DNA of 64,000 bases from positions 248,001 to 312,000 of the forward strand of contig NC_014298.1 of the NCBI RefSeq assembly GCF_000196895.1. The letters are read 5' to 3'. Position 1 is the first letter of the stretch, and each line of letters opens with the position of its first letter. Position numbers and translations under genes: made by a program. The DNA comes from Halalkalicoccus jeotgali B3 (GTDB lineage Archaea > Halobacteriota > Halobacteria > Halobacteriales > Halalkalicoccaceae). The notes below the pieces were generated by a model. It did no database searches, had not been told where the DNA came from, and worked only from the letters and a program-made list of their open reading frames with translations. Shown here piece by piece: positions 1 through 64,000 of this stretch.

Positions 1-341
1 GGATTCTTCGGCATCGATTCGACGAGGTGCCGCGAGTGTCGCGCATTTGCCGATGCGAATGTCAGTACTTCCTCTTCCGTTTCGCCGGCAGTTCTGGGCG
101 CATACGCTTCTAGGACGCCGTACCAGACCTCGTCTGAAATGTCGGTGAACCGGGTGAGCCGGCCCCCCAGCAGTGTGCCATCTTGGTCCACTTCAGGGGC
201 GAAATCCAGCACGACGATCCCGTCAGTTCCGTGCTCGGCCACCCAAGCGTCGAGCGCGCGGGCGGTTAGGCGCGTCTTTCCGGCGTTCGACGGCCCAGTC
301 ACGAGCGTAGCCCCGGACAGCGGGAACGGAAGATGTGCCAT
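1..341 (-). CDS. P-loop ATPase, partial (C-terminus beyond left edge)
   Basis: The first 113 codons are visible. The protein starts MAHLPFPLSGATL and carries a Walker A motif GPSNAGKT at about residues 16-23, followed by a strand reading IVVLDF that would suit a P-loop NTPase core. The ATG lies one base after the stop of the Nramp-like gene, so it is the third gene of a tight operon behind the dioxygenase. The family is not recognisable from this fragment. A nucleotide-binding role is seen from the motif; anything more specific would be a guess. It may act with the transporter upstream, but it has no ABC signature in the visible part. Confidence 0.72.
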   Translation of the reverse strand, partial: MAHLPFPLSGATLVTGPSNAGKTRLTARALDAWVAEHGTDGIVVLDFAPEVDQDGTLLGGRLTRFTDISDEVWYGVLEAYAPRTAGETEEEVLTFASANARHSRHLVESMPKN

Positions 342-342
342 C

Positions 343-1665
343 TCAGCTCGCCGATTCAACGGCCGTGCTGCCCCTGCCGAACCGCTCGCGGGCGTACTTT
401 ACGAGTAATCCAACCATGGCGAGCCCGAGGAGGACGGCGAACGCCAGTACGCTCCCCGAGAGCGGGTTGACGCCACCTGCGATCTGCTCCCGGACGAAGT
501 TCGCCGCGAGCGCGCCCGAGACCAGTAGTAGAGCGACGCCACCGACGTTCGTGAGAGTACCGGTCGGCCGCGACACCGCGGGTGAGTTCAGGAGATACAC
601 AACAAGGGCAATGGCGAAGGGAGTCCCGACCGTGCCCAGTGCGAGCACGAGCACGAGCTGGCCGAGCACCTGCCCACCGATGACGGCGCCGAGCGCTGAC
701 AAAAGCGCGACCGCTGCGAGCAGGGCGCGATAACGCGAATCGTCGACTGTCGTCCCCCAGCCAAGCTTGTCTGCGATGACGAACGGCGGGACGATGGTGT
801 TTCCGCCGAGTGTCGAAACTGCTGCTCCACCGAGCCCGAGCAGAAACAGCCATCTGGCGTTCTCTCCGACGAGCGGGCCGAGTGCCTGTGCAGCCTCGAC
901 GGTACTGAGGCTGGGTTGGGTGAGGACGCTTGCCGCGACGAGGAAGATAGCAACGCTGTAGATACCGAAGGCGACGAGCATCGATGCACCGATATCGAAC
1001 GTTGCGAGTTTGTACTCGCTTTCGGTCCACCCCTTGACACGCATCGTGTAGGAGTGCATCGTTATGAGGGTGATGTGAACCGCGCCGCCGAGAATGCCTG
1101 CAGCGACAAGCGCGCTACCGCCGGGGAGTGCCGGAACGAGCCCACCGGCGGCCGCGCCGAGATCGATCGGCACCACAAACAGCGATGCGATGAACGCGAG
1201 GACAACGGCGGCGACGAGGACCTTGGTTGCGGTCTCAAGGAGGTTGTAGCCCCGCCCAGCAAGTCCGAGTGCAAGCACCGCTGCCCAGGCAACACCCCAG
1301 ACCCAGGCGTCCATGCCGGTAATGGTCGCGGACACGCTCGCGAGCGTATTCATAATCACGAGTTGTGCGACGCCAGAGGCAAGGACAACGTCGACGACGA
1401 GGAGCCACGCCCACCACTCACCGAGATAATCCTCGACTACCCCTACAATTCCCTGTTCGGTAAGCAGACCAAGGCGCATCGCGAGGTACTGTGCGAGTGC
1501 CCCGGCAACTGTTGAGAGGACTACGACCCAGAGTAGGCTATAGCCGTAACCCGCCCCAGCGGTGATCAGGGTCGCCATGGTCGCCGGGCCGGCTGCGATG
1601 GCGCCCGCGACCCACGATGGCCCCATCTTCCCGGCGTAGCTGCGGATACTGTCGGCGACCGCCAC
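343..1665 (-). CDS. Nramp-family-like membrane transporter lacking the canonical metal ligands
   Basis: This is a 440-residue protein of about 11 hydrophobic segments. Its first segment aligns with Nramp (SLC11) TM1 through GPSWVAGAI and AGAGYGYSLLWVV, and its sixth through GGAVHITLITMHS. Nramp proteins normally bind Mn2+ or Fe2+ with DPGN in TM1 and MPHN in TM6. Here those positions read GPAT and HITL, so Asp, Asn, Met and His ligands are all absent. The fold is therefore Nramp-like, but the substrate is probably not a classical divalent metal. The start is GTG, directly after the TAG of the dioxygenase gene, so translation is probably coupled. The ATPase gene follows one base later. Confidence 0.85.
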   Translation of the reverse strand: MAVADSIRSYAGKMGPSWVAGAIAAGPATMATLITAGAGYGYSLLWVVVLSTVAGALAQYLAMRLGLLTEQGIVGVVEDYLGEWWAWLLVVDVVLASGVAQLVIMNTLASVSATITGMDAWVWGVAWAAVLALGLAGRGYNLLETATKVLVAAVVLAFIASLFVVPIDLGAAAGGLVPALPGGSALVAAGILGGAVHITLITMHSYTMRVKGWTESEYKLATFDIGASMLVAFGIYSVAIFLVAASVLTQPSLSTVEAAQALGPLVGENARWLFLLGLGGAAVSTLGGNTIVPPFVIADKLGWGTTVDDSRYRALLAAVALLSALGAVIGGQVLGQLVLVLALGTVGTPFAIALVVYLLNSPAVSRPTGTLTNVGGVALLLVSGALAANFVREQIAGGVNPLSGSVLAFAVLLGLAMVGLLVKYARERFGRGSTAVESAS

Positions 1666-2439
1666 CTATACGCACCCCGGGAACTCCTCGCCACTAACGT
1701 GCATACTGTCGACCCACTCTGGCCGATCGGTAGTGGTGAACCGCGATCGGGATCGCATGTAGGCGACGATCATCGCCCGGCGCCACCGCCCGCTCTCGTT
1801 GGATGCAGTATAGTGGGGCAGCAGGCAATGCTGGAATAGCGCGTCGCCTGGCTTCATCGGCAGCGCGATAGTGTCACTTTCGCTGTAGTCACGCTCGGCG
1901 AGCGTGATGTCAGTGTCGTATTTCATCTCTTCGTGTCTGAGTAAGCCATCCGTGTGGGCCCCGGGTACAACCTGCATGCAGCCGTTCTCAGTTGTGGACT
2001 CGTCGAGTGCCACCCACACCGTCACGTGGTCCATGGGGTGGATGGGGTAGTAAGCTGCGTCCTGATGGAACTTCTTCGCGCTACCGACACCCGGCGGTTT
2101 GAGCATCCCCGCACAGCGCAACAACTTCAGATTCGGACCCTGAATCTGGGAAACCATCTTGACGATATCGTCGTGAAACGCGAGATCACGAAAGACATCG
2201 TCCTCGCGGGCCATCCCTACGCCCTCGAACTTGCGGACCGGCTCCCCTTCGCTATTGAACTCCCCGGGATCAACGGAGGGCTCGAGCATCCGATCGAACT
2301 TGCTCTCTTTGCGGTCGCCACGAACGTACTCGCGAAGGCGCGTCTTCAGACCTGTTACTTCGTCGGCCGAGAGGATATTCTTCGCAATAACATATCCCTC
2401 TTGCTGGTACTGCTCGAGCTGTTCATCAGTTAGCACCAC
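1666..2439 (-). CDS. Phytanoyl-CoA dioxygenase (PhyH) family oxygenase
   Basis: This 257-residue protein belongs to the Fe(II)/2-oxoglutarate-dependent PhyH family. It shows the facial-triad start FHQDAAYY (HxD) near residue 124, then the conserved run VWVALDESTTENGCMQVVPG. A distal His in LPHYTASNES and an Arg shortly after match the metal- and 2-oxoglutarate-binding ends of the fold. These enzymes hydroxylate small organic acids, lipids or osmolytes such as ectoine; the substrate here is unknown. Start is GTG, since the nearby ATG is out of frame. It is the first gene of an operon with an Nramp-like transporter and an ATPase, so the substrate may be something the transporter moves (inference). 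Confidence 0.88.
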   Translation of the reverse strand: MVLTDEQLEQYQQEGYVIAKNILSADEVTGLKTRLREYVRGDRKESKFDRMLEPSVDPGEFNSEGEPVRKFEGVGMAREDDVFRDLAFHDDIVKMVSQIQGPNLKLLRCAGMLKPPGVGSAKKFHQDAAYYPIHPMDHVTVWVALDESTTENGCMQVVPGAHTDGLLRHEEMKYDTDITLAERDYSESDTIALPMKPGDALFQHCLLPHYTASNESGRWRRAMIVAYMRSRSRFTTTDRPEWVDSMHVSGEEFPGCV

Positions 2440-2461
2440 ATCACTAGGTTATATTTAGGGG

Positions 2462-2468
2462 TAATAAA
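2462..2468 (-). promoter_or_regulatory. TATA-like box for the PhyH operon
   Basis: On the minus strand TTTATTA is centred about 26 bases before the GTG of the dioxygenase. That is the archaeal TATA-to-start-site distance, so the transcript is probably leaderless. No Shine-Dalgarno-like sequence stands before the GTG. Confidence 0.45.
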
Positions 2469-2525
2469 CCCTTGTGCTCTTGACGACGTGGTTTGAAAAC
2501 CCGAGTACTATACCCAACTCACTAA

Positions 2526-2702
2526 TCAAATTTCAGCCAGTTCGTTCTCGTTGAGGTCCCAGTACTGAGCGATGTCACCGAGCAGGGCGTCGATGGTATC
2601 ACACTCGTAGCACCGGCAGTCCTCGTGCATTGTGGCGGTGAGTGCGCGAGCGATGAGTTGCCAATCGTCGAACAGCCATTTGTCGGGGGTTCCGGCGGGC
2701 AT
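2526..2702 (-). CDS. Small Cys-rich hypothetical protein, possibly 5'-truncated
   Basis: This 58-codon ORF starts at ATG (MPAGTPDKWLFDDWQ) and ends with DLNENELAEI. It has coding-like composition (acidic, Trp-rich) and a CxCxxC motif in HEDCRCYECD that could bind zinc. The frame stays open for about 25 more codons upstream, with plausible residues (FKLYESLYQKTGPPGR) but no ATG, GTG or TTG before a TAA. The annotated ATG may therefore be internal and the true 5' end lost. It sits about 110 bases downstream of the photolyase. I do not recognise the family. Confidence 0.5.
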   Translation of the reverse strand: MPAGTPDKWLFDDWQLIARALTATMHEDCRCYECDTIDALLGDIAQYWDLNENELAEI

Positions 2703-2810
2703 ACGCCCTGGTGGGCCCGTCTTCTGGTATAAACTCTCGTAGAGCTTGAAATCGATGAGGCTAGATTACTATCCATCGTGGGTCCACACTCACGGCCGAC
2801 TCGTGACCGA

Positions 2811-4424
2811 TTAACTGTAGTCAGCGAGCTGCTGCTGATCGGCTGTATCGGCACTGTTCGTGCCTGTTGACTCCGTCGAGAACTCTTGGTGCCGTCGTTT
2901 CCGAGAGAGTGATGCTCGACGTCGGACGTCTGGATCTTGGAGCGCCTCGCGAGCCGCGTCTGCACGATCATTGAACTGCTCACGAGCCAGCGTTGCCTCG
3001 CGTTCGAAATCGACGATCGGGTATGGATACACTGCATCCGATGTATCTCCAATCGTGACACCGGATTGTTCCTGAACATGCAGCGGTGTCTTTTCCGGTC
3101 GCTCGAGGAAGGTTGTTGAAAGGTTTTGGAGCTCCGGAACGTACTCGCGGATAAACTCTCCCGCTGGGTCGTTCTCGCGGACCTGCTTTCGTGGGTTGTA
3201 GATTCGATTGGGATGACAGCCGACTAACCCACACTGCATCTGCCATTGAGCGTAGTTGATCGCCGGATCGGCATCGATCAGATGGTAGTACATGAAATCC
3301 GCGCCGATTCGCCACCACTGCTTGAGGATATAGCTGAAAAACGAGGCGACCATCGCCCGCATTCGGAAATTGAGAAAGCCTGTTTCGGTCAGCGCTCGCA
3401 TTGATGCATCGACCATTGGAAACCCGGTCCGGCCTTCTTTCCAGGCTGTGATCCGTTCTTCGTCGCGATGATCGGACCCAGCATATAGCCCTCGAAAAAC
3501 GGGGTTGACGGCCTGTTCGGTCAGCGTCGGATTATCCGCGAGTTTCTGCCTGAAATGACGGTTCCAGTAGAGGCGTGATTCGAAGAGTTCCCGTGCTCGC
3601 CTGGCACCGTACTGGTCGACAGTCCGATTGTAGATCTGTCGTGGCGAGAGCACCCCGAAGCGAAGATACGGTGAGAGACGAGAAGTCTGTCGTTCGGATT
3701 TCGCTGGTGGGGAAATGCCCTCAGGATAGTCCGCTATCGTCGTTGGGCGTCCAAACCAGTTGAGTCGGCGATGAGCAGCCGTATGGCCGCCACGGGGGAC
3801 CGTTTGCTTGGTCGGCGCTATCCCGTAGGTATCTTCGATTTCGTCGATCGTCACCTCGCTTTCGAGTGCCTCGTCGGGACCAACGAGGGGATCCATGTTG
3901 GGATTGAGTGGGTCGCCAGTGAGGTAGTTTTCACAGCGTTCGCTCCACCCATCTCGGGAGTTGATCCCGCGTTCGTCGGCATCGAACGTGATCGCTCCTT
4001 CCGGGACTGCCTGAACAGAGAGTCCCGAATCCGTCGCTTGCTTGTGGAGTCTTCTATCACGGTGCTCACCATAGCGAGCAGTCGGATGACGGGTATAGAA
4101 AATCGCCTCCGATTGCTCAGTGGCATTTGAGTCGGACCTAAAGCCACGTGTTGTAATTGAAAGCAATTGTTCGATTGGCTCTCCATAAAGGAAGGTTAGT
4201 TCCGAACCATGAGTGCGATACTGGTCTCTGAGACTCTCGAGACACTGGTGGAGGAATCGAATTCTGGCATGACAGGCTAGCGTGTCCTCAGAGTAGAACT
4301 GTGAATCGAAGACGAAGATTGGTTGGACAACTGTCCCCCTCTCGTGGGCAGTCTGCAGTGCTTTCTCGAGCGCTCGATTATCTTGGAGGCGGAGATCAGT
4401 ACGATGCCAGAACAGAACTGTCAT
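2811..4424 (-). CDS. phr: Cryptochrome/photolyase family protein (deoxyribodipyrimidine photo-lyase)
   Basis: This flavoprotein repairs UV-induced pyrimidine dimers using light. The N-terminal antenna (Rossmann) domain opens with MTVLFWHRTDLRLQDNRALE. The FAD domain carries GFPMVDASMRAL, a conserved Trp-rich helix, INYAQWQMQCGL and YNPRKQVRENDPAGEFIREYVPEL. I placed the start at the ATG before TVLFWHR, giving 537 residues. The frame is open for 46 more codons upstream, but that Asn/Ser-rich stretch is unlike family N-termini. The C-terminus runs about 70 residues past the usual end as a charged, low-complexity tail rich in Arg, Ser and Thr. The usual Asn-Asn before the FAD-binding Trp reads Asn-Tyr here, so a cryptochrome-like role is possible. 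Confidence 0.92.
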   Translation of the reverse strand: MTVLFWHRTDLRLQDNRALEKALQTAHERGTVVQPIFVFDSQFYSEDTLACHARIRFLHQCLESLRDQYRTHGSELTFLYGEPIEQLLSITTRGFRSDSNATEQSEAIFYTRHPTARYGEHRDRRLHKQATDSGLSVQAVPEGAITFDADERGINSRDGWSERCENYLTGDPLNPNMDPLVGPDEALESEVTIDEIEDTYGIAPTKQTVPRGGHTAAHRRLNWFGRPTTIADYPEGISPPAKSERQTSRLSPYLRFGVLSPRQIYNRTVDQYGARRARELFESRLYWNRHFRQKLADNPTLTEQAVNPVFRGLYAGSDHRDEERITAWKEGRTGFPMVDASMRALTETGFLNFRMRAMVASFFSYILKQWWRIGADFMYYHLIDADPAINYAQWQMQCGLVGCHPNRIYNPRKQVRENDPAGEFIREYVPELQNLSTTFLERPEKTPLHVQEQSGVTIGDTSDAVYPYPIVDFEREATLAREQFNDRADAAREALQDPDVRRRASLSRKRRHQEFSTESTGTNSADTADQQQLADYS

Positions 4425-5077
4425 TGGCTGGATTCGGGTCCGAATGTTGTTCGAAAGGAGATGACGATAGCATGCCCATGTCTGGTGGTTCCCCTTCTCT
4501 GTTTTCTCTCGACTGTTTGAGTTCGAGTTCGAATTCGAAAGGGTGTCATCGGTGTTCGACAACTGGTACTCTACCGAGTTATAGAACCGCCAACCACGGT
4601 GAAACTGGAACGATTAGCTGGAGAAAATCCTTCGCAGAGGACTTGGAACAAATGAGACTCTTCTAAAGTAACTCCAATCTGGCTTCACTACGACACCGAG
4701 CGATAAAAATTGATGATGGCTGTTTCATCAGCTTCGATAGTAGTGAACCAGTATCTCCACGTTGTTCAGAAGACGAATGAGTGATTCAACAGTCGGTGAG
4801 CAGTCATCATGCTGATCGGCGTCAGGAAGTTCGTTAGTCGGAAAGGTGGATCGATCCGACGATTCGAATGAGTATTGAAACAAGACCAAACCCCGACCTC
4901 GAGTCGTTCCGGACAGCCGAGACCACAGATGATATTCCGTGAGCTGGCTATTTTTTGTTTAGCGAGTTGAATTGGTCAGGGTCGTACGACGATTTGCCTT
5001 GCTGAAATCACTCGATTGGGGATAGGTTTCACCATAGCTTCGGTTCGCGTGTCCGAAAAGGTGGTGTCGATATCGCG
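4425..5077. other. Intergenic region, no gene seen
   Basis: About 650 bases lie between the photolyase start and the restriction-enzyme remnant. All frames are broken and no credible small ORF, RNA gene or strong repeat was found. The decayed remnant begins near its right end. Confidence 0.5.
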
Positions 5078-5230
5078 GAACCACCACGCAACACTCTCGC
5101 TCGAAGCCGGCAACTCTCTAATCAGCGCGGCCAGCAGCCCGATTATGCAGCCTCTTTGGCTACTTTTTCAATAATTGACTCGAACAGACTGTTGATCGAA
5201 ACCGAACCGATCAGCAGACGCCTCGATTGA
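5078..5230 (+). pseudogene. Decayed fragment of a restriction-modification enzyme N-terminus
   Basis: The DNA aligns almost base for base with part of the intact N-terminal gene at 23904-24374. The translation LSNQRGQQPDYAASL then IDSNRLLIETEPISRRLD matches LSDQRGQQADYAASL and IDSNRLLIEAEPINKRLD in that gene. A one-base deletion near 5117 breaks the frame between the upstream SLEAG part and this part, and a TGA ends it after RRLD. It is a dead copy of the nuclease-domain end of a long restriction enzyme. It shows that this enzyme family has been duplicated or acquired more than once. Confidence 0.75.
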
Positions 5231-5247
5231 TTGAATCCGGTACCTAA

Positions 5248-8040
5248 CTACTCGTCTTCGTCCTCTGTAGCATCGGGATAGTAGACCTGTGCTTGGTCCC
5301 CCGTTAATATCGTCTCTCCGAAGATGACTTCCTCGCCGTCAACGACCCGACGTTGCTTATGTCCGAGCGCATTCGTCACAGTGAGATATCCGAGGAGGGA
5401 TACCGAATGGTTGAGCATCCCGAACGGATGTAACTGCTCTTGGAACGCAGGCGGAAGTAATCCGCCGACGATATGCACGCCAGTTCCGTTATCCTGAATC
5501 GAACCAGCAACAACGAGGTCGCTCACAGTGTCGCGGTTGGGTGTGGTCATCAACCGGCCAGCGGAATCGCCATCGGCTGATTGGAACTGCTCAACGTCAA
5601 CGACGGTCGCAGGTGCGTCTCCTTCAGTCGTTACAGGATATCCCACGGGTGCAGGAGTATAGAGTTCGCGCTGGATCGGCCGCGCGTTCTCCCGGAGTGG
5701 ATGTGACTCCTCGTACGCATTCATTGCGACCGAGAAAACAGTCTCGTCATGAATGTCGTCCTCAGTAATGCTACTAACGTGGTCGTTGTCCAGATGAGCG
5801 AGTACCCGCACGCCCGAGTCGGTAAGAAGGACGTTTCCATCAGCATTGACGAACGCGTCGAGCGCATCAGTATAGGCGGCATCTTCCACACCCTCATTGT
5901 GAATAACGACTAGGTTGTCATAGGCTGGCTGACCGTCATCAAGGAGGGCGCCATCCTGAACGTCCGCGACACTCACAGCGTCAAGCTGTCCCTCATCAAG
6001 GAACTCGCTATATCCTTCGAGGAACGAGAATGGCGTCACTTCGTACTCACGTTGCTCGTATCCAAGAATATCCCGAGGATCAAGCGACGCAATACCATCT
6101 TCGATCGGTTCACTGGTGACTGTATCGACAACGACGGCGACCTCACCTTTCTCGGGTGGCTCTTCTCGCGGATTGATAACTTCGACCGTCCACTTACCCG
6201 ACGTCGACTCAGTGATGCACATCCGTGCGGCGTCGGACTCGTCCTTCTGAGAATCGTAGGTCGCTCGGACGGTTCCATCGGGATCGCGCAGCGTTGCGAC
6301 TACTGCGGTGTCAGTCCGCTCAACAATCTGGAATGTAACTGACCGTGTGTTCTCCTCAATCGCCACTGTCATTGTCGTCGGCTCAGGACCGACCGTCATC
6401 GTTTCCCCTGTGTGGCTGGCCTTCGACTCAGCGAAGACCAAATCGTTACTACTGCGTGTTACTGTATCGGTAGTGACGTAAGCCGTTGAACGGCCGCCCG
6501 TCTGGACCGTCGCCTCAACGTCTCGCAGGGCATGGGCAGCCAGACTTCGAATAACCTCGGAGTACGCCATTACGTTCAGGTCCATGAGTTCCGGCCACCG
6601 TGGTGCCGGCCCAGCGATTTCATAGGCCAGCGTCTGCATCCCAAGGCCACCATACTCCTCAGGGTGCCCCATCCAACTAACAAGAATCCCGGTCGTCTGA
6701 TACCCGAGCGTATCGGTGATCGTCCCGTAGTCAAAAGGGATCTCCGTCGGAAGCGGGACGGCCTCCGGATCCTCAGCCTCCTCGTCGATGTATTGCTGGA
6801 AGACATCCTCACGCTCCTTAAGCAGATCCCCTAGCTGGTCATTCAGGCGGGGTTTTAGCTCCCGGTTCAACTCGTAAATGTCGTGGGTTTGCTGGAGGTC
6901 ATATTCCGTATTGACATGCAACCCCAAGGCGAAATTCTTCCGATACCCCATTTCGTGGAGATCCGCGGCGTAAGCGAGATTCTCGTAGTCTCGAAAGTGC
7001 TCGACAATTTTGAGCGGATCAGGGACGTTTTTCTGATAGGCCTTGGGGACATCATCATCGATATCTGGATCGTCATCTACTAAATTCGTGCCGTCGGGTT
7101 CGGCCGGGAAGTACGCAGGATCGATCCAGCCAGCCGTGGGATACTGACGATTTGTGTCCTCGACGCGAGCGCTGCCACGTTTGGCAGTAAGTCGTTCAGC
7201 AGAGTTTTGATTTTCCTGAGCGTACTGTGGCAGTCGTGCGTTCCAGCCGTCGGGATTAGGATAGAGAAAGATCAGTACGACATCATCGAGCAACGCCTCG
7301 GTCTCAGATTCCTCTCCTTTGAGGAGTCGCTCGATAAATCGGGTTCCGGCTTCAGCCCCGGACCGCTCGTCGCCGTGGATCGAACAGGCGTAGATCACCT
7401 TCTTCTTGTCGGCGAACGCCGCCTCATCGCCGATATCGTTCGTCAGTTCTGCGACCCAGACATCGCTCGGCTCGAGATCGCCTAATGCATGGTTGAACCA
7501 GCCTGGGGATTGACCGATGCTGGTGAGAGACAGTCGATCGTCGTGGCGTTGTTCGAGCGTTTGGAGACCGGTGATCGTTTCCTCAAAGTCGAGGTCATCG
7601 ACGCTCTCGATCGCTGGCGGAAAGACTCGTGGTTCGTAGTTACTGAGCTGCCAGAAGGGGTTCGCGCCGGGCGAGAACTCTAGTCGTACGACGGTATCGA
7701 TGTCGATGATGTTCTCTATGATTGTGTTATCTAACTGCGCATAGGCAGCCGGTTCACCATCATCCGTTTGACGATATTCTTGGAGATCAAGGTCACTAAG
7801 ATCGTCAAATGCAGTGGTATCTGTGAGTCGAATGAGTGTACCAACACCGTAGTCTTCGGGCGTGTGATTGATCGCGAACTCGTAAAGGTCGGTTAGCTTT
7901 GGTGAAGATATCTTGGAGATCGCTTGACCAGGTAGCGTCAGTGCCCCAGCGGTCACCGCCGAGAGACGCATGAAGTCACGACGATTAATCGATGCATTTC
8001 CGAATCGGTCCTCTGCTTTAGACGGGTCCTGTTGTGCCAT
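5248..8040 (-). CDS. Tat-exported M14 family zinc carboxypeptidase
   Basis: This protein of about 930 residues hydrolyses peptides outside the cell. A twin-arginine signal (NRRDFMRLSA then a hydrophobic stretch ending near GQAIS) lies at the N-terminus. The M14 zinc site is visible as IHGDERSG (HxxE) at about residues 220-227, with the third ligand in DLHEMG about 140 residues later. The second half holds beta-rich regions and a ThuA/glutamine-amidotransferase-like segment (DNLVVIHNEG, NADGNVLLTDSG). I chose the ATG at 8040 (MAQQDPSK). The frame reaches 8070, but that start would lie upstream of the palindrome and TATA box. It stands alone, with no operon partner. Confidence 0.9.
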   Translation of the reverse strand: MAQQDPSKAEDRFGNASINRRDFMRLSAVTAGALTLPGQAISKISSPKLTDLYEFAINHTPEDYGVGTLIRLTDTTAFDDLSDLDLQEYRQTDDGEPAAYAQLDNTIIENIIDIDTVVRLEFSPGANPFWQLSNYEPRVFPPAIESVDDLDFEETITGLQTLEQRHDDRLSLTSIGQSPGWFNHALGDLEPSDVWVAELTNDIGDEAAFADKKKVIYACSIHGDERSGAEAGTRFIERLLKGEESETEALLDDVVLIFLYPNPDGWNARLPQYAQENQNSAERLTAKRGSARVEDTNRQYPTAGWIDPAYFPAEPDGTNLVDDDPDIDDDVPKAYQKNVPDPLKIVEHFRDYENLAYAADLHEMGYRKNFALGLHVNTEYDLQQTHDIYELNRELKPRLNDQLGDLLKEREDVFQQYIDEEAEDPEAVPLPTEIPFDYGTITDTLGYQTTGILVSWMGHPEEYGGLGMQTLAYEIAGPAPRWPELMDLNVMAYSEVIRSLAAHALRDVEATVQTGGRSTAYVTTDTVTRSSNDLVFAESKASHTGETMTVGPEPTTMTVAIEENTRSVTFQIVERTDTAVVATLRDPDGTVRATYDSQKDESDAARMCITESTSGKWTVEVINPREEPPEKGEVAVVVDTVTSEPIEDGIASLDPRDILGYEQREYEVTPFSFLEGYSEFLDEGQLDAVSVADVQDGALLDDGQPAYDNLVVIHNEGVEDAAYTDALDAFVNADGNVLLTDSGVRVLAHLDNDHVSSITEDDIHDETVFSVAMNAYEESHPLRENARPIQRELYTPAPVGYPVTTEGDAPATVVDVEQFQSADGDSAGRLMTTPNRDTVSDLVVAGSIQDNGTGVHIVGGLLPPAFQEQLHPFGMLNHSVSLLGYLTVTNALGHKQRRVVDGEEVIFGETILTGDQAQVYYPDATEDEDE

Positions 8041-8045
8041 TGTGC

Positions 8046-8066
8046 TTGCGAGTGTGACACTCGCAA
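8046..8066. promoter_or_regulatory. Perfect inverted repeat at the M14 peptidase start (possible operator)
   Basis: TTGCGAGTG, three bases, CACTCGCAA: a perfect 9-bp palindrome ending six bases before the chosen ATG at 8040. A TATA-like stretch (TTTATGTATATT on the minus strand) lies about 20-30 bases upstream. The palindrome therefore covers the expected transcription start and 5' leader, a position suited to a repressor site or an mRNA hairpin. Confidence 0.45.
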
Positions 8067-8130
8067 TCAAATACCACTTAGTGAATATACATAAATGTCC
8101 TGAATGTTAAAATCAATTACGTTATAGACT

Positions 8131-8322
8131 ATCAAAGCCTTCGAGAAGGTATCGCTCAAGCCCAGCGAGCGCTGTACCGTCACGTTTCACGTTCCCGTCG
8201 ACGACCTGGGCTTCTACGACGGGGAGGCCGGCGAGTGGGTGACTAAATCAGGGGCATTCGAACTGCTTGTCGGGAGCTCCTCGCGGGATATCTGTCTCAC
8301 CGAGCGCTTTGAGGTCCACTGA
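8131..8322 (+). pseudogene. C-terminal remnant of a GH3 beta-glucosidase (Fn3-like domain)
   Basis: An open 63-codon stretch ends at a TGA and translates as FEKVSLKPSERCTVTFHVPV, then LGFYDGEAGEWVTKSGAFEL and VGSSSRDICLTERFEVH. This follows the pattern of the fibronectin type III-like domain that closes family 3 glycoside hydrolases. No start codon and no catalytic domain lie upstream; the preceding DNA is the M14 promoter. It is a gene tail left by a deletion or rearrangement. Confidence 0.7.
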
Positions 8323-8447
8323 GAGCCTAATATCCCTACTGGAGTCATTTTCTCGCCCAGCAGTACGACGATTTCGTGACTACGAGAGCAAACATACGTC
8401 GTGGCTGGTTCACTGTTTTTGTCCTGAGAGTAGATCGTTAACGCGAC

Positions 8448-8660
8448 TTAGAGATACTGTGCGCTTGCTGTCCGGTCGTTCGCATCCAGTTCCTCGAGAT
8501 CACGTTCGACGGAAATCACTCTTCGTGTTGGGATATCGAGTTGCCGTTCGTCGTCTGTAATTCGTATCTGGAGATAGCGCTCTTCGGGTGTTATATTCGC
8601 TTCATCCGCGTGGATCGTCGTTTTCTCGTCATTGACGTCCTCGTATGTGACGTCGATCAT
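8448..8660 (-). CDS. Small acidic hypothetical protein
   Basis: Seventy residues from MIDVTYEDVNDEKTT to TASAQYL. The composition is clearly coding: acidic, with alternating strand-like segments such as RYLQIRITDDERQL and RRVISVERDLEEL. The frame stays open to 8777, but its first part translates the inverted-repeat element and is unlikely to be native. An ATG at 8693 is the other plausible start. I do not recognise a domain. Confidence 0.6.
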   Translation of the reverse strand: MIDVTYEDVNDEKTTIHADEANITPEERYLQIRITDDERQLDIPTRRVISVERDLEELDANDRTASAQYL

Positions 8661-8733
8661 ACGAGAGCCACTCTCTTGGGACAAGTTAATCATTCCGTGC
8701 AGCTGCGAGTTGCGATCTCTGTTACAGTAGAAA

Positions 8734-8779
8734 CCTTGTGCAACATCGGCAGCCAATAAACGGTGAGTGTTGCACAAGG
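8734..8779. repeat. Inverted-repeat element, copy A
   Basis: CCTTGTGCAACA and its exact reverse complement TGTTGCACAAGG are separated by 22 bases. The same 12-bp arms, with a different 20-base centre, occur again at 15508-15551, and both right arms continue with TAG. The arms look like transposon terminal repeats brought together by internal deletion, or a tiny non-autonomous element. They could also fold as a hairpin. Confidence 0.6.
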
Positions 8780-8846
8780 TAGTTGACTAGGTTTGGATGC
8801 AGTTGCTCGTGCTTTCGAAAAGACGTCTATTGGAACGTGAATGCCT

Positions 8847-9089
8847 CTACAGGTACTTGCGGTAGGTGTCCGAACTCGCGGAGGCATATTTCCCGTTCTG
8901 TTCGACGAGATCGCCGCGTTCGAGCGCTGTGGCGATCGCTCGGTTAACCGCCTCGACGGGATAGATACTGTTCGCACAGAGATGAACGCGAATCTGGGCG
9001 GTACTAATTGCCTCGGATCCACCGTTGCCGGTGTTATATTCGACCGTGCGAACGACCCGGCCGATCATCTTGTCTGTGGCGTCGGACAT
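8847..9089 (-). CDS. Small winged-helix-like hypothetical protein
   Basis: Eighty residues starting MSDATDKMIGRVVRTVE and ending SSDTYRKYL. The middle (STAQIRVHLCANSIYPVEAVNRAIATAL then ERGDLVEQNGKYAS) has the helix-helix-wing look of small archaeal winged-helix proteins, with variable positions where a recognition helix would lie. It could bind DNA, but this is inferred from pattern only. It is transcribed alone, with a 190-base gap to the divergent gene at 9281. Confidence 0.65.
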   Translation of the reverse strand: MSDATDKMIGRVVRTVEYNTGNGGSEAISTAQIRVHLCANSIYPVEAVNRAIATALERGDLVEQNGKYASASSDTYRKYL

Positions 9090-9280
9090 TTCGATTGTAT
9101 TCCGTGTACTTGATGTTGTACGTAGTGGCTCTCGCAGGGTTTGTCGAGAATCGATGATAGAGCTTGTTCCGTGCAGTGAGCTAGTAGGACCGACGGTATG
9201 GGGATGGACTGCGTTGATGGCGTTCGTCGGTCGTTACCGTCGTGTTAGATTTAAAGAAGCGGCAGCGTAGACCCTATTAA

Positions 9281-10106
9281 ATGGATCACGACACGCCCCT
9301 GACGGCTGAAGGACGGGCTCGCTTCCGAAAGGTTGCTGAGTATGAAGTGTGGGGGTATGAAAGTCGGCGAGAAGCGTTACGATCTGAACTTGGTGCGACA
9401 CGTCTCTTGAAAGGCCATGTCTATACACTACCAGGCATCCATGAAGGCCGGCGGCATATTGAACCTGGATATAAAGAGACGTATGTACTCAAGGTCTGTT
9501 CGGACTGTGCCAGCGACGGTCCCACTGAAATGACACACCATTGGGATCACTCTGATACCTCCACTTGTTTCCTCAAATCCGAGCTGGGAGTATGGAACGA
9601 CGCGGTCCGGCGCGGCGATGACGATCTTTTGTGTCCGATCGTCGGACGCTAACCGAGATCAAGGGTGGATACTCATGGAACATTGTGACGACCTCGGCGC
9701 GTTACCGGATGATCACGCGTATGATGACCTTGAGGTTCGGAATTCATCTCACGCGGATTGCTACATAGGTCGCCGCCTTCGTGAGCGTGGCTGGTTGCCG
9801 TCGTCTACGAAACGAATGGATGTAGAGGGGATGGTTCTTGATGGCTGTCTTGTCGCTATTGACTACGAGAATCTATATCACGAAGATTGGATGTTTGATC
9901 CGTTGTGCTGGCGCTGGTCGAATGTTCTCCGCTGGGATACTCCCTATACTGCTGCGACCAATCTTGCGATCGCTGAGCGCGATCATCCCAGTAGGGTATC
10001 TTCACCGCAACGAAAATCAATCGAGGAAATGCACTATTCAACAATACTCTCACGTAGATCGATTAAAAATCTGGGACGGAAACCGAAGAAGAAGGTCCGT
10101 CATTAG
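9281..10106 (+). pseudogene. Hypothetical protein gene interrupted by a frameshift
   Basis: Two overlapping frames together look like one protein of about 270 residues. The first (9281-9652) runs MDHDTPLTAEGRARFRK to DDDLLCPIVGR and stops. The second is open from 9618 and its sensible part resumes right there with SDANRDQGWILMEHCDDLG. It continues to 10106 with a basic tail (KNLGRKPKKKVRH). The joined segment LCPIV-(S/R)-DANRDQGWILMEHCDDL resembles the strand-turn-strand hinge of kinase-like folds, but no catalytic motif follows, so no function is assigned. A one-base indel near 9640-9650, or a sequencing error, would explain the break; a programmed shift is less likely. Confidence 0.6.
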
Positions 10107-10115
10107 CTACAGCTA

Positions 10116-10625
10116 TCAATGCGAGTATGTGCCCGTTGCCGTTGGCTTCTCGCTTGATGTGATTTCTATCTGCTCTCTAGTTGGTTTTCTTGCTTCGAGT
10201 GCGGCAATTCCATCGTAGATCGTACGAACTTCTTCGCTAGTCCTATGCGGATAGACCGCCTGGACCGTTGTATCGTTATAGACCGCTAGACAGAGCAGCG
10301 GTAATGTAGTGTAGGTGCCATCCTCGATGTTGCCACCACCACTCGATTTGGTGTCGGAGCGCCCAAAAGCGGGATTAAGGGTACAATTATGGGTTTCTTC
10401 CCATTGTTCGAACTCGGAGAGTAATTTTCGTGTGTCGGTGGAATCTCGATCGTTCGAAATGGACATTCCCATTGACGATCCCCACGTGTCGATATCAAGG
10501 TCAGCGATTGTTCCTTCCGTCTTGCATTCTTGAAGCTGGTCAATAACGTCGGATTGAATTGGACTAATTCCCCTAGGGACGAGTGTTCGCAGCCGTAAAA
10601 CGGCACGAGGCACAGTAGCAGTCAT
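10116..10625 (-). CDS. Conserved haloarchaeal hypothetical protein
   Basis: One hundred sixty-nine residues starting MTATVPRAVLRLRTLVPRG. The ATG overlaps the stop of the upstream winged-helix gene as ATGA, which decides this start over the ATG at 10640. The pattern (RLRTLVPRGISPIQSDVIDQ then a central WGSSMGMSIS, and late LPLLCLAVYNDTTVQAVYPH) matches a haloarchaeal family I have seen beside HTH proteins but cannot name. No catalytic residues are evident. The translational coupling suggests that the two proteins work together, possibly as regulator and partner. Confidence 0.7.
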   Translation of the reverse strand: MTATVPRAVLRLRTLVPRGISPIQSDVIDQLQECKTEGTIADLDIDTWGSSMGMSISNDRDSTDTRKLLSEFEQWEETHNCTLNPAFGRSDTKSSGGGNIEDGTYTTLPLLCLAVYNDTTVQAVYPHRTSEEVRTIYDGIAALEARKPTREQIEITSSEKPTATGTYSH

Positions 10626-10888
10626 GATCCCATCTCGCATATCGAGTGGTTCTGACAGCTGTATCTGCCCTCGGATTGGGTGACGAGATTCGCTGTCATG
10701 AGTGTATTTAGGATTGGGTACAGCGTCAGCTTCTCAACATCGAGCGCTGCGTGGAGTTCGTCGATCGTTGCCGACTCACTGCTCGATAAGTACACGTACA
10801 CGAGCTTCGAGGTACTTGAGTCCAAACTAGGTGGTACTGGCTCGACAGTCGCTTCGGACTGGTTGGCAATGGGCTGTTGGGAATTCAT
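10622..10888 (-). CDS. Small winged-helix (HTH) regulator
   Basis: Eighty-eight residues. Positions 25-80 read SKLVYVYLSSSESATIDELH then LDVEKLTLYPILNTLMTANLV and a short wing SEGRYSC. This is a compact winged helix of the TrmB/MarR type, with ATIDELHAALDVEKLTLYPIL as the helix-turn-helix. It is the first gene of a two-gene operon and overlaps the next by four bases (ATGA). It probably binds DNA; the targets are unknown. Confidence 0.7.
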   Translation of the reverse strand: MNSQQPIANQSEATVEPVPPSLDSSTSKLVYVYLSSSESATIDELHAALDVEKLTLYPILNTLMTANLVTQSEGRYSCQNHSICEMGS

Positions 10889-11144
10889 GGCGTTGGAATT
10901 TGGGTGACGTTGTACGGGCTGGTTGGACGGGATTGGGTACTACCCCCGTCTCGACTATACTCGTGAGCGATGATCACTTAGAATATTATAATATCTAACA
11001 TTACGGGAAAAGAGCAGTCAGCTACGCTCCGGAGAGAGCAATAGCGTTTGGAAGGCACTGTAGTGTCCTTTTTCAGTACGGTGGTTATAACGACGATTCT
11101 GAGCCACTCAACCCAGCAAAGTTCGTTGGCGCGGTCTGGCGATA

Positions 11145-11459
11145 TTGTTCGATACCCGTCCACCATTGCTTTACGAACCAGCGGGCGTCGATCCGAACGG
11201 GACTGTCGTGGTTACTCTCTCCTACGACGGTGAGACGGCTACGATCAAGTTCCCGACCGTCCGATGGCACAATACCGGTCTAGATCTCCTTTTCGAGGAA
11301 GTCCGGAAGGCGTTTGGCTATCCGCCGGACCTCGATGAGAGCGAGTGGGGAATCCTTCAGCAACGCTGGATCGACATGGCGGAAGTCGTCGATCATGCCG
11401 ACGCCGACGATGACCTCGACAAAGAGAATGAGAGTACTGCCGCCGACTACAAACTCTAA
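11145..11459 (+). CDS. Small acidic hypothetical protein, start uncertain
   Basis: About 104 residues containing VVVTLSYDGETATIKFPTVR, LDLLFEEVRKAFGYPPDLDE and an acidic tail ending in AADYKL. Coding quality is good. The only in-frame start near the 5' end is TTG at 11145. The frame stays open back to 11103 with no better codon, so the N-terminus may be truncated or shifted. I do not recognise the family. Confidence 0.5.
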   Translation: MFDTRPPLLYEPAGVDPNGTVVVTLSYDGETATIKFPTVRWHNTGLDLLFEEVRKAFGYPPDLDESEWGILQQRWIDMAEVVDHADADDDLDKENESTAADYKL

Positions 11460-11775
11460 CGATGGGTACAAGCTACTCAGCCATCCGCGAGGAGCCGCTA
11501 GACAACCAGAGAATCTTAACCGTCGATATTGAGTTTGATCCCTCGTACACTGCAGGCCGAGAGTCGGTGTCTGCGTCCGATGTGGGGCTCGGGACAAATC
11601 AGCACTGTGTCCGTTTCGTCGGGACTTCTGTCAAGGACCGATGTGCAAGAAACGGACTCCCGATCACCCTAGTTCCCTGCTTCGTTCTATCGTGTTGAGA
11701 GATGAAGCAGCTGTTAGGTAGTTCGTGCATATCTTGTAGATATGGTTGAGATATTCTGTAACTATTCGTACTGCT
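11460..11775. other. Intergenic region, no convincing gene
   Basis: This stretch of about 315 bases has a 78-codon frame from 11462 on the plus strand. Its composition is not haloarchaeal-coding and I do not support it. No repeat or RNA was seen. Confidence 0.4.
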
Positions 11776-11937
11776 CTATAGGTCATAGAGATATGTATCA
11801 ACCAACCAGTCAACAATGAAGAGTCCCGATACAAACGCGCCAGAGAGAACTGCTCCGCCAAGTGAGCCGAATTCTCTCCATCCGATAACGAACCCGACGC
11901 TCGCGACGAATCCAGCTACAAGGAGACGCCAGTCCAT
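11776..11937 (-). CDS. Small two-helix membrane protein
   Basis: Fifty-three residues: MDWRLLVAGFVASVGFVIGW, a short polar turn REFGS, then LGGAVLSGAFVSGLFIVDWL and a DTYLYDL tail. Both halves are long enough to cross the membrane, and the Gly/Ala-rich spacing favours helix packing. It has a clear ATG and stop and an AT-rich stretch upstream. Similar hairpin membrane microproteins are common in haloarchaea and usually unassigned. No function is claimed. Confidence 0.6.
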   Translation of the reverse strand: MDWRLLVAGFVASVGFVIGWREFGSLGGAVLSGAFVSGLFIVDWLVDTYLYDL

Positions 11938-12008
11938 GGACGAAATACTCGTGGTATATAATAGGTCTATGCTCTGTATCTAACGCTGAAGAAGGGAGGA
12001 GAATACCG

Positions 12009-12321
12009 TTAGTCGCTAACGTTCACGTCTGACCGAACCTCGTACTCTAGTTCGACCTGACTAGTCGAGAGGAGTGCCGCCAACTCAGGCGTCATATTCG
12101 GGTGATCCATAGCGCGTTCAAGGGTGTGATCACCTCAAGGTTTCCTGTAAATGGCAGAACGAAGGTGCACGTCGGTTCTACCGCAATACGAGTTTCCAGC
12201 CGAAACAAGTCAACTACGCCCAACCAATAGAGTAAATTGCGATACCTGGTGAGTATACACTCTCCCCATTCCGATCGACGGTGCATCGTATCTGAGAATA
12301 AGCTAGACCAATCACCATCCT
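12009..12321 (-). pseudogene. Degraded small gene spread over three frames
   Basis: Three consecutive pieces in different minus-strand frames form a plausible protein: MVIGLAYSQIRCTVDRNGES to YSIGWA, then VDLFRLETRIAVEPTCTFVL to TGNLE, then GDHTLERAMDHPNMTPELAA to RSDVNVSD with a TAA. Each switch falls where the previous frame stops making sense, as expected of a gene broken by small indels. The family is unknown. It lies divergent from the acetyltransferase gene and covers the space up to its promoter. Confidence 0.35.
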
Positions 12322-12348
12322 TATTTGAAATACTGGAGCAGTCAGCTT

Positions 12349-12912
12349 ATGCCAGGAGCACGCATTGCGAATGGAGAGCGCATCACACTGCGAACCGTTG
12401 AGCAGGAGGATGTTCCCTTTCTCCAACGCGGAACCGCGAATGCCGAACTCCGCTATTCGCTTGGATCACGACTCATGAATCAGACGCAAGTCGAGGAGGA
12501 GATATTAGACCATAGTGACGACCAATTCCTTGTCTGTCTTGATGAAACCGATGCTGGATCTGGACAGCCCCCTGAGAGCGAGACGAAACCGATCGGAGTG
12601 GTCTTTGTCGAAGATGCAGACTGGCGACGACCCGAGCTCGTCTACTGGCTTGTTCCTGCCGTTCATGGTGATGGATACGGCAAAGAGGCTCTTTCGCTCG
12701 TTATCGACTATGTGTTTCGTACCTACGCTCACCCCGCAGTTGGAGCAGGAGTCTACGAATTTAATGAAGTATCTCAGAATCTGTTGACCTCACTCGGCTT
12801 CTCCGAAGAAGGACGTATTCGCAAAAATCGGTTTGTCGATGGGGACTACGTCGATACTATTCAATATGGGCTTCTTCGCACTGAATGGTCTGCTCATCAC
12901 TGTGATGAATAA
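12349..12912 (+). CDS. GNAT family N-acetyltransferase
   Basis: This protein of 187 residues transfers an acetyl group from acetyl-CoA to an amine, most like the RimJ/RimL ribosomal-protein or spermidine acetyltransferase branch. It opens with ITLRTVEQEDVPFLQRG (first GNAT strand) and has YWLVPAVHGDGYGKEALSLV, whose GDGYGKEA fills the acetyl-CoA pyrophosphate loop (Q/RxxGxG/A). It ends with LLTSLGFSEEGRIRK and DYVDTIQYGLLRTEW. The start MPGARIANGERITLR (ATG at 12349) suits the family better than the TTG at 12325. A TTATTTGAAATAC stretch about 25 bases upstream may be the TATA box, giving a leaderless message. Confidence 0.88.
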   Translation: MPGARIANGERITLRTVEQEDVPFLQRGTANAELRYSLGSRLMNQTQVEEEILDHSDDQFLVCLDETDAGSGQPPESETKPIGVVFVEDADWRRPELVYWLVPAVHGDGYGKEALSLVIDYVFRTYAHPAVGAGVYEFNEVSQNLLTSLGFSEEGRIRKNRFVDGDYVDTIQYGLLRTEWSAHHCDE

Positions 12913-13095
12913 CGTACAGTGAGCTGCTAATGTAGCGTTACAGAGATGCTGCAGGTAGATTAAGAGTAATCACGCGGTCTAGCAATGCCATAGCTATGCC
13001 TAGCCCCAGCCTTCATGGAAAGCGACCGTATTGTGTTGCGAACAATTAAAAATTAAGACCCAAAGATAAAAACGAAGAGAAAAATAATCAAATGC

Positions 13096-13743
13096 ATGAA
13101 ATTCGCGGGAAAATGCCGGCCAGAGCCGGATGCACTGGAAGAATTGAGTGAGCTTGGGTTTGACGCTGTTGAACTTCAGCTCCTTCACACGCACCTCGAT
13201 ACATTTGAGCAATCTATAGCGGCCGTTCAGCAAAGCGATCTTGAGGTCGTGTCAGTACATACCCCTCACGCGTCGCTCGAAGAGTCTACTGTGTTCACTC
13301 AAGCTGATGCGATGGCAGCGGAACTGGATGTCTATCTTGTAATTCACTCACAGTACGTTCAGCACGTTCATATCGGTCAGCTTGAAGAATACTCGTTCGA
13401 ATCCAACTACGGATATGAGAACAATCCGGGATCCAGCCGGTTCCATATAGAGAACCTGATCCTCGAGCAAGGACACGAACTAGTTTTGGATACAGCACAT
13501 CTCTACATGGCGGAACCAGCGTATCTTCAGCAGCTAGAGAGGCTGCTTGAGCAGTATCATGAGCAAATTTCTATTATTCATTTTGCTGATTCGACCGTGA
13601 GGAAAGATGGGCTTCAGATTGGTGCTGGAACACTGAATAGTGAACGAACAATACAGCTGCTTGAAGAGTACTACGAGGGGACTGTCGTGATGGAGGTGCA
13701 TCCACCGACAGCCCAGGCCAGCGCAAGAGAACTATTCCAGTGA
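13096..13743 (+). CDS. Xylose isomerase-like TIM-barrel protein (sugar phosphate isomerase/epimerase)
   Basis: This 215-residue protein starts MKFAGKCRPEPDALEELSEL. The barrel shows the metal- and substrate-binding positions of the AP endonuclease 2/xylose isomerase-like superfamily: VVSVHTPHAS, LVIHSQY, ENLILEQ, LVLDTAHLYM (DxxH), IIHFADS and VVMEVHPP. It is shorter than typical family members (about 270), which suggests a minimal barrel. It probably isomerises or epimerises a sugar or related polyol; the substrate is unknown. An A/T-rich stretch with AATTAAAAATTAA about 45 bases upstream is the likely promoter. It stands alone. Confidence 0.8.
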   Translation: MKFAGKCRPEPDALEELSELGFDAVELQLLHTHLDTFEQSIAAVQQSDLEVVSVHTPHASLEESTVFTQADAMAAELDVYLVIHSQYVQHVHIGQLEEYSFESNYGYENNPGSSRFHIENLILEQGHELVLDTAHLYMAEPAYLQQLERLLEQYHEQISIIHFADSTVRKDGLQIGAGTLNSERTIQLLEEYYEGTVVMEVHPPTAQASARELFQ

Positions 13744-13865
13744 CACGCGCGTAAAGCGGAGCTTGCCATGCTCTTTTCTCGTCGACTATCTTAGTAATAC
13801 ACGGCGAGTCTGTAGTTACCTGTTTAGAATCCTTTATATCTCTGGATGCTTGTCTCTCACGTGAT

Positions 13866-14606
13866 ATGAACCGGAGACGACTACTCTACAGTAGCGGACT
13901 TGTAATGGCTAGTACCCTTGCAGGATGTACTGGAGGTGGATCCGAGGAAGCAGAAGGGGGTACTCGCGATAGTAATTCATCGAGCGATAGCAATAACAGC
14001 ACTACTAACGACGAGGGAACTGATGAAGGCACATCTGCAATCGAAATTGTTGACCATGAGTTAATTGTTGATGAAGGGGATTACATAACAGACGTATATG
14101 TTGAAGCACTGATTGAGAATACGGGTGATGCTCCGTCTGGCAACATCGAACTTCAGGCGGATTGGTACAATGCTGATGGGAACTATCTCGATAACGATAT
14201 TGGGTGGCTCATATCTCTAGCCCCTGGCGAATCTTGGGAAGCCCGCGTTTATTACCTCGGATCTAACCCAGAGGAGGTTGAGGACTACGAATTCGAAGGC
14301 GAATTCGACGAAGAGCTGACTAACCCTAATCCGGATGGGTTGGAGCTACTAGGGAGTGAGATGGAAGTTGGCGAGGATGAAGCTGTTGTTACTGGCGAGA
14401 TCGAAAATACGAGCGACGAAACGGAGGACTACGTTGCAGCCGTCGCAAAGATCTATGATGAAGAGGGTGTGGTCCTTGGGGACAACTATACGAACGTTAC
14501 AGAACTACGCGGCGGTGAAACGTGGTCGTTCGAGGTGTCGTGGCGTGGACGAGATCGAACTGATCGTGCAGCGACTCATGAACTCCTCGTATCTAATACT
14601 ACTTGA
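13866..14606 (+). CDS. Tat-exported lipoprotein with FxLYD-like domains
   Basis: This 246-residue protein has a twin-arginine lipoprotein signal: MNRRRLLYSS, a hydrophobic core and the lipobox LAGC with Cys at position 21. A Ser/Asn/Thr-rich linker follows. The rest contains two similar beta-sandwich units, YVEALIENTGDAPSGNIELQ with APGESWEARVYY, and VTGEIENTSDETEDYVAAVA with RGGETWSFEVSW. This repeat pattern is that of FxLYD/DUF3426-type domains found on haloarchaeal lipoproteins. It is held on the outer face of the membrane; the ligand is unknown. Confidence 0.88.
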   Translation: MNRRRLLYSSGLVMASTLAGCTGGGSEEAEGGTRDSNSSSDSNNSTTNDEGTDEGTSAIEIVDHELIVDEGDYITDVYVEALIENTGDAPSGNIELQADWYNADGNYLDNDIGWLISLAPGESWEARVYYLGSNPEEVEDYEFEGEFDEELTNPNPDGLELLGSEMEVGEDEAVVTGEIENTSDETEDYVAAVAKIYDEEGVVLGDNYTNVTELRGGETWSFEVSWRGRDRTDRAATHELLVSNTT

Positions 14607-14896
14607 GTTAGAATTTAGTAAGACTAACAGACTGGACTAGTAGATATATTATTATTTTTGTTGGCTCGATCAAAGATGATCGCCCGCTTTAGGCTTGGCT
14701 GCCAAACGACCTTGCTGAGACGTATAGTGGTTCGACATTATCGGTAGGAGATCCCACTTGTGACAGTGCGGTACCTTCGATATGGATTCATACTCTTCGT
14801 AGTCTACCTTGAAGATGGCCAGACCGCCCAGTGGGTAGTGGGAGTCGTCGGCTTAGACGGAACAATTTGAGTGTGCTGATATGTGCGACGATTAGT

Positions 14897-15094
14897 CTAC
14901 AAGGTGAGGTAGACACCAGCGATACACACAGCAGCCGCCGCTACGACAGCCAGAATACCGACAGTGCTGTGCAGTACGATAGCAACACCGACGACGACCA
15001 CACTAACTGTGATCACTGAAGGCTGGCGGACGAGACGTTCGCGCTGACGTCGTTGTTCATGTTCCAGTTCGGCTTGTGTTCGGGGTCGTTGCAT
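14897..15094 (-). CDS. Small membrane protein with basic N-terminal helix
   Basis: Sixty-five residues. The first 25 (MQRPRTQAELEHEQRRQRER) form a charged helix, followed by two hydrophobic segments VITVSVVVVGVAIVL and VGILAVVAAAAVCIAGVYL. It probably sits in the membrane as a hairpin with the basic part inside. There is no family match that I recognise and no operon partner. Confidence 0.6.
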   Translation of the reverse strand: MQRPRTQAELEHEQRRQRERLVRQPSVITVSVVVVGVAIVLHSTVGILAVVAAAAVCIAGVYLTL

Positions 15095-15507
15095 TTTGGA
15101 TTTCCGAGTGATGCTCGAGTACGACGGAGAGGTGTCTCTCCGTGTCCCGAGCGCTTGCTGTGGTCAGGTACCGACCGCCCAGAAGACGTAATCAACCACG
15201 AACGGCGAGCTAGCACCGTCCCGATAGTGCTGACTGCGTTATAGCCGTTGTAGTTCATACCAAACGCTTCCCACTATGCGATAGCGGGGAGAGAATGGCG
15301 CAGTGAACCGTCGAAAATGCGGCCGGATGGTGCGTGCATTGATGAAATCAACGCGTGAATCCGGCCGTCGGGGATGCCCGATCGTGACCGGACCTAGCGT
15401 CGATCGAGAAACGCGAGTGGTCCGAGCATGGTCATGTATTCACTTACGACTGTGTAGTCAATAGTTATAAAACTATGTTGAAGAGAGATAACATTAGTCA
15501 GACAGAT
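15095..15507. other. Intergenic region, no gene seen
   Basis: About 410 bases with only short, poor frames. It ends at inverted-repeat element copy B; an AT-rich GTTATAAAACTATG stretch lies just before it. Confidence 0.4.
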
Positions 15508-15551
15508 CCTTGTGCAACACAACGTCCACGAATGCGAGATGTTGCACAAGG
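15508..15551. repeat. Inverted-repeat element, copy B
   Basis: Arms CCTTGTGCAACA and TGTTGCACAAGG are identical to copy A at 8734-8779, with a 20-base centre of different sequence and the same TAG after the right arm. It lies 130 bases before a polymerase gene remnant, in a stretch already rich in broken DNA. Confidence 0.6.
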
Positions 15552-15684
15552 TAGACTCTTTTTGGAGAGTGGTCTCCCTGTGTTGGTTCTAATCAACGGA
15601 TATGCTCTTGACCGACGGCCGACATCGAACGGATTTCGATAGTGGTGGTAGTATGCCGTCTCAACAGACCGGAAATCGTCTTGA

Positions 15685-15864
15685 GCCACGCGAACGGTTA
15701 CTGCGTTGCAGCGCGCACGAGACGCGGGGGTCGATCCACAGCCTAGACAAGACGTTTCGTATGTGGTAGTCGACGAGTCGAAACGCTCTCGAGACCGCGT
15801 TCAGCTCACCCACGAAGCGCTCGAATGGTACAACACTGACTTCTACGTTTCCAGCGTTCGATAG
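15685..15864 (+). pseudogene. C-terminal remnant of a family B DNA polymerase
   Basis: Fifty-nine codons end at TAG, with the core QRARDAGVDPQPRQDVSYVV, VDESKRSRDRVQLTHEALEW and YNTDFYVSSVR. This is the thumb-end pattern of haloarchaeal PolB proteins (AREAGVD...GxDVxYVVVDDxKxSRxRVxLAHE...YDxxYY). A TGA precedes it in frame and the polymerase body is gone. It points to an excised plasmid or virus that carried its own polymerase. Confidence 0.6.
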
Positions 15865-15902
15865 CTTGGAACCAATCTGTACTCGACACCATCACACTAA
15901 GA

Positions 15903-17477
15903 TTATGCCATGGGTCCAAATCCTTCGGGAGGCTGACGATGCATAGTCGCCTGTTCAAACGAATACGCTAATTCGATTAGTAAGGGCTCCTCGAACGGCT
16001 GTGCCATAAATTCAATACCAACAGCAAGCGCCTCTTCGGAGAACCCCGCAGGGACGTTCACACTCGGGAATGCTGCAACCGGCGGGACCGAGGAATAACC
16101 CGTCTCATAGACGAATGCGTCAAGATCATATTCAGCGATTGCAGAATAGAGCAATTTATGAAGCTCTCGGCGCACGAGTAACGCATTCAGATAGTCAACA
16201 TTTTCATCTAAGGCATCCGAATCAATATCCTCCGTTTCGGGGAAAGTATTTTCAGCAATAACACCTTCAACGGTGCCAGAGTCAACAATTTCTCTAAACG
16301 ACTCAACAGGTGCTTCGTCTCCGAGACTAGCTATGTAGTCGTTGATCTCTCGTTCGATTTCATATGAGATCACCATTCCCTCGTCAGCTAACGTAGCTAT
16401 GTCAGGTAGGTCATCGAGATCAACGACTGTCGCACCGCTTTTCTCGATCGCTGAGAGAGCCTCTTCAAAGATCGCGACGACTTCATCATCATCCGTGCCG
16501 ATTGACTGCCAGGGCACTCCAATTCGAGCTCCGTCAAGGCCATCAGCATTCAAATACGATACATAACCGTCCTCGGGTATTTCGCCGATGCTTTCGGCTG
16601 TTTTGGAATCGGCTGAATCGTAGCCAGACATCACATCTAACATCACAGCGTTATCCGCAACGGTTCGCGTCATTGGTCCAGCAGTATCAAGCGTCGAACT
16701 GAGTGGGATAATTCCGTCTCTACTTACTAGCCCCGTTGTTGGCCGAAACCCAACTAAACTGTTGTTGCTGCTTGGACCACGAACCGATCCACCAGTATCT
16801 GAACCAACGCTGATCGCACCAAGATTTGCAGCGGTTCCTGCTGCTGAGCCTGCACTTGATCCCCCAGCTTGGATTTCTGTATCGTATGGACTCACTGTTT
16901 CGCCACCTAGTGAACTCACGGACCCATATGCGAATTCGCCGAGATTGACCTTCGCGAGGATGATCCCACCGGCATCCCGAAGTTGCTGAGTGATGAATGC
17001 ATCATCTGGTGGCGTCGTATCTGCAAAGAGAACGCTTCCCCCCGTTGTTGGCATGTCTTCCGTATCGATGTTGTCTTTGAGCAGGATGGGGATACCATGA
17101 AGCAGGCCCGTGGGGCCGGAATCAGCGAACTCCTCATCTAATTCTTCTGCTCGCTGAATCGCATCTGAATTAAGCGTAATAACGACATTCAACTGATCAT
17201 CGTAGGCCTCAATCCGATCGAGATAGTGTTTGGTTATCTCACGAGCCGTCGTACGACCCGTAGCGAAGGCTTCGTGTATATCTGCAACTGTCGTTTCAAG
17301 AATCTCGAATGACTCATCACTACACCTGCTATCCTCTGTCGCACTTGTAACTCCAGGAATTGTCCCAATTACCCCCATCGCTCCGACGGCCTTTAGCACT
17401 GACCTTCTTGAAGACGAATATCCACCATTTTCATGTATTACTGCTTCTTCCTTCCCCTTATTCGCCGGAATTTTTGA
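15903..17477 (-). CDS. Tat-exported amidase (amidase signature family)
   Basis: This protein of about 524 residues hydrolyses amide bonds outside the cell. It has a twin-arginine signal (SRRSVLKAVG) after a 22-residue leader. The Ser-cisSer-Lys triad is complete: Lys134 in LLKDNID, Ser207 in GGSSAGSAAG and Ser231 in SDTGGSVRG (numbered from the ATG at 17477), with the usual 24-residue spacing between the serines. The ATG at 17501 would add only eight residues. It is divergent from a paralogue at 17842 that shares the same order of motifs and the same QPPEGFGP/QAPDGFGP end, so the two arose by duplication. The substrate is unknown. Confidence 0.9.
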   Translation of the reverse strand, partial: SKIPANKGKEEAVIHENGGYSSSRRSVLKAVGAMGVIGTIPGVTSATEDSRCSDESFEILETTVADIHEAFATGRTTAREITKHYLDRIEAYDDQLNVVITLNSDAIQRAEELDEEFADSGPTGLLHGIPILLKDNIDTEDMPTTGGSVLFADTTPPDDAFITQQLRDAGGIILAKVNLGEFAYGSVSSLGGETVSPYDTEIQAGGSSAGSAAGTAANLGAISVGSDTGGSVRGPSSNNSLVGFRPTTGLVSRDGIIPLSSTLDTAGPMTRTVADNAVMLDVMSGYDSADSKTAESIGEIPEDGYVSYLNADGLDGARIGVPWQSIGTDDDEVVAIFEEALSAIEKSGATVVDLDDLPDIATLADEGMVISYEIEREINDYIASLGDEAPVESFREIVDSGTVEGVIAENTFPETEDIDSDALDENVDYLNALLVRRELHKLLYSAIAEYDLDAFVYETGYSSVPPVAAFPSVNVPAGFSEEALAVGIEFMAQPFEEPLLIELAYSFEQATMHRQPPEGFGPMA

Positions 17478-17841
17478 CATCAGTGCTATATTCGAGTACA
17501 TTTATAAAGTGCTACTTAATCCGGTGTTAGTTGCCATATATGTCGTATTAGTATCCTACAGTGAACGTTTATACTATAATATTTGTTTTCTCTATCTGTT
17601 GGCGATCATCGTGTGAGTAGTCCATATCCGACGCTCCCCAAGAGAAGAAAAAATACGATAACAACTATCCGATCAAACTGACAGAGAGACGACCGGAGAC
17701 TGGCTTGGGACGGCGATTGTTGCAACACACTCCGTATAGCGTGTCCAAGCCAGTATTAGGAATGAACTATAATACAATATCCTCTATATCGCCAAGATAT
17801 AGGAACACTTATGATCTAATACCGAAATTACGAGACTGAAT
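17478..17841. promoter_or_regulatory. Divergent promoter region between the two amidases
   Basis: This AT-rich gap of 364 bases serves both amidase genes. Candidate TATA boxes include TTATAAAGTGC near 17503 on the minus-strand side and a run of TATA-like stretches at 17760-17830 on the plus side. No coding frame was found. A shared regulator would fit here, but no clear operator stands out. Confidence 0.4.
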
Positions 17842-19575
17842 ATGAAAATAAAAGACGAAAAATTACACAAAAGTATTTTTCCCACCGACCGAAGATCAGT
17901 AATGCAAGGGATCGGATTAGCAGGCCTTGGAGGAATCGCGTCGATGACTACAGCAGGGGCAACTGAAACTGACTCTGCGAAGTCTTTCGACCCGATCGAA
18001 GCGACCGTTCAAGACGTCCGAACTGCCATTACAAGTGGACAGGTCACTACCCGATCAATCGTACAGCACTATCTTGATCGGATCGAGGTCTATGATGAGG
18101 CGCTTAACGCGCTAATCACCGTCAATCCGCAGGCATTGGATCGTGCTGATGAGTTAGATAAGGCGCTCGAAGAGTCTGGCCCAGTCGGTCCGCTTCATGG
18201 GGTACCAATCATCGTGAAGGATAACTATGACGCCACGGATATGCCGACGACGGCTGGTGCGATTGCTCTGAAGGACTCCGTTCCACCGGATGATGCGTTC
18301 CTTGTGAAGCAACTGCGTGAGGCGGGCGGGATTATCCTTGCCAAAGGGAATCTCGACGAATTTGCAGGTGGGCCCGATGGATGGAGCTCACTTGGTGGAC
18401 AGACACCCAATCCGTATGCACTTGATCGCGTGCCGGGCGGGTCAAGCGCAGGACCAGGGGCTGCAATCGCAGCGAATTTTGCTGTCATTGGAATCGGTAC
18501 TGAGACCTCCGGTTCGCTTGTTAATCCGGCAGCATACGGAAGCTTAGTCGGGATTCGACCGACACGCGGACTTTTGAGCCGGGACGGTATTGTCCCAGTT
18601 GACTTGTCTCAGGATACCGGTGGCCCACTCACACGTACTGTCAGTGATGCTGCTGTCGCGCTTGATGTGATGCGTGGGTATGATCCGGATGATCCGATTA
18701 CTGCTCGCGGGGTAAATGAGCCGCCGCTTGACGATGAGAGTTATACCGACTTTCTGAACGAAGACGGTCTTGAAAACGTCCGTATCGGAGTTGTCAGAGA
18801 GTTCTTTGGTGCTGCCGAGAATGCTGGCGATGAACCAGGCATCACGCAGGAGCAAGCCGAAGCTGATGCAGCACAAGTAACCGAAGTTATCGACTGCGCC
18901 ATCGAAGACATGGAGCAGCACGGTGCCGAGATCGTGGACCCCGTAAGTCTCCTACCGCTGGATGACTTGCTTGACGCAGCCAGCGCCCCATCGTCGTATA
19001 AGCTATACCTGAACGAGTATCTTGAGAGCCTAGGAGACGATGCACCGTACAGGTCCGTAGAAGAGCTGGCTGCGTCGAATCTCTACGGATGTCCTGACGC
19101 TGCCAGTCTCCGTGAAGCGGCGGAAGCAGAGCCTGAGCCAGATCTCAGGGAGTCTGAAGAGTACCTGCGTGCGATCGGGGGCAAAGTTGCGCTACGAGAT
19201 GCGGTTGAACAGACGATGGTTGCGAACGATGTTGATGTCTTGTTGTATCCAACTCGAGCACGAACTCCGCCTGAAATCGGGAAGGATATGGAGCGAATCC
19301 GTCTGAACTATCCAGTGGGTCCGACTGCGGGACTCCCCTCGATTTCTGTTCCTGCAGGATTTACGGAGGACGAATACCTGCCGGTCGGATTAGAACTCCT
19401 TGGATTGGAATTCGCCGAGCCACTGCTCATCGAGACTGCGTACGCATACGAGCAAGCGACTCTGCGACGACAGGCACCGGATGGGTTTGGGCCACTCCCT
19501 GCTGATGCGCCGGACGTTCCGTACCCGGACTTTTCGTACGAGATCGCTACGGAGGGGTGTTCAGACTCGTCGTAG
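17842..19575 (+). CDS. Tat-exported amidase (amidase signature family), paralogue
   Basis: This 577-residue protein has a twin-arginine signal DRRSVMQGIGLAGLGGIASM. The catalytic triad is present: Lys126 in IIVKDNYD, Ser201 in PGGSSAGPG and Ser225 in ETSGSLVN. The nucleophile motif reads ETSGS rather than the common DTGGS, also seen in plant-type and some bacterial amidases. It is longer than its neighbour through an insertion at about residues 300-420, rich in Asp and Glu. It ends SYEIATEGCSDSS. It probably acts on a different amide from its paralogue. Confidence 0.9.
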   Translation: MKIKDEKLHKSIFPTDRRSVMQGIGLAGLGGIASMTTAGATETDSAKSFDPIEATVQDVRTAITSGQVTTRSIVQHYLDRIEVYDEALNALITVNPQALDRADELDKALEESGPVGPLHGVPIIVKDNYDATDMPTTAGAIALKDSVPPDDAFLVKQLREAGGIILAKGNLDEFAGGPDGWSSLGGQTPNPYALDRVPGGSSAGPGAAIAANFAVIGIGTETSGSLVNPAAYGSLVGIRPTRGLLSRDGIVPVDLSQDTGGPLTRTVSDAAVALDVMRGYDPDDPITARGVNEPPLDDESYTDFLNEDGLENVRIGVVREFFGAAENAGDEPGITQEQAEADAAQVTEVIDCAIEDMEQHGAEIVDPVSLLPLDDLLDAASAPSSYKLYLNEYLESLGDDAPYRSVEELAASNLYGCPDAASLREAAEAEPEPDLRESEEYLRAIGGKVALRDAVEQTMVANDVDVLLYPTRARTPPEIGKDMERIRLNYPVGPTAGLPSISVPAGFTEDEYLPVGLELLGLEFAEPLLIETAYAYEQATLRRQAPDGFGPLPADAPDVPYPDFSYEIATEGCSDSS

Positions 19576-19688
19576 GGAACCCCATGTTGTGAATGAGGTG
19601 GTGCAGGAAGCGGTTGCCGAGCTCTGATACAAGCATGCTGGCTTACCACGGCTGACTTAGCCCTACGTCTCGGCTTCTCTGTCACGGA

Positions 19689-20456
19689 TCATTCGGCGTG
19701 TGCGACAACGGAGCCGAGCGACGAGAAGCGCACAACAGCTGTTTGACCAGCTTCGATGGGGATTGGTTCGGTGATCGAACCCGTTGTGACGATATCTCCT
19801 GCTTTGAGCGTCTCGTCATGATCGGGAAGCGTCTCTGCGAGCCAGGCGACGGCGTCAGCTGGATGGCCGAGCACTGCTGCGCCGGTTCCCGTTGCTCGAC
19901 GGACACCGTCGATCAGTACTTCCACCCCTTCCCGGACGAGATCCACATCAGTGGCTGCTATTTGATCGCCAAGGAGGAGCCGAGCCGCGAGTGCATTATC
20001 GGCAATGGCCGTTGGTCCTGTAAGGTTCCAGTTCTGGATTCGGCTGTCAACTATCTCAATGGCTGGCACGAGGAGGTCGGTCGCGCTAAGAACGTCGAGG
20101 CGGCTCACCGGTGGAGACAGATCCTCTTCCAGCAGAAAGGCAATCTCCGGCTCGATTCTTGGTTCGATTCGTAGTTCTGTCTCGAAGCGCCGATCGTCTC
20201 GCACGGTATCGGCAAGGAGCCGTCCGAATGCCGGAGTATCGACGCCGAGATCAACTTGGACAGCCTCGTTTGTGAAGCCGATTTTGTACCCAACTGGCTC
20301 TCCTTCCTCAGAAATCCGGTGGTCTAGAAATGCGTCTTGGGCCGCGTATCCCTCCTCAACCGTTACGTTTGATGAGAGTGTTGTCGAGTCGATTGGCTTG
20401 GCATTTCGGTAGGCTCGATAGAGTTGCGTGCCCAACGCGTCGGGATCACTAAGCAT
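19689..20456 (-). CDS. 2-keto-4-pentenoate hydratase family protein (MhpD-like)
   Basis: This 255-residue protein belongs to the 2-oxopent-4-enoate hydratase/2-oxohepta-3-ene-1,7-dioate hydratase family, which acts in meta-cleavage of aromatics. The metal-binding EPEIAFLLEED, the substrate-lining VPAIEIVDSRIQNWN and GHPADAVAWLAETL with GDIVTTGSI are all present. Length is typical (about 260). No other aromatic-degradation genes are nearby, so it could also be a fumarylpyruvate- or oxaloacetate-type relative. It converges with the amidase at 17842, a loose link to amide or aromatic-acid use. Confidence 0.85.
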   Translation of the reverse strand: MLSDPDALGTQLYRAYRNAKPIDSTTLSSNVTVEEGYAAQDAFLDHRISEEGEPVGYKIGFTNEAVQVDLGVDTPAFGRLLADTVRDDRRFETELRIEPRIEPEIAFLLEEDLSPPVSRLDVLSATDLLVPAIEIVDSRIQNWNLTGPTAIADNALAARLLLGDQIAATDVDLVREGVEVLIDGVRRATGTGAAVLGHPADAVAWLAETLPDHDETLKAGDIVTTGSITEPIPIEAGQTAVVRFSSLGSVVAHAE

Positions 20457-20694
20457 GAGTGTAGTTCAGTTGGCATCGTTTACTACGTTGGGGACTAGGG
20501 TATCCTGTCACCGCTGGGTTGTGCATCCTGTAGTCGAGTATCGGGACACGCTTAGACGGTCTGTTTTGCTGGGCTTTGTTGGCAGACCACCATTATCCAA
20601 TGAAAGCGAGATCGGACTGGCGAGACGATTGATCTGCAAGCGATCAAATATGCGAGCTACTGTGCAACGCTTACAGCAGAGTATATCCAGAGTG

Positions 20695-20802
20695 GCCTCG
20701 ACCCCGTTGTGGGTTTCCACTCCGTCGCGATGTTGCTTTTGTTGATCGGCTGGATCAGATTCTTGGTTTCAATCCCGCTGTGAGTTTCTATCTTCTGTTG
20801 GC
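20695..20802. CRISPR. Degenerate two-repeat CRISPR relic
   Basis: Two similar segments lie 71 bases apart. Near 20696-20732: CCCCGTTGTGGGTTTCC then ACTCCGTCGCGA. At 20766-20802: GTTTCAATCCCGCTGTGAGT then TTCTATC. Read on the minus strand the second ends GGGATTGAAAC, the conserved repeat end of haloarchaeal type I arrays. From memory the first matches about 29 of 37 bases of a haloarchaeal (Halorubrum-type) repeat. The 34-base gap between them is spacer-sized. The second repeat supplies the stop codon and last codons of the CARF gene. Confidence 0.55.
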
Positions 20803-21608
20803 AGAAACGGGAGTTCCGAGGGATCTAGCCCTAGCTCGTCTATATCTCCATTCACGAGATAGTGAAATGCTTCAGCGGTATTTTTACCACTCTCCGTGGC
20901 TTCGACGAACTGGTGGCGACCTCGCTCTTCAATTGTAATGTACTCGTGATCCAATAGAGGTTTAATGATCTGAGACTGGAGACGGCGATACTTCCCGCGT
21001 ACCTTGTCCTTCACGCCTGAAGCATCATAGTAGGCGATAAATGGGAGCTCTGTATTTTCCCCGTGTTCAATCAGTCGTTTCTTGGCGACAGGGCCCTTCT
21101 CAACGACGTATTCGAGAATCGAAATCTGCTGAGGCTCGGGGGGCTGGATAGGATATTTCGGTAATTCGTATATCTCATCGACATTTTCTGCTACTGGTTC
21201 CTTAGTACCGCCAGCATAATCCTCTGCCGAGACATAGTACGGACGTGCTCCAGTTGCCATGCAGGCGATCATACCTCCAATAGCAGTAACTTTGCTTCCG
21301 GACGCGAGATTCACATGTACGTTGTGATCCTCAAACGCTGTTGCGATCTCTGCAATCGTTCCAAGTGAATCATAGAGGTCAAAGAGGTTGCAAGGGACTG
21401 TTGCGACCTCTATTCCCATAGATTTCAGGTCCTCCCGAATATCATGGTGGTATTCTGGTGTGACAATATCGTCATCTTGCTTTGCAATATCTGTCTCTCG
21501 ATAATCTAAGAGAATCACGAAATCGGCTTGTTGCTGGTCAGCTGCCTTTACGATCCGATCATACTCATAGCCAAGCGGCATGAGGTGTAACCGTTGTTTA
21601 ACGTCCAT
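20769..21608 (-). CDS. HFX_2341/DUF6293-type regulator with CARF-like domain
   Basis: This 279-residue protein has an N-terminal Rossmann-like CARF region. It starts MDVKQRLHLMPLGYEYDRIV, has the strand FVILLDYRET, and the ligand-loop signature VNLASGSKVTAIGGMIACMA at about residues 98-118. The C-terminal half is a winged helix (ISILEYVVEKGPVAKKRLIE, RRLQSQIIKPLLDHEYITIE). CARF domains sense cyclic oligoadenylates, so it probably links nucleotide signals to transcription. It is divergent from the Upf1-like helicase at 21882. Its final codons (DRNSQRD) come from a CRISPR-like repeat, so its C-terminus may have been altered. Confidence 0.78.
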   Translation of the reverse strand: MDVKQRLHLMPLGYEYDRIVKAADQQQADFVILLDYRETDIAKQDDDIVTPEYHHDIREDLKSMGIEVATVPCNLFDLYDSLGTIAEIATAFEDHNVHVNLASGSKVTAIGGMIACMATGARPYYVSAEDYAGGTKEPVAENVDEIYELPKYPIQPPEPQQISILEYVVEKGPVAKKRLIEHGENTELPFIAYYDASGVKDKVRGKYRRLQSQIIKPLLDHEYITIEERGRHQFVEATESGKNTAEAFHYLVNGDIDELGLDPSELPFLPTEDRNSQRD

Positions 21609-21881
21609 GCTTACTACCCCTCGCTGTTATCTATTTACGATTGTGCTGTTTGTTACGTCACTATCGATAACTACGTCATTAACGGCATAATGACTATAAT
21701 GCAACGACCCCCATTAGCAGGTGCTAACAAATGGCTGCCCTCGAGATCTCCCGACTCATTTGCGGACGATATCCTTCGCTCTCATCGCACCCTCCGAATT
21801 GGAGAGAAATCGGCACGCATTCTCATCCGTATAGTTCATGCATCAATGCTACTGTAAATAGAGCAATTCTTTGAGACATCA

Positions 21882-23726
21882 ATGAAAGAACAACAAGCCA
21901 CACCACAGATATCTGATAACAACGATCGCAAAACCTACCGACGAAGTCTCAAACTATTCGTCTCCGCTGAAGAAGAAGCCGACCGTGAGGATAACAAGAA
22001 GACGTTTAAGAAGAATGTTAATCCCCGGATCTTAGAATTAGACAAGGATCTTGGATACATCCCAGAAGCAATACTCACCGGGAAACGACATCGAATTTCT
22101 CTCACCTTCCAGGTGCCCTTAGAAGATGATGAAGATTACGACAACGTGAATATTCCCAATAGGTATGGAATTTATCCCCAAAACGAAGTCTTGGTTCGCT
22201 CCTGTAAAAACAGTGGAAATGGAGAATGGGAAACAAGATCCATATATGAAGCAATCGTTTCAGATATAACAAACGCCTCGATCTCGGTGTCATTACACCG
22301 ACTGGCAAGCTCGGAGGAAAAGTTGACACAAGCGTATAGGGAAATCCTCGAAGCTGAGAAAATTGATATTGGAGAATTATTGAACAGAACGCCGTATGAC
22401 CGTGAATTGAAGGGAATTAAAGCATTGTCTGACGGGTACTGTGATATTCTCTTAGGAAATCGCACCGTATCTTTTGGAGCGAACACAGCTACCCAGTCCT
22501 CGCAAAAAGACAGTGTATTGTACGAAAATGACTCCCAACGACGTGGGATTGAGAAGGCTCTTTCTGCAAATGACATAGCTTGTCTGCAAGGCCCGCCCGG
22601 TACTGGAAAAACCCGGGTTATTGTTGAACTTGTCAGGCGCTTCGTTGAAGCTGGAAAACGCGTCCTAGTAACTGCTGAGACTAACAAGGCAGTGGATAAT
22701 ATCTTGTTCGGAGATTCCTCGGAACAGAATATTAAAAACACTTGTTTACATCACTATAATCAGATCGAAGGGCTCAGTGCTGCAAGAGCGAATCCAGATG
22801 CGAGTGACAATCCTCTGGTACACCAGCTCTACGGCCAAGGGGTAACAGGCCGTGAACAAATTGTTCTGACTACCAATAATAGCGCTGCGGGGCTTGACTC
22901 AATGCCACTTGGGAAGGAGTGGTTTGATATCGCAATCATTGACGAGGCTACGCAGGCAACGCAAGCATCAGCAGCAATCCCAATGAGTCTCGCGTCTACT
23001 ACAATTCTGGTTGGAGATCACAAGCAGCTTGGACCTGAGCGAAGTTCTGATCAGCAGGAAGAGGAAACGGTTCCTAGCCAGGTATCACCATTTACGCGTC
23101 TATATGGCGAGGAAGGGCTGTATGGAAGTGCTTTAGGTGTGATGTTTGACACGCAATATCGAATGCACGAGGATATTGCGGCGTTCCCGAATCAGGAGTT
23201 CTACGATGGCCGGCTCCAAAATGGGGGTGAGATCGAGAAACTCGGAAAGGTGTCTCCCATTCTGGCCTCTCATGTTGATGGCCATGAACAGAGGGATGGG
23301 ACATCTCGGTATAATACAAAGGAGATCGAGGAGGTTGTTGATTACGCGACGAGACTGCTCAACCAGACTGATCTTAAGCCAGGTGATATTGGTATTGCAG
23401 CTGCATACCGTAGTCAAGCGGATCGGATTGAAAACCGGGTTGAAGCACTTGATAACGAGGATTATAGTGATATAGACATTTCAACGTTTGACGCCTTCCA
23501 AGGAAGTGAGCGAGAGGGGATGTTACTCTCGTTCACAGTGTCTAACAATCGAGGAGACCTTGGGTTCCTTTCAAAAGGGCAGGGAGAAAGGCGGCTAAAC
23601 GTTGCAATGACCCGCGCTCAGCGCCATCTTGCCCTGTTTGGTGATTGGGATACCCTCCGTACAGATCCTCACGGCCGATTTGAGCGGTTATATCAGACGG
23701 TAGAAGATCGGGGAAAAGTCATCTGA
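21882..23726 (+). CDS. SF1 helicase, Upf1/DNA2-like (AAA_11/AAA_12)
   Basis: This 614-residue protein has an N-terminal OB-like region followed by helicase motif I GPPGTGKTRVIVEL (near residues 237-250), motif Ia TAETNKAVDN, motif II DEATQATQ (near 353), motif III GDHKQLGP, motif IV FDTQYRMHEDIA, motif V TFDAFQGSERE and motif VI LNVAMTRAQRHL. That set is diagnostic of Upf1-like SF1B helicases acting on RNA or DNA. Base composition is more AT-rich than its neighbours, a sign of transfer. It lies between the CARF regulator and a restriction-enzyme relic, so a defence role is plausible. ATG 21882 is chosen. Confidence 0.88.
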   Translation: MKEQQATPQISDNNDRKTYRRSLKLFVSAEEEADREDNKKTFKKNVNPRILELDKDLGYIPEAILTGKRHRISLTFQVPLEDDEDYDNVNIPNRYGIYPQNEVLVRSCKNSGNGEWETRSIYEAIVSDITNASISVSLHRLASSEEKLTQAYREILEAEKIDIGELLNRTPYDRELKGIKALSDGYCDILLGNRTVSFGANTATQSSQKDSVLYENDSQRRGIEKALSANDIACLQGPPGTGKTRVIVELVRRFVEAGKRVLVTAETNKAVDNILFGDSSEQNIKNTCLHHYNQIEGLSAARANPDASDNPLVHQLYGQGVTGREQIVLTTNNSAAGLDSMPLGKEWFDIAIIDEATQATQASAAIPMSLASTTILVGDHKQLGPERSSDQQEEETVPSQVSPFTRLYGEEGLYGSALGVMFDTQYRMHEDIAAFPNQEFYDGRLQNGGEIEKLGKVSPILASHVDGHEQRDGTSRYNTKEIEEVVDYATRLLNQTDLKPGDIGIAAAYRSQADRIENRVEALDNEDYSDIDISTFDAFQGSEREGMLLSFTVSNNRGDLGFLSKGQGERRLNVAMTRAQRHLALFGDWDTLRTDPHGRFERLYQTVEDRGKVI

Positions 23727-23903
23727 ATCGGCTCTTAGAGAGTAAAGGGTTGTTGGAAAATATAGTTATGGTTGCAGATTCAATTATCAGTAAGAATTAG
23801 GTCATAGACTTACAAATTATACACTAATTATCTGAACGAGAGCACCGAATCGTTAATACCATGAGGGCGAGACAAGCGGAGCATAACGGCCTTACCGGAT
23901 CTC

Positions 23904-24374
23904 ATGTCCCAATCTGCTACCCCGACACAAAGCGAGTTCGTCGTTGAGGAATTCGACACAAGCGTCACCGAGGAAACGACAACGCAGCTCGCCCACGAGA
24001 TCGAAGAGATCGTTCGCTCACTCCGACGAGCTATCGATGATGACGATCTAATCGAAGACCTCCTTCGAAACCCCTCCCGTGTCCTTCGAGAGGCTGATTC
24101 CGTCGAACGAAGTGATCCAGAACCACTCACCCAGCAGGTTCTCATTGAGCCGCTATTCGACGCGCTGAACTACCCACCACTCTCGCTCGAAGCAGGCGAC
24201 CTCTCCGATCAGCGCGGTCAGCAGGCCGACTATGCGGCCTCTCTGAACGAGTACGCTGACATCGACTCGAACCGGCTGTTGATCGAAGCGGAGCCAATCA
24301 ACAAACGCCTCGATCAGTCAAAACACGGACTCGACCAAGTCAAAGATTGGCTTGAGAAGGACGAGATAGGTTAG
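23904..24374 (+). pseudogene. Truncated N-terminus of a long restriction-modification enzyme
   Basis: These 156 codons end abruptly at TAG after LDQVKDWLEKDEIG. The core reads QVLIEPLFDALNYPPLSLEA, DLSDQRGQQADYAASLNEYA and SNRLLIEAEPINKRLDQSKH. The LLIEAEP strand with the preceding D-Y resembles the PD-(D/E)XK nuclease edge that opens Eco57I/PglX-like or HsdR-like proteins, where a methyltransferase or helicase follows over 1000 residues. None of that remains. A decayed copy of the same region is at 5078-5230. It could still be made as a short protein, but is most likely a dead relic. Confidence 0.65.
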
Positions 24375-24433
24375 GTATCTCTTCGTGATTTGTACTGCCG
24401 TACTTCTTTAGGAACGTCTAGGAAAGGTGGCGT

Positions 24434-24781
24434 ATGCAGTTTGACGAGCTGAATGTGGCTGTGCGGGAGTTCTGTGAGAGCAGAGACTGGGGACAGTATC
24501 ATACGCCCAAAGACCTCGCTATTGGACTGGTCACGGAATCTAGTGAACTGTTGGAACTGTTCCGGTTCAAGGATCGTACCGAGCAATTGGAACTCCTTGC
24601 AGAGTCTGAAAAGCGTGAGGATATTGAGGACGAACTCGCGGACATCCTGTTCTTTCTGCTCCGATTCGCTGATCTATACGATATTGATCTGGAGGCAGCT
24701 CTAGAGCAGAAACTTGAGAAGAACGGGAAACGATATCCGGAGAACGAATATAAAGGAAGCAATGAAAAGTACGATGAATAA
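24434..24781 (+). CDS. MazG-like nucleotide pyrophosphohydrolase
   Basis: This 115-residue protein starts MQFDELNVAVREFCESRDWG. The catalytic core of MazG-like enzymes is clear: TESSELLELFRF supplies the ExxE pair and EDIEDELADILFFLLRFADL the ExxD pair that binds Mg2+. These enzymes cleave NTPs or dNTPs to the monophosphate and pyrophosphate. The short single-domain form resembles dCTPase/RS21-type proteins. It opens a three-gene operon; the next ATG is five bases after its stop, with a GAGG ribosome-binding-like sequence between. The tight linkage suggests nucleotide depletion is part of the operon's job. Confidence 0.88.
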   Translation: MQFDELNVAVREFCESRDWGQYHTPKDLAIGLVTESSELLELFRFKDRTEQLELLAESEKREDIEDELADILFFLLRFADLYDIDLEAALEQKLEKNGKRYPENEYKGSNEKYDE

Positions 24782-24786
24782 CGAGG

Positions 24787-26676
24787 ATGCTCATCTATGA
24801 AAGTACCAAATCGGGATTCTTGGACGATAACCTGACTGATCAACTGGTCCCGAAAATCAAGCAAGGGTACGAATCGAAAGGACTCGGAATCGGAAGCGAG
24901 AGCGAGGTTCGGTCGTGGGAGAACTCCTTCCAATACATGCACAAGGTACTGAGTGGAAGCGACCTCCCCGACGATGCAGGCGTAGCAATTGAGTTCAAGA
25001 TTCCACTCACCTCCCGTCGCATCGATTTTCTGATTTCGGGATACGACGAGGCCGGAAATGCGAACGTCGCCATCGTTGAGCTCAAACAGTGGGATGGGAA
25101 AACCACAGAAACGGTTGCTGATCAGGATGGGATCGTCAAAACATTCCTTGGCGGAGGGATTCGTGAGACAATCCATCCGAGTTATCAGGCGGCGTCATAT
25201 GCGCAGTTACTGCGGGATTTCAATACCAGTATCCAAGAGAAACCGATTCATCTCTATCCCGCAGCTTATCTCCACAATTTCAAGCCACAATACCGCGAGA
25301 CGATCGATAATCAGATCTACCAACCCTACACGGAGCAAGCACCCCTCTACATCCGTGGTGATGCAAAGAAACTGCGCTCGTTTCTGGAAACCCAGATCGA
25401 CGTGGGGGATGACCGAGAGACCCTCTACGAGTTAAGCGAGGGAGAACTCAGGCCGGCGAAGACGCTTCAAGATTCGCTCCTGGCCATGCTCGAGGAACAG
25501 GACGAGTTCACGTTGATTGACTCTCAGAAGGTTATCTTCGAGACGGGCGTTGAGATGGCACAGCGGTCACACCGTGATGGGCAAAAACGCGTGTTGATCG
25601 TCGATGGTGGGCCCGGAACTGGCAAGACGGTTGTAGCGATCAATATCTTGTCCGAGCTGATTCAAAACGACCTCGTGGCCCAATACGTCTCGAAGAATCG
25701 TGCGCCCAGAGCGGTCTACAAGGAAAAACTTCGGGGCGATAAGCTAGTCAAAGAAATCGAGCATCTGTTTACGGGCGCTGGGAGTTACGTGGAGACGGAG
25801 GCCGATACACTTCCCGCGCTGATCGCTGATGAGGCCCATCGTTTGAACGCGGAATCGACGTTCTTCGGTCGTGGTGAAAACCAGATCATGGAGATCATCA
25901 ACGCCGCGAAATTCAGCGTGTTCTTCATCGATGAAAGTCAGCGCGTTCACATCGATGATATTGGATCGAAAGAGGAGATTCGAAAGCATGCCCATGACTT
26001 GGGTGCTGAGGTCGAGGAGCTAACACTGGAATCGCAGTTCCGTTGTAATGGCTCGGAAGGGTATCTCGCGTGGCTCGATGACGTCCTCGAGATACGGGAT
26101 ACGGCGAATGCAGACGGGTTCGACCTCGACTATGACCTGCAGGTGTTTGATGATCCACAGACGCTTCACGAGACGATTGCGCGTCGGAATGAGGAGACCC
26201 GATTATCGCGGGTAGTCGCCGGCTACTGCTGGGAGTGGGACAAGGAGGGTCGTTCTAACCCGGAGGCGTACGATATCAAAATCGGTGACTACGAGCAAAG
26301 TTGGAATCTCGATACGAGCGAACCGTGGGCGATCGCGGAAGGATCGATCGACGAAGTCGGATGTATTCACACTTGTCAGGGGCTCGAGTTCGACTACGTT
26401 GGTGTGATCATCGGTGAGGATTTGAGATATCGAGATGGTGAGATCGTCGTCGATCACGAGGCCCGTGCGAGCACGGATCGGTCGCTGTTCGGAATCAAGA
26501 AGATGTTCAAGGAGCAACCGGAGAAGGCGGCTGCGAAAGCCGAGGAGTTGATCAAAAATACGTATCGAACGCTAATGAGCCGCGGCATGAAAGGCTGTTA
26601 CATCTACTGCTGTGATGATCAGCTTCAGGAGTATCTCAAAACACGGGTCGCAAACGTCAGTACGGGATCTCTATGA
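24787..26676 (+). CDS. PD-(D/E)XK nuclease-DUF2075 helicase fusion
   Basis: This 629-residue protein has two parts. Residues 70-105 hold a nuclease signature: Asp80 in RRIDFLIS, then AIVELKQWD with Glu98 and Lys100, as in PD-(D/E)XK enzymes. From about residue 270 follows a DUF2075 ATPase/helicase: Walker A DGGPGTGKTVVA, Walker B LIADEAHRL, FFIDESQRV, an Arg-bearing motif LTLESQFRCNG and HTCQGLEFDYVGVII as motif V. DUF2075 proteins often occur in defence islands. The order after MazG and before an EEP nuclease, with gaps of 5 and 21 bases, marks a single transcription unit. Confidence 0.85.
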   Translation: MLIYESTKSGFLDDNLTDQLVPKIKQGYESKGLGIGSESEVRSWENSFQYMHKVLSGSDLPDDAGVAIEFKIPLTSRRIDFLISGYDEAGNANVAIVELKQWDGKTTETVADQDGIVKTFLGGGIRETIHPSYQAASYAQLLRDFNTSIQEKPIHLYPAAYLHNFKPQYRETIDNQIYQPYTEQAPLYIRGDAKKLRSFLETQIDVGDDRETLYELSEGELRPAKTLQDSLLAMLEEQDEFTLIDSQKVIFETGVEMAQRSHRDGQKRVLIVDGGPGTGKTVVAINILSELIQNDLVAQYVSKNRAPRAVYKEKLRGDKLVKEIEHLFTGAGSYVETEADTLPALIADEAHRLNAESTFFGRGENQIMEIINAAKFSVFFIDESQRVHIDDIGSKEEIRKHAHDLGAEVEELTLESQFRCNGSEGYLAWLDDVLEIRDTANADGFDLDYDLQVFDDPQTLHETIARRNEETRLSRVVAGYCWEWDKEGRSNPEAYDIKIGDYEQSWNLDTSEPWAIAEGSIDEVGCIHTCQGLEFDYVGVIIGEDLRYRDGEIVVDHEARASTDRSLFGIKKMFKEQPEKAAAKAEELIKNTYRTLMSRGMKGCYIYCCDDQLQEYLKTRVANVSTGSL

Positions 26677-26697
26677 CGGATATTAAGACACAGGACT

Positions 26698-27837
26698 ATG
26701 GACCAGACTAACGAGGCATCGAGCTCCGAAGCCGATCAACAGTTGAGGCTCATCACGTGGAATGTTGAACGGGCTTCAGTCAACCGCTTCAAAAGCCAAC
26801 TGACAGCTCTCCAAGAGCGTGTTCCCGATATCATTGCCTTGCAGGAAGTCGGGGTAAAAGCGAGTCGACGACCTCGACGACTTCTCCGGGAACATGGGTT
26901 CGAATACACCGCGCATAGTCACGAATATCGGCTTACCGACGCTGGGAACAGTTCTGGTGTCGCATTTGCGAGCCGCTGGCCGTTTCGAATTCTGTCTCCC
27001 GATACGTTCACCATCCCGGCCCAACATCATACCCTCTCTGCGGAGTTTTTCACGCCTTTTGGCCGGGTGGAAGGGCACACTGTCCATGTTCTTCCCGGGT
27101 CGATGGACCATCAGAGGAAAATCGAGATGTTCGAAGGGATTTATGATCGTCTCGCTCAAAACGATCGACCCGACTATCGGTTTCTCTGTGGTGATTTTAA
27201 CTCACCAAAAGAGGAGAGCCAAGACGGTGACGTAACTGTCTGGGGGAGTGACGAACGTAAAATCGAAGCTGAGCGTAGCGTCATCGTTGAACTGGCGGAG
27301 TATGACCTCGCTGACGCCTACCGGGAGGTCAACGGGTACGGGGATGATGAGTATAGTTGGGTAGCCAAAAATCGAGGCAATGAGTGGCCACGACGATTCG
27401 ACCACGTTTTCGCGAGCGAGCACCTCAATGCGACCGAAGCCTCGTATCTCCACGAGTATGACGATCTCTCGGATCACACGCCACTCAAGGTAGTCTTCAC
27501 ACCGAAAGACGGCTTGCGCAAGGAGAATGAAGCAATTGACCGCAGCTCCTATACAGCATCTCGGGATCGTAGTGGAACTGATTCTAATTCCACTATAGCG
27601 TCTAGTGAACTAACATACGATGAGGATGTTCGAGCAGTTGCCCCTGACGCTAACTACCGTCGCGGTAGGTTCAAAGCCGGTTGGAACAAAAGCGTTGCTG
27701 GCGTAGAGATGGATGCTGCGTTAGACCGACTTACTTGGGAAAATCTTGGCTGGCGATTGGGCAAACTCTTCGGCGATACTTCGGAAGAACTCCAAGAAGA
27801 ACTCTATGAGTGGTGTGTGAAACAGCAAGTAGAATAG
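26698..27837 (+). CDS. Endonuclease/exonuclease/phosphatase (EEP) family protein with C-terminal extension
   Basis: This 379-residue protein starts MDQTNEASSSEADQQLRLIT. The EEP fold is visible: LITWNVERA, IIALQEVG (metal-binding Glu), CGDFNSP (Asp and Asn), FDHVFASEHL and LSDHTPLKVVF (catalytic His). These act on nucleic acids or phosphoesters, as exonuclease III and DNase I do. About 100 residues follow the EEP domain: an Asp/Ser/Thr-rich linker and a helical end (MDAALDRLTWENLGWRLGKL). A variant of this end may bind a partner. It is the last gene of the MazG/DUF2075 operon. Confidence 0.86.
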   Translation: MDQTNEASSSEADQQLRLITWNVERASVNRFKSQLTALQERVPDIIALQEVGVKASRRPRRLLREHGFEYTAHSHEYRLTDAGNSSGVAFASRWPFRILSPDTFTIPAQHHTLSAEFFTPFGRVEGHTVHVLPGSMDHQRKIEMFEGIYDRLAQNDRPDYRFLCGDFNSPKEESQDGDVTVWGSDERKIEAERSVIVELAEYDLADAYREVNGYGDDEYSWVAKNRGNEWPRRFDHVFASEHLNATEASYLHEYDDLSDHTPLKVVFTPKDGLRKENEAIDRSSYTASRDRSGTDSNSTIASSELTYDEDVRAVAPDANYRRGRFKAGWNKSVAGVEMDAALDRLTWENLGWRLGKLFGDTSEELQEELYEWCVKQQVE

Positions 27838-27966
27838 AGCCAGATCTGTCTCGAAGTAGATGACTGTGCCTATATGATAACGGGAGGGGAATACCGACTG
27901 CCTCTCTGCCATTTTGATCGCGACCGTCCATAATCCCTAACTCGACTGGCAGTAGCGTACTGAGTA

Positions 27967-29472
27967 ATGGATCTCCTCGTGGGTGTCGACGCTGGTACAT
28001 CAGTGATCAAAGCAGTAGCCATTACGCCGGCTAGAAGCGAGAGGGCACTGGCTACGCGATCTCTTTCGACCGATCATCCAGAGCCCCAATGGGCCCAACA
28101 GGATATGAACACCGTCTGGGAGCAGACCGCCGCTTGTCTTGGGGATCTCCTCGAACAGCTTCCACGTGATGCAACCATTCTTGGTGTGAGTATTGCAGCC
28201 CAAGGCGATGGCTGTTGGTTGATCGATAGCGATGGCGATCCCGTTCGCGATGCTATCCTCTGGTCGGATAGTCGGGCAAGCGAGTACATCCAGCAGTGGC
28301 GTACCGACGGCACTCTCGAAGAGATCGAGCGTATCTGTGGGTCAGAGCTCTTTCCGGGGACTGTACTCCCGCTTCTCGCGTGGGTGTCCGATGAAGAGCC
28401 ACAACGCCTTGAGACGGCAGCGACGCTCTTGTTCTGCAAGGATTGGCTCACCTACAAGCTGACTGGAGAGCGAACGACGGATCTGAGCGATGCCTCGCTA
28501 CCACTACTGGACATTTACGAGCAGTCGTATTCGGATGCCGTCTGGGAGACTACAGGCTTAGCCGAGTACATGCACCTTCGGCCGGAGTTACAGCCGGCGG
28601 GGTCCGTTGTTGGATCGATAACGGAATCTGCGGCAGCGAGGACCGGCATTCCAGTCGGAACGCCGGTTGTAATGGGACTGTTCGATGTCGCCGCAGCCGC
28701 CATCGGTTGTGGTGCTGTCTCTGAAGGTGATTCGGTTTCTTCGATCGGGACCTCAGTGGTGAATCAATCGCTGGCATCGACACCACGCGTCGATTCGACG
28801 ACGATCCAAGTCGCTCTGTGGGAGGATCTCTACACGGAGGCGATCGGCTCGAATGCAGGCACCAAGAGCATCGAGTGGGTACGCAACGAGATCGTAGATG
28901 AGGGCAAAACCAGCTATTCGGATCTGGAGACGGCTGCACAATCGGTGCCGGCAGGAGCAGACGGTTTGCTGTATCTCCCGTATCTTAGTCCAACTGGCGA
29001 ACGAGGTCCGTTCGTCGATCCGAATGCACGAGCACAGTTGCTTGGCCTAGAGCCATCGCATACGACCGCTCATATCGTTCGAGCAGTGTACGAAGGGCTT
29101 GCATTGGCACTACGGGATTGTTACGAGGCGATTCCGAATACGGTCTCACAGCTTTACGTAACCGGTGGGCCCACTCGGTCGACGTTTTGGAATCAGCTCG
29201 TCGCGGACTGCATGGGCGTCGAGATCCTCGTTTCGGATAGTGCCGAACCGACTGCAGTTGGCGCAGCGGTGCTTGCAGGGGTTGGTACTGACTGCTATTC
29301 GGATCCCACAGTCGGTACGAGTCAGGTTCTGTCGGCTCCGGATCGGTATCAGCCAACTACTGCTGTGACTGAGACGTATGATCTACTCTACGAGCAGTAC
29401 GTACAGATCCGCTCGCGTATGGTAGAGATTTGGGCGCTCCACGCTGAGACGACATCACAGCTGCCCGACTGA
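27967..29472 (+). CDS. FGGY family carbohydrate kinase
   Basis: This 501-residue protein phosphorylates a sugar or polyol with ATP. N-terminal FGGY signature: MDLLVGVDAGTSVIKAVAIT; substrate loop GDGCWLIDSDGDPVRDAILW SDSRAS region; C-terminal ATP site LYVTGGPTRSTFWNQLVADC and SAEPTAVGAAVLAGVG. Closest in pattern to L-xylulose/erythritol kinases (LyxK/EryA type) rather than glycerol kinase. It stands alone after the defence operon; no sugar transporter is next to it. A partner could be the isomerase-like protein at 13096 (speculation). Confidence 0.87.
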   Translation: MDLLVGVDAGTSVIKAVAITPARSERALATRSLSTDHPEPQWAQQDMNTVWEQTAACLGDLLEQLPRDATILGVSIAAQGDGCWLIDSDGDPVRDAILWSDSRASEYIQQWRTDGTLEEIERICGSELFPGTVLPLLAWVSDEEPQRLETAATLLFCKDWLTYKLTGERTTDLSDASLPLLDIYEQSYSDAVWETTGLAEYMHLRPELQPAGSVVGSITESAAARTGIPVGTPVVMGLFDVAAAAIGCGAVSEGDSVSSIGTSVVNQSLASTPRVDSTTIQVALWEDLYTEAIGSNAGTKSIEWVRNEIVDEGKTSYSDLETAAQSVPAGADGLLYLPYLSPTGERGPFVDPNARAQLLGLEPSHTTAHIVRAVYEGLALALRDCYEAIPNTVSQLYVTGGPTRSTFWNQLVADCMGVEILVSDSAEPTAVGAAVLAGVGTDCYSDPTVGTSQVLSAPDRYQPTTAVTETYDLLYEQYVQIRSRMVEIWALHAETTSQLPD

Positions 29473-29577
29473 CGCTCTCTTGTTGCTACTGTGAACCGTT
29501 GTGTTGGCTGTCTCCAGTTTTCGATCATCCGGTTCTGGTAGCTTGATTCGGAGTGAACTACTCTTATTGGTGGTCTC

Positions 29578-30858
29578 CTACGTTGCAATCGGGTGCACAA
29601 GTTCCCACTTATCCTCCAGAACCTCGGCTTTGGCGTCTGTTCCACCCGCTGTGAGAAGTCCGATGTGATAGAGCTGGAATTTGAATTGGAAATGGATCCC
29701 TGATTTGTAGACAGTCGGGTCAGTCAGCATCGATTCAGCAATATCTCCCTCAGCGGTGAGAACATCCTCGCGCCGATCTTGCGTGATGAAGACCTCAACT
29801 GCGAGCGGTTGGTTGATGTAACAGGCTTCCGTGAGGACATCGTCGATAGTCGCGGGTCGAACACCGCGTTGGTGAAGACGTTCGAGGGCTTCGACGACGA
29901 GTTGGGTTGGATCGTACTGGATTGCGACTGACCGGGCGAGTTGCGCCCAGCGGGGAGCAAGATCGGTAAACGGGGTCGATCGGCCTTTCCAAAATGCGAA
30001 TTCCTCAAGTGCAGCGCTGATACTTCCATGTTGGTTGCGGGCAAAACGGACGACCTCTGCACCAAGTTGCGTGAGGGTCTCTCCACTCGGTCGATTATCG
30101 GCGAGCCCGAGCAAAAGTGCGCCACGACGACCGCCTGATACGCTATTAATCACGTACTCCGAGTAGGTCTCGTCTGTATCACCGTTCGCAGCGAGGGCGA
30201 GTGCATACCCGAGGTAGTTCTTCGGATGGTTGACCGGGAAGCTCCCATCGGTAAGTTGGTGTGTGGTTGCTTGAAATCGGATCGCATCGATAGTGGTCGA
30301 GAAGTCGCCGGCACCGGTGACTCGAGCTGGTTCGACGAGCGTTCCAGTCTGGGTAGTATCGACACCGATGATGCCGATATTGAGGTTGCGTGCGAGGGCG
30401 CGTGCCTGATTCGTGATACTCCTGAGAGGGGCAGCGACATATCCGAGGTTGACCTCCGAAAGATGCCCATGGGCTTGGGTGATCCCAGTGTGGACGTCCG
30501 CTTTGCTTGGGTCGTTGTTGTGGCCTTTCGCTTCGATTACGGCGACAGGAGTAGTTGCTGTGGTAGCGTTCAGTACCCCTTCTGTTGGCATCCCAACGCC
30601 CAGGAGGTCGGGTTCCCCGCTGGCGAGACGAAGCGTGTTGTAGGGTTCGAGACGACGACGAACGTCGTCTGGAATCGTCCATGTGCCCCACGTGGCGGTA
30701 GTGAACTGGGTTTCCGTGACGGCGTACTGCTCCGAATCAGTGTTGAGGTTCTGGTAGAGAGTTTCTTTCGCGGCAGCGAGAACGGCTGGTTCGGCGAGTG
30801 TAGCTGCCATTAGCGGGTCTTCTGATTCGACCCCATTAAATCGGGTCGTTTCGTCCAA
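29578..30858 (-). CDS. Predicted PD-(D/E)XK nuclease-like protein of unknown family
   Basis: This protein has up to 426 residues; the start may be the ATG at 30810 (MAATLAEP). The only motif I see is a nuclease-like one: EPDLLGVGMP with Asp84, then TTPVAVIEAKGHNND with Glu109 and Lys111, the spacing of PD-(D/E)XK. The rest is alpha-rich (VVRFARNQHGSISAALEEFA, FTDLAPRWAQLARSVAIQYD) and I do not recognise it. It lies downstream of a DUF6884 gene on the same strand with a 56-base gap, probably one operon. A two-gene defence unit is plausible. Confidence 0.6.
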   Translation of the reverse strand: MDETTRFNGVESEDPLMAATLAEPAVLAAAKETLYQNLNTDSEQYAVTETQFTTATWGTWTIPDDVRRRLEPYNTLRLASGEPDLLGVGMPTEGVLNATTATTPVAVIEAKGHNNDPSKADVHTGITQAHGHLSEVNLGYVAAPLRSITNQARALARNLNIGIIGVDTTQTGTLVEPARVTGAGDFSTTIDAIRFQATTHQLTDGSFPVNHPKNYLGYALALAANGDTDETYSEYVINSVSGGRRGALLLGLADNRPSGETLTQLGAEVVRFARNQHGSISAALEEFAFWKGRSTPFTDLAPRWAQLARSVAIQYDPTQLVVEALERLHQRGVRPATIDDVLTEACYINQPLAVEVFITQDRREDVLTAEGDIAESMLTDPTVYKSGIHFQFKFQLYHIGLLTAGGTDAKAEVLEDKWELVHPIAT

Positions 30859-30914
30859 CGGACGCCGTGGAATTCTCCAAACCGTCTCTACTGGTGATAC
30901 GCGTACTCAAACTG

Positions 30915-31340
30915 TTATTGGTGGTCGTTGTACCACGCGAGTGTGTTGCCGATCTGGAGGCCCTCCGTTGGGACTTCGATCGAGACCGGCTCGTCTTTGA
31001 GAAGGGGAAGGAGTGGTTCGTAGTAGGCTTTCCCGGCATGGATCACGAGGGTTGTATCAGGTTTGAGGAGGCCGTTTGTACTCAGTTGATCGAAAACGGT
31101 TTGGGCCCACTCGCGGCGCTGATCAACTGTCGCAGTGGTCAACGTCTCTTCGTAGGGATCAATCGGTGGACCATCCGGATCAAGTAGATGATGCTTTGCG
31201 GAGAGAACGTACCAGTCATCGTGAACGCGTTCGGTGTACGCACGAGCTTTCCTGAAGAGCGGCGACTCCATATAGAGATCCTTCGGTTGTGCGGAGTCGT
31301 CGCGTTTGCTCTTGGTGCAACTAATCAATCCGATTTCCAT
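30915..31340 (-). CDS. DUF6884 family protein
   Basis: This 141-residue protein matches DUF6884: MEIGLISCTKSKRDDSAQPK, LYMESPLFRKARAYTERVHD, WYVLSAKHHLLDPDGPPIDP and YEETLTTATVDQRREWAQTV, then LVIHAGKAYYEPLLPLL. The family has a Rossmann-like core and conserved Cys, Lys and His near the start (CTKSK, AKHHLLDP). Such proteins are frequent in phage-defence islands; a nucleoside- or base-handling role has been suggested, but no reaction is established here. It is the first gene of the pair with the PD-(D/E)XK-like protein. Confidence 0.75.
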   Translation of the reverse strand: MEIGLISCTKSKRDDSAQPKDLYMESPLFRKARAYTERVHDDWYVLSAKHHLLDPDGPPIDPYEETLTTATVDQRREWAQTVFDQLSTNGLLKPDTTLVIHAGKAYYEPLLPLLKDEPVSIEVPTEGLQIGNTLAWYNDHQ

Positions 31341-31735
31341 CCTATAATAGGGCGATGATACTGGGATCAGTTATTTCGTTTGAATCGTTCGTATATTGGT
31401 GGGACGGGACCGCCTTCAACATGGTATTTCCGACACCTATCAGAGAGGTCTACTAGACGTTTGTACCATCTTCGCTCATCTCTGGTACTGGATACCTCAA
31501 CCGGCTATTCCTGAACGATTTCAACCGAGCGAGAAAATCCTGTCCAACAACGAACCCCCCTCTCGCACGGACTGATAGTGTAGATTCATTATCCGATACA
31601 AATCTACTATTATCTCGATGTGGAACTATCCATAATAATTACAATACTTCCTAATTTTTATACTCACACTTCGATGTTCTATGTGTAAGGGACGGGGAGA
31701 CTCTTCGGCATATTCTGTTCGTCCTCGATCATACA
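31341..31735. promoter_or_regulatory. Intergenic region and promoter of the GH2 gene
   Basis: Nearly 400 bases with no coding frame. The right third is strongly AT-rich, with CTAATTTTTATACTC near 31652-31666 as a candidate TATA box about 75 bases before the GH2 ATG. The leader there would be about 50 bases. No repeat or RNA was recognised in the left part. Confidence 0.4.
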
Positions 31736-34700
31736 ATGAACTCGAAGGAGACTCAAACAGAAGATCAGATGGAGAACAACTCAGGGTTTCGGACGTCTCG
31801 GCGGACGTTCCTCGAACTTAGCGGCGCGGCTGCACTCGTCACAGCGGGGGGCGCCGCGAGCGTCACTGCAGCAAAACCAACCACCAAAATCGGATCTGGC
31901 CCCGGACGGATCCACGATCTCTCTACGTATCTGGAAGATCCTACTCGATTCGAAGAAAATCGCGAGCCGACCCACGCACCGACGACGATCCCCTATGAAT
32001 CGGTTACGCAGGCGATCGAATCCGACGAACCGTTTACCGAACTCGAGGAACGTTTCGATGGCTCACCGTACTTCGAACTCCTGAATGGGACATGGAACTT
32101 CCAATTTTTCGAACGTCCTTCCGATCTTCCAGAGTCACTCGATGGGGCCAACGACTGGGACGAGATCACGGTTCCCCGCCCTTGGCAGACCGAAGGGTAC
32201 GACGAACGCGTCTACACGAATTGGCAGCCAACGTGGGTGGGATACGATCCCGATCTCGAATGGGAGCTCTATCCAGACGAAGAGGGAATGGTTGACGTTC
32301 CCGGCGTCGGTGACGATGGTCCCAATCCGGTTGGCGTGTACAATCGCACGATCGATGTCCCAGCTGATTGGGAGGGCCGTGAGACGTTCCTTCATTTCGA
32401 GGGTGTCAAGCAGGCGTATTTCGTCTGGATCGACGGCGAGTACGTCGGCTTCCAGCAGGGATCGATGACACCCGGCGAGTTCCATATCTCCGAGTACGTC
32501 GAGGCTGGCGCCAGTCACGACCTGACAGTCCAGATCTATCGTTGGAGCGACGGTGAGGCGCTGGAATGTGTTGACATGCACAAGTACGCGGGTATCTATC
32601 GGAGTGCGTATCTGTTTTCGACCCCGCCGGTCCACATTCGTGACTTCGCTGTCCGGACCGGTCTCGACGACGAGTACGAGGATGCGACGTTGCGGGTCGA
32701 TGTCGAACTCGCCGAGTACTCGGTACCCGATGAGACCGAGTATCTAGTGCGAGCGACGCTATGCGAGCCTGACAGTCGCTCAGAAGTGGTGACTTGCGAG
32801 GAATCCGTCACCGTTGAGGGGGGTGCCGTTACGACGCTTGAAACCGACGTCAGTGACCCCGCGAAGTGGTCCGCCGAGGATCCAACCCTGTATCCACTGC
32901 TCGTGGAACTTCTCCCAGCCGGTCGGGACACTGAGGACCAATCGGAACCCGAACCGAGCGAGGTCCTGTTCGAAAAGGTTGGTTTCCGCGAATATGAGGC
33001 CGAACGTGGACCGGGTGGCCACATCACGGTCAACGGTGAGCCCGTCAACGTCCGAGGTATCAATCGGCACGAAACCGATCCGGATACCGGTCGGACGGTA
33101 CCGCTCGAAACCATGCGCGAGGACTTCGAGTTGCTCAAGCAGTTCAACCTCAACTCCGTGCGGACCTCTCACTACCCGAACGATCCAACCTTCTACCGAC
33201 TCGCCGACGAGTACGGGATCTACGTGCAAGACGAGGTCAACTGTGAAACCCACTGGTGGGAGGGCGTATTAGCCGAGACCACCGCATACCACGATCAAAG
33301 TGTCGAGCGGTTCCGGCGAATGGTGCTTCGCGATCGGAATCACGCGTCGATATTCTCGTGGTCGACGGGCAACGAGGCCGGCACCGGGGCCGAACATCTC
33401 AACATGGCCGCACTGGCGATCGGTGGTGACGATCCGACACTACCCGCGGATACGAGCGAGACGACGCGCCTGTCGGGCGAAGCAATCGAATCGTTCGACG
33501 CCAACGGAATCGATGCCCTCTCACCCGACCGGATCATGTACCACCAGCCCAACCATGGCGGCTGGGACGTTGAGTACAGTGACATGCTCGGTCCGCGGTA
33601 TATCGATGCCGAGACGCTAGCGACATTCGGAGCGGGTGGTGACGTCAGTGATAGTCCCCGGTTCGGCGATCGGTCGAGTGGAGATGGCTCGCCCGGTGAC
33701 GGCGAGCGGTCGGTTGTCATGGGCGAGTACAACCACGCGATGGGCAATAGTCTCGGACTGATCGATGAGATGTGGAACGACTATATCCAGCCACCGGTCC
33801 GCCGGGTACGTGATCGGGTTGGCGACGCAGATGGCGTCCTACTTGGATCACCGATGGTCGTTGCGGGGACGGACGGTGGCGCACTCGAATTAGATGGCCA
33901 GTCTGACTATATCGAGGTAGTCCCATCCGATCAGCCGGTGTCCGGGTCCGAATTTACCATCGAGCTGACGGTAAGCGAACTCATCGCTGACGGTGATGCA
34001 CCACTGGTCGTGGCCGGTGATCAGTGTACACTCGCTGTGACGGCCGCAGGAGACCTCGAATTCACCGTCGGAGAGACATCAGTGACCGGAGAGCTCCCTG
34101 CGATCGAGACGGAGACGCAAACGCTGACAGCCGTCTATTCGGCTAGAGAACTCGCGCTCTACGTAAACGGGGAGCAGATCGGTATCGCTGAACACGACCG
34201 CCGTGATCTCGACAGGACCGACGAGACACTGCTCATCGGTCATGACGGTCGTAGCGATCGGTTCCTACAGGCGACGATCGAGTCGATTGCTGTCTACCAG
34301 TCAGCTCTTTCGGCTACCGACATCGGGCAGGAGAGCCCAACTGACGAGACCGTCCTCTGGTACGACTTTGATGACCTGCTGGGAGACAAGAGCCTCCAAG
34401 GGGGCTTCATCTGGGACTGGGTCAACCAGGATCTGAATGACGAGACCGAGGACGGCGAACCGTTCCAGTTCTACGATCTCGATGGTCCAGCGGGGGCTTT
34501 CTGTTTGAACGGGACGACCTGGTCGGATCGACGTCCCCAGCCCGAAATGTGGCAACTGAAACAGTGCCATCAGCCAGTGAAAATGGCTCCGCGAGATCTG
34601 GCACAAGGGGAGGTCTACATCACCAATCACCACCAGTTTACGGACTTACAGGGATTCGATATCACGTGGACGCTCTCGGCGGCCGGACAGACGGTACGCG

Positions 34701-35866
34701 AAGATACACTCGATCTCCAGACACCGCCGAACACGACCGAGATCGTCTCGATCGACGGTCTCGTGCATGCACCGAATTCCGAACCTGGGGCAGAGTATTG
34801 GGTCGATATCTCCGTCTCGATTCCTGAGGACACCAGTTGGAGTGACGAAGGTCATGAAATCGCCTTCGCGCAGTTCCCGGTTCCAATTGAGACTCCTGCT
34901 CCCAAGCGTCGTAGGACAGGCGGTCGACCGCCGGTCACGACCGCGGAAACGGACACGGAACTCGTAATAACGGGCAAAAAGTTCGAGTATACGCTCGATA
35001 AGTCGCTGGGAACGTTCTCCTCGATGCAATATGAGGGGACCGAACTCGTCGAGCGCGGTCCAGTCCTCAATTTCTGGCGGGCACCGATCATGAACGAACT
35101 CCAGGATTGGGGCCCTCATCCGGCACCGAGCTGGTATGATCTGGGACTCGACGACATTCGACACGAGGTCGACGATATCGAGATCACGGAACACAAACAC
35201 AGTGTGGATATCGAGGTCGATAGTTTAGCATTCGGAGCAACCGACGACGGGGCGCCAGCCGGCTACGAGACGACCTACTGCTATCACGTCGCCGGAGACG
35301 GCGAGGTGCAGATCGACGTTCAGGTAGATCCGACCGACCGCCTTGTTGCAGACGTCGGCGAGTGGCTTCCGAAAATCGGCCTGCAACTAGAATTCTTAGA
35401 GGAGTTCGATCAGTTCGAGTGGTACGGTCGCGGACCCATTGAGACGTATCCTGATCGGAAGACCGGCGTGCGAGTCGGTCACTACGCGGGATCAGTCGAA
35501 CAGCAGCACGTCCCGTATCTCCCACCGCAGGACAACGGAAACAAGACCGATACGCGCTGGGCTTCACTCAGTAACGGTTCGGTTGGAGTGGCTGCATTCG
35601 GCGGTTCGCTATTAGATGTTAGTCTCGAACAGTATGGAAACCTCGCGGACGCCGACTATCAGTATCAACTCGAAGAGCGTGGTTCGGTCGGGTTCAATCT
35701 CGACCACGCGGTAACCGGTGTCGGTGGAACACCCGTTCCAACGGCCGATGAGTACCAAGTTCAACCCGAATCGACCGAATTCTCTATCACTCTCTGTCCG
35801 TTTCGAGCTACCGAGGGCCCGATGAACGTCTTGGGAGGGAACCTCCCGTCTACGCAAGATAGGTGA
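31736..35866 (+). CDS. Tat-exported GH2 beta-galactosidase-like enzyme with jelly-roll insertion
   Basis: This 1376-residue protein has a twin-arginine signal SRRTFLELSG at 21-30. It follows LacZ-type GH2 order: sugar-binding domain (LNGTWNFQFFERP), immunoglobulin-like domain, barrel with NRHETDPDTG and NSVRTSHYPNDPTFYRLADE, acid/base Glu547 in STGNEAG, nucleophile Glu664 in VMGEYNHAMGNS, GGFIWDWVNQDL near 889, and a C-terminal lyase-like lobe (YGRGPIETYPDR). Between Glu664 and GGFIWDW there are about 225 residues where LacZ has under 30. The extra contains GGALELDGQSDYIEV and LYVNGEQIG, a LamG/concanavalin-like sandwich. Substrate may be galactosides or another beta-glycoside. Confidence 0.9.
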   Translation: MNSKETQTEDQMENNSGFRTSRRTFLELSGAAALVTAGGAASVTAAKPTTKIGSGPGRIHDLSTYLEDPTRFEENREPTHAPTTIPYESVTQAIESDEPFTELEERFDGSPYFELLNGTWNFQFFERPSDLPESLDGANDWDEITVPRPWQTEGYDERVYTNWQPTWVGYDPDLEWELYPDEEGMVDVPGVGDDGPNPVGVYNRTIDVPADWEGRETFLHFEGVKQAYFVWIDGEYVGFQQGSMTPGEFHISEYVEAGASHDLTVQIYRWSDGEALECVDMHKYAGIYRSAYLFSTPPVHIRDFAVRTGLDDEYEDATLRVDVELAEYSVPDETEYLVRATLCEPDSRSEVVTCEESVTVEGGAVTTLETDVSDPAKWSAEDPTLYPLLVELLPAGRDTEDQSEPEPSEVLFEKVGFREYEAERGPGGHITVNGEPVNVRGINRHETDPDTGRTVPLETMREDFELLKQFNLNSVRTSHYPNDPTFYRLADEYGIYVQDEVNCETHWWEGVLAETTAYHDQSVERFRRMVLRDRNHASIFSWSTGNEAGTGAEHLNMAALAIGGDDPTLPADTSETTRLSGEAIESFDANGIDALSPDRIMYHQPNHGGWDVEYSDMLGPRYIDAETLATFGAGGDVSDSPRFGDRSSGDGSPGDGERSVVMGEYNHAMGNSLGLIDEMWNDYIQPPVRRVRDRVGDADGVLLGSPMVVAGTDGGALELDGQSDYIEVVPSDQPVSGSEFTIELTVSELIADGDAPLVVAGDQCTLAVTAAGDLEFTVGETSVTGELPAIETETQTLTAVYSARELALYVNGEQIGIAEHDRRDLDRTDETLLIGHDGRSDRFLQATIESIAVYQSALSATDIGQESPTDETVLWYDFDDLLGDKSLQGGFIWDWVNQDLNDETEDGEPFQFYDLDGPAGAFCLNGTTWSDRRPQPEMWQLKQCHQPVKMAPRDLAQGEVYITNHHQFTDLQGFDITWTLSAAGQTVREDTLDLQTPPNTTEIVSIDGLVHAPNSEPGAEYWVDISVSIPEDTSWSDEGHEIAFAQFPVPIETPAPKRRRTGGRPPVTTAETDTELVITGKKFEYTLDKSLGTFSSMQYEGTELVERGPVLNFWRAPIMNELQDWGPHPAPSWYDLGLDDIRHEVDDIEITEHKHSVDIEVDSLAFGATDDGAPAGYETTYCYHVAGDGEVQIDVQVDPTDRLVADVGEWLPKIGLQLEFLEEFDQFEWYGRGPIETYPDRKTGVRVGHYAGSVEQQHVPYLPPQDNGNKTDTRWASLSNGSVGVAAFGGSLLDVSLEQYGNLADADYQYQLEERGSVGFNLDHAVTGVGGTPVPTADEYQVQPESTEFSITLCPFRATEGPMNVLGGNLPSTQDR

Positions 35867-35889
35867 TGACGGCCTGAGCGGGACGTTGT

Positions 35890-36140
35890 TTGAGCTTCAA
35901 TCTCCGGTATTCCATCCGGCGAGCGATGGTTCACACTACAGACAGCACAGGTTTCGTCGTAGGCCTCGAGGACGAGTTCACGAAAGGCACAGTCCCGCGT
36001 GTTCGTCGGCGGATTGTCGTGTAGTCAGTGCTGTCTTCCGTGAGCTGTAGTTCGGATTCAAGGGCGACTTCAAGTGCGGATTTTTCACGTTCGATTCGGG
36101 TTTTATCGGCATCGTCCTGGGGACTCACCTTCTGATAGTT
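35890..36140 (-). pseudogene. Remnant of an HNH endonuclease gene, copy of the one at 38097
   Basis: This DNA matches 38343-38570 closely, including the stretches that encode CAVC with its His neighbours and EKSALEVALES. Its first part reads KTRIEREKSALEVALESELQ then LTEDSTDYTT, but a one- or two-base change after RRRTR shifts the frame, so the HNH core is no longer read through. The left end stops where the histidine motif (EAEHIYPR) should begin. It is a dead tandem-style copy lying 2 kb from the other gene. Confidence 0.75.
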
Positions 36141-36318
36141 GATCTTCCGGAACTGGACGCTCCCAACGACCACCTTCCCTCAGTGTAACAGTGACGGCCC
36201 AAGACGTAGCGTACAATAACCAATTCTGAAATAGCCTATTCGGAAGTAGTATTCAATTTCACCGCAGAAGGAGATCCACCTCCCAGGCTTTATCACTCGA
36301 GCGAGAACGGACGATATC

Positions 36319-37086
36319 TTGCGCGAGTTCGTCTTCACGATCGAATACGAGACGGGAGCTGATGAGGTGATGGATCTCTTCATCGACCATGGAGACTTGT
36401 ACGCCCGGTCGATGGAGATCAATGCGACCAGCGAGGCAGTATGGGGAATCGACAAAGTCGTCGGCCCGACCACTGTCCTCAACGACCTTGATGATCGGCT
36501 CGAACGCGTCGCCAGTGATCCGAATACGACCGGGATGTGTGGTGCGCCCGTGACCGAATACGAGTATACGATCCTCTCGTCGAACGCCGAATCACGGAAG
36601 ATCTACTCGCTTCGCCAGGAAGGGGCGGCTCCACGGTCGATCCCGCTTGTCGCCGCGAACCACGTTGGCGAGGGACTGATAATGCGATCGGAGCGTCGTG
36701 GCGACCAATTCCGATGGCGCTTACTTCTCGACGAGCCTGTAACAGCGATCCACGAGGATATCCGTACGAACCTTCGGGAGGGGCTGTCGCTGACCGTCGA
36801 ACGGCTCGGAACGCCGCCGTGCTTGCTCGAAGACGGTCGTGTTCAACAAACCCTCACGCCCGAACAGAAGGCGGCACTCGAGGCTGCGATCGAACACGGA
36901 TACTACGAGGAGCCACGTCAGCAGTCGGTCACTGAGATTGCCGCTGCCGTCGACGTGTCGCGTTCGACGTTCCAGTACCGACTCAACCGGGCTGAAGCGT
37001 GGTTGGCACAGCAGTTCGCCGCCGATTCACTCGATGTAGATCTCGACGTGGATCTCGATCCCGAGGATATCGAGTTCATTCAGTGA
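36319..37086 (+). CDS. HTH-10 (bacterio-opsin activator-type) transcriptional regulator
   Basis: This 255-residue protein starts with TTG at 36319 (the family N-terminus REFVFTIEY follows at once). It has a sensor-like N-terminal domain and a C-terminal HTH-10 domain: LTPEQKAALEAAIEHGYYEE, RQQSVTEIAAAVDVSRSTFQ, YRLNRAEAWLAQQF. It ends with an acidic Asp/Leu repeat VDLDVDLDPED. Bat-type regulators activate genes in haloarchaea. The MBL-fold gene follows after 76 bases on the same strand and is the nearest candidate target. Confidence 0.88.
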   Translation: MREFVFTIEYETGADEVMDLFIDHGDLYARSMEINATSEAVWGIDKVVGPTTVLNDLDDRLERVASDPNTTGMCGAPVTEYEYTILSSNAESRKIYSLRQEGAAPRSIPLVAANHVGEGLIMRSERRGDQFRWRLLLDEPVTAIHEDIRTNLREGLSLTVERLGTPPCLLEDGRVQQTLTPEQKAALEAAIEHGYYEEPRQQSVTEIAAAVDVSRSTFQYRLNRAEAWLAQQFAADSLDVDLDVDLDPEDIEFIQ

Positions 37087-37162
37087 GCGCGCGGCGAACA
37101 CTACGTGAATTGGAATATGTCGAAGCAAATCTCATCCCGATGACGCTCGTAGACGGTTTCGT

Positions 37163-37897
37163 ATGTCAACGACGACTGCTGCCAGCGTGCAATTGATTCG
37201 GAATGCCACTATCCTCGTAGACGTTGGTGACACGACGTTCCTCGTCGATCCGATGTTCGCAGCACTCGGTGAGAATCCGCCCGTGCCGAATTCGCCAAAC
37301 GACCGCCGAAACCCGCTCGTCCCGATGCCAGCTGTCGACCTGTCTTACGACGCTGTGGTCGTCACCCACCGCCACCCCGATCACTGGGACGAGGCGGCCA
37401 TTGAGGAACTTGAGGCTACCGTGCCGCTGTTCTGTCAGCCCGAAGAGGCGGCTGCTTTCGCCGACGAGGGCTTTACTGACGTCCGCCCCGTCGATGAGAA
37501 CACCTCATTCGAGGGGGTCACTCTTCACCGAACGCCCGGACGCCATGGACACGGGCAGTTGGCAGCGGAGATGGGTCCCGTTTCGGGATTCGTGTTCGAG
37601 GGCGAGGAGACGGTGTACGTTGCAGGCGACACGATTTGGTACGAGCCGATCGCGGAAACGCTTGATCAGTTCGATCCTGATATGGTCGTCCTCAATGGCG
37701 GCGAAGCACAGTTCGAGCAGGGCAAGCCAATCACGATGGGCATCGAGGATATCTCCGCCGTCCGCGACGCTACCGATGGCACGGTTGTGGTCGTTCATAT
37801 GGAAGCAATCAATCACTGCTTGCTCACCCGTGACGAACTGCGGTCGGCGACAGCGGATGTCCACGTTCCTGATGATGGAGAACAGATTAGCCTGTAG
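37163..37897 (+). CDS. MBL-fold metal-dependent hydrolase
   Basis: This 244-residue protein has the metallo-beta-lactamase metal site VVTHRHPDHWD (HxHxDH) at about residues 67-77, then RHGHGQ with a further His and TVYVAGDTIWY (Asp). The late HMEAINHCLL supplies another His. UlaG-like lactonases and related hydrolases share this layout. The substrate is unknown. ATG with MSTTTAASVQLIRNATILVD suits the family. Confidence 0.86.
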   Translation: MSTTTAASVQLIRNATILVDVGDTTFLVDPMFAALGENPPVPNSPNDRRNPLVPMPAVDLSYDAVVVTHRHPDHWDEAAIEELEATVPLFCQPEEAAAFADEGFTDVRPVDENTSFEGVTLHRTPGRHGHGQLAAEMGPVSGFVFEGEETVYVAGDTIWYEPIAETLDQFDPDMVVLNGGEAQFEQGKPITMGIEDISAVRDATDGTVVVVHMEAINHCLLTRDELRSATADVHVPDDGEQISL

Positions 37898-38096
37898 AGT
37901 GAGCGGATTCGGAGAACCATGTAGCTGAAGGGATCATCAGTATCTCCGTGTCAATACGCACCTTTGGAGAGTCGTTGTTCCGATTACCGAACCCAATTAG
38001 AAGTGCAACAGAACCGGTGTAACCTACTACCCTCTTGGGGGCTCGTTCGTTTCGAGCGAGGAGGATGTCCAGAGCCGGCGTCAGATATGAAGATAC

Positions 38097-39479
38097 CTAT
38101 AGCCTCTGTCTGGCAGCCACATACTTCGAATGTGGTATCCTAGTCTCTGGTCGGGTTATATCCTGTCCGTCCAGCTGCTCGAATTCGTGGTATTCATCGC
38201 GCTCGGGCTTTTCGAGTACGTTGATCTCGTAGTCGGTCGTGATTTCGATCCAGCCAGTATCGAACGCCCAGTGATGGAGTCGGCAGAGTACGATTCCATT
38301 CCGGACATCGTCACGCCCGTTCTCGCTCCGTGGGTAGATATGTTCGGCTTCGACCTCCGGTGTTCCATCCGGTGAGTGCCGGTTTGCACCACAGACAGCG
38401 CAGGTTTCGTCGTAGACCTCGAGAACGAGCTCACGAAAGGCTTGGTCGCGTGTTCGTCGACGGGCTGTCGTGTAGTCGGCTGTGTCTTCTGTGAGCCGTG
38501 GTTCAGATTCGAGGGCAACTTCCAGCGCGGATTTTTCGCGCTTGATTTGGGTTCTATCGGCATCGAACAGTGCTGTCTCGAGTGAGCCATACTCCGTGAT
38601 CACGCGCTGAACGCGATCATCGCTGACACGCATAAAGCCGTTGACAACCTGCCGTCCCTCGTACTCGAGGATATCCCAGACGTGATTGATGCTCGGTGCA
38701 GTATCTTGGTACTCCTCGATAGTATAGATGAAGTTACTTTCGGGGTTGTCCCAGAGCCAGTCACCGACTGTTGCACTCTCAAAGACTCGTCCGACTTTGG
38801 CCGTCGCGATGAACTCGCCGCTGTGATAGAACAATATCCAATCGCCCGCTTCGAGTTGATCCATGTGCGTCTGCTTTTTCGCTGAGTCGGTCTCAGTGGT
38901 GCCCCAGATTCGGAGTGAAGTGTAGCCGGCGAGTTGCTCCGGGACGTCGTTCGTACTGAGAATGACCGGTGTCTCGACGGTTCGATCGAAGTGGGGTCGC
39001 CACGACTCGCTGACGGGGAGCAGATAAAGGCCAGGTACCGTGTCTCTACTGGCTGGAGTAGTATCGTCCTGGTCCTTAGTATGCTCCATTTCGAAGACGA
39101 ACACCTCTCGTTCATTGTGTTCCTCTGTGCGGTAGTCACAAACGGCAACGGTTCCTTGGTATTCCCAGCCCTCGTCAGTCGCGCCCTTATAGAAGAAGTA
39201 GATCGGAACCGGCGTCTCTACGGCGTCGATCAGTGCACTGTTGCCCGGCGATGAGGCGCTTTAGTCTCCTGATAGGCCTTCCCCGATGTACTCGAACTGG
39301 CCTTCACGTACGTCGTCATCGTATGGCCCATCCTCTTTTGCGAAGAGGAGTATGTAGCGTTGGTCGGCGTCGTCTCTGCGAACGTTGATGCCCGTTATCT
39401 GGTAGCCAAAGCCTGTATCGAAGATTTCCTCGATCTGGTCTTGATCGTAATAGTCCCCGATTGCTACTTTATCGGCCAT
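38097..39479 (-). pseudogene. YDG/SRA-HNH endonuclease (ScoMcrA-like), interrupted by an in-frame stop
   Basis: One continuous frame from ATG 39479 (MADKVAIGDYYDQDQIEEIF) to TAG at 38097, with a single TAA at 39261-39263. Before it: FGYQITGIN, YILLFAKEDGPYDDDVREGQ and YIGEGLSGD. After it: SPGNSALIDAVETPVPIYFF then YQGTVAVCDYR. In YDG/SRA proteins this reads GEG..GDQ...GN.AL, so TAA probably replaces CAA (Gln). The rest holds an EVE-like region and an HNH nuclease: CAVCGANRHSPDGTPEVEAE, HIYPRSENGRDDVRNGIVLC, LHHWAFD. Intact, it would be a modification-dependent endonuclease of 460 residues; as it stands it yields a 72-residue piece. A re-start at GTG or ATG near 39104-39122 could make the HNH half. 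Confidence 0.8.
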
Positions 39480-39734
39480 AGGTCATAGTACTTCAACTGA
39501 AGAACTATACAATAAGGATCGGTGTACTTCAAAAGTAATATCCTCTCATTGATTCGTGATTATCGCTTATTGGCTTCATATCGACGGACTTCTGGGTAAG
39601 TAGTTGTGTGAGGTGTTTGCACCGCTTGTAGAACTCATTGAACATGAGAAGGAAGCAATCAGTCTAGGTTCCCGAGAATAGTAATCCATACAAGTCCTGT
39701 ACACAAACCAAATATTTATTGTTGAAAACTGTCA

Positions 39735-42700
39735 CTACTCGTAGATAGTCCGGAGAATAAACGAATCGATATCGACGCCACAGGCCGATACTTTTGAGGA
39801 CTCCTCTACTGCCCCGATTTCAACCAGATAATCGATTGCATCATTGAGTCGAGCTTGAATCTTTTCACCTCGTCGAGTCCAACCGAACTTCCGTGCTGTT
39901 TCTAACACAAGGTCGTCACGAGACATTGCGATGCCATTCTCGAGAAGGATATACGCACCCTTTGCCAGCTCTTCATGGGGGATTTCGTCGACCGATCGTT
40001 TGTCTATAGCTGTATTCACACGTACTGGCACCTCATCCAAATGGTTAGCCCAGAGGAATCCGTTCTCGTGTACCAACTGTTGTCCTTCGTACCGGGAACG
40101 AATCTGATCTAACTGGCGCCGCATGCGTTTTCCGACACGCGCAAACTGCCATTGGCTAACGAGATGGAGGTATGCATCATCGTTGGCTATTGGGCCATAT
40201 TTTTCAACGATATCTACCAAGTCATTACCGAGGGTTCTACGGGGGATATCATCGAAATCACGGTCTCGATATGTTTGCACCTTTGGCGCTGAGTACTCCT
40301 CAAAGAGAGGTGTCCCCCCGTCCTGCTCGAGAGACTCGACCGGTTCGGCTTCCTCTTGTTTAACGGGTGCGTCGACAGGGGGTTCCTCTGTTATACGACC
40401 GGTCTCTCGTAGTTTGCTTACTTTATCGGCAATAGATTGTAGTACCTGCTCGCGATTCGATGCCCAGTCAGGCGACCAAATTCGGTGAATCGTCCAGCCG
40501 AGGTCCTCAAGAATCAGTTGTCTCGTACGATCACGATCGCGGGCTGTCTTCGAAGAGTGATATGCTGCGCCATCACACTCGATCCCGAGTATGTACTTTC
40601 CTGGTTTCTCTGGATGTTTGATAGCAAGGTCAATACTATATCCAGAGCTTCGAACCTGCGTTACAACATCGTATCCTTGCTCTTCGAGCGCTGTGTATAC
40701 TGATTCTTCGAAAGAAGAATCGAAATTCAGCGTTTCAGTTGCTTGCCTCTCTTCAAGAAGTGCTCGCTTCCCCTTCTTCGCATACTCTAAATATGCCTTG
40801 AAATCACGTACACCACGGGCCTCGGTTCTAGTCGTATCGATATCACCTGGCTGCAATGACGAGAATACAATCACACGCTCTCTGGCACGTGTGATTGCAA
40901 CGTTGAGTCGTCGTTCACCCCCATCATTGTTGAGGGGGCCGAAGTTCATTGTAATCTTTCCAGATTGATCGGGCCCATATCCTACACTGAAGAGCATTAC
41001 ATCACGTTCGTCACCCTGAACTGCCTCGAGATTCTTGATAAAGAACCCCTCAAGTGCGTCGCTTTCATCGACAAAACTGTCAAGAACGGGATCGTCCCGA
41101 CGTCGCTCTTCTATTAAATCTCGAATCGCACGTTCTTGGGCTTCGCTAAATGCAACTACACCGAGACTGCGACTGGAGTACTCTTTGGCAAATTGGCGAA
41201 TGTAGTCGACGATCCGACGGGCTTCTGGCTGATTTTGACGGGAACCTCCTCTATCATATATGCCGTCTTCAACGAACTCGAAGTCAACTCCTGTCGGTAC
41301 ATCTGGATCGTTTTCCGGAAACGTATTGAGTCGACCGCTGTAGTACCGTTGATTAGAAAACGTGATGAGCTCGTCAGTTCGGCTTCGGTAATGCCATCGG
41401 AGATGCTTTTCTGGTAGTACTGCCGCTGCCTCATCCAAGATACTTTCAAGGTCATCACGTACGTCGCTATCGGTCTCTGTATCTCCTTGGAAGAACTGCG
41501 TCGGTGGCAGTTGTTTCGTGTCGCCCGCGACGACAACTTGTTTTGCTCGAATAATACTGCTGACGGCATCTTGGGGCATGATCTGGGACGCCTCGTCGAA
41601 AATCACGACATCGAAGTCAATTGAGTCAGTACGGAGATGCTGAGCAACCGACAGCGGACTCATCATAAAGCAGGGCTTCAGACGGGTAATCATATTGCCG
41701 GCCTCCGAGAACAACTCTCTCAGCGGCATTCGCCGTTGTTGTTTTTCGATCTCTCGACGCAGTACTACCTGTTCGGAACTCGAGGCGTGTTCGAGATCGA
41801 TTGTCGGTCGTCGCTGTGTGACGCGGTGCTGAATCTCGACTTTGGCCAGTTCCTGTTGTTCTTTGTCCAGTTGTCGAAATTGTTCTAGTGCTTTTTCGTG
41901 CTGTGAGGAATTGAAGTGGCTGAGAGAGGTTTGATCGTAGATAGCGTTCAAAAAATCCGTATAGAATTTCTTACGAAAACCATCGACGAGGTAGGATGGA
42001 TCAATATCTCCCTCTAAGGCCGACTCAATGTAGTCCTCAACTATCGTCTCAGTAGCTGAATCGAGTAGTTGTGAGAACTGTACCCACTGCTGAAGTTCAG
42101 GTACTCTGTTTTCGAGCGCATGCAATTTCGAACTAAATGAATCGAAATCGGCGCTATCGAGTGCTTCACCACCTGATGTCGTTAGTGATGTACGATCGAC
42201 AACGTCCTCGAAAAATGCGGACGCCTGCTTCCATTGTTGATTGAGTGATCGCGCTTCACTCAGGAGTTGTGCCGTGTCGGTAGTATCGTCCTGTAGTATG
42301 CGTACAACTTGCCCTTCTGTAAGTAAGGACTCCGATAATAGCGTATCGATCCATTCTCGAACCTCTAACACGAGTTCCCAGTTCGTCTCAGTACCTTCAT
42401 ACAGTTGTCTGAAGAACCGAGTAAGATCCTGCAGCTCGTCGATTTCGTCTTTACGCTGTTGAATGACCATCAACTGCTGCATGTCCTCTTGGAGATCCGC
42501 AGCAGAAGGTGAATAGGATCCTACTGTGTGTGCTCCGATCTGTTTTTTCAGCTGCCAGTATGATGGTCTAACGTATCGAGTCAATCCATAGGCGGCTACT
42601 GCTGAATGAAGCTCTTGCCCATCTTCCGAATAGACACTCTGTTCATAGTTCTTGTCGAGCTCCTCTCGCAGTGTGGCTATCTCTTGGCTCGTATCAGCAA

Positions 42701-44462
42701 AGTCCTGAAGCCGAGATTCGTTCTGATAAAATTTGGTAGCGAACAATTCTTCGGTCCATTGGATATCGGGCCGTGAATCAAGCCGTTCTAATAGTTCGAT
42801 CGTATCCTTGAATTCCTGTAGTGAGGTTATGGTGATTCTGAGCTTGCTTTCAGCTTGTTCGCAGAAAGAAACTATCCTATCGAGTATCTCGAGTTGATTT
42901 TTGAGGCTTTCTCGCATCTTGTCGGCAGTATCAATACGCCACCGATCTAGTGTCGTATGACTCCACGGATGTGACGAATGGTTACGAAATTGTGTATCAT
43001 ACTGTGCAAGATCATCGAGAGTATCAATCGCCGTTTCTAATTCTTCCGTCGATATAGCAAGCGGATCGGAGATCGACCAAGACGGTGTTTGTACATCATT
43101 GAGGTTAGCAACGATCCCGTGGGCTTCGTACGCTGATGTCTCAATACCGCCGTATTTTCGTAGAAGAACCTCACCGTATTCATTGAGCTCCTCCCGTCGT
43201 TTCCGAAGTTTCCCTAACTGCTGAGGCCGGGTCGATGATTCCTTTATCTGCGGTGCGTTCAGTTCTTCACCTAGTGCCCGCAGTACATCATCTTTTGAGG
43301 CATGCTTACCATGTGCTGGGAGACAAAATCGCGCTAATCCAGCGTCACCGAGACGGTTTTGAACGACCTCAAGTGCTGCTTGCTTTTCGCTTACGAACAG
43401 TACCTGTTCTCCATCAGCGAGCTTTTCGGCGATAATATTCGCGATTGTTTGGCTTTTTCCCGTTCCTGGTGGCCCTTGGAGGACGAAACTCACCCCTTGT
43501 TTAGCGGCCTCGATCGCCTCCTGTTGGCTCGAATCGGCCTCAAGTACTTGGAAGGTGTCTATCGGGTCAACGGTCGTATCGAGTTCCTCTGCAGCGGGAA
43601 CGCTACTCGCATCAGCGTTGAGATCGCTTGTATCCCCGTTGAGGGCGCGAATAATCGGATTCGACTTGATCGTACTTCGCTGCTCCTCGAGATCATTGTA
43701 TAGGCTTAGTTTAGCAAAATCAAAAATGCCCAGAATGACTTCATTAGCGAGCGACCATCGACTTCGCCCCTCAATGAGATCCTCAATATCTTCGAAGCTT
43801 GCTTCGAGATCAGTCAGCTCAACCGTAGTATCAGCCGGTAATACGAGGCCAAATTCTGTCTTTAATTTCTTCCGCAAGGCTGGATTGATGATAACCTCGT
43901 CTTCAGAAGTAATCTTGTAATCATGGCGGTTTGGATTCGAGATGGTTTCCCGTTCAAGCGAGACCGAGACGAGAAAGACTGGAGATCGTAATTTCGTATC
44001 AGAGTAGTCAACGCTGAACCATTCAAGCATTCCCAGGGCGAGATAGAGGGAGTCAACACCCTTCTCTTGGAGATGTTTGCGTTGATTGAGAGAGATGTTG
44101 TAGAGCGAATTTTCGGTTTCTTTTGGATTCCGAATCGAGATGAGATCGCTATTGGGATAGGAGGCCTCTGTATCTGTACGCCCTGTCGATGGTTGCGCGT
44201 CGGCTTCTTCTGTATCTTCGATCTCGTTTAGCGATGTTTCGTCGGTGGAGTCTAATTCGGACTGGAATTCCTCGTCATTGGGCCTCCATACGTACAGTTC
44301 ATTACCTGTAGCCAACTGATCGGCTACGGCTTTCCATTCCGTTTGTTTCGTCGGCAATGATTTAGTCTTGGTCGCCGAGAAATCGACCATATTATTGCGC
44401 CGAGTAAGGTCTAATACTTGCTCTTTCCAGTTATCGATTTTCTTATCAATATCAACATTCAT
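39735..44462 (-). CDS. DUF4011-SF1 helicase-nuclease-DUF3320 giant defence protein
   Basis: About 1575 residues from the ATG at 44462 (MNVDIDKKIDNWKEQVLDLT; the frame's 44546 start has no family support). Domains in order: DUF4011 (WKEQVLDLTRRNNMVDF), helicase motif I GPPGTGKSQTIANI near residue 330, a long coiled section, motif II-III region FDEASQIMPQDAV and AGDTKQLPP, motif VI LNVAITRARERV. Near 1290-1320 a Vsr/MTES_1575-type nuclease (IECDGAAYHSSKTARDRDRT) follows, then a DUF3320 end. From memory this architecture is a stand-alone antiphage protein (Hhe in surveys). Its lower GC suggests transfer. Confidence 0.88.
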   Translation of the reverse strand: MNVDIDKKIDNWKEQVLDLTRRNNMVDFSATKTKSLPTKQTEWKAVADQLATGNELYVWRPNDEEFQSELDSTDETSLNEIEDTEEADAQPSTGRTDTEASYPNSDLISIRNPKETENSLYNISLNQRKHLQEKGVDSLYLALGMLEWFSVDYSDTKLRSPVFLVSVSLERETISNPNRHDYKITSEDEVIINPALRKKLKTEFGLVLPADTTVELTDLEASFEDIEDLIEGRSRWSLANEVILGIFDFAKLSLYNDLEEQRSTIKSNPIIRALNGDTSDLNADASSVPAAEELDTTVDPIDTFQVLEADSSQQEAIEAAKQGVSFVLQGPPGTGKSQTIANIIAEKLADGEQVLFVSEKQAALEVVQNRLGDAGLARFCLPAHGKHASKDDVLRALGEELNAPQIKESSTRPQQLGKLRKRREELNEYGEVLLRKYGGIETSAYEAHGIVANLNDVQTPSWSISDPLAISTEELETAIDTLDDLAQYDTQFRNHSSHPWSHTTLDRWRIDTADKMRESLKNQLEILDRIVSFCEQAESKLRITITSLQEFKDTIELLERLDSRPDIQWTEELFATKFYQNESRLQDFADTSQEIATLREELDKNYEQSVYSEDGQELHSAVAAYGLTRYVRPSYWQLKKQIGAHTVGSYSPSAADLQEDMQQLMVIQQRKDEIDELQDLTRFFRQLYEGTETNWELVLEVREWIDTLLSESLLTEGQVVRILQDDTTDTAQLLSEARSLNQQWKQASAFFEDVVDRTSLTTSGGEALDSADFDSFSSKLHALENRVPELQQWVQFSQLLDSATETIVEDYIESALEGDIDPSYLVDGFRKKFYTDFLNAIYDQTSLSHFNSSQHEKALEQFRQLDKEQQELAKVEIQHRVTQRRPTIDLEHASSSEQVVLRREIEKQQRRMPLRELFSEAGNMITRLKPCFMMSPLSVAQHLRTDSIDFDVVIFDEASQIMPQDAVSSIIRAKQVVVAGDTKQLPPTQFFQGDTETDSDVRDDLESILDEAAAVLPEKHLRWHYRSRTDELITFSNQRYYSGRLNTFPENDPDVPTGVDFEFVEDGIYDRGGSRQNQPEARRIVDYIRQFAKEYSSRSLGVVAFSEAQERAIRDLIEERRRDDPVLDSFVDESDALEGFFIKNLEAVQGDERDVMLFSVGYGPDQSGKITMNFGPLNNDGGERRLNVAITRARERVIVFSSLQPGDIDTTRTEARGVRDFKAYLEYAKKGKRALLEERQATETLNFDSSFEESVYTALEEQGYDVVTQVRSSGYSIDLAIKHPEKPGKYILGIECDGAAYHSSKTARDRDRTRQLILEDLGWTIHRIWSPDWASNREQVLQSIADKVSKLRETGRITEEPPVDAPVKQEEAEPVESLEQDGGTPLFEEYSAPKVQTYRDRDFDDIPRRTLGNDLVDIVEKYGPIANDDAYLHLVSQWQFARVGKRMRRQLDQIRSRYEGQQLVHENGFLWANHLDEVPVRVNTAIDKRSVDEIPHEELAKGAYILLENGIAMSRDDLVLETARKFGWTRRGEKIQARLNDAIDYLVEIGAVEESSKVSACGVDIDSFILRTIYE

Positions 44463-44668
44463 AGACGACCCTGAATTACTATCTGAACCGACTGTCTCGG
44501 GAAATGTCTTGTATCTTGCGAAGAAAGAATTCGAGTTGCAAAGCACGGAAGCTGTCCGCCGTTAATTCATGCTGAAGTAACTGGAAGCTATGGTTCTGTA
44601 ATTGTAGAACTATAGGGTGAGGATCCGATCGTTTCATGAGTGAGCTCTCTACTACTGATTCTCGAGTA

Positions 44669-47600
44669 TTACTCACGTAGCCTTCTGTCAGCTGACTCCT
44701 GTGCAAGCGCTTGTACAAAGCGTTCGTGCCACCCGCTGATATCCTCTCCTGAGACGGCTCTCTCTGCTGTCGTCTCTGCATTGGTGAAGATCAACCGTAG
44801 CACACAGTCTCGACTTGAGTCGGCTTGTGACAGTGCACACGCATAGACGTAGAGTTGCGCAAAATAATGCTCAGCTACTGTCTCAAGATCCCGATCACCG
44901 AGTGTGTCCGTCTTATAATCGGAGATATAGTAGCAGTCGTCGGTTACCGTAAGATGGTCGATATCGCCGACTACCTGGCCAGTGGGGAGCTCGAGACGAA
45001 CCTGATACTCATCGTAGGTTGCTTCTACGGGCAGTGTTGCTTCTACCTGCTCGATGTCTGAGACGCCGTACTGGACCTGGTTTTGCAGGTCCTTGAGAAC
45101 TGTCGGCGACAGTTTGTCGGGAGTGTCGACGATCTGGGTCGGGGCCGCAGACCAATCGATGGTACTGCCAACGAGAGACAGTTCACACAATCGATGGACG
45201 GCCGTTCCGAATTGGGTCGGCGCCAATCCTTTCTTGGAGGACGATTCAGTGAGGAAAGCACTGTGCTCTGGCTCTGTCTCCGTCCGCGATTCGTCATGTG
45301 AAGAGTGATCCGAAACTAAATCACGGACGGCGGTTGCAGACAGCGCGATCCCTGCCGACGATTCAGGAGGTTCTGGAAGCTCGATATCACAGGCACGTTC
45401 GGTACTCGCTGACTCAGCCGGTCCAGCAACGGGCGTTGGCGGTCGGCGAACGGTATACTGACCGTCACCCAACAAGTGTGTCGCGCTGCCTGCCGTAGCG
45501 AGGTCCGAAAGGAGTTCTCGATCTTCGAGGAGAACCGGTTGAACGAGATCACGCCAACTGGAGGCTTGCTCGCCGGTATCGTACTCACCGAAAGTCGCCT
45601 CACTATCTGACCCGACGGTGTGGGTACTTGTCAACAAGAGGTGATCCCGAACGCGTGTCGTCGCGACGTATAGGAGACGCCGACTTTCGGCACGTAACTC
45701 CTGTTGCTGGACCGTTTTTGCGATCTCATAGTCCGGCGTTGCAGTGGTCTCAAAGCTGTTTGCTGGTGAGGGCCCCTTGATGCCGAGGACTGGCTCATCA
45801 CCTACTGTCTCGAGATAGGCAAGCGATTGAGAGTATGAGCTGTTATCAGTAATCGTCGCCCGTTCGTTAACGCCGCGACTGAGCTCCGGCACGACGACGA
45901 TCGGGAACTCAAGGCCCTTTGCGGAATGGACTGTCCTGAGTTGGACGCCGTCGATCGCTGCTGGAATCGTTGCTTCACCAGGGTCGTCCTCTTGGTCTCG
46001 CTCGCGTTCGATGCGTTCGACTACTTCACTGAGGGGGAGGGCGCTTCCCTCCTCCCACGTTCGGAGCTGCTCGCGGAACTTATTGACGTTTACAACGGCT
46101 TGCTCGGGTCGTTCGTCAGCACCGACGCTAATCAGATAGCCCGTATCGTCGATAATCTCTGAGAGCAGCGATGCCCACGTCGTGATTCGATCGCTTCCAT
46201 CGAGCCCAGCCTGCTCTCGCCATTGCTTGAGTTGACCGTGAGCAGTTTCGAGGGCATTGTCCATTGTCGCCAGTTGCCTCCAGAGACATTCGTCCGAGTC
46301 GTACAGTACTGCGAGTTGCTCATCAGTGAATCCAAACAGCGGTGATCGCAACACACCGTACAGCGGGATATTCTGCGTGGGATCTTGGAGCACCTTGAGC
46401 AGGTTCACCAACGGCTGGATTTCGGATGTCTCGTAGAAGCCTCGGGCGCCAAAGCTGCTGTAGGGGATGTCGTACTCCTCGAATGCACGCTCGAATTCAG
46501 GGAAGCGAGTCCGTGTTCGAAAGAGGAGAGCGACGTCACGCGGTTGGGCTGCTCGATACTCGTCGGTCTCCGGATCATAGATCTGCGGTGGGTCATCGAA
46601 CAGCTGTGTGAGCCGAGCAGCAACGCCGTAGGCTTCCCGCTCGCCCTTCGAACGATAGGTTCGCTCATCGAACCAACTGTTCTCGAGGCCAAGGGGAGCG
46701 ACGTCTTGGTCCGTTTCCGGCACAACGAGATATTCGACCGTGCCGTCAATCTCGGTGCCCTCCGACCGCTCAGGCGTCAGCCACTGTGGACGTGCCTCGT
46801 ATGGCTGGTACTCGTCGCCCTCCGGTTGGAAGACCTCCTCGAACAGTTCGTTGATGAACGTAAGGGGGCCCGATAGGGTCCGAAAGTTCCCGCTGAGCTG
46901 TTGGGCTGTTTCCGTGGAGTCTGGGTTCGCCCTCTTGAGACGATCGCGGGCCTCACGAAACATCGTGACGTCGGCCCGACGAAAGCGATAGATGCTCTGT
47001 TTCTCATCACCGACCAGAAAGACGTTCTGGCCGTCGAAATTAGGACCATCAGAGCCAGTCAGGAGCGTTACGAGCTCCCACTGGCGTGGATCCGTATCCT
47101 GAATTTCGTCGACCATGAGATACTCGAACTGCTCGCGAAGTTCATGGCGCGCTCGGTCGTGTGTCTCGAGGAAGTCGATCGTGCGTTCGATTAGATCCGA
47201 GTAATCCAGTGCGTGTTGGGCCTCTTTTCGCCGTGTGTACTCCTCTCGAACAGTCTGATAGAGACGGGCGATTGCGTAGACATAGGGTATCGAGCGTTCG
47301 ATCGCGGCCCCATCAAAGCTCAGGTTCTGGTTCTCCGGATCGAGTGTATTGATCAGCGTCTCGCAGGCGGCTGTGAGCGCTTCGTGATCCGCCGTGCGGT
47401 CATACTTTTTCCAGCGACTCGCCGTGCCTGCATAGTAGGTTGCACTGGTATACAGCGTGCCATCTCCCTTCGTCACCTGGTCGCAGAAATCCAAAAAGAG
47501 CTGCTGGTAGGTCGCTGTCTCGGCACCGTCGATCGGTCCGTCCGGTAGCTGTGGGCCAAGCAGTTCGAGGGTCCTAATGCCGTCATCGGGTTCGTTAGTA

Positions 47601-48430
47601 AATTCGTAGTCGTTGGCTGCAAGCTCCCTGATGGTCTCGAGGGCCTCACACACCGCTGGTTGGGACAGAAGCGTGTTGACGGTTTCCGGGGAGAGTGGGC
47701 ACGCTCGTTCGAAGACGGCCGCTACGTACTCTTCATGGCTCGTCTCGAGAAGTTGATTGGCCCACTCGTTGCTTTCGGGCCGCTCGTTGAGAAGCCCCGC
47801 GAGAAGGCTGACGAGGTCATCGCGCGAATACAGGCGTGCGAGACGTTCGACGTCGTCTGTGAGTGTTGCTTTTTGCGCGTCGATAGCGTCGGCCGCTCGG
47901 AGATGTGTGGCTTCATCGAGGATATACGCAAGAACATCCCGAACGGTCCGATCGATCAGCGTTACTGCCTCGCCGTTATCGAGCGTCTCGAAATCAGGGT
48001 GGACGCCGGTCTCGACGGCGTACTCTTCGAGAATACGGCTGCAAAACCCATGGATCGTGTGGATGTAGGCGTCCTCGATGTCGTCTTTGGCTCGTTGCCA
48101 TCGATCATACGTTTCTGCGCTGGCCGATTCGAGTGCATCGTCGACAACGCCACGAATTTTGTCACGCATTTCGCTTGTCGCATCACGTGTGAAGGTGATC
48201 GTGACGATCTGGGTTGGGCTGAGCTCCGGGTATTCCGTGAGGATGTGCCGGTAGCGTTCCGTGAGCGTCGTTGTTTTGCCAGTACCTGCACCGGCCGTAA
48301 TCGCAATATTTTGATCGAGGGCAAGTGCCTGTTGTTGTTCCGTAGTGAGTTCAAACTCTTTAGTTGCGCTTGCTTGGGCTGAGTAGTCTGTTAAGAGTCG
48401 CTCTTCATACGTCGAGGTATCATCACTCAT
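44669..48430 (-). CDS. addA: AddA/RecB-type UvrD helicase-nuclease
   Basis: This 1253-residue protein begins with Walker A TAGAGTGKTTTL at about 45-56, then VTITFTRDATSEM (motif Ia), MVDEIQDTDPRQWE (motif II), FLVGDEKQSIYRFR (III) and VRTVHSAKGLEFP near motif V-VI (VATTRVRDHLL). The C-terminus carries a PD-(D/E)XK nuclease: VVGDIDHLTVTDD then YYISDYKTDTLGDRD. It is the translocating subunit that processes double-strand breaks. The ATG overlaps the end of the AddB-like gene by eight bases, so the two are coupled. In the haloarchaea I recall, such pairs act in DNA repair. Confidence 0.87.
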   Translation of the reverse strand: MSDDTSTYEERLLTDYSAQASATKEFELTTEQQQALALDQNIAITAGAGTGKTTTLTERYRHILTEYPELSPTQIVTITFTRDATSEMRDKIRGVVDDALESASAETYDRWQRAKDDIEDAYIHTIHGFCSRILEEYAVETGVHPDFETLDNGEAVTLIDRTVRDVLAYILDEATHLRAADAIDAQKATLTDDVERLARLYSRDDLVSLLAGLLNERPESNEWANQLLETSHEEYVAAVFERACPLSPETVNTLLSQPAVCEALETIRELAANDYEFTNEPDDGIRTLELLGPQLPDGPIDGAETATYQQLFLDFCDQVTKGDGTLYTSATYYAGTASRWKKYDRTADHEALTAACETLINTLDPENQNLSFDGAAIERSIPYVYAIARLYQTVREEYTRRKEAQHALDYSDLIERTIDFLETHDRARHELREQFEYLMVDEIQDTDPRQWELVTLLTGSDGPNFDGQNVFLVGDEKQSIYRFRRADVTMFREARDRLKRANPDSTETAQQLSGNFRTLSGPLTFINELFEEVFQPEGDEYQPYEARPQWLTPERSEGTEIDGTVEYLVVPETDQDVAPLGLENSWFDERTYRSKGEREAYGVAARLTQLFDDPPQIYDPETDEYRAAQPRDVALLFRTRTRFPEFERAFEEYDIPYSSFGARGFYETSEIQPLVNLLKVLQDPTQNIPLYGVLRSPLFGFTDEQLAVLYDSDECLWRQLATMDNALETAHGQLKQWREQAGLDGSDRITTWASLLSEIIDDTGYLISVGADERPEQAVVNVNKFREQLRTWEEGSALPLSEVVERIERERDQEDDPGEATIPAAIDGVQLRTVHSAKGLEFPIVVVPELSRGVNERATITDNSSYSQSLAYLETVGDEPVLGIKGPSPANSFETTATPDYEIAKTVQQQELRAESRRLLYVATTRVRDHLLLTSTHTVGSDSEATFGEYDTGEQASSWRDLVQPVLLEDRELLSDLATAGSATHLLGDGQYTVRRPPTPVAGPAESASTERACDIELPEPPESSAGIALSATAVRDLVSDHSSHDESRTETEPEHSAFLTESSSKKGLAPTQFGTAVHRLCELSLVGSTIDWSAAPTQIVDTPDKLSPTVLKDLQNQVQYGVSDIEQVEATLPVEATYDEYQVRLELPTGQVVGDIDHLTVTDDCYYISDYKTDTLGDRDLETVAEHYFAQLYVYACALSQADSSRDCVLRLIFTNAETTAERAVSGEDISGWHERFVQALAQESADRRLRE

Positions 48431-51400
48431 CTGCCGTCACCTCCAGGTGCTCAGTAAGATCTCCCGGACGGGTGCCGTCTGGGACGTACACCGGAAGATC
48501 GTGGTTGTCAATCGCTTCGATCGCCTCGAAGCGTCGGTGGTGGCGCACATCACAGACGTCGCTGAACGCACAGTACTGGCATTTGGCAGTGTCTTCGCCG
48601 ACGATTGCCGGCGAGAACGTCCCCGTCTCGATCGCTTCGGTAATTTCCGTAAATCGGCGGGGAGCGACGGTTTGGAGGAATTGGTCAGCCGGGATCTCGA
48701 GATTCGATTCGATCGTCTTTGGTAGCGACTGTTTGTGGGTGATTGTGGTCGGGGGCTTGACGATGCGATACCCAGCTTCGACTCGCTGGTGTGGGTCGCC
48801 GAGTTCGGTCTCGAGGAATCGTTCAGCGCCAAACGTGTAGGCCAGCAGCTGGAAGTCGATGCCCCTGATCACGTCGTTGGTATCTGCCTTGTAGGTCTTA
48901 TAATCGAGCACACGAGCGGCGGCTGGCGTCTCCGTATCGAGGTCGATCCGGTCAATCAGTCCGGACACGGGAAGTTCGGTGCCGTCCGGTGTCTGGATGG
49001 GGCCTGCCTCTCCATCGAACCACTGCTCGAAAAACCGAGGCTGCCAGTCCCCATCGCGTTGCTCGCGACGCAGGAACTCGACCAAAAGCCCGGTACTTTC
49101 CTCATCGCCCTCGTCCGTGCCGAGGAAAAACCGGTTGTCCTCTGGCGGGACGATCCCGGTGAAGAGGGCGGCTAACTGCTGGCGGTCGAAGGGACTGCTG
49201 AACGATTCATCGCTGTCAGCGACGGCCTCCTTTCCGGCAGCATACAGACGCTGGCGAAGGTCTGTCTCATCGTACTCTGTGAGATCAACGCCGCCGGTCG
49301 TCTCTTTGGCGAGTTCAGTATAGAACCGTTCGAGGGTCTCGTGAACGACGTCACCGATTGCGAACCGTCCGGTGTCGGCTGACTCCTCGTCGGGTTCCTC
49401 GAGTTCGAACCCGTTTCGCAGATAGTATTTGAATCCACACTGCGCATAAGTGTTGAGCCGAGAGGGACTGTAGGGCTGTTTTGTGAGTCGATCACCGACC
49501 TCATCGAGTGACTCTGTAGGGAGCCGTCCATCATGGACCGATGGCCCCGGTGTGGCACGATTCGAGGCACATTCGGCGCCAGCACGACTACTCTCGATTT
49601 GGGCCGGGGTAAACGTCTCTGTTGCTGATGGCCCGTTGAGTAATTCCTCGAGTTTATCGGGTGGACTGCCGGCAAGGGCCCGCTGAACATCTTCACACGA
49701 ACCACGTCGTTCGTCGGCGAGTCCAGACGTTTGTGTCACGGTGGCCGTTCGATCCAGTTCTTCGACGAGCGCTGAGGGAAGGATCTGCTCGCCGTCCATC
49801 GTCTCTTTGGGCGTCGTGATATGGACCGAGTCCGCATTGGAAACAATTGCTCCGAAGCGATAGCGGGCCAGCTCTTGGTGGCGATCTGCCGGGAGTACCC
49901 CGGCGGCATCGGCAATCTGCTGGAAGTATCGTGGTCGACTCTGGTGGCCCGGGAGGTTTTCCTCGGTTGCACCGAGTACGTAGAGTGCTTCACAGTCGGC
50001 CATCAGGGTGTCTTCAAGGCCAATGATCCGAACACGGTTTGCGTGGTGCTGTTTCGGGGCTGGAACCCGGACCCCCTCGAAGGCCTGTTCGATTTCGGTG
50101 AGGGGATCGTCGATGTCGAGTTCGTCGTGTTCGCAAATTCTGAGTAGCGACTGGAGGATCCGTTTGGCGCGACTGATCGCACGCCGTTCGTAGCCCCCTT
50201 CGACGTCCTCCGGGAGGTTCTCGACATTCGTTTCGAGCTTGAGTGTCTCAACGAGGTTTGCAATGCCGTGGATCGCTGCAGTGCCGTCGTTCGATTGGGC
50301 TCTCGTGACAGATTGCTGGATTTGCGTGAGTGTTGTGAGCCATTTGGAGCGGGATCGCCCTTTGAGCGTCTCGAGATCGCATGGTCGATATCGTCGTTCG
50401 AGTGCAACGAGTGCCGCAGTATCGATGTCCGAAAGGGAGACGACAGGGTTGGTGGCCAATCGAGTCAGAGGCTCGCTGGTCTCTTCGATACAGAGTGCGA
50501 TGGCATCCTGTATTGCTCTACCAGCGTAGGTTTGCTCGAGAAGAATACTCAGACTGGTCGTATACTCGATTCCGTACTCGGCGAAGATATCACTGATTTG
50601 ATCGCGATAGGTCAGCAGTCCCGGGGCGAGAATACGTGTCTCATCCGGTGATGGTCTCGTTGGATCAGCCAGCTGTTCGCGGAGTCTGCGGGCGAGATGG
50701 CGAACTTCACGGTCCGGTGTCGGTGCAGTATGCCAAGAGACAGTATCAGTCTCGACAGGTGGTTCGGTGCTGGCCGCATGCGTGTACATCCGGCTGACGG
50801 CCGTCTGAAGCTGGGTTTGGTCAGTTGATGGAACGTACTCTGTAGTGTATTCGAGTGGCTCGTACGCTTCGTGTGTTCGTGCGAGGTGTCGATCGGCGCC
50901 GTCGGTATCGATTGGGTCGGCAGTGTTGCCGTTTGTTGTCGGTAGAAGGATCGTGAGTGGGAATTCCTCAGCAAGGCGGTTGATGACGGCGACTTCCACT
51001 GGCGCTGGATCCGTATAGCCAGAAAGGATGATTGTCTCGACTGAGGGGAACGCTGTCGTGAGTGATCCCGACGTGTTCGCAAGTGATTCATAGAGCTGGC
51101 TGCGAGGCTGGGCGGCTGGATGAGCGATGAGATCTCGATATGTACTGTAGCGGTCGACTATCTCGCTGATCACGTCGATACGTTCTGACGGTAAATCGGT
51201 CGTCGAAAGGGCGGTCGTGATCGCGTCGGGCGTCTGGTAGCCCGCTTCCTCGAGTGCTCGAATGAGTTCGGAGACGAAGTTCGTATACTGGCGGGGCTTC
51301 TCAAAGTGGGAACTGTCAGCGACTGCTTGTTCGATGATTCGCTGGCGATCGAGCGTATCGACTTCCGGAATCGGAGCGATCAGTCGGTCATGTGCTCGCC

Positions 51401-51605
51401 GAACGACATCCGAGAGTTCACAGACCGTTAGTTGGAGTGGGTCGTGCTCAGTGTGCCAGTAGGTACGATGCGCATCGTGTTGTGCGGTATTTGCTTCGAC
51501 GAAGAGGATACTTTCGGGGTCGTTTGCTTGGGGATTGATGCGAGTGAATGCTTCAGTGCGGAGGCGATCGAATGAGGGCCCGTAGAGGAGTGTTGGTATT
51601 GGCAT
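48423..51605 (-). CDS. addB: AddB-type nuclease subunit
   Basis: This 1060-residue protein starts MPIPTLLYGPSFDRLRTEAF, where a degenerate Walker A (GPSFDRLR) replaces an active one, as expected for the inactivated helicase of AddB/RexB. A helicase-like body follows. The C-terminal nuclease has an Fe-S cluster box: one Cys in NTYAQCGFKYYLRN and three in CQYCAFSDVCDVRHHRR, with the PD-(D/E)XK parts GLIDRIDLDTE and AARVLDYKTYK between. Fe-S AddB nucleases clip one strand. It is first in the operon, before the AddA gene. Confidence 0.85.
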   Translation of the reverse strand: MPIPTLLYGPSFDRLRTEAFTRINPQANDPESILFVEANTAQHDAHRTYWHTEHDPLQLTVCELSDVVRRAHDRLIAPIPEVDTLDRQRIIEQAVADSSHFEKPRQYTNFVSELIRALEEAGYQTPDAITTALSTTDLPSERIDVISEIVDRYSTYRDLIAHPAAQPRSQLYESLANTSGSLTTAFPSVETIILSGYTDPAPVEVAVINRLAEEFPLTILLPTTNGNTADPIDTDGADRHLARTHEAYEPLEYTTEYVPSTDQTQLQTAVSRMYTHAASTEPPVETDTVSWHTAPTPDREVRHLARRLREQLADPTRPSPDETRILAPGLLTYRDQISDIFAEYGIEYTTSLSILLEQTYAGRAIQDAIALCIEETSEPLTRLATNPVVSLSDIDTAALVALERRYRPCDLETLKGRSRSKWLTTLTQIQQSVTRAQSNDGTAAIHGIANLVETLKLETNVENLPEDVEGGYERRAISRAKRILQSLLRICEHDELDIDDPLTEIEQAFEGVRVPAPKQHHANRVRIIGLEDTLMADCEALYVLGATEENLPGHQSRPRYFQQIADAAGVLPADRHQELARYRFGAIVSNADSVHITTPKETMDGEQILPSALVEELDRTATVTQTSGLADERRGSCEDVQRALAGSPPDKLEELLNGPSATETFTPAQIESSRAGAECASNRATPGPSVHDGRLPTESLDEVGDRLTKQPYSPSRLNTYAQCGFKYYLRNGFELEEPDEESADTGRFAIGDVVHETLERFYTELAKETTGGVDLTEYDETDLRQRLYAAGKEAVADSDESFSSPFDRQQLAALFTGIVPPEDNRFFLGTDEGDEESTGLLVEFLRREQRDGDWQPRFFEQWFDGEAGPIQTPDGTELPVSGLIDRIDLDTETPAAARVLDYKTYKADTNDVIRGIDFQLLAYTFGAERFLETELGDPHQRVEAGYRIVKPPTTITHKQSLPKTIESNLEIPADQFLQTVAPRRFTEITEAIETGTFSPAIVGEDTAKCQYCAFSDVCDVRHHRRFEAIEAIDNHDLPVYVPDGTRPGDLTEHLEVTADE

Positions 51606-51768
51606 TCTAGTCTGCGGTTCACGATAGTCGACTGGTCGGTATCGTGAATTATTGCGTTGCTATTCTCTGGAAGTATCTATCATAAATAGATGCTGGTGGG
51701 AAGAAGAATGTTTTCTGCTCTATTGATGGGAAGATAGCTATTGGATCGTTCTCGATGCTATTGATAGC

Positions 51769-52809
51769 CTAGCGATCGATCTGGAATGTGTCGGACAGTC
51801 GATCGAGGGTGAATTGATTCCGAAGTTTCGTCACTGTGTTTTGATTCGCGTACATGCCTGTTTCCCAATACGCCTCGTTCAGCGGTTGCGCATCGATCCA
51901 TTCGACACCGACGACGTATTCACGTAATTCTGGATCAGCGGCGTTTTCATCCATTCCAGTAGCTTCAAGCTCACAGTCGAGAATCGGCCGGTCTTCGCCG
52001 TCAATCTTGACTGTAAATTCGGCCACGGGGGTTTTCTCTTGGGTGACGTTCCCAACGCCGACGTAGCCATGCTGTGGTACGTGAACGAAAACACGGTCGT
52101 CAATCGAAAGCTGGCCAAGCGTTCGACTGTACCACTCACCCTGCCCACCGGAGATAAATCCGTACCGGCGAGCATCACGCCATGAGCGATGGACTCCCTC
52201 ACCAAAGGAAACGTAGAAATCCCGGCCATTCCACGACTCTCGTTTGCTGGGTGGTTCACTTGTCTCCTGTGGATCGATAAGCCATGTTCGGCCGATATAC
52301 TCGCGGCCATCGTCTTCGTAGTAGTTGAAGCGGACCGCATTCACCGGTACGCTGTACTCTTCGGCCAAATACTCGATAATACGTTCGGTTGTCCTATCTA
52401 GTTCGGAAGCGACGATCGTGAGGCTGTGACTCTGGTTGATGTCTTCAGGAATATCTGGTGCCCCATCTGGTCGACTGGCACCGAACTGTTCGGCAAATGC
52501 TGTCTCAAACTCGTGGTCCGTGTCGAACTCATCGTAGATCTCGACGATATCCTCATACGTGAGTGTTCGAACCCAGGCTGCGTAGTCCAGTGCCTGTGCA
52601 ACGACATCGCGGGGTGTTCGATCACGTTTGAGCTCGATAATATGGAGATCACCTTCGACGTCGATTCCTAAGAGATCGAGGCGATTGTTGCTTGCTGTGT
52701 GAACCTGCTGGCCAATGATGAGTAAGCGTTTTCCTAGGAGGTTTGGATCTTCGATAAGAAGCTGTTCTAACCGTGACTCACTGAAACGGCGAGTTCGCGG
52801 CAACACCAT
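51769..52809 (-). CDS. NucS/DUF91-type endonuclease with C-terminal domain
   Basis: This 346-residue protein starts MVLPRTRRFSESRLEQLLIE. The NucS C-terminal nuclease fold is seen in its N-terminal half: NNRLDLLGIDVEGDLHIIEL then KRDRTPRDVVAQALDYAAWV, with Asp45, Glu59 and Lys61 as catalytic residues. NucS proper has an extra N-terminal DNA-binding domain, absent here. From about residue 200 a beta-rich PUA/EVE-like region follows (WNGRDFYVSFGEGVHRSWRD, DRVFVHVPQHGYVGVG). So it is a nuclease fused to a possible base-sensing domain. Its position after AddBA suggests repair or defence. Confidence 0.8.
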   Translation of the reverse strand: MVLPRTRRFSESRLEQLLIEDPNLLGKRLLIIGQQVHTASNNRLDLLGIDVEGDLHIIELKRDRTPRDVVAQALDYAAWVRTLTYEDIVEIYDEFDTDHEFETAFAEQFGASRPDGAPDIPEDINQSHSLTIVASELDRTTERIIEYLAEEYSVPVNAVRFNYYEDDGREYIGRTWLIDPQETSEPPSKRESWNGRDFYVSFGEGVHRSWRDARRYGFISGGQGEWYSRTLGQLSIDDRVFVHVPQHGYVGVGNVTQEKTPVAEFTVKIDGEDRPILDCELEATGMDENAADPELREYVVGVEWIDAQPLNEAYWETGMYANQNTVTKLRNQFTLDRLSDTFQIDR

Positions 52810-53097
52810 CTGACCCTCCTCGCGGTCGATATCCAGGACGCAAGCCCACTCACTGAGGGCACTCCTCCGGAGCGATCACTACCGACTCCGACTGGCTGTG
52901 AACTCAGTACACCTCAGGGCGACAGTCATCTGAGCACTGAGCACCGGTCAAACGCCAACTAAGTCCGGAGCTCGCATGCACGCGACCACAGTCACCCAGC
53001 GGGAGCGATCGCTCTCGACAAGCGACGCTCGACTCCCAGTAGCAACCACCGACCAGCAATGAGCAACAGCTCTCATCGATTCACTCCGTTCCGTCCA

Positions 53098-53829
53098 ATG
53101 ACTGACAACATGATGACCAGCGCACGTACCGCAGCCGATCTCAGTCAATCGAACACCCAAACCCTTGAGTCGCTATGTAACCACGTCGCGACGCTTACAG
53201 AACGCGTTGATGAACTCGAAACCAAATACGAACAGGAACGCGACCAGCGTCAGCAGCTCGAAACGTTCGTCACCTCACTCCTCGAGTTACGCGGCACGGA
53301 CGACCCAACCGACGCCGACCTCGAGCAGATCTGGCTAGCCGGCCATCCGATCGGTGCGATGGTCGACCGACGCCAATGCGAAGTCCAGACGCTCCGGGAT
53401 GACCTTGAGAAACAACGGGCAAACAACCAACTAACACAGACCGAGATTCCAGCCGAACAGACCCTGCCGATTCAGCAGATTACACGCACGTACCAGGTCG
53501 ATCCGGACGTCCTGAGCGCAAACGAACGCCGGGCGGCGATCGTCTGGTCACACTTCCTCGAGACGTGCGAGCGCACGCCCTCGAAGTTCGTGCTCCCCTC
53601 GAGTTCCGTGCGGGATATCCTCGCGACCGAAGAAGGGTCCCGCCCGCACAGTGAGACAGTCTGCCGCGTGATCGACCTCGTGGACGATCTAGGAGAAATG
53701 CTCGTTGAGGAGCTAACCCGTAACGACCGCAAGACGCTGGTCATTGATCGCGAACGCTTTCAGGAGTTCAGCGACGAGCTCCAGGCGACCATCGAGACGA
53801 CCCAGCCACATCAGGAGGTGGCCGAATGA
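53098..53829 (+). CDS. Coiled-coil plasmid-type hypothetical protein
   Basis: Two hundred forty-three residues from MTDNMMTSARTAADLSQSNT. The start at 53098 is supported by the context TCCAATGACTGACA, which matches TCCAATGACCGACA at the 62702 homologue. A coiled coil spans about residues 20-60 (TLTERVDELETKYEQERDQR), with a more globular winged-helix-like end (ERRAAIVWSHFLETCERTPS, SETVCRVIDLVDDLGEML). Such genes are common in haloarchaeal plasmids, often beside a small Cys-rich partner, as here. The stop overlaps ATGA with the next frame. Confidence 0.7.
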   Translation: MTDNMMTSARTAADLSQSNTQTLESLCNHVATLTERVDELETKYEQERDQRQQLETFVTSLLELRGTDDPTDADLEQIWLAGHPIGAMVDRRQCEVQTLRDDLEKQRANNQLTQTEIPAEQTLPIQQITRTYQVDPDVLSANERRAAIVWSHFLETCERTPSKFVLPSSSVRDILATEEGSRPHSETVCRVIDLVDDLGEMLVEELTRNDRKTLVIDRERFQEFSDELQATIETTQPHQEVAE

Positions 53830-54052
53830 ACCTCCTCACCCATCACACTGTTGTGACGCCTGCGGGAGGTGCGAGTGTGACCTGACACCGATTCAAGACG
53901 CTCTCAATGCAGCCGAAATCGGAAATATCATTACTCCGGTGTCTCACTTTGCTACATACAGCGGTCTATTACTAGCGGGTCCGTTTCAGTTTCGTCGTGT
54001 TTTGTATGGAATTCCAAAGGAAACGGCTGGTTCACCCGTCACAACAGTGTGA
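53826..54052 (+). pseudogene. Degraded Cys-rich partner gene of the coiled-coil gene
   Basis: An ATG overlaps the stop of the previous gene (ATGA), but its frame ends after 18 codons. One base shifted, the DNA reads HCCDACGRCECDLTPIQDAL then NAAEIGNIITP, a CCxxCxxCxC metal-binding motif expected in the partner. It then runs on without sense to a TGA at 54050-54052. A small indel near 53840 probably broke it. The inverted-repeat arms overlap both ends. Confidence 0.4.
53843..54052. repeat. 210-bp segment bounded by perfect 16-bp inverted repeats
   Basis: TCACACTGTTGTGACG at 53843-53858 recurs as its exact reverse complement at 54037-54052. Both ends abut CCA outside (CCA before the left arm, CCA after the right), which could be a short target duplication. 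The left arm also encodes HCCDA, so it may be native coding DNA copied in inverse to the other end. It could be a MITE or a rearrangement scar. Confidence 0.5.
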
Positions 54053-54059
54053 CCACTGA

Positions 54060-54167
54060 GTCCTCGAGAAGCTGGGGAAGAATGAACTCGAACAGACGAA
54101 ACGCCAGGGCAGGAAGCTCATGCTCATCAATGAAAAGCGACTCCCTGAGAGTCATCTCCCGATTTAA
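54060..54167 (+). pseudogene. C-terminal scrap of an unknown protein
   Basis: Thirty-five codons in frame to a TAA: VLEKLGKNELEQTKRQGRKL then MLINEKRLPESHLPI. The charged helical composition looks coding and the frame opens right after a TGA, with no start. The parent is unknown. Confidence 0.3.
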
Positions 54168-54251
54168 GTCAACTGAGTAAAAAATAAGAGTAATTATTAC
54201 GAATTCTTAATGAGCAAATGATACGAAAAATCTATTTGTAGTTAGCGTAAG

Positions 54252-56849
54252 ATGTTTCACCTCCACATGGTAGATGATAACTCATCTCGTCAGGGGGGAG
54301 AAGCAGATCGATCCGGCACATGGCCACTCTCACGCCGTGCATTCGGCGGACTTACCGCCGGTACGCTCGGAGCGATCCAGCTGGGGGGGTTGGCCGCTGC
54401 TGCCACCAAAAACACGCCAGAGAAGCACGACTCAATCTGTTACGAAGTCGAGGGATTAAAAGAATCCGCGGAGATTCTCGTCGATCAGTGGGGTGTGCCC
54501 CACATGTACGCCGAGGATGTCCAAGACGTCGCGTTCGTACAGGGATTCAACGCTGCGCGCGATCGCCTCTGGCAGATCGATCTTTGGCAACGACGCTCCC
54601 TCGGAGAACTATCGGAAGTATTCGGTGAAGAATGGACTGGGCACGATCGTGGGGCACGGCTATTCAGTTACCGTGGTGATATCGAGGAAGAGTGGGACGC
54701 CTACGGACCCGACGCAGAGGCTATCGCCACTGGCTTCGCAGAGGGTGTGAACGCGTATATTGATCAGGCTGAGGACGATCCGGAGATGATGCCGGTTGAG
54801 TTCAAGGCACTCGATTACGAGCCACGACGCTGGGAACCAGAAGACATCGTTCGGATGCGTGTCCATGCGATCACGCTCAACGTCTCAAGTGAGGTCCAAC
54901 GAGCGATCACGCTCCGGGAGTTCGACGAGGATGTTGAACGGGTCCGTCAGTGGCTTGATCCCGAAGACTGGGAAATTGAAGTCCCTGAAGGACTCGATCT
55001 CGATCTTATTCCAGAAGACGTCCTCGACACTTTCGAGATGGCGACGATGTCTCATACAGCTATTACATTCGACGAGGACGACGTTCGGAATCCTGACGTA
55101 CTTGACGATATCTCAGTCGTCACGAATAGTTCTAACTCCGTTGGCGGAGATACTCCGGACAAATCGGATCTCATGGAGAAGGAGACGCCCTCTGCAAGCA
55201 ACAATTGGGCAGTCGCACCTGAACTCACCGAGACGGGCCGACCGATTCTCGCGAACGACCCCCACCGTGCTCACAACGTTCCATCGCTTCGATATATGGC
55301 CCATATCAGTTCACCTGAATTCGATGTTATCGGAGCAGGTGAACCAGGTCTCCCTGGAATTTCAATTGGCCACAATGGGAATACTGCGTTTGGACTGACG
55401 ATTGTTCATATTGACCAGCAGGATTTGTATGTCTACGAGACGAATCCAGACGATCCCAATGAGTACAAATACGATGGTGAATGGGCCTCGATGGAGGTCG
55501 ACACAGAGACACTCGCCGTCAGAGATGGAGATGATCGAGAAGTCGAACTAAAGTTCACTACTCATGGGCCAGTGATTCATGAGGACCCTGACGAAAACAT
55601 TGCATTTGCGGTACGCACCGTCTGGACGGATCCCGGTACAACAGCGTATTTCGGTGGCATTGGATACATGCGCGCCAAAAACATCGAAGAGTTCCAAGAT
55701 GCGATGGAAGGGGAACTAACATCGGAGATGCAGGGATGGGGTGCACCCCCGGAGAACCAGGTTGCTGCCGATACAGAAGGAAACATTGGATGGTTCCCTG
55801 GTGGGAGGACGCCAGTACGTCCCAACTGGGATGGGTTACTGCCAGTCCCCGGTGATGGCCGCTACGAATGGGATGGATATCTCCATCAATCCAACCTGCC
55901 ACGGGAGATCAACCCCGATCGAGGCTGGGTTGCGACTGCTAACCAGGAAGTTCTTCCCGAAGACTATCCGAGAGACGATCCACCGATCGGCTTTGAGTTC
56001 TCAGCGCCGTATCGGTACCAGCGAATCGCGGAAGTTCTCGGAGAGTATTCTGCGGAGAACGAACACTCACTTACGGATTCGACAGACCTTCAGACTGATT
56101 TCTTATCAATTCCAATGCGGATCATTACTGAAGCGCTCGCTGAGACTGATCCAGATGAGGAGGACCTGATCGAAATACGTGACTGGCTTACAGCGTGGGA
56201 TAACGTTCTTGATACGGAGTCGGGCGAGGCGGCCCTCGCCGTAGTCTGGTTTGAGAATTATCTTCAAGAAGCGGTCACCGTCGAACTCGTCGGGGAAGAA
56301 GCAGCGGATCATATCGGGACGGGTGATATCCAAGTGATCCTCGGTGCAATCGAGGAACCTGAAGAGTATCTTGAGGACGATGCTGTTGAGAGCCGTAATC
56401 AGTTGCTCCTCTCGACGCTTAGCGATGCAGTCGATGACGTCGAAGACCGACTCGGTGAGAACCGGGACGAGTGGAAGTGGGGTGATCTGAAGCATGCCCT
56501 CTTTGAGCACGCACTGTCACCTGCTGTTGACGAAGAGAGTGCTGAGACATTGAATGTCGGCCCAAAACCGATGGGCGGAGGGAACTATACGGTGGGGCGA
56601 GCTGGCCACAACGATGAGTTTCAGCTAACGCATGGAGGGTCGTGGCGAATGGTCATTGACGTTGGTGGATGGAATAATTCACTAGCAATGAACGTACCTG
56701 GCCAATCCGGTGATCCTGAGAGTCCGTTCTACGACAACTTGCTCGATAAGTTCGTTAATGGGGAATACTTCCCCTTACTCTACACACGAGAGGCTGTTCA
56801 AGATGCGTGTGTCAGGCGGATTGATCTCAAGCCCGAGAATAGTAAGTAA
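54252..56849 (+). CDS. Tat-exported penicillin acylase family protein
   Basis: This 865-residue protein is an N-terminal-nucleophile hydrolase. A twin-arginine signal lies at LSRRAFGGLTAGTLG. The precursor is cut to give two chains: the new N-terminus of the beta chain is Ser316 in PSASNNWAVAP, the catalytic residue. Chain ends are typical (GFNAARDRLWQIDLWQRRSL; ANDPHRAHNVPSLRYMAHI; MQGWGAPPENQVAADTEGNI; GGSWRMVIDVGGWNNS). The family splits side-chain amides such as acyl-homoserine lactones or penicillins. The start may be ATG 54252 or ATG 54267. It stands alone between gene scraps and the GH97 gene. Confidence 0.9.
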   Translation: MFHLHMVDDNSSRQGGEADRSGTWPLSRRAFGGLTAGTLGAIQLGGLAAAATKNTPEKHDSICYEVEGLKESAEILVDQWGVPHMYAEDVQDVAFVQGFNAARDRLWQIDLWQRRSLGELSEVFGEEWTGHDRGARLFSYRGDIEEEWDAYGPDAEAIATGFAEGVNAYIDQAEDDPEMMPVEFKALDYEPRRWEPEDIVRMRVHAITLNVSSEVQRAITLREFDEDVERVRQWLDPEDWEIEVPEGLDLDLIPEDVLDTFEMATMSHTAITFDEDDVRNPDVLDDISVVTNSSNSVGGDTPDKSDLMEKETPSASNNWAVAPELTETGRPILANDPHRAHNVPSLRYMAHISSPEFDVIGAGEPGLPGISIGHNGNTAFGLTIVHIDQQDLYVYETNPDDPNEYKYDGEWASMEVDTETLAVRDGDDREVELKFTTHGPVIHEDPDENIAFAVRTVWTDPGTTAYFGGIGYMRAKNIEEFQDAMEGELTSEMQGWGAPPENQVAADTEGNIGWFPGGRTPVRPNWDGLLPVPGDGRYEWDGYLHQSNLPREINPDRGWVATANQEVLPEDYPRDDPPIGFEFSAPYRYQRIAEVLGEYSAENEHSLTDSTDLQTDFLSIPMRIITEALAETDPDEEDLIEIRDWLTAWDNVLDTESGEAALAVVWFENYLQEAVTVELVGEEAADHIGTGDIQVILGAIEEPEEYLEDDAVESRNQLLLSTLSDAVDDVEDRLGENRDEWKWGDLKHALFEHALSPAVDEESAETLNVGPKPMGGGNYTVGRAGHNDEFQLTHGGSWRMVIDVGGWNNSLAMNVPGQSGDPESPFYDNLLDKFVNGEYFPLLYTREAVQDACVRRIDLKPENSK

Positions 56850-57295
56850 GTCTCAACCGACTTTTTCTTTTGATCACTGCTAGTCTCTATTCGTAGACTG
56901 GGCTGTTCAGGCGCTCTCTGGAGTAATGTTTCCGGGCCCCAATCTCTCTGGAAACTAGATAGATATATAACAAGAAGCAACCCAACTTCACAAATAGGGT
57001 TCTTATACAGTACAATTACTAGCGGGTACATCCCGTAAACGGCTGGTGACGGCGCTACCCAGAGACCCGATTAGGAGGTTTCACTCTTGACAATGGCTAT
57101 CCATAGAGAGCGTATCTTAGACAGGTTCCCTACTCGTAGAGTCTCCGTAGGAGTGGACGGACGTCAACAAGCAAACGAGGATATCCGAGTGAGTATAGCA
57201 AAGCACCGTCCGAAAACAGCGTTACACAATAATTGTCTCAGCCCCTGTTTCGGACGCGATTGAATCTCTTGTAATAGTAGTTTAGGAACTATTAT
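56850..57295. other. Intergenic region with a motif shared with 53.9 kb
   Basis: About 450 bases with no gene. At 57014-57046 ATTACTAGCGGGT is followed by AAACGGCTGGT. Both motifs, in the same order but about 40 bases further apart, also occur at 53965-54031, within the inverted-repeat segment. The shared pair suggests both stretches descend from one mobile-element end. The remaining DNA looks non-coding. Confidence 0.4.
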
Positions 57296-57302
57296 TTATA
57301 TC
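57296..57302 (+). promoter_or_regulatory. TATA-like box of the GH97 gene
   Basis: TTTATAT lies about 23 bases before the ATG at 57322, in an AT-rich run (ATTATTTATATCTATTATAA). The distance favours a leaderless transcript. Confidence 0.45.
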
Positions 57303-57321
57303 TATTATAAATTGATTATAC

Positions 57322-60300
57322 ATGCCGCATGATTCAGATAGTATGGAAAAGGCAGGAGCAGACAGAGACGCGCGAGAAATCACAGCACTCGGTCGCCGGG
57401 GCTTTTTAGGTGGCGTTACCGGATTGATGGCTGCCGCAGCGTACACGGTAGGTGTACCTGAGGCTGTGTCCGGACAGATAGCGAACGACGAGGACGACAA
57501 TGTACAGACCGTCGCGTCGCCTGATGGGAGCATTGAAGTAACAGTTGACCTTGCCGATGGGAAACCGACGTATACGGTGACGTTTGATGGGACGACCTAC
57601 GTCGACGTGTCATCGCTCGGATTCGACTTCCAGAACCAGTCGACATTCGGTGTGGCGGCCGACGGGTCTTACGGTGCCGCAGTTACTGTTACGGGCAGTG
57701 AGAGTGGCGTGGAGTCGGAGCGTTGGGACCCCGTCTGGGACCAGTACGACAGCGTTGCTGAGGAATTTAACTATCTGCGCCTCGGCCTCGAAGAGACGGC
57801 GAGTCCGAACCGATCGGCGAACCTCGAACTCCGCGTGTTCGACGATGGCCTCGGCTTTCGATTCGCGTTCGACGACGATTTCGCCGCCAACAGCGATAAG
57901 ACCGTTATCACGTCCGAGAACACGCAGTTCAATTTCGCGGATGATTACACGGCGTGGTGGATTCGAAATGAGTTCGTCAACCCCCGTTTCGAACAGGAGT
58001 ACGAGAAGACCGATCTCAGCGACGTCCCCGCTGGGACGCGGTCGATTCGGCCGAACGAAAATACGATTCGAAATGGCGCACACACGCCATTCACGGTCAA
58101 GGCCGGTGAGGATGCCTATCTAAGCGTCCACGAGGCTGATCTCACAGACTACGCGACCATGTCGCTCGCGCCACAGTCCGACGACGGCGGGACCGACTTC
58201 ACTGCCGAACTTGCCCCCCTACCCGACGGGACAAAGGTTGTCACCGAAGCGCCGACCGCAACGCCGTGGCGGACGATACAGGTAACGCGGACACCCGGAG
58301 AGCTCGCAGAGTCGTCACTGATTCCGCTGCTCAACGACGACCTCGATGAGTCGGTTCTCCCGACCGTCGCCGGCGAACCCGATACGAGTTGGATTACACC
58401 GCGAAAGTACGTCGGCATCTGGTGGACGATGATCGCGGGCAACGCCCACTGGGAATACAAATCCGACGCCGAAATCGAAGCCAATGGGAACGACCCAGCG
58501 GCGTACATCCACGGCGCACGCACCGAGCGGATGAAACGCTACATGTCCTTCGCCAGCCAGAACGGCGTCGACAGTGTCCTTGTCGAGGGATGGAACGAAG
58601 GGTGGGACAGCTACCCGGGCTCCGGAGCGACGATGGATTTCGATCAATCCTACCCTGACTTCAGTTTGACCGAGGTCACGGACTATGGCCAGTCGCTTGA
58701 CCTGGCAGTAGAGATGACCGCACACAACGAGACAGGCGGGAACCTCGGCAACTACGAGGAGCAGATTCTCGATGACGATATCTTCCAGTATTACGAGGAC
58801 AACGAGATTCGCACGATCAAGAACGGCTACGTCTCCGACGCAGGTCTGATTCACGAAAGTCCCGACAATTCGCCGACCATCAATCATCACTGTCAGATCG
58901 CGGTTAACCACCACGAACTGGTCGCCCGCGAAGCGGCGGGCAACCGACAGTTACTCGAACGGCACGAGGCTGATAAACCGACTGGCAAGCGTCGGACCTA
59001 CCCAAACCTGGCGGCTACAGAGACGGTGAAAGCACAGGAATTCGACGGTTTCAACGCCCTTGCGTCCGATCTCGGTCCCGACCATCATGTCGAATTGCCG
59101 TTCACGCGGATGCTGGCCGGCCCAACGAGCTTTCAGCCCGGCATTTTCGACATCACATTCAACGACGACACTGGCGGCCAAATTCAGACGACACTCGCGA
59201 AGCAACTCGCCATGTACCCGACTTACAACGCCGGGATACAGATGGCCGCCGACCGCGTCGAGGCGTACATCAACCCCGAACTGGGCGTTGGCGAACTCGT
59301 CCAAGCGGCGGCCGGCAATCTCGATGGGATGATAACGGCCGACAACTGGCGGAACGCCTTCGGTACCAACTACGTCGCAGTCGATCCGAGTCGCGTCCCA
59401 TCCGGCGCTTCGGTATCATTCACGGTTACGGACGTCCCTACCGACGGAACGTACGATCTTCATCTGCGCTACGCGAGCGACGCCGAGCAGAACGCGAATA
59501 GTGTAATCGAGGCCGGAGAGACCGGAGCAACCCTTCGAGTGAACGACTCGACGGACTCCATCGAACTTCCCTTTACGGAGTACTGGGACGACTGGCAGGT
59601 GTTCACCGTTGCTGTCGAGCTTACGGAAGGCGAGAACACCGTCGCCGTCGAACTACACTATGACGACTCCGATGGCACCTTTACCGGCGATGTCGGCGGG
59701 TTCAACCTCAACACGATCGCCGTCACCGAGCAGGGCGAAGCGTCACCGATTCCGAGCGAGTACGCCGACTACACGCCCGAAAACGAGAACTTCGAGACGG
59801 AGCCCGAGTTTGACTTCCTCAAAGCGATTCCAGCCGGCGGCTGGGACGATACGTGCGTTCTGGACGCCCAGATTGGCGAGTATACCGTTACGGCGCGTAA
59901 ATCCGGCGAGGAGTGGTTCGTCGGCACGATGACCGGCGAGCGCGGGCGTGCGCTCGACATCCCCCTCGATTTCCTCGCGCCAGGCCGAGGGAACAAGCAT
60001 GCGAACAAAAACGGCACGCCCGCGAATAGCTCGAACGTCCCGCGAGGACCGAAATACGTTGCAGAGATGTACAGCGACGGTATCGACGCGTCACTCACCG
60101 GCGAGCCGACAGACGTTCGAATCGACGAGGCTATCGTCGATCCAAGCACGACACTGCTTGCGTCGGCCGTGGCCAGCGGCGGGCAGGCGATTCGTCTCCG
60201 GAAGGCCCGCGGCCGCGAACGCGCCGAACTTCCCGAGTACAACCGACCCGAACAGGAGTACGACGCCATCTCCCTCCCGGAACAGACCTACGTGACCTTC

Positions 60301-61107
60301 CCCTTCGACGTGGAGATAACCGGCTCTCACACCGGTCAGTTCATTGGCGGCGAGGAGTTGAACGTCTACGCTGACGGCGAACAAGTAGATACCGTCCTCG
60401 TTCGGTTCTCGGAGACACAAGAGACGGACAGCTTTAGTCTCACCTTCGACGAAGCCGGCGAGTACGAAATTACCGTCGGTCGGACACTCGAAGACGCCCT
60501 CCCAGCACAGACCATCAGTATCGAGGATCCCTACGCTGCCGAGCTCCCAGAGCAGTATTCGACGTTCGCGTCGGCACCTGCCGAGTTCGGCCGTATCGAC
60601 GACCGACTTCTTATCAACGCCGCCGGCGAGGACATCGAGACCTACGCCGACGAGTACGGAACCATTTACGTGGACGATGGACTCGGCGAGAGCGGTACGG
60701 TCACGGCGGAGATTCTCGACCAAGAAAACACCGATCCGTACGCCAAGGTGGGTATCATGGTGCGAAACGACATTACCGGTGCCAGCGAATCCCCTGGTTA
60801 CCTGTTGATAGCGACCTCACCGCTGCTTGGGCCGTTTATGCACGTCGATACCGACGCGAGCGGCCGCGTGGACCAGTTCATTGGTTCGGAGGTGTCCTAC
60901 AGCTTCCCGACGCACCTCCAACTCGAAAAGGAGGGTACGACGTTCACGGGACTGGCGAGCGTCGACGGCGGGTCGACGTTCACCGAGATCAGCACCGTCG
61001 ACGTCTCATCGGCGGCCGAGGTACAGGACGCTGGGATGTTCGCCCTCTCACACAACGTAGGCGAGAAGAGCAGAGTGGCATTCGGCGACTTTGAAATCAC
61101 GGAGTGA
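57322..61107 (+). CDS. Tat-exported GH97 family glycoside hydrolase with extra modules
   Basis: This 1261-residue protein has a twin-arginine signal GRRGFLGG at 24-31. Its GH97 domain shows SPDGSIEVTVDL, RKYVGIWWTMIAG, VDSVLVEGWNEGWDSYPGSG, GKRRTYPNLAATETVKAQEF and LPFTRMLAGPTSFQPGIFD. GH97 enzymes are Ca2+-dependent alpha-glucosidases or alpha-galactosidases (SusB is the known example). A CBM6/35-like sandwich (about 690-810) is spliced between the catalytic barrel and the GH97 C-terminal domain (IPAGGWDDTCVLDAQIGEYT). Beyond about 950 two more beta-sandwich regions follow, one CBM-like (YVTFPFDVEITGSHTG) and one DUF1349/LamG-like (YAKVGIMVRNDITGASES). SusB is about 720 residues, so this is much longer. 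Confidence 0.88.
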   Translation: MPHDSDSMEKAGADRDAREITALGRRGFLGGVTGLMAAAAYTVGVPEAVSGQIANDEDDNVQTVASPDGSIEVTVDLADGKPTYTVTFDGTTYVDVSSLGFDFQNQSTFGVAADGSYGAAVTVTGSESGVESERWDPVWDQYDSVAEEFNYLRLGLEETASPNRSANLELRVFDDGLGFRFAFDDDFAANSDKTVITSENTQFNFADDYTAWWIRNEFVNPRFEQEYEKTDLSDVPAGTRSIRPNENTIRNGAHTPFTVKAGEDAYLSVHEADLTDYATMSLAPQSDDGGTDFTAELAPLPDGTKVVTEAPTATPWRTIQVTRTPGELAESSLIPLLNDDLDESVLPTVAGEPDTSWITPRKYVGIWWTMIAGNAHWEYKSDAEIEANGNDPAAYIHGARTERMKRYMSFASQNGVDSVLVEGWNEGWDSYPGSGATMDFDQSYPDFSLTEVTDYGQSLDLAVEMTAHNETGGNLGNYEEQILDDDIFQYYEDNEIRTIKNGYVSDAGLIHESPDNSPTINHHCQIAVNHHELVAREAAGNRQLLERHEADKPTGKRRTYPNLAATETVKAQEFDGFNALASDLGPDHHVELPFTRMLAGPTSFQPGIFDITFNDDTGGQIQTTLAKQLAMYPTYNAGIQMAADRVEAYINPELGVGELVQAAAGNLDGMITADNWRNAFGTNYVAVDPSRVPSGASVSFTVTDVPTDGTYDLHLRYASDAEQNANSVIEAGETGATLRVNDSTDSIELPFTEYWDDWQVFTVAVELTEGENTVAVELHYDDSDGTFTGDVGGFNLNTIAVTEQGEASPIPSEYADYTPENENFETEPEFDFLKAIPAGGWDDTCVLDAQIGEYTVTARKSGEEWFVGTMTGERGRALDIPLDFLAPGRGNKHANKNGTPANSSNVPRGPKYVAEMYSDGIDASLTGEPTDVRIDEAIVDPSTTLLASAVASGGQAIRLRKARGRERAELPEYNRPEQEYDAISLPEQTYVTFPFDVEITGSHTGQFIGGEELNVYADGEQVDTVLVRFSETQETDSFSLTFDEAGEYEITVGRTLEDALPAQTISIEDPYAAELPEQYSTFASAPAEFGRIDDRLLINAAGEDIETYADEYGTIYVDDGLGESGTVTAEILDQENTDPYAKVGIMVRNDITGASESPGYLLIATSPLLGPFMHVDTDASGRVDQFIGSEVSYSFPTHLQLEKEGTTFTGLASVDGGSTFTEISTVDVSSAAEVQDAGMFALSHNVGEKSRVAFGDFEITE

Positions 61108-61656
61108 TCACGACAGCGGTACTCCCCCATCCGGGCAAGAGACGTTCACCCAGCGACATCGAGTGTGATCTCCAGCGCCTCCTAGCCTTCGATGATGGTG
61201 TTGATCCCGCCGGACGTCTTTTTAGAATTGTTTGAGAAGAAAAAATGACGGTCGTACTATTAGACAAACTCATGATTTCCGAGCGGACGGTTTATGAGAC
61301 AAATTGTACCGGTGACAACAACTGTCAGCAATGCAGCGATTACACTGGTATAGCACAGCGCCGGTATGCAACCGAATTAGGGAATTGATTCTCTAAAACG
61401 CGACAGAGGTGTCTCCACATTTTCCACCGCGATACACACCTGTCTGTGGGTTTGCCAGGACTATCGTTATCGCTCTTCGTGATGTCTAGGTGTCTTCAGG
61501 CGCGGGAGGAGGTCGATAGCTGACTTGCAGGCGGATAAGGCCCTATCCTCAACGAGTGCAGTCGAAGGGAGCACGAGTAGAGAGGAGGTTCATCCGTCGG
61601 TATCGTCTGCATCGGTGAAATTGGCAGGCTCACTCTCTGTAGAACAACGGGAGGAG
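61108..61656. other. Intergenic region, one weak small ORF
   Basis: About 550 bases. On the minus strand 61574-61467 reads MLPSTALVEDRALSACKSAI then DLLPRLKTPRHHEER from a GTG, 35 codons with coding-like composition and a charged end. It could be the tail of a lost gene. Nothing else was recognised. Confidence 0.3.
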
Positions 61657-61827
61657 TCACTCGTTCTCGAGTGCTGCGTAGATTTCGGCGTGTCGGCGTC
61701 CGTCAAGTTTCCCCATCTTGAGGGCGATCTCGTGGCGTTTCTCGTCGCTCTCGGCCGACTGATACCGCTCGTACAGCTGGCGGACTTCGTCGTCGACCGT
61801 CGCCGAAGAATCGGTGCTGGACGCCAT
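61657..61827 (-). CDS. Small acidic protein downstream of Doc toxin, possible antitoxin
   Basis: Fifty-six residues: MASSTDSSATVDDEVRQLYE, RYQSAESDEKRHEIALKMGK, LDGRRHAEIYAALENE. It is a charged, helical protein that starts 33 bases after the end of the Doc-like gene and is probably co-transcribed. Classical phd-doc has antitoxin first; here the small partner comes second. Antitoxin function is inferred from position and charge only. Confidence 0.5.
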   Translation of the reverse strand: MASSTDSSATVDDEVRQLYERYQSAESDEKRHEIALKMGKLDGRRHAEIYAALENE

Positions 61828-61860
61828 CTCTGTATCGAACGTACTCAGTGCGGCCCTTTA

Positions 61861-62265
61861 TCAGTTGCGCCGAGCACACGCTCGGAAGTAGATAACTGCC
61901 GTCTCGATATCGACCGCGGCTTCGTCCGTCGCAAAGCGGTGCAGTAAGGCACGAACTTCGTCGCCGTATTCGAATGTCTGTCCGTTCACCATATAGAAAA
62001 CGACCACCGTTCGGAGTGCAGTTCGCTTGTTTCCATCGACGAACGGATGATCCACGACGAGGAGTCGCATGAGATGGACCGCCTTCTCGTGGAGTGTCTG
62101 CGGCACTTCACTGAAGTACCCCTCCGAAACGTACTGAAGTGCGGACTCGATCGCGTCCTCCGATCGAACTCCTGATTCCGTGTTGTCGCCTTCCTCGACA
62201 ATCTGCTCGTGGAGATCGAGGATGAGTTCGACGGAGGGATACGCGATGTCGTCAGCCACATTCAC
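61861..62265 (-). CDS. doc: Doc-like (Fic family) toxin
   Basis: This 134-residue protein starts with GTG at 62265; an in-frame TAA is six bases upstream. The Fic/Doc catalytic loop HPFVDGNKRTA is at 73-83, as in Doc (H-x-F-x-x-x-N-K-R-T). The N-terminal IAYPSVELILDLHEQIVEEG and EDAIESALQYVSEGYFSEV complete the family pattern. Doc phosphorylates elongation factor Tu and stops translation; in archaea the target may be EF-1alpha (inference). No antitoxin lies upstream; the small ORF after it is a candidate. Confidence 0.85.
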   Translation of the reverse strand: MNVADDIAYPSVELILDLHEQIVEEGDNTESGVRSEDAIESALQYVSEGYFSEVPQTLHEKAVHLMRLLVVDHPFVDGNKRTALRTVVVFYMVNGQTFEYGDEVRALLHRFATDEAAVDIETAVIYFRACARRN

Positions 62266-62297
62266 GGCTTACTCGCGCTCTCCGATAATCATGCTGA

Positions 62298-62528
62298 TCT
62301 CTCCGACAGGGTGAACAGAACATCCGCCTCTGCCCGCACTGTAACGTCCAGGTCGGGATGAGCGCGTGGCCCCAACACGTCCGGGCGTGTACGAGTGATC
62401 CGACCGACGCCGCCCAAGAGACCGATCCCGACGGCGACCCCGCGATCACCAACAGGGACACCCACCGCGCGACGAGCCCGGCTACACGCACGGGTGTTCG
62501 TACACAGCTCCACCAGCCCCAGGAGTAA
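62298..62528 (+). CDS. C2HC zinc-finger protein, start missing
   Basis: Seventy-six codons are open from just after a TGA to a TAA. The core LCPHCNVQVGMSAWPQHVRAC has CxxC then HxxxC, a zinc-finger pattern, followed by a disordered Asp/Thr-rich tail. No ATG, GTG or TTG lies before the finger, so the 5' end is lost or the gene is broken. The opposite strand has a longer frame, but the finger makes this strand more likely. A coiled-coil relic follows at 62702. Confidence 0.45.
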   Translation, partial: SLRQGEQNIRLCPHCNVQVGMSAWPQHVRACTSDPTDAAQETDPDGDPAITNRDTHRATSPATRTGVRTQLHQPQE

Positions 62529-62701
62529 CCCGCGCCAGCAATGGGCGGGTTCTCTCACAGCGCCAGCGTTGTGCGCCCATCGAGAACCCTGCCTCTCCCA
62601 GTCCGCAGTAAGAGTGTAGTCACCCCGCTGAGCCACGCCGCCGAATCGTTCGCGAGCCCCGAGACGGGCACCACGATCGTCTCACCATCATCCTGTTTCC
62701 A

Positions 62702-62866
62702 ATGACCGACAGTAGTACGACCGAGAGCACCGCCACCGACCAGCCCGCGACACCTGATGAGCCATCTCTCGAATCCGTCTCCGAACAACTCGAGACACTC
62801 ACCGATCGCGTCGAGGAACTCGAAGCCGAAATCGAACGCAAAGATGATCGCTCTCAAGAGCGATAG
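62702..62866 (+). pseudogene. Truncated copy of the coiled-coil plasmid-type gene
   Basis: Fifty-four codons from MTDSSTTESTATDQPATPDE to ERKDDRSQER and TAG. Start context and the coil SEQLETLTDRVEELEAEIER align with the N-terminus of the gene at 53098 (NHVATLTERVDELETKYEQE). The remaining 190 residues are missing. It may be a relic or a short stand-alone coiled coil. Confidence 0.6.
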
Positions 62867-62915
62867 TAATTAGCGATTAGTAGGCTGCAATGGTAGGTAA
62901 CACTGACTGAGATTG

Positions 62916-64000
62916 ATGAGCACAAAGGAACCACTAGCAGGTGATTCGGGTGGTGCGACTCCGATGCCAGAGCAGGACGTCACCCCACTAGAGCTGTTTT
63001 TCGATCTGGTGTTCGTGTTTGCATTTACGCAGGTCACAGGATTTCTCGTCGACCATCTCACCTGGACCGGTATGATACGCGGTGCGGCGTTGTTCGCAGC
63101 GTTGTGGTGGGCATGGGTCACCTATTCATGGCTCACTGGTGCCGTTCCTGCTGAAGAACGACTCCCCGCGCGGCTAGTGATCCTCACTGCAATGAGTGCG
63201 ATGCTTATCGTCGCACTTGCCGTTCCTGATGCGTTCGGTGATGATGGCGTACTCTTCGGCGTCGCCTACTTTGTCGTTCGGGCGCTACACGTCGTTCTCT
63301 ATGCTGTTGCAACCCCACCTGAGACGCGCGATGCAGTCCTCCGGGCTGCACCCGGATTTCTCGGCGGGCCGGCGCTTCTCGTCGTCGCTGGTTTGTTCGA
63401 TGGTCCTCTTGCAGGCGGTCTCTGGATCGCAGCACTCGCGATCGACTATGGGATTGTGTTCGTTCGGGGTGTCGAGGGATTTCACGTCAATGTGGGTCAT
63501 TTCGTCGAGCGACATCGGCTCGTCCTGATTATCGCCCTGGGCGAGTCGCTTATAGCGATCGGCGTCGGCGCGGAAGAGCTCCTCCTCAGCACCGATGTGG
63601 TCCTCGCAGCCCTGTTTGGCATCGCCCTCATTATCGCGCTCTGGTGGCTTTACTTCGACTACGTCGTCCTCGCTGCAGAGCAAACCCTCGCCGCGGCCAG
63701 CGGCCATGATCAAACACGGATGGCACGCGATTCATACAGCTACATTCACCTCTTGATGGTGGGGAGTATCATTTTCATCGCGCTCGGTATCGAGCAGACG
63801 GTCGCTCATGTCAGTGAACCGCTTGGGACAGTCGCTGCGGCCGCTCTCTTTGGGGGCGCTGCCCTCTATCTACTCGGGCATAACGCCTTCCGATATCGTG
63901 ATCACGGGAATATTAGCCTCGAACGGCTCGTCGTGACGATCATTACCCTCATGTTACTCCCCGTCGCAGTGCGGGTGCCCGCCATCGTCGCCCTTGGAGG
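62916..64000 (+). CDS. LtrA family membrane protein (low temperature requirement A), partial
   Basis: At least 361 residues, cut by the right edge. It starts MSTKEPLAGDSGGATPMPEQ, and the LtrA opening VTPLELFFDLVFVFAFTQVT is clear. Further hallmarks are ALWWAWVTYSWLTG, HFVERHRLVLIIALGESLIA and LWWLYFDYV. About ten hydrophobic helices are visible. The function of LtrA is unknown in general; the name comes from a cold-sensitive Listeria mutant. ATG at 62916 is chosen. The gene starts 49 bases after a truncated coiled-coil gene. Confidence 0.88.
   Translation, partial: MSTKEPLAGDSGGATPMPEQDVTPLELFFDLVFVFAFTQVTGFLVDHLTWTGMIRGAALFAALWWAWVTYSWLTGAVPAEERLPARLVILTAMSAMLIVALAVPDAFGDDGVLFGVAYFVVRALHVVLYAVATPPETRDAVLRAAPGFLGGPALLVVAGLFDGPLAGGLWIAALAIDYGIVFVRGVEGFHVNVGHFVERHRLVLIIALGESLIAIGVGAEELLLSTDVVLAALFGIALIIALWWLYFDYVVLAAEQTLAAASGHDQTRMARDSYSYIHLLMVGSIIFIALGIEQTVAHVSEPLGTVAAAALFGGAALYLLGHNAFRYRDHGNISLERLVVTIITLMLLPVAVRVPAIVALG

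Follow-up and report, generated by a model that had tools for sequence, protein, structure and literature searches.

In Halalkalicoccus jeotgali B3, three consecutive genes on one strand encode a predicted nucleotide pyrophosphohydrolase, a helicase-nuclease and a second nuclease, and the question raised by this locus is whether all three, or only some of them, belong to one antiviral system. The DNA analysed was a 64,000-nucleotide stretch of contig NC_014298.1 (positions 248,001 to 312,000), referred to here as the window, and coordinates are those of the window unless a locus is named.

Gene content of the locus

The first gene (24434..24781, + strand) encodes a 115-aa MazG-like nucleotide pyrophosphohydrolase of the DCTPP1 type (PF12643, 45 bits; PF03819, 34 bits). 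The second (24787..26676, +) encodes a 629-aa protein in which a PD-(D/E)XK region (residues ~60-160) precedes a Schlafen-group-3 SF1 helicase (267-610; PF09848, 370 bits), and the third (26698..27837, +) a 379-aa EEP-family, ExoIII-like nuclease with a C-terminal haloarchaeal domain (PF03372, 77 bits). A check of the open reading frames placed 5 bases between the MazG and helicase-nuclease genes and 21 bases between the latter and the EEP gene. A preliminary description of this DNA had listed three genes with these gaps, and had named the outer two as a (d)NTP pyrophosphohydrolase and an EEP nuclease; the re-derived coordinates agreed and the Pfam matches bore out both names.

The same description had placed the genes in a block with a helicase, a CARF regulator and restriction relics. 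The CARF3 protein and the SF1 helicase were recovered, while the supposed restriction relic at 23904-24374 found no match in Pfam or PADLOC; fragments of this frame are present in the sister genome. The CARF3 protein (20769-21608), which belongs to the HFX_2341/DUF6293 type and has a winged helix, scores 309 bits against a PADLOC CARF3 model, and no recognised effector operon was found near it. The SF1 helicase (21882-23726) is IGHMBP2-like and resembles Mokosh MkoA over the helicase domain (242 bits). On the other side, within 29578-31340, a DUF6884 gene (30915-31340; PADLOC PDC-M57A) adjoins a gene whose 426-aa product carries a VIEAKG motif; this protein was assigned to PD-(D/E)XK by eye and has no Pfam match. 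A DUF6884 gene also adjoins an annotated PD-(D/E)XK protein on a Halosegnis plasmid (L223, 477-2423), 3 kb from a MazG.

Active sites of the helicase-nuclease and MazG

The match to PF09848 (SLFN-g3 helicase, formerly DUF2075; E 1.6e-110, against a cut-off of 24 bits) places the 629-aa protein in Schlafen group 3. No Pfam nuclease model passed its cut-off in the N-terminal half, NERD reaching 16.1 against 22.1 bits. The reading of this protein as a nuclease-helicase fusion with Asp80, Glu98 and Lys100 was nevertheless upheld by alignment, as D80, E98 and K100, together with Q134 and Y138, were invariant in 42 archaeal and bacterial relatives, and apart from a single gap the 79 MazG-helicase pairs keep them too. 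Together these residues form a PD-(D/E)XK pattern that includes a QxxxY motif. In an AlphaFold2 model (pLDDT 84.1) the catalytic set is held by strands 78-86 and 92-100, and alignment and model together put the conserved D...ExK residues in the strands expected of the PD-(D/E)XK superfamily. Walker K280 and D348/E349 of the helicase are likewise conserved among aligned relatives, and Foldseek matched the protein to the SF1 helicases RecD2, human SLFN11, RecD and Dna2.

The MazG of the window carries the ExxE (E35, E38) and ExxD (E67, D70) motifs, and in the 79 aligned pairs E35, E67, D70 and K93 were present in 100% and E38 in 99%. Its closest solved relatives include PDB 4qgp and dCTP pyrophosphatase 1 (DCTPP1, RS21-C6), and the match to the latter spans nearly all of MazG (E 6e-17), so that the metal-binding motif and the sequence match of a DCTPP1-type enzyme are both present. 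DCTPP1 is described as binding both dCTP and its modified forms with high affinity (PMC7162842, PMC4491611). Because MazG resembles DCTPP1, we infer that its substrate is dCTP or modified dCTP. DCTPP1 differs, however, in being a cellular pool enzyme without nuclease linkage, whereas MazG of the window type is paired with a nuclease. Several Bacillota relatives of MazG lie in housekeeping-like gene contexts, and the subfamily is therefore not solely a defence family.

MazG and the helicase-nuclease form a well-supported candidate unit

Helicase relatives were drawn from 242 haloarchaeal genomes and from GTDB contigs, where at least 454 were confirmed and 80 loci retained, and further relatives from Bacillota and Bacteroidota samples and from plasmid and phage records. 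Among 88 non-redundant loci (Haloarchaea, Methanobacteria, Bacillota, Bacteroidota and other taxa), 64 had a MazG gene in the same orientation as the helicase and no more than 300 bp from it; two more loci had it on the opposite strand, and about a quarter of the helicases had no MazG nearby. MazG was upstream of the helicase at 41 of the 64 loci and downstream at 23, and the linkage thus outlives rearrangement. Such a change of side with linkage kept favours functional coupling over inheritance of one unbroken segment. The association was reciprocal: a MazG accompanied 11 of the 13 full-length helicases found in Halobacteria, and a search of 234 haloarchaeal genomes for MazG gave 17 strong hits (E < 1e-15), 11 of which adjoined the helicase. 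In Bacteroidota, MazG was adjacent or ~1 kb away for 10 of 11 helicase hits, two of these cases being judged from coordinates only. Paired MazG and helicase distances were correlated (r 0.57, permuted maximum 0.16), in a test that common descent inflates, and the correlation fell to 0.25 when the helicase pairs considered were those with less than 65% identity.

When the neighbours at 105 loci were clustered, MazG was found at 77, followed by NUDIX at 11; a constant third gene beside the pair was looked for among these neighbours and rejected on the same counts. NUDIX genes were seen near three loci that lack MazG (L021, L046, L076), where they would be putative substitutes for it.

The reciprocal linkage, the swapped order, the intact active sites, and the patchiness, plasmid copies and restriction neighbours described below make MazG and the PD-(D/E)XK-DUF2075 helicase a well-supported candidate defence unit, as judged from sequence. 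The candidate new defence operon of the preliminary description is accordingly retained as a two-gene unit, on the strength of the reciprocal linkage, and given up as a three-gene operon, which is not conserved.

The EEP gene lies outside the conserved pair

The inclusion of the EEP gene in one operon, as first proposed, is compatible with its position on the same strand after a 21-base gap in the window genome, and its relatives do occur in defence neighbourhoods. No EEP relative was detected, however, at helicase loci L019-L112, so that of the three families only MazG and the helicase show conserved linkage. A blastn comparison of the window with the sister genome G200 (locus L019) gave a collinear block at 24379..26674 (+ strand, 87.6% identity) that starts ~55 bases before the MazG gene and runs through the helicase-nuclease gene to its stop codon, where homology is lost until 29574. 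The break at the stop codon means that the EEP gene and an FGGY kinase gene occupy a gap starting there. The EEP relatives, moreover, have other partners, three of them (~70% identity) lying in other settings: one beside a PifA-like KAP NTPase, one near a Mokosh-like helicase and one among DUF6884/TGT-like genes. A three-gene operon is therefore highly improbable, and the EEP gene looks like an independent defence-island neighbour outside the conserved module.

Across the EEP family (window 26698-27837; L143, L144, L145) we observed defence neighbourhoods with changing partners, an AAA-EVE protein among them. The helical tail that had been called unique is not so: residues ~302-378, the C-terminal part of the EEP protein, correspond to a common short haloarchaeal ORF and match many such ORFs.

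Other nucleases beside the MazG subfamily

Relatives of MazG that are not beside the PD-(D/E)XK form often adjoin another nuclease. Fusions of GIY-YIG with PF09848 were found beside MazG in Bacteroidota, in Bacillota and on a Ligilactobacillus plasmid, which by sequence is an exchange of the nuclease domain, GIY-YIG for PD-(D/E)XK, with MazG kept. The GIY-YIG protein with a Schlafen-g3 helicase lies directly beside MazG at L286, L287, L289, L271-L274 and L214, the GIY-YIG call being partly one of family resemblance for L288, and also for L273, which scores just under the Pfam cut-off. Some of these proteins carry a C-terminal S24-peptidase-like domain.

Proteins with HNH, or with PD-(D/E)XK recognised by eye, were found beside MazG in Haloarchaea, Bacteroidota, Bacillota and Actinomycetota, and share a common N-terminal region in linked homology groups. 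By eye this region in the HNH family is PUA/EVE-like, although Pfam reports no such domain there. The HNH region of two of the proteins matches the PADLOC Type IV methyl-directed restriction enzyme. Members of this reader-like HNH or PD-(D/E)XK-like family were seen beside MazG at L208-L213, L223, L276, L277, L215, L219 and L180. We take them as candidates for modification-dependent restriction enzymes that are partnered by MazG. One haloarchaeal genome has an McrC-like fragment beside a MazG relative, and on a Priestia plasmid MrcB_N-HNH, MazG and the helicase stand in a row. Reader-like or MrcB_N proteins occurred only beside related MazG genes, and no modified-base reader domain was recognised by Pfam or PADLOC in the window pair itself. 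Since several Bacillota MazG genes also lie among apparent housekeeping genes, the nuclease-neighbour pattern is a tendency and no rule.

Distribution and mobility

Helicase relatives were patchily distributed (17 of 242 Halobacteria, 8 of 299 Bacillota and 11 of 198 Bacteroidota genomes). Copies of the pair were found on plasmids, some beside restriction-modification genes, and the helicase relatives include one phage record; the viral contigs searched yielded no relative. Split or remnant helicase genes at L022, L031, L032 and L175, in other Halobacteria and on a Marivirga plasmid, are consistent with repeated gain and loss. The flanks of the pair were also compared for defence-gene enrichment with a random control region, which itself held CRISPR genes and so weakens the comparison.

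Comparison with known systems

Against PADLOC 2.0.0 (2023) the window helicase gave partial matches only (PDC-S41 67, AbiO 43 and Nhi 39 bits), and no family matched MazG at E values as high as 0.1. The earlier description had stated that no described system with this set was known to its author. The best stretch of the PDC-S41 match covered 6-293 of 657 profile positions, and MazG-type family members and relatives from bacteria behaved likewise, five of those tested scoring 47-74 bits, against 803 bits over 3-652 for a true member. PDC-S41, a single-gene candidate, has a PD-(D/E)XK-like N-terminus and a PF09848 helicase in common with the window protein and adjoins the MazG-helicase pair in some genomes, but differs in being one gene whose system definition lacks MazG. 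The Nhi (185-331 of 470) and AbiO (176-329 of 468) profiles matched residues ~240-421 of the window helicase only, leaving its nuclease half unmatched; one Bacillota relative matched Nhi over 18-332 with 55 bits. With partial profile matches only, identity of the pair with PDC-S41, Nhi or AbiO was rejected. Nhi is an example of immunity by a nuclease-helicase, and to our knowledge no MazG partner has been described for Nhi or AbiO.

Vertebrate SLFN11 and SLFN14 have the helicase fold (Foldseek 7zel, 9nyy) and the Pfam helicase name in common with the window protein but carry an N-terminal nuclease of another kind and lack MazG. Type IV enzymes with HNH or McrBC/MrcB_N domains adjoin the same MazG subfamily, and the Priestia plasmid joins both kinds, but the window helicase protein differs from them in having no recognised modified-base reader domain. 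PF09848 serves as an Abi-protein marker (PMC10121019). DefensePredictor counts MazG among the domains that it predicts, without validation, to act in defence; the passages covered of that paper (PMC13092281) leave the partner gene unstated, and its candidate may or may not be the same system. In the open-access papers searched, DUF2075 did not turn up together with MazG, and looking for it in connection with phage defence had no hits. From these comparisons, MazG and the helicase look like an undescribed antiviral pair.

A putative restriction-type module and its alternatives

A defence role of the pair is what we infer, and the reading to which we give somewhat better than an even chance is a mobile two-gene restriction-type module, in which the helicase-nuclease would attack foreign DNA and MazG would remove dCTP or modified dCTP. 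The helicase-nuclease would load on foreign or abnormal DNA, translocate with ATP and cut. MazG would convert dCTP, or dCTP with a modified base, to the monophosphate by hydrolysis. This could starve or corrupt replication of the invader; alternatively, it may prevent modified cytosine from entering host DNA, which the nuclease would then spare.

Nucleotide depletion by MazG is possible, and attack on the nucleotide pool is an established defence strategy, with dCTP deaminase and dGTPase systems as precedents. In an abortive-infection version (the logic of the preliminary description minus the EEP gene), the helicase-nuclease would detect the infection, and breakdown of the dCTP or dNTP pool by MazG would halt both viral replication and the cell; this version draws on the intact MazG-family active site and its relation to dCTP pyrophosphatase. 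The small MazG, however, has no visible sensor or switch, its relatives in housekeeping-like contexts point to an enzyme that cells can tolerate constantly, and the pairing with type-IV-like nucleases is left unexplained; we consider this version unlikely. Given those same MazG relatives beside type-IV-like nucleases, modified dCTP is at least as likely a target as general depletion. Pressed further, this would make MazG a self-protection factor of modification-sensitive nucleases: by hydrolysing modified dCTP that comes from salvage or from phages, it would bar modified cytosine from host DNA and leave modified DNA as a safe mark of non-self, a proposal we regard as a minority possibility.

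MazG-type enzymes are known house-cleaners, and Foldseek neighbours of the helicase-nuclease include the repair helicases RecD2 and Dna2, as would suit a pair in which MazG clears damaged dNTPs and its partner processes damaged or stalled DNA with no part in defence. That the pair occurs in a few percent of genomes, has plasmid and broken copies and adjoins restriction systems is unlike core repair genes, and makes a repair function improbable. Tight coupling in both gene orders, with a small partner beside a nuclease, could also recall toxin-antitoxin pairs, MazG binding or restraining the helicase-nuclease; with about a quarter of helicases lacking an adjacent MazG, and with MazG catalytic residues conserved that binding alone would not need, such restraint is decidedly improbable.

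If the restriction-type reading is correct, a widespread two-gene candidate, with at least 454 helicase relatives confirmed, would join known nuclease-helicase immunity, and prokaryotic relatives of the Schlafen helicases would be tied to a nucleotide-pool enzyme. If the self-protection proposal holds, this MazG subfamily would be a portable partner of nucleases with unrelated architectures (PD-(D/E)XK-Schlafen, GIY-YIG-Schlafen and reader-HNH). The pair thus raises the question of whether a pool enzyme may define self for a DNA nuclease.
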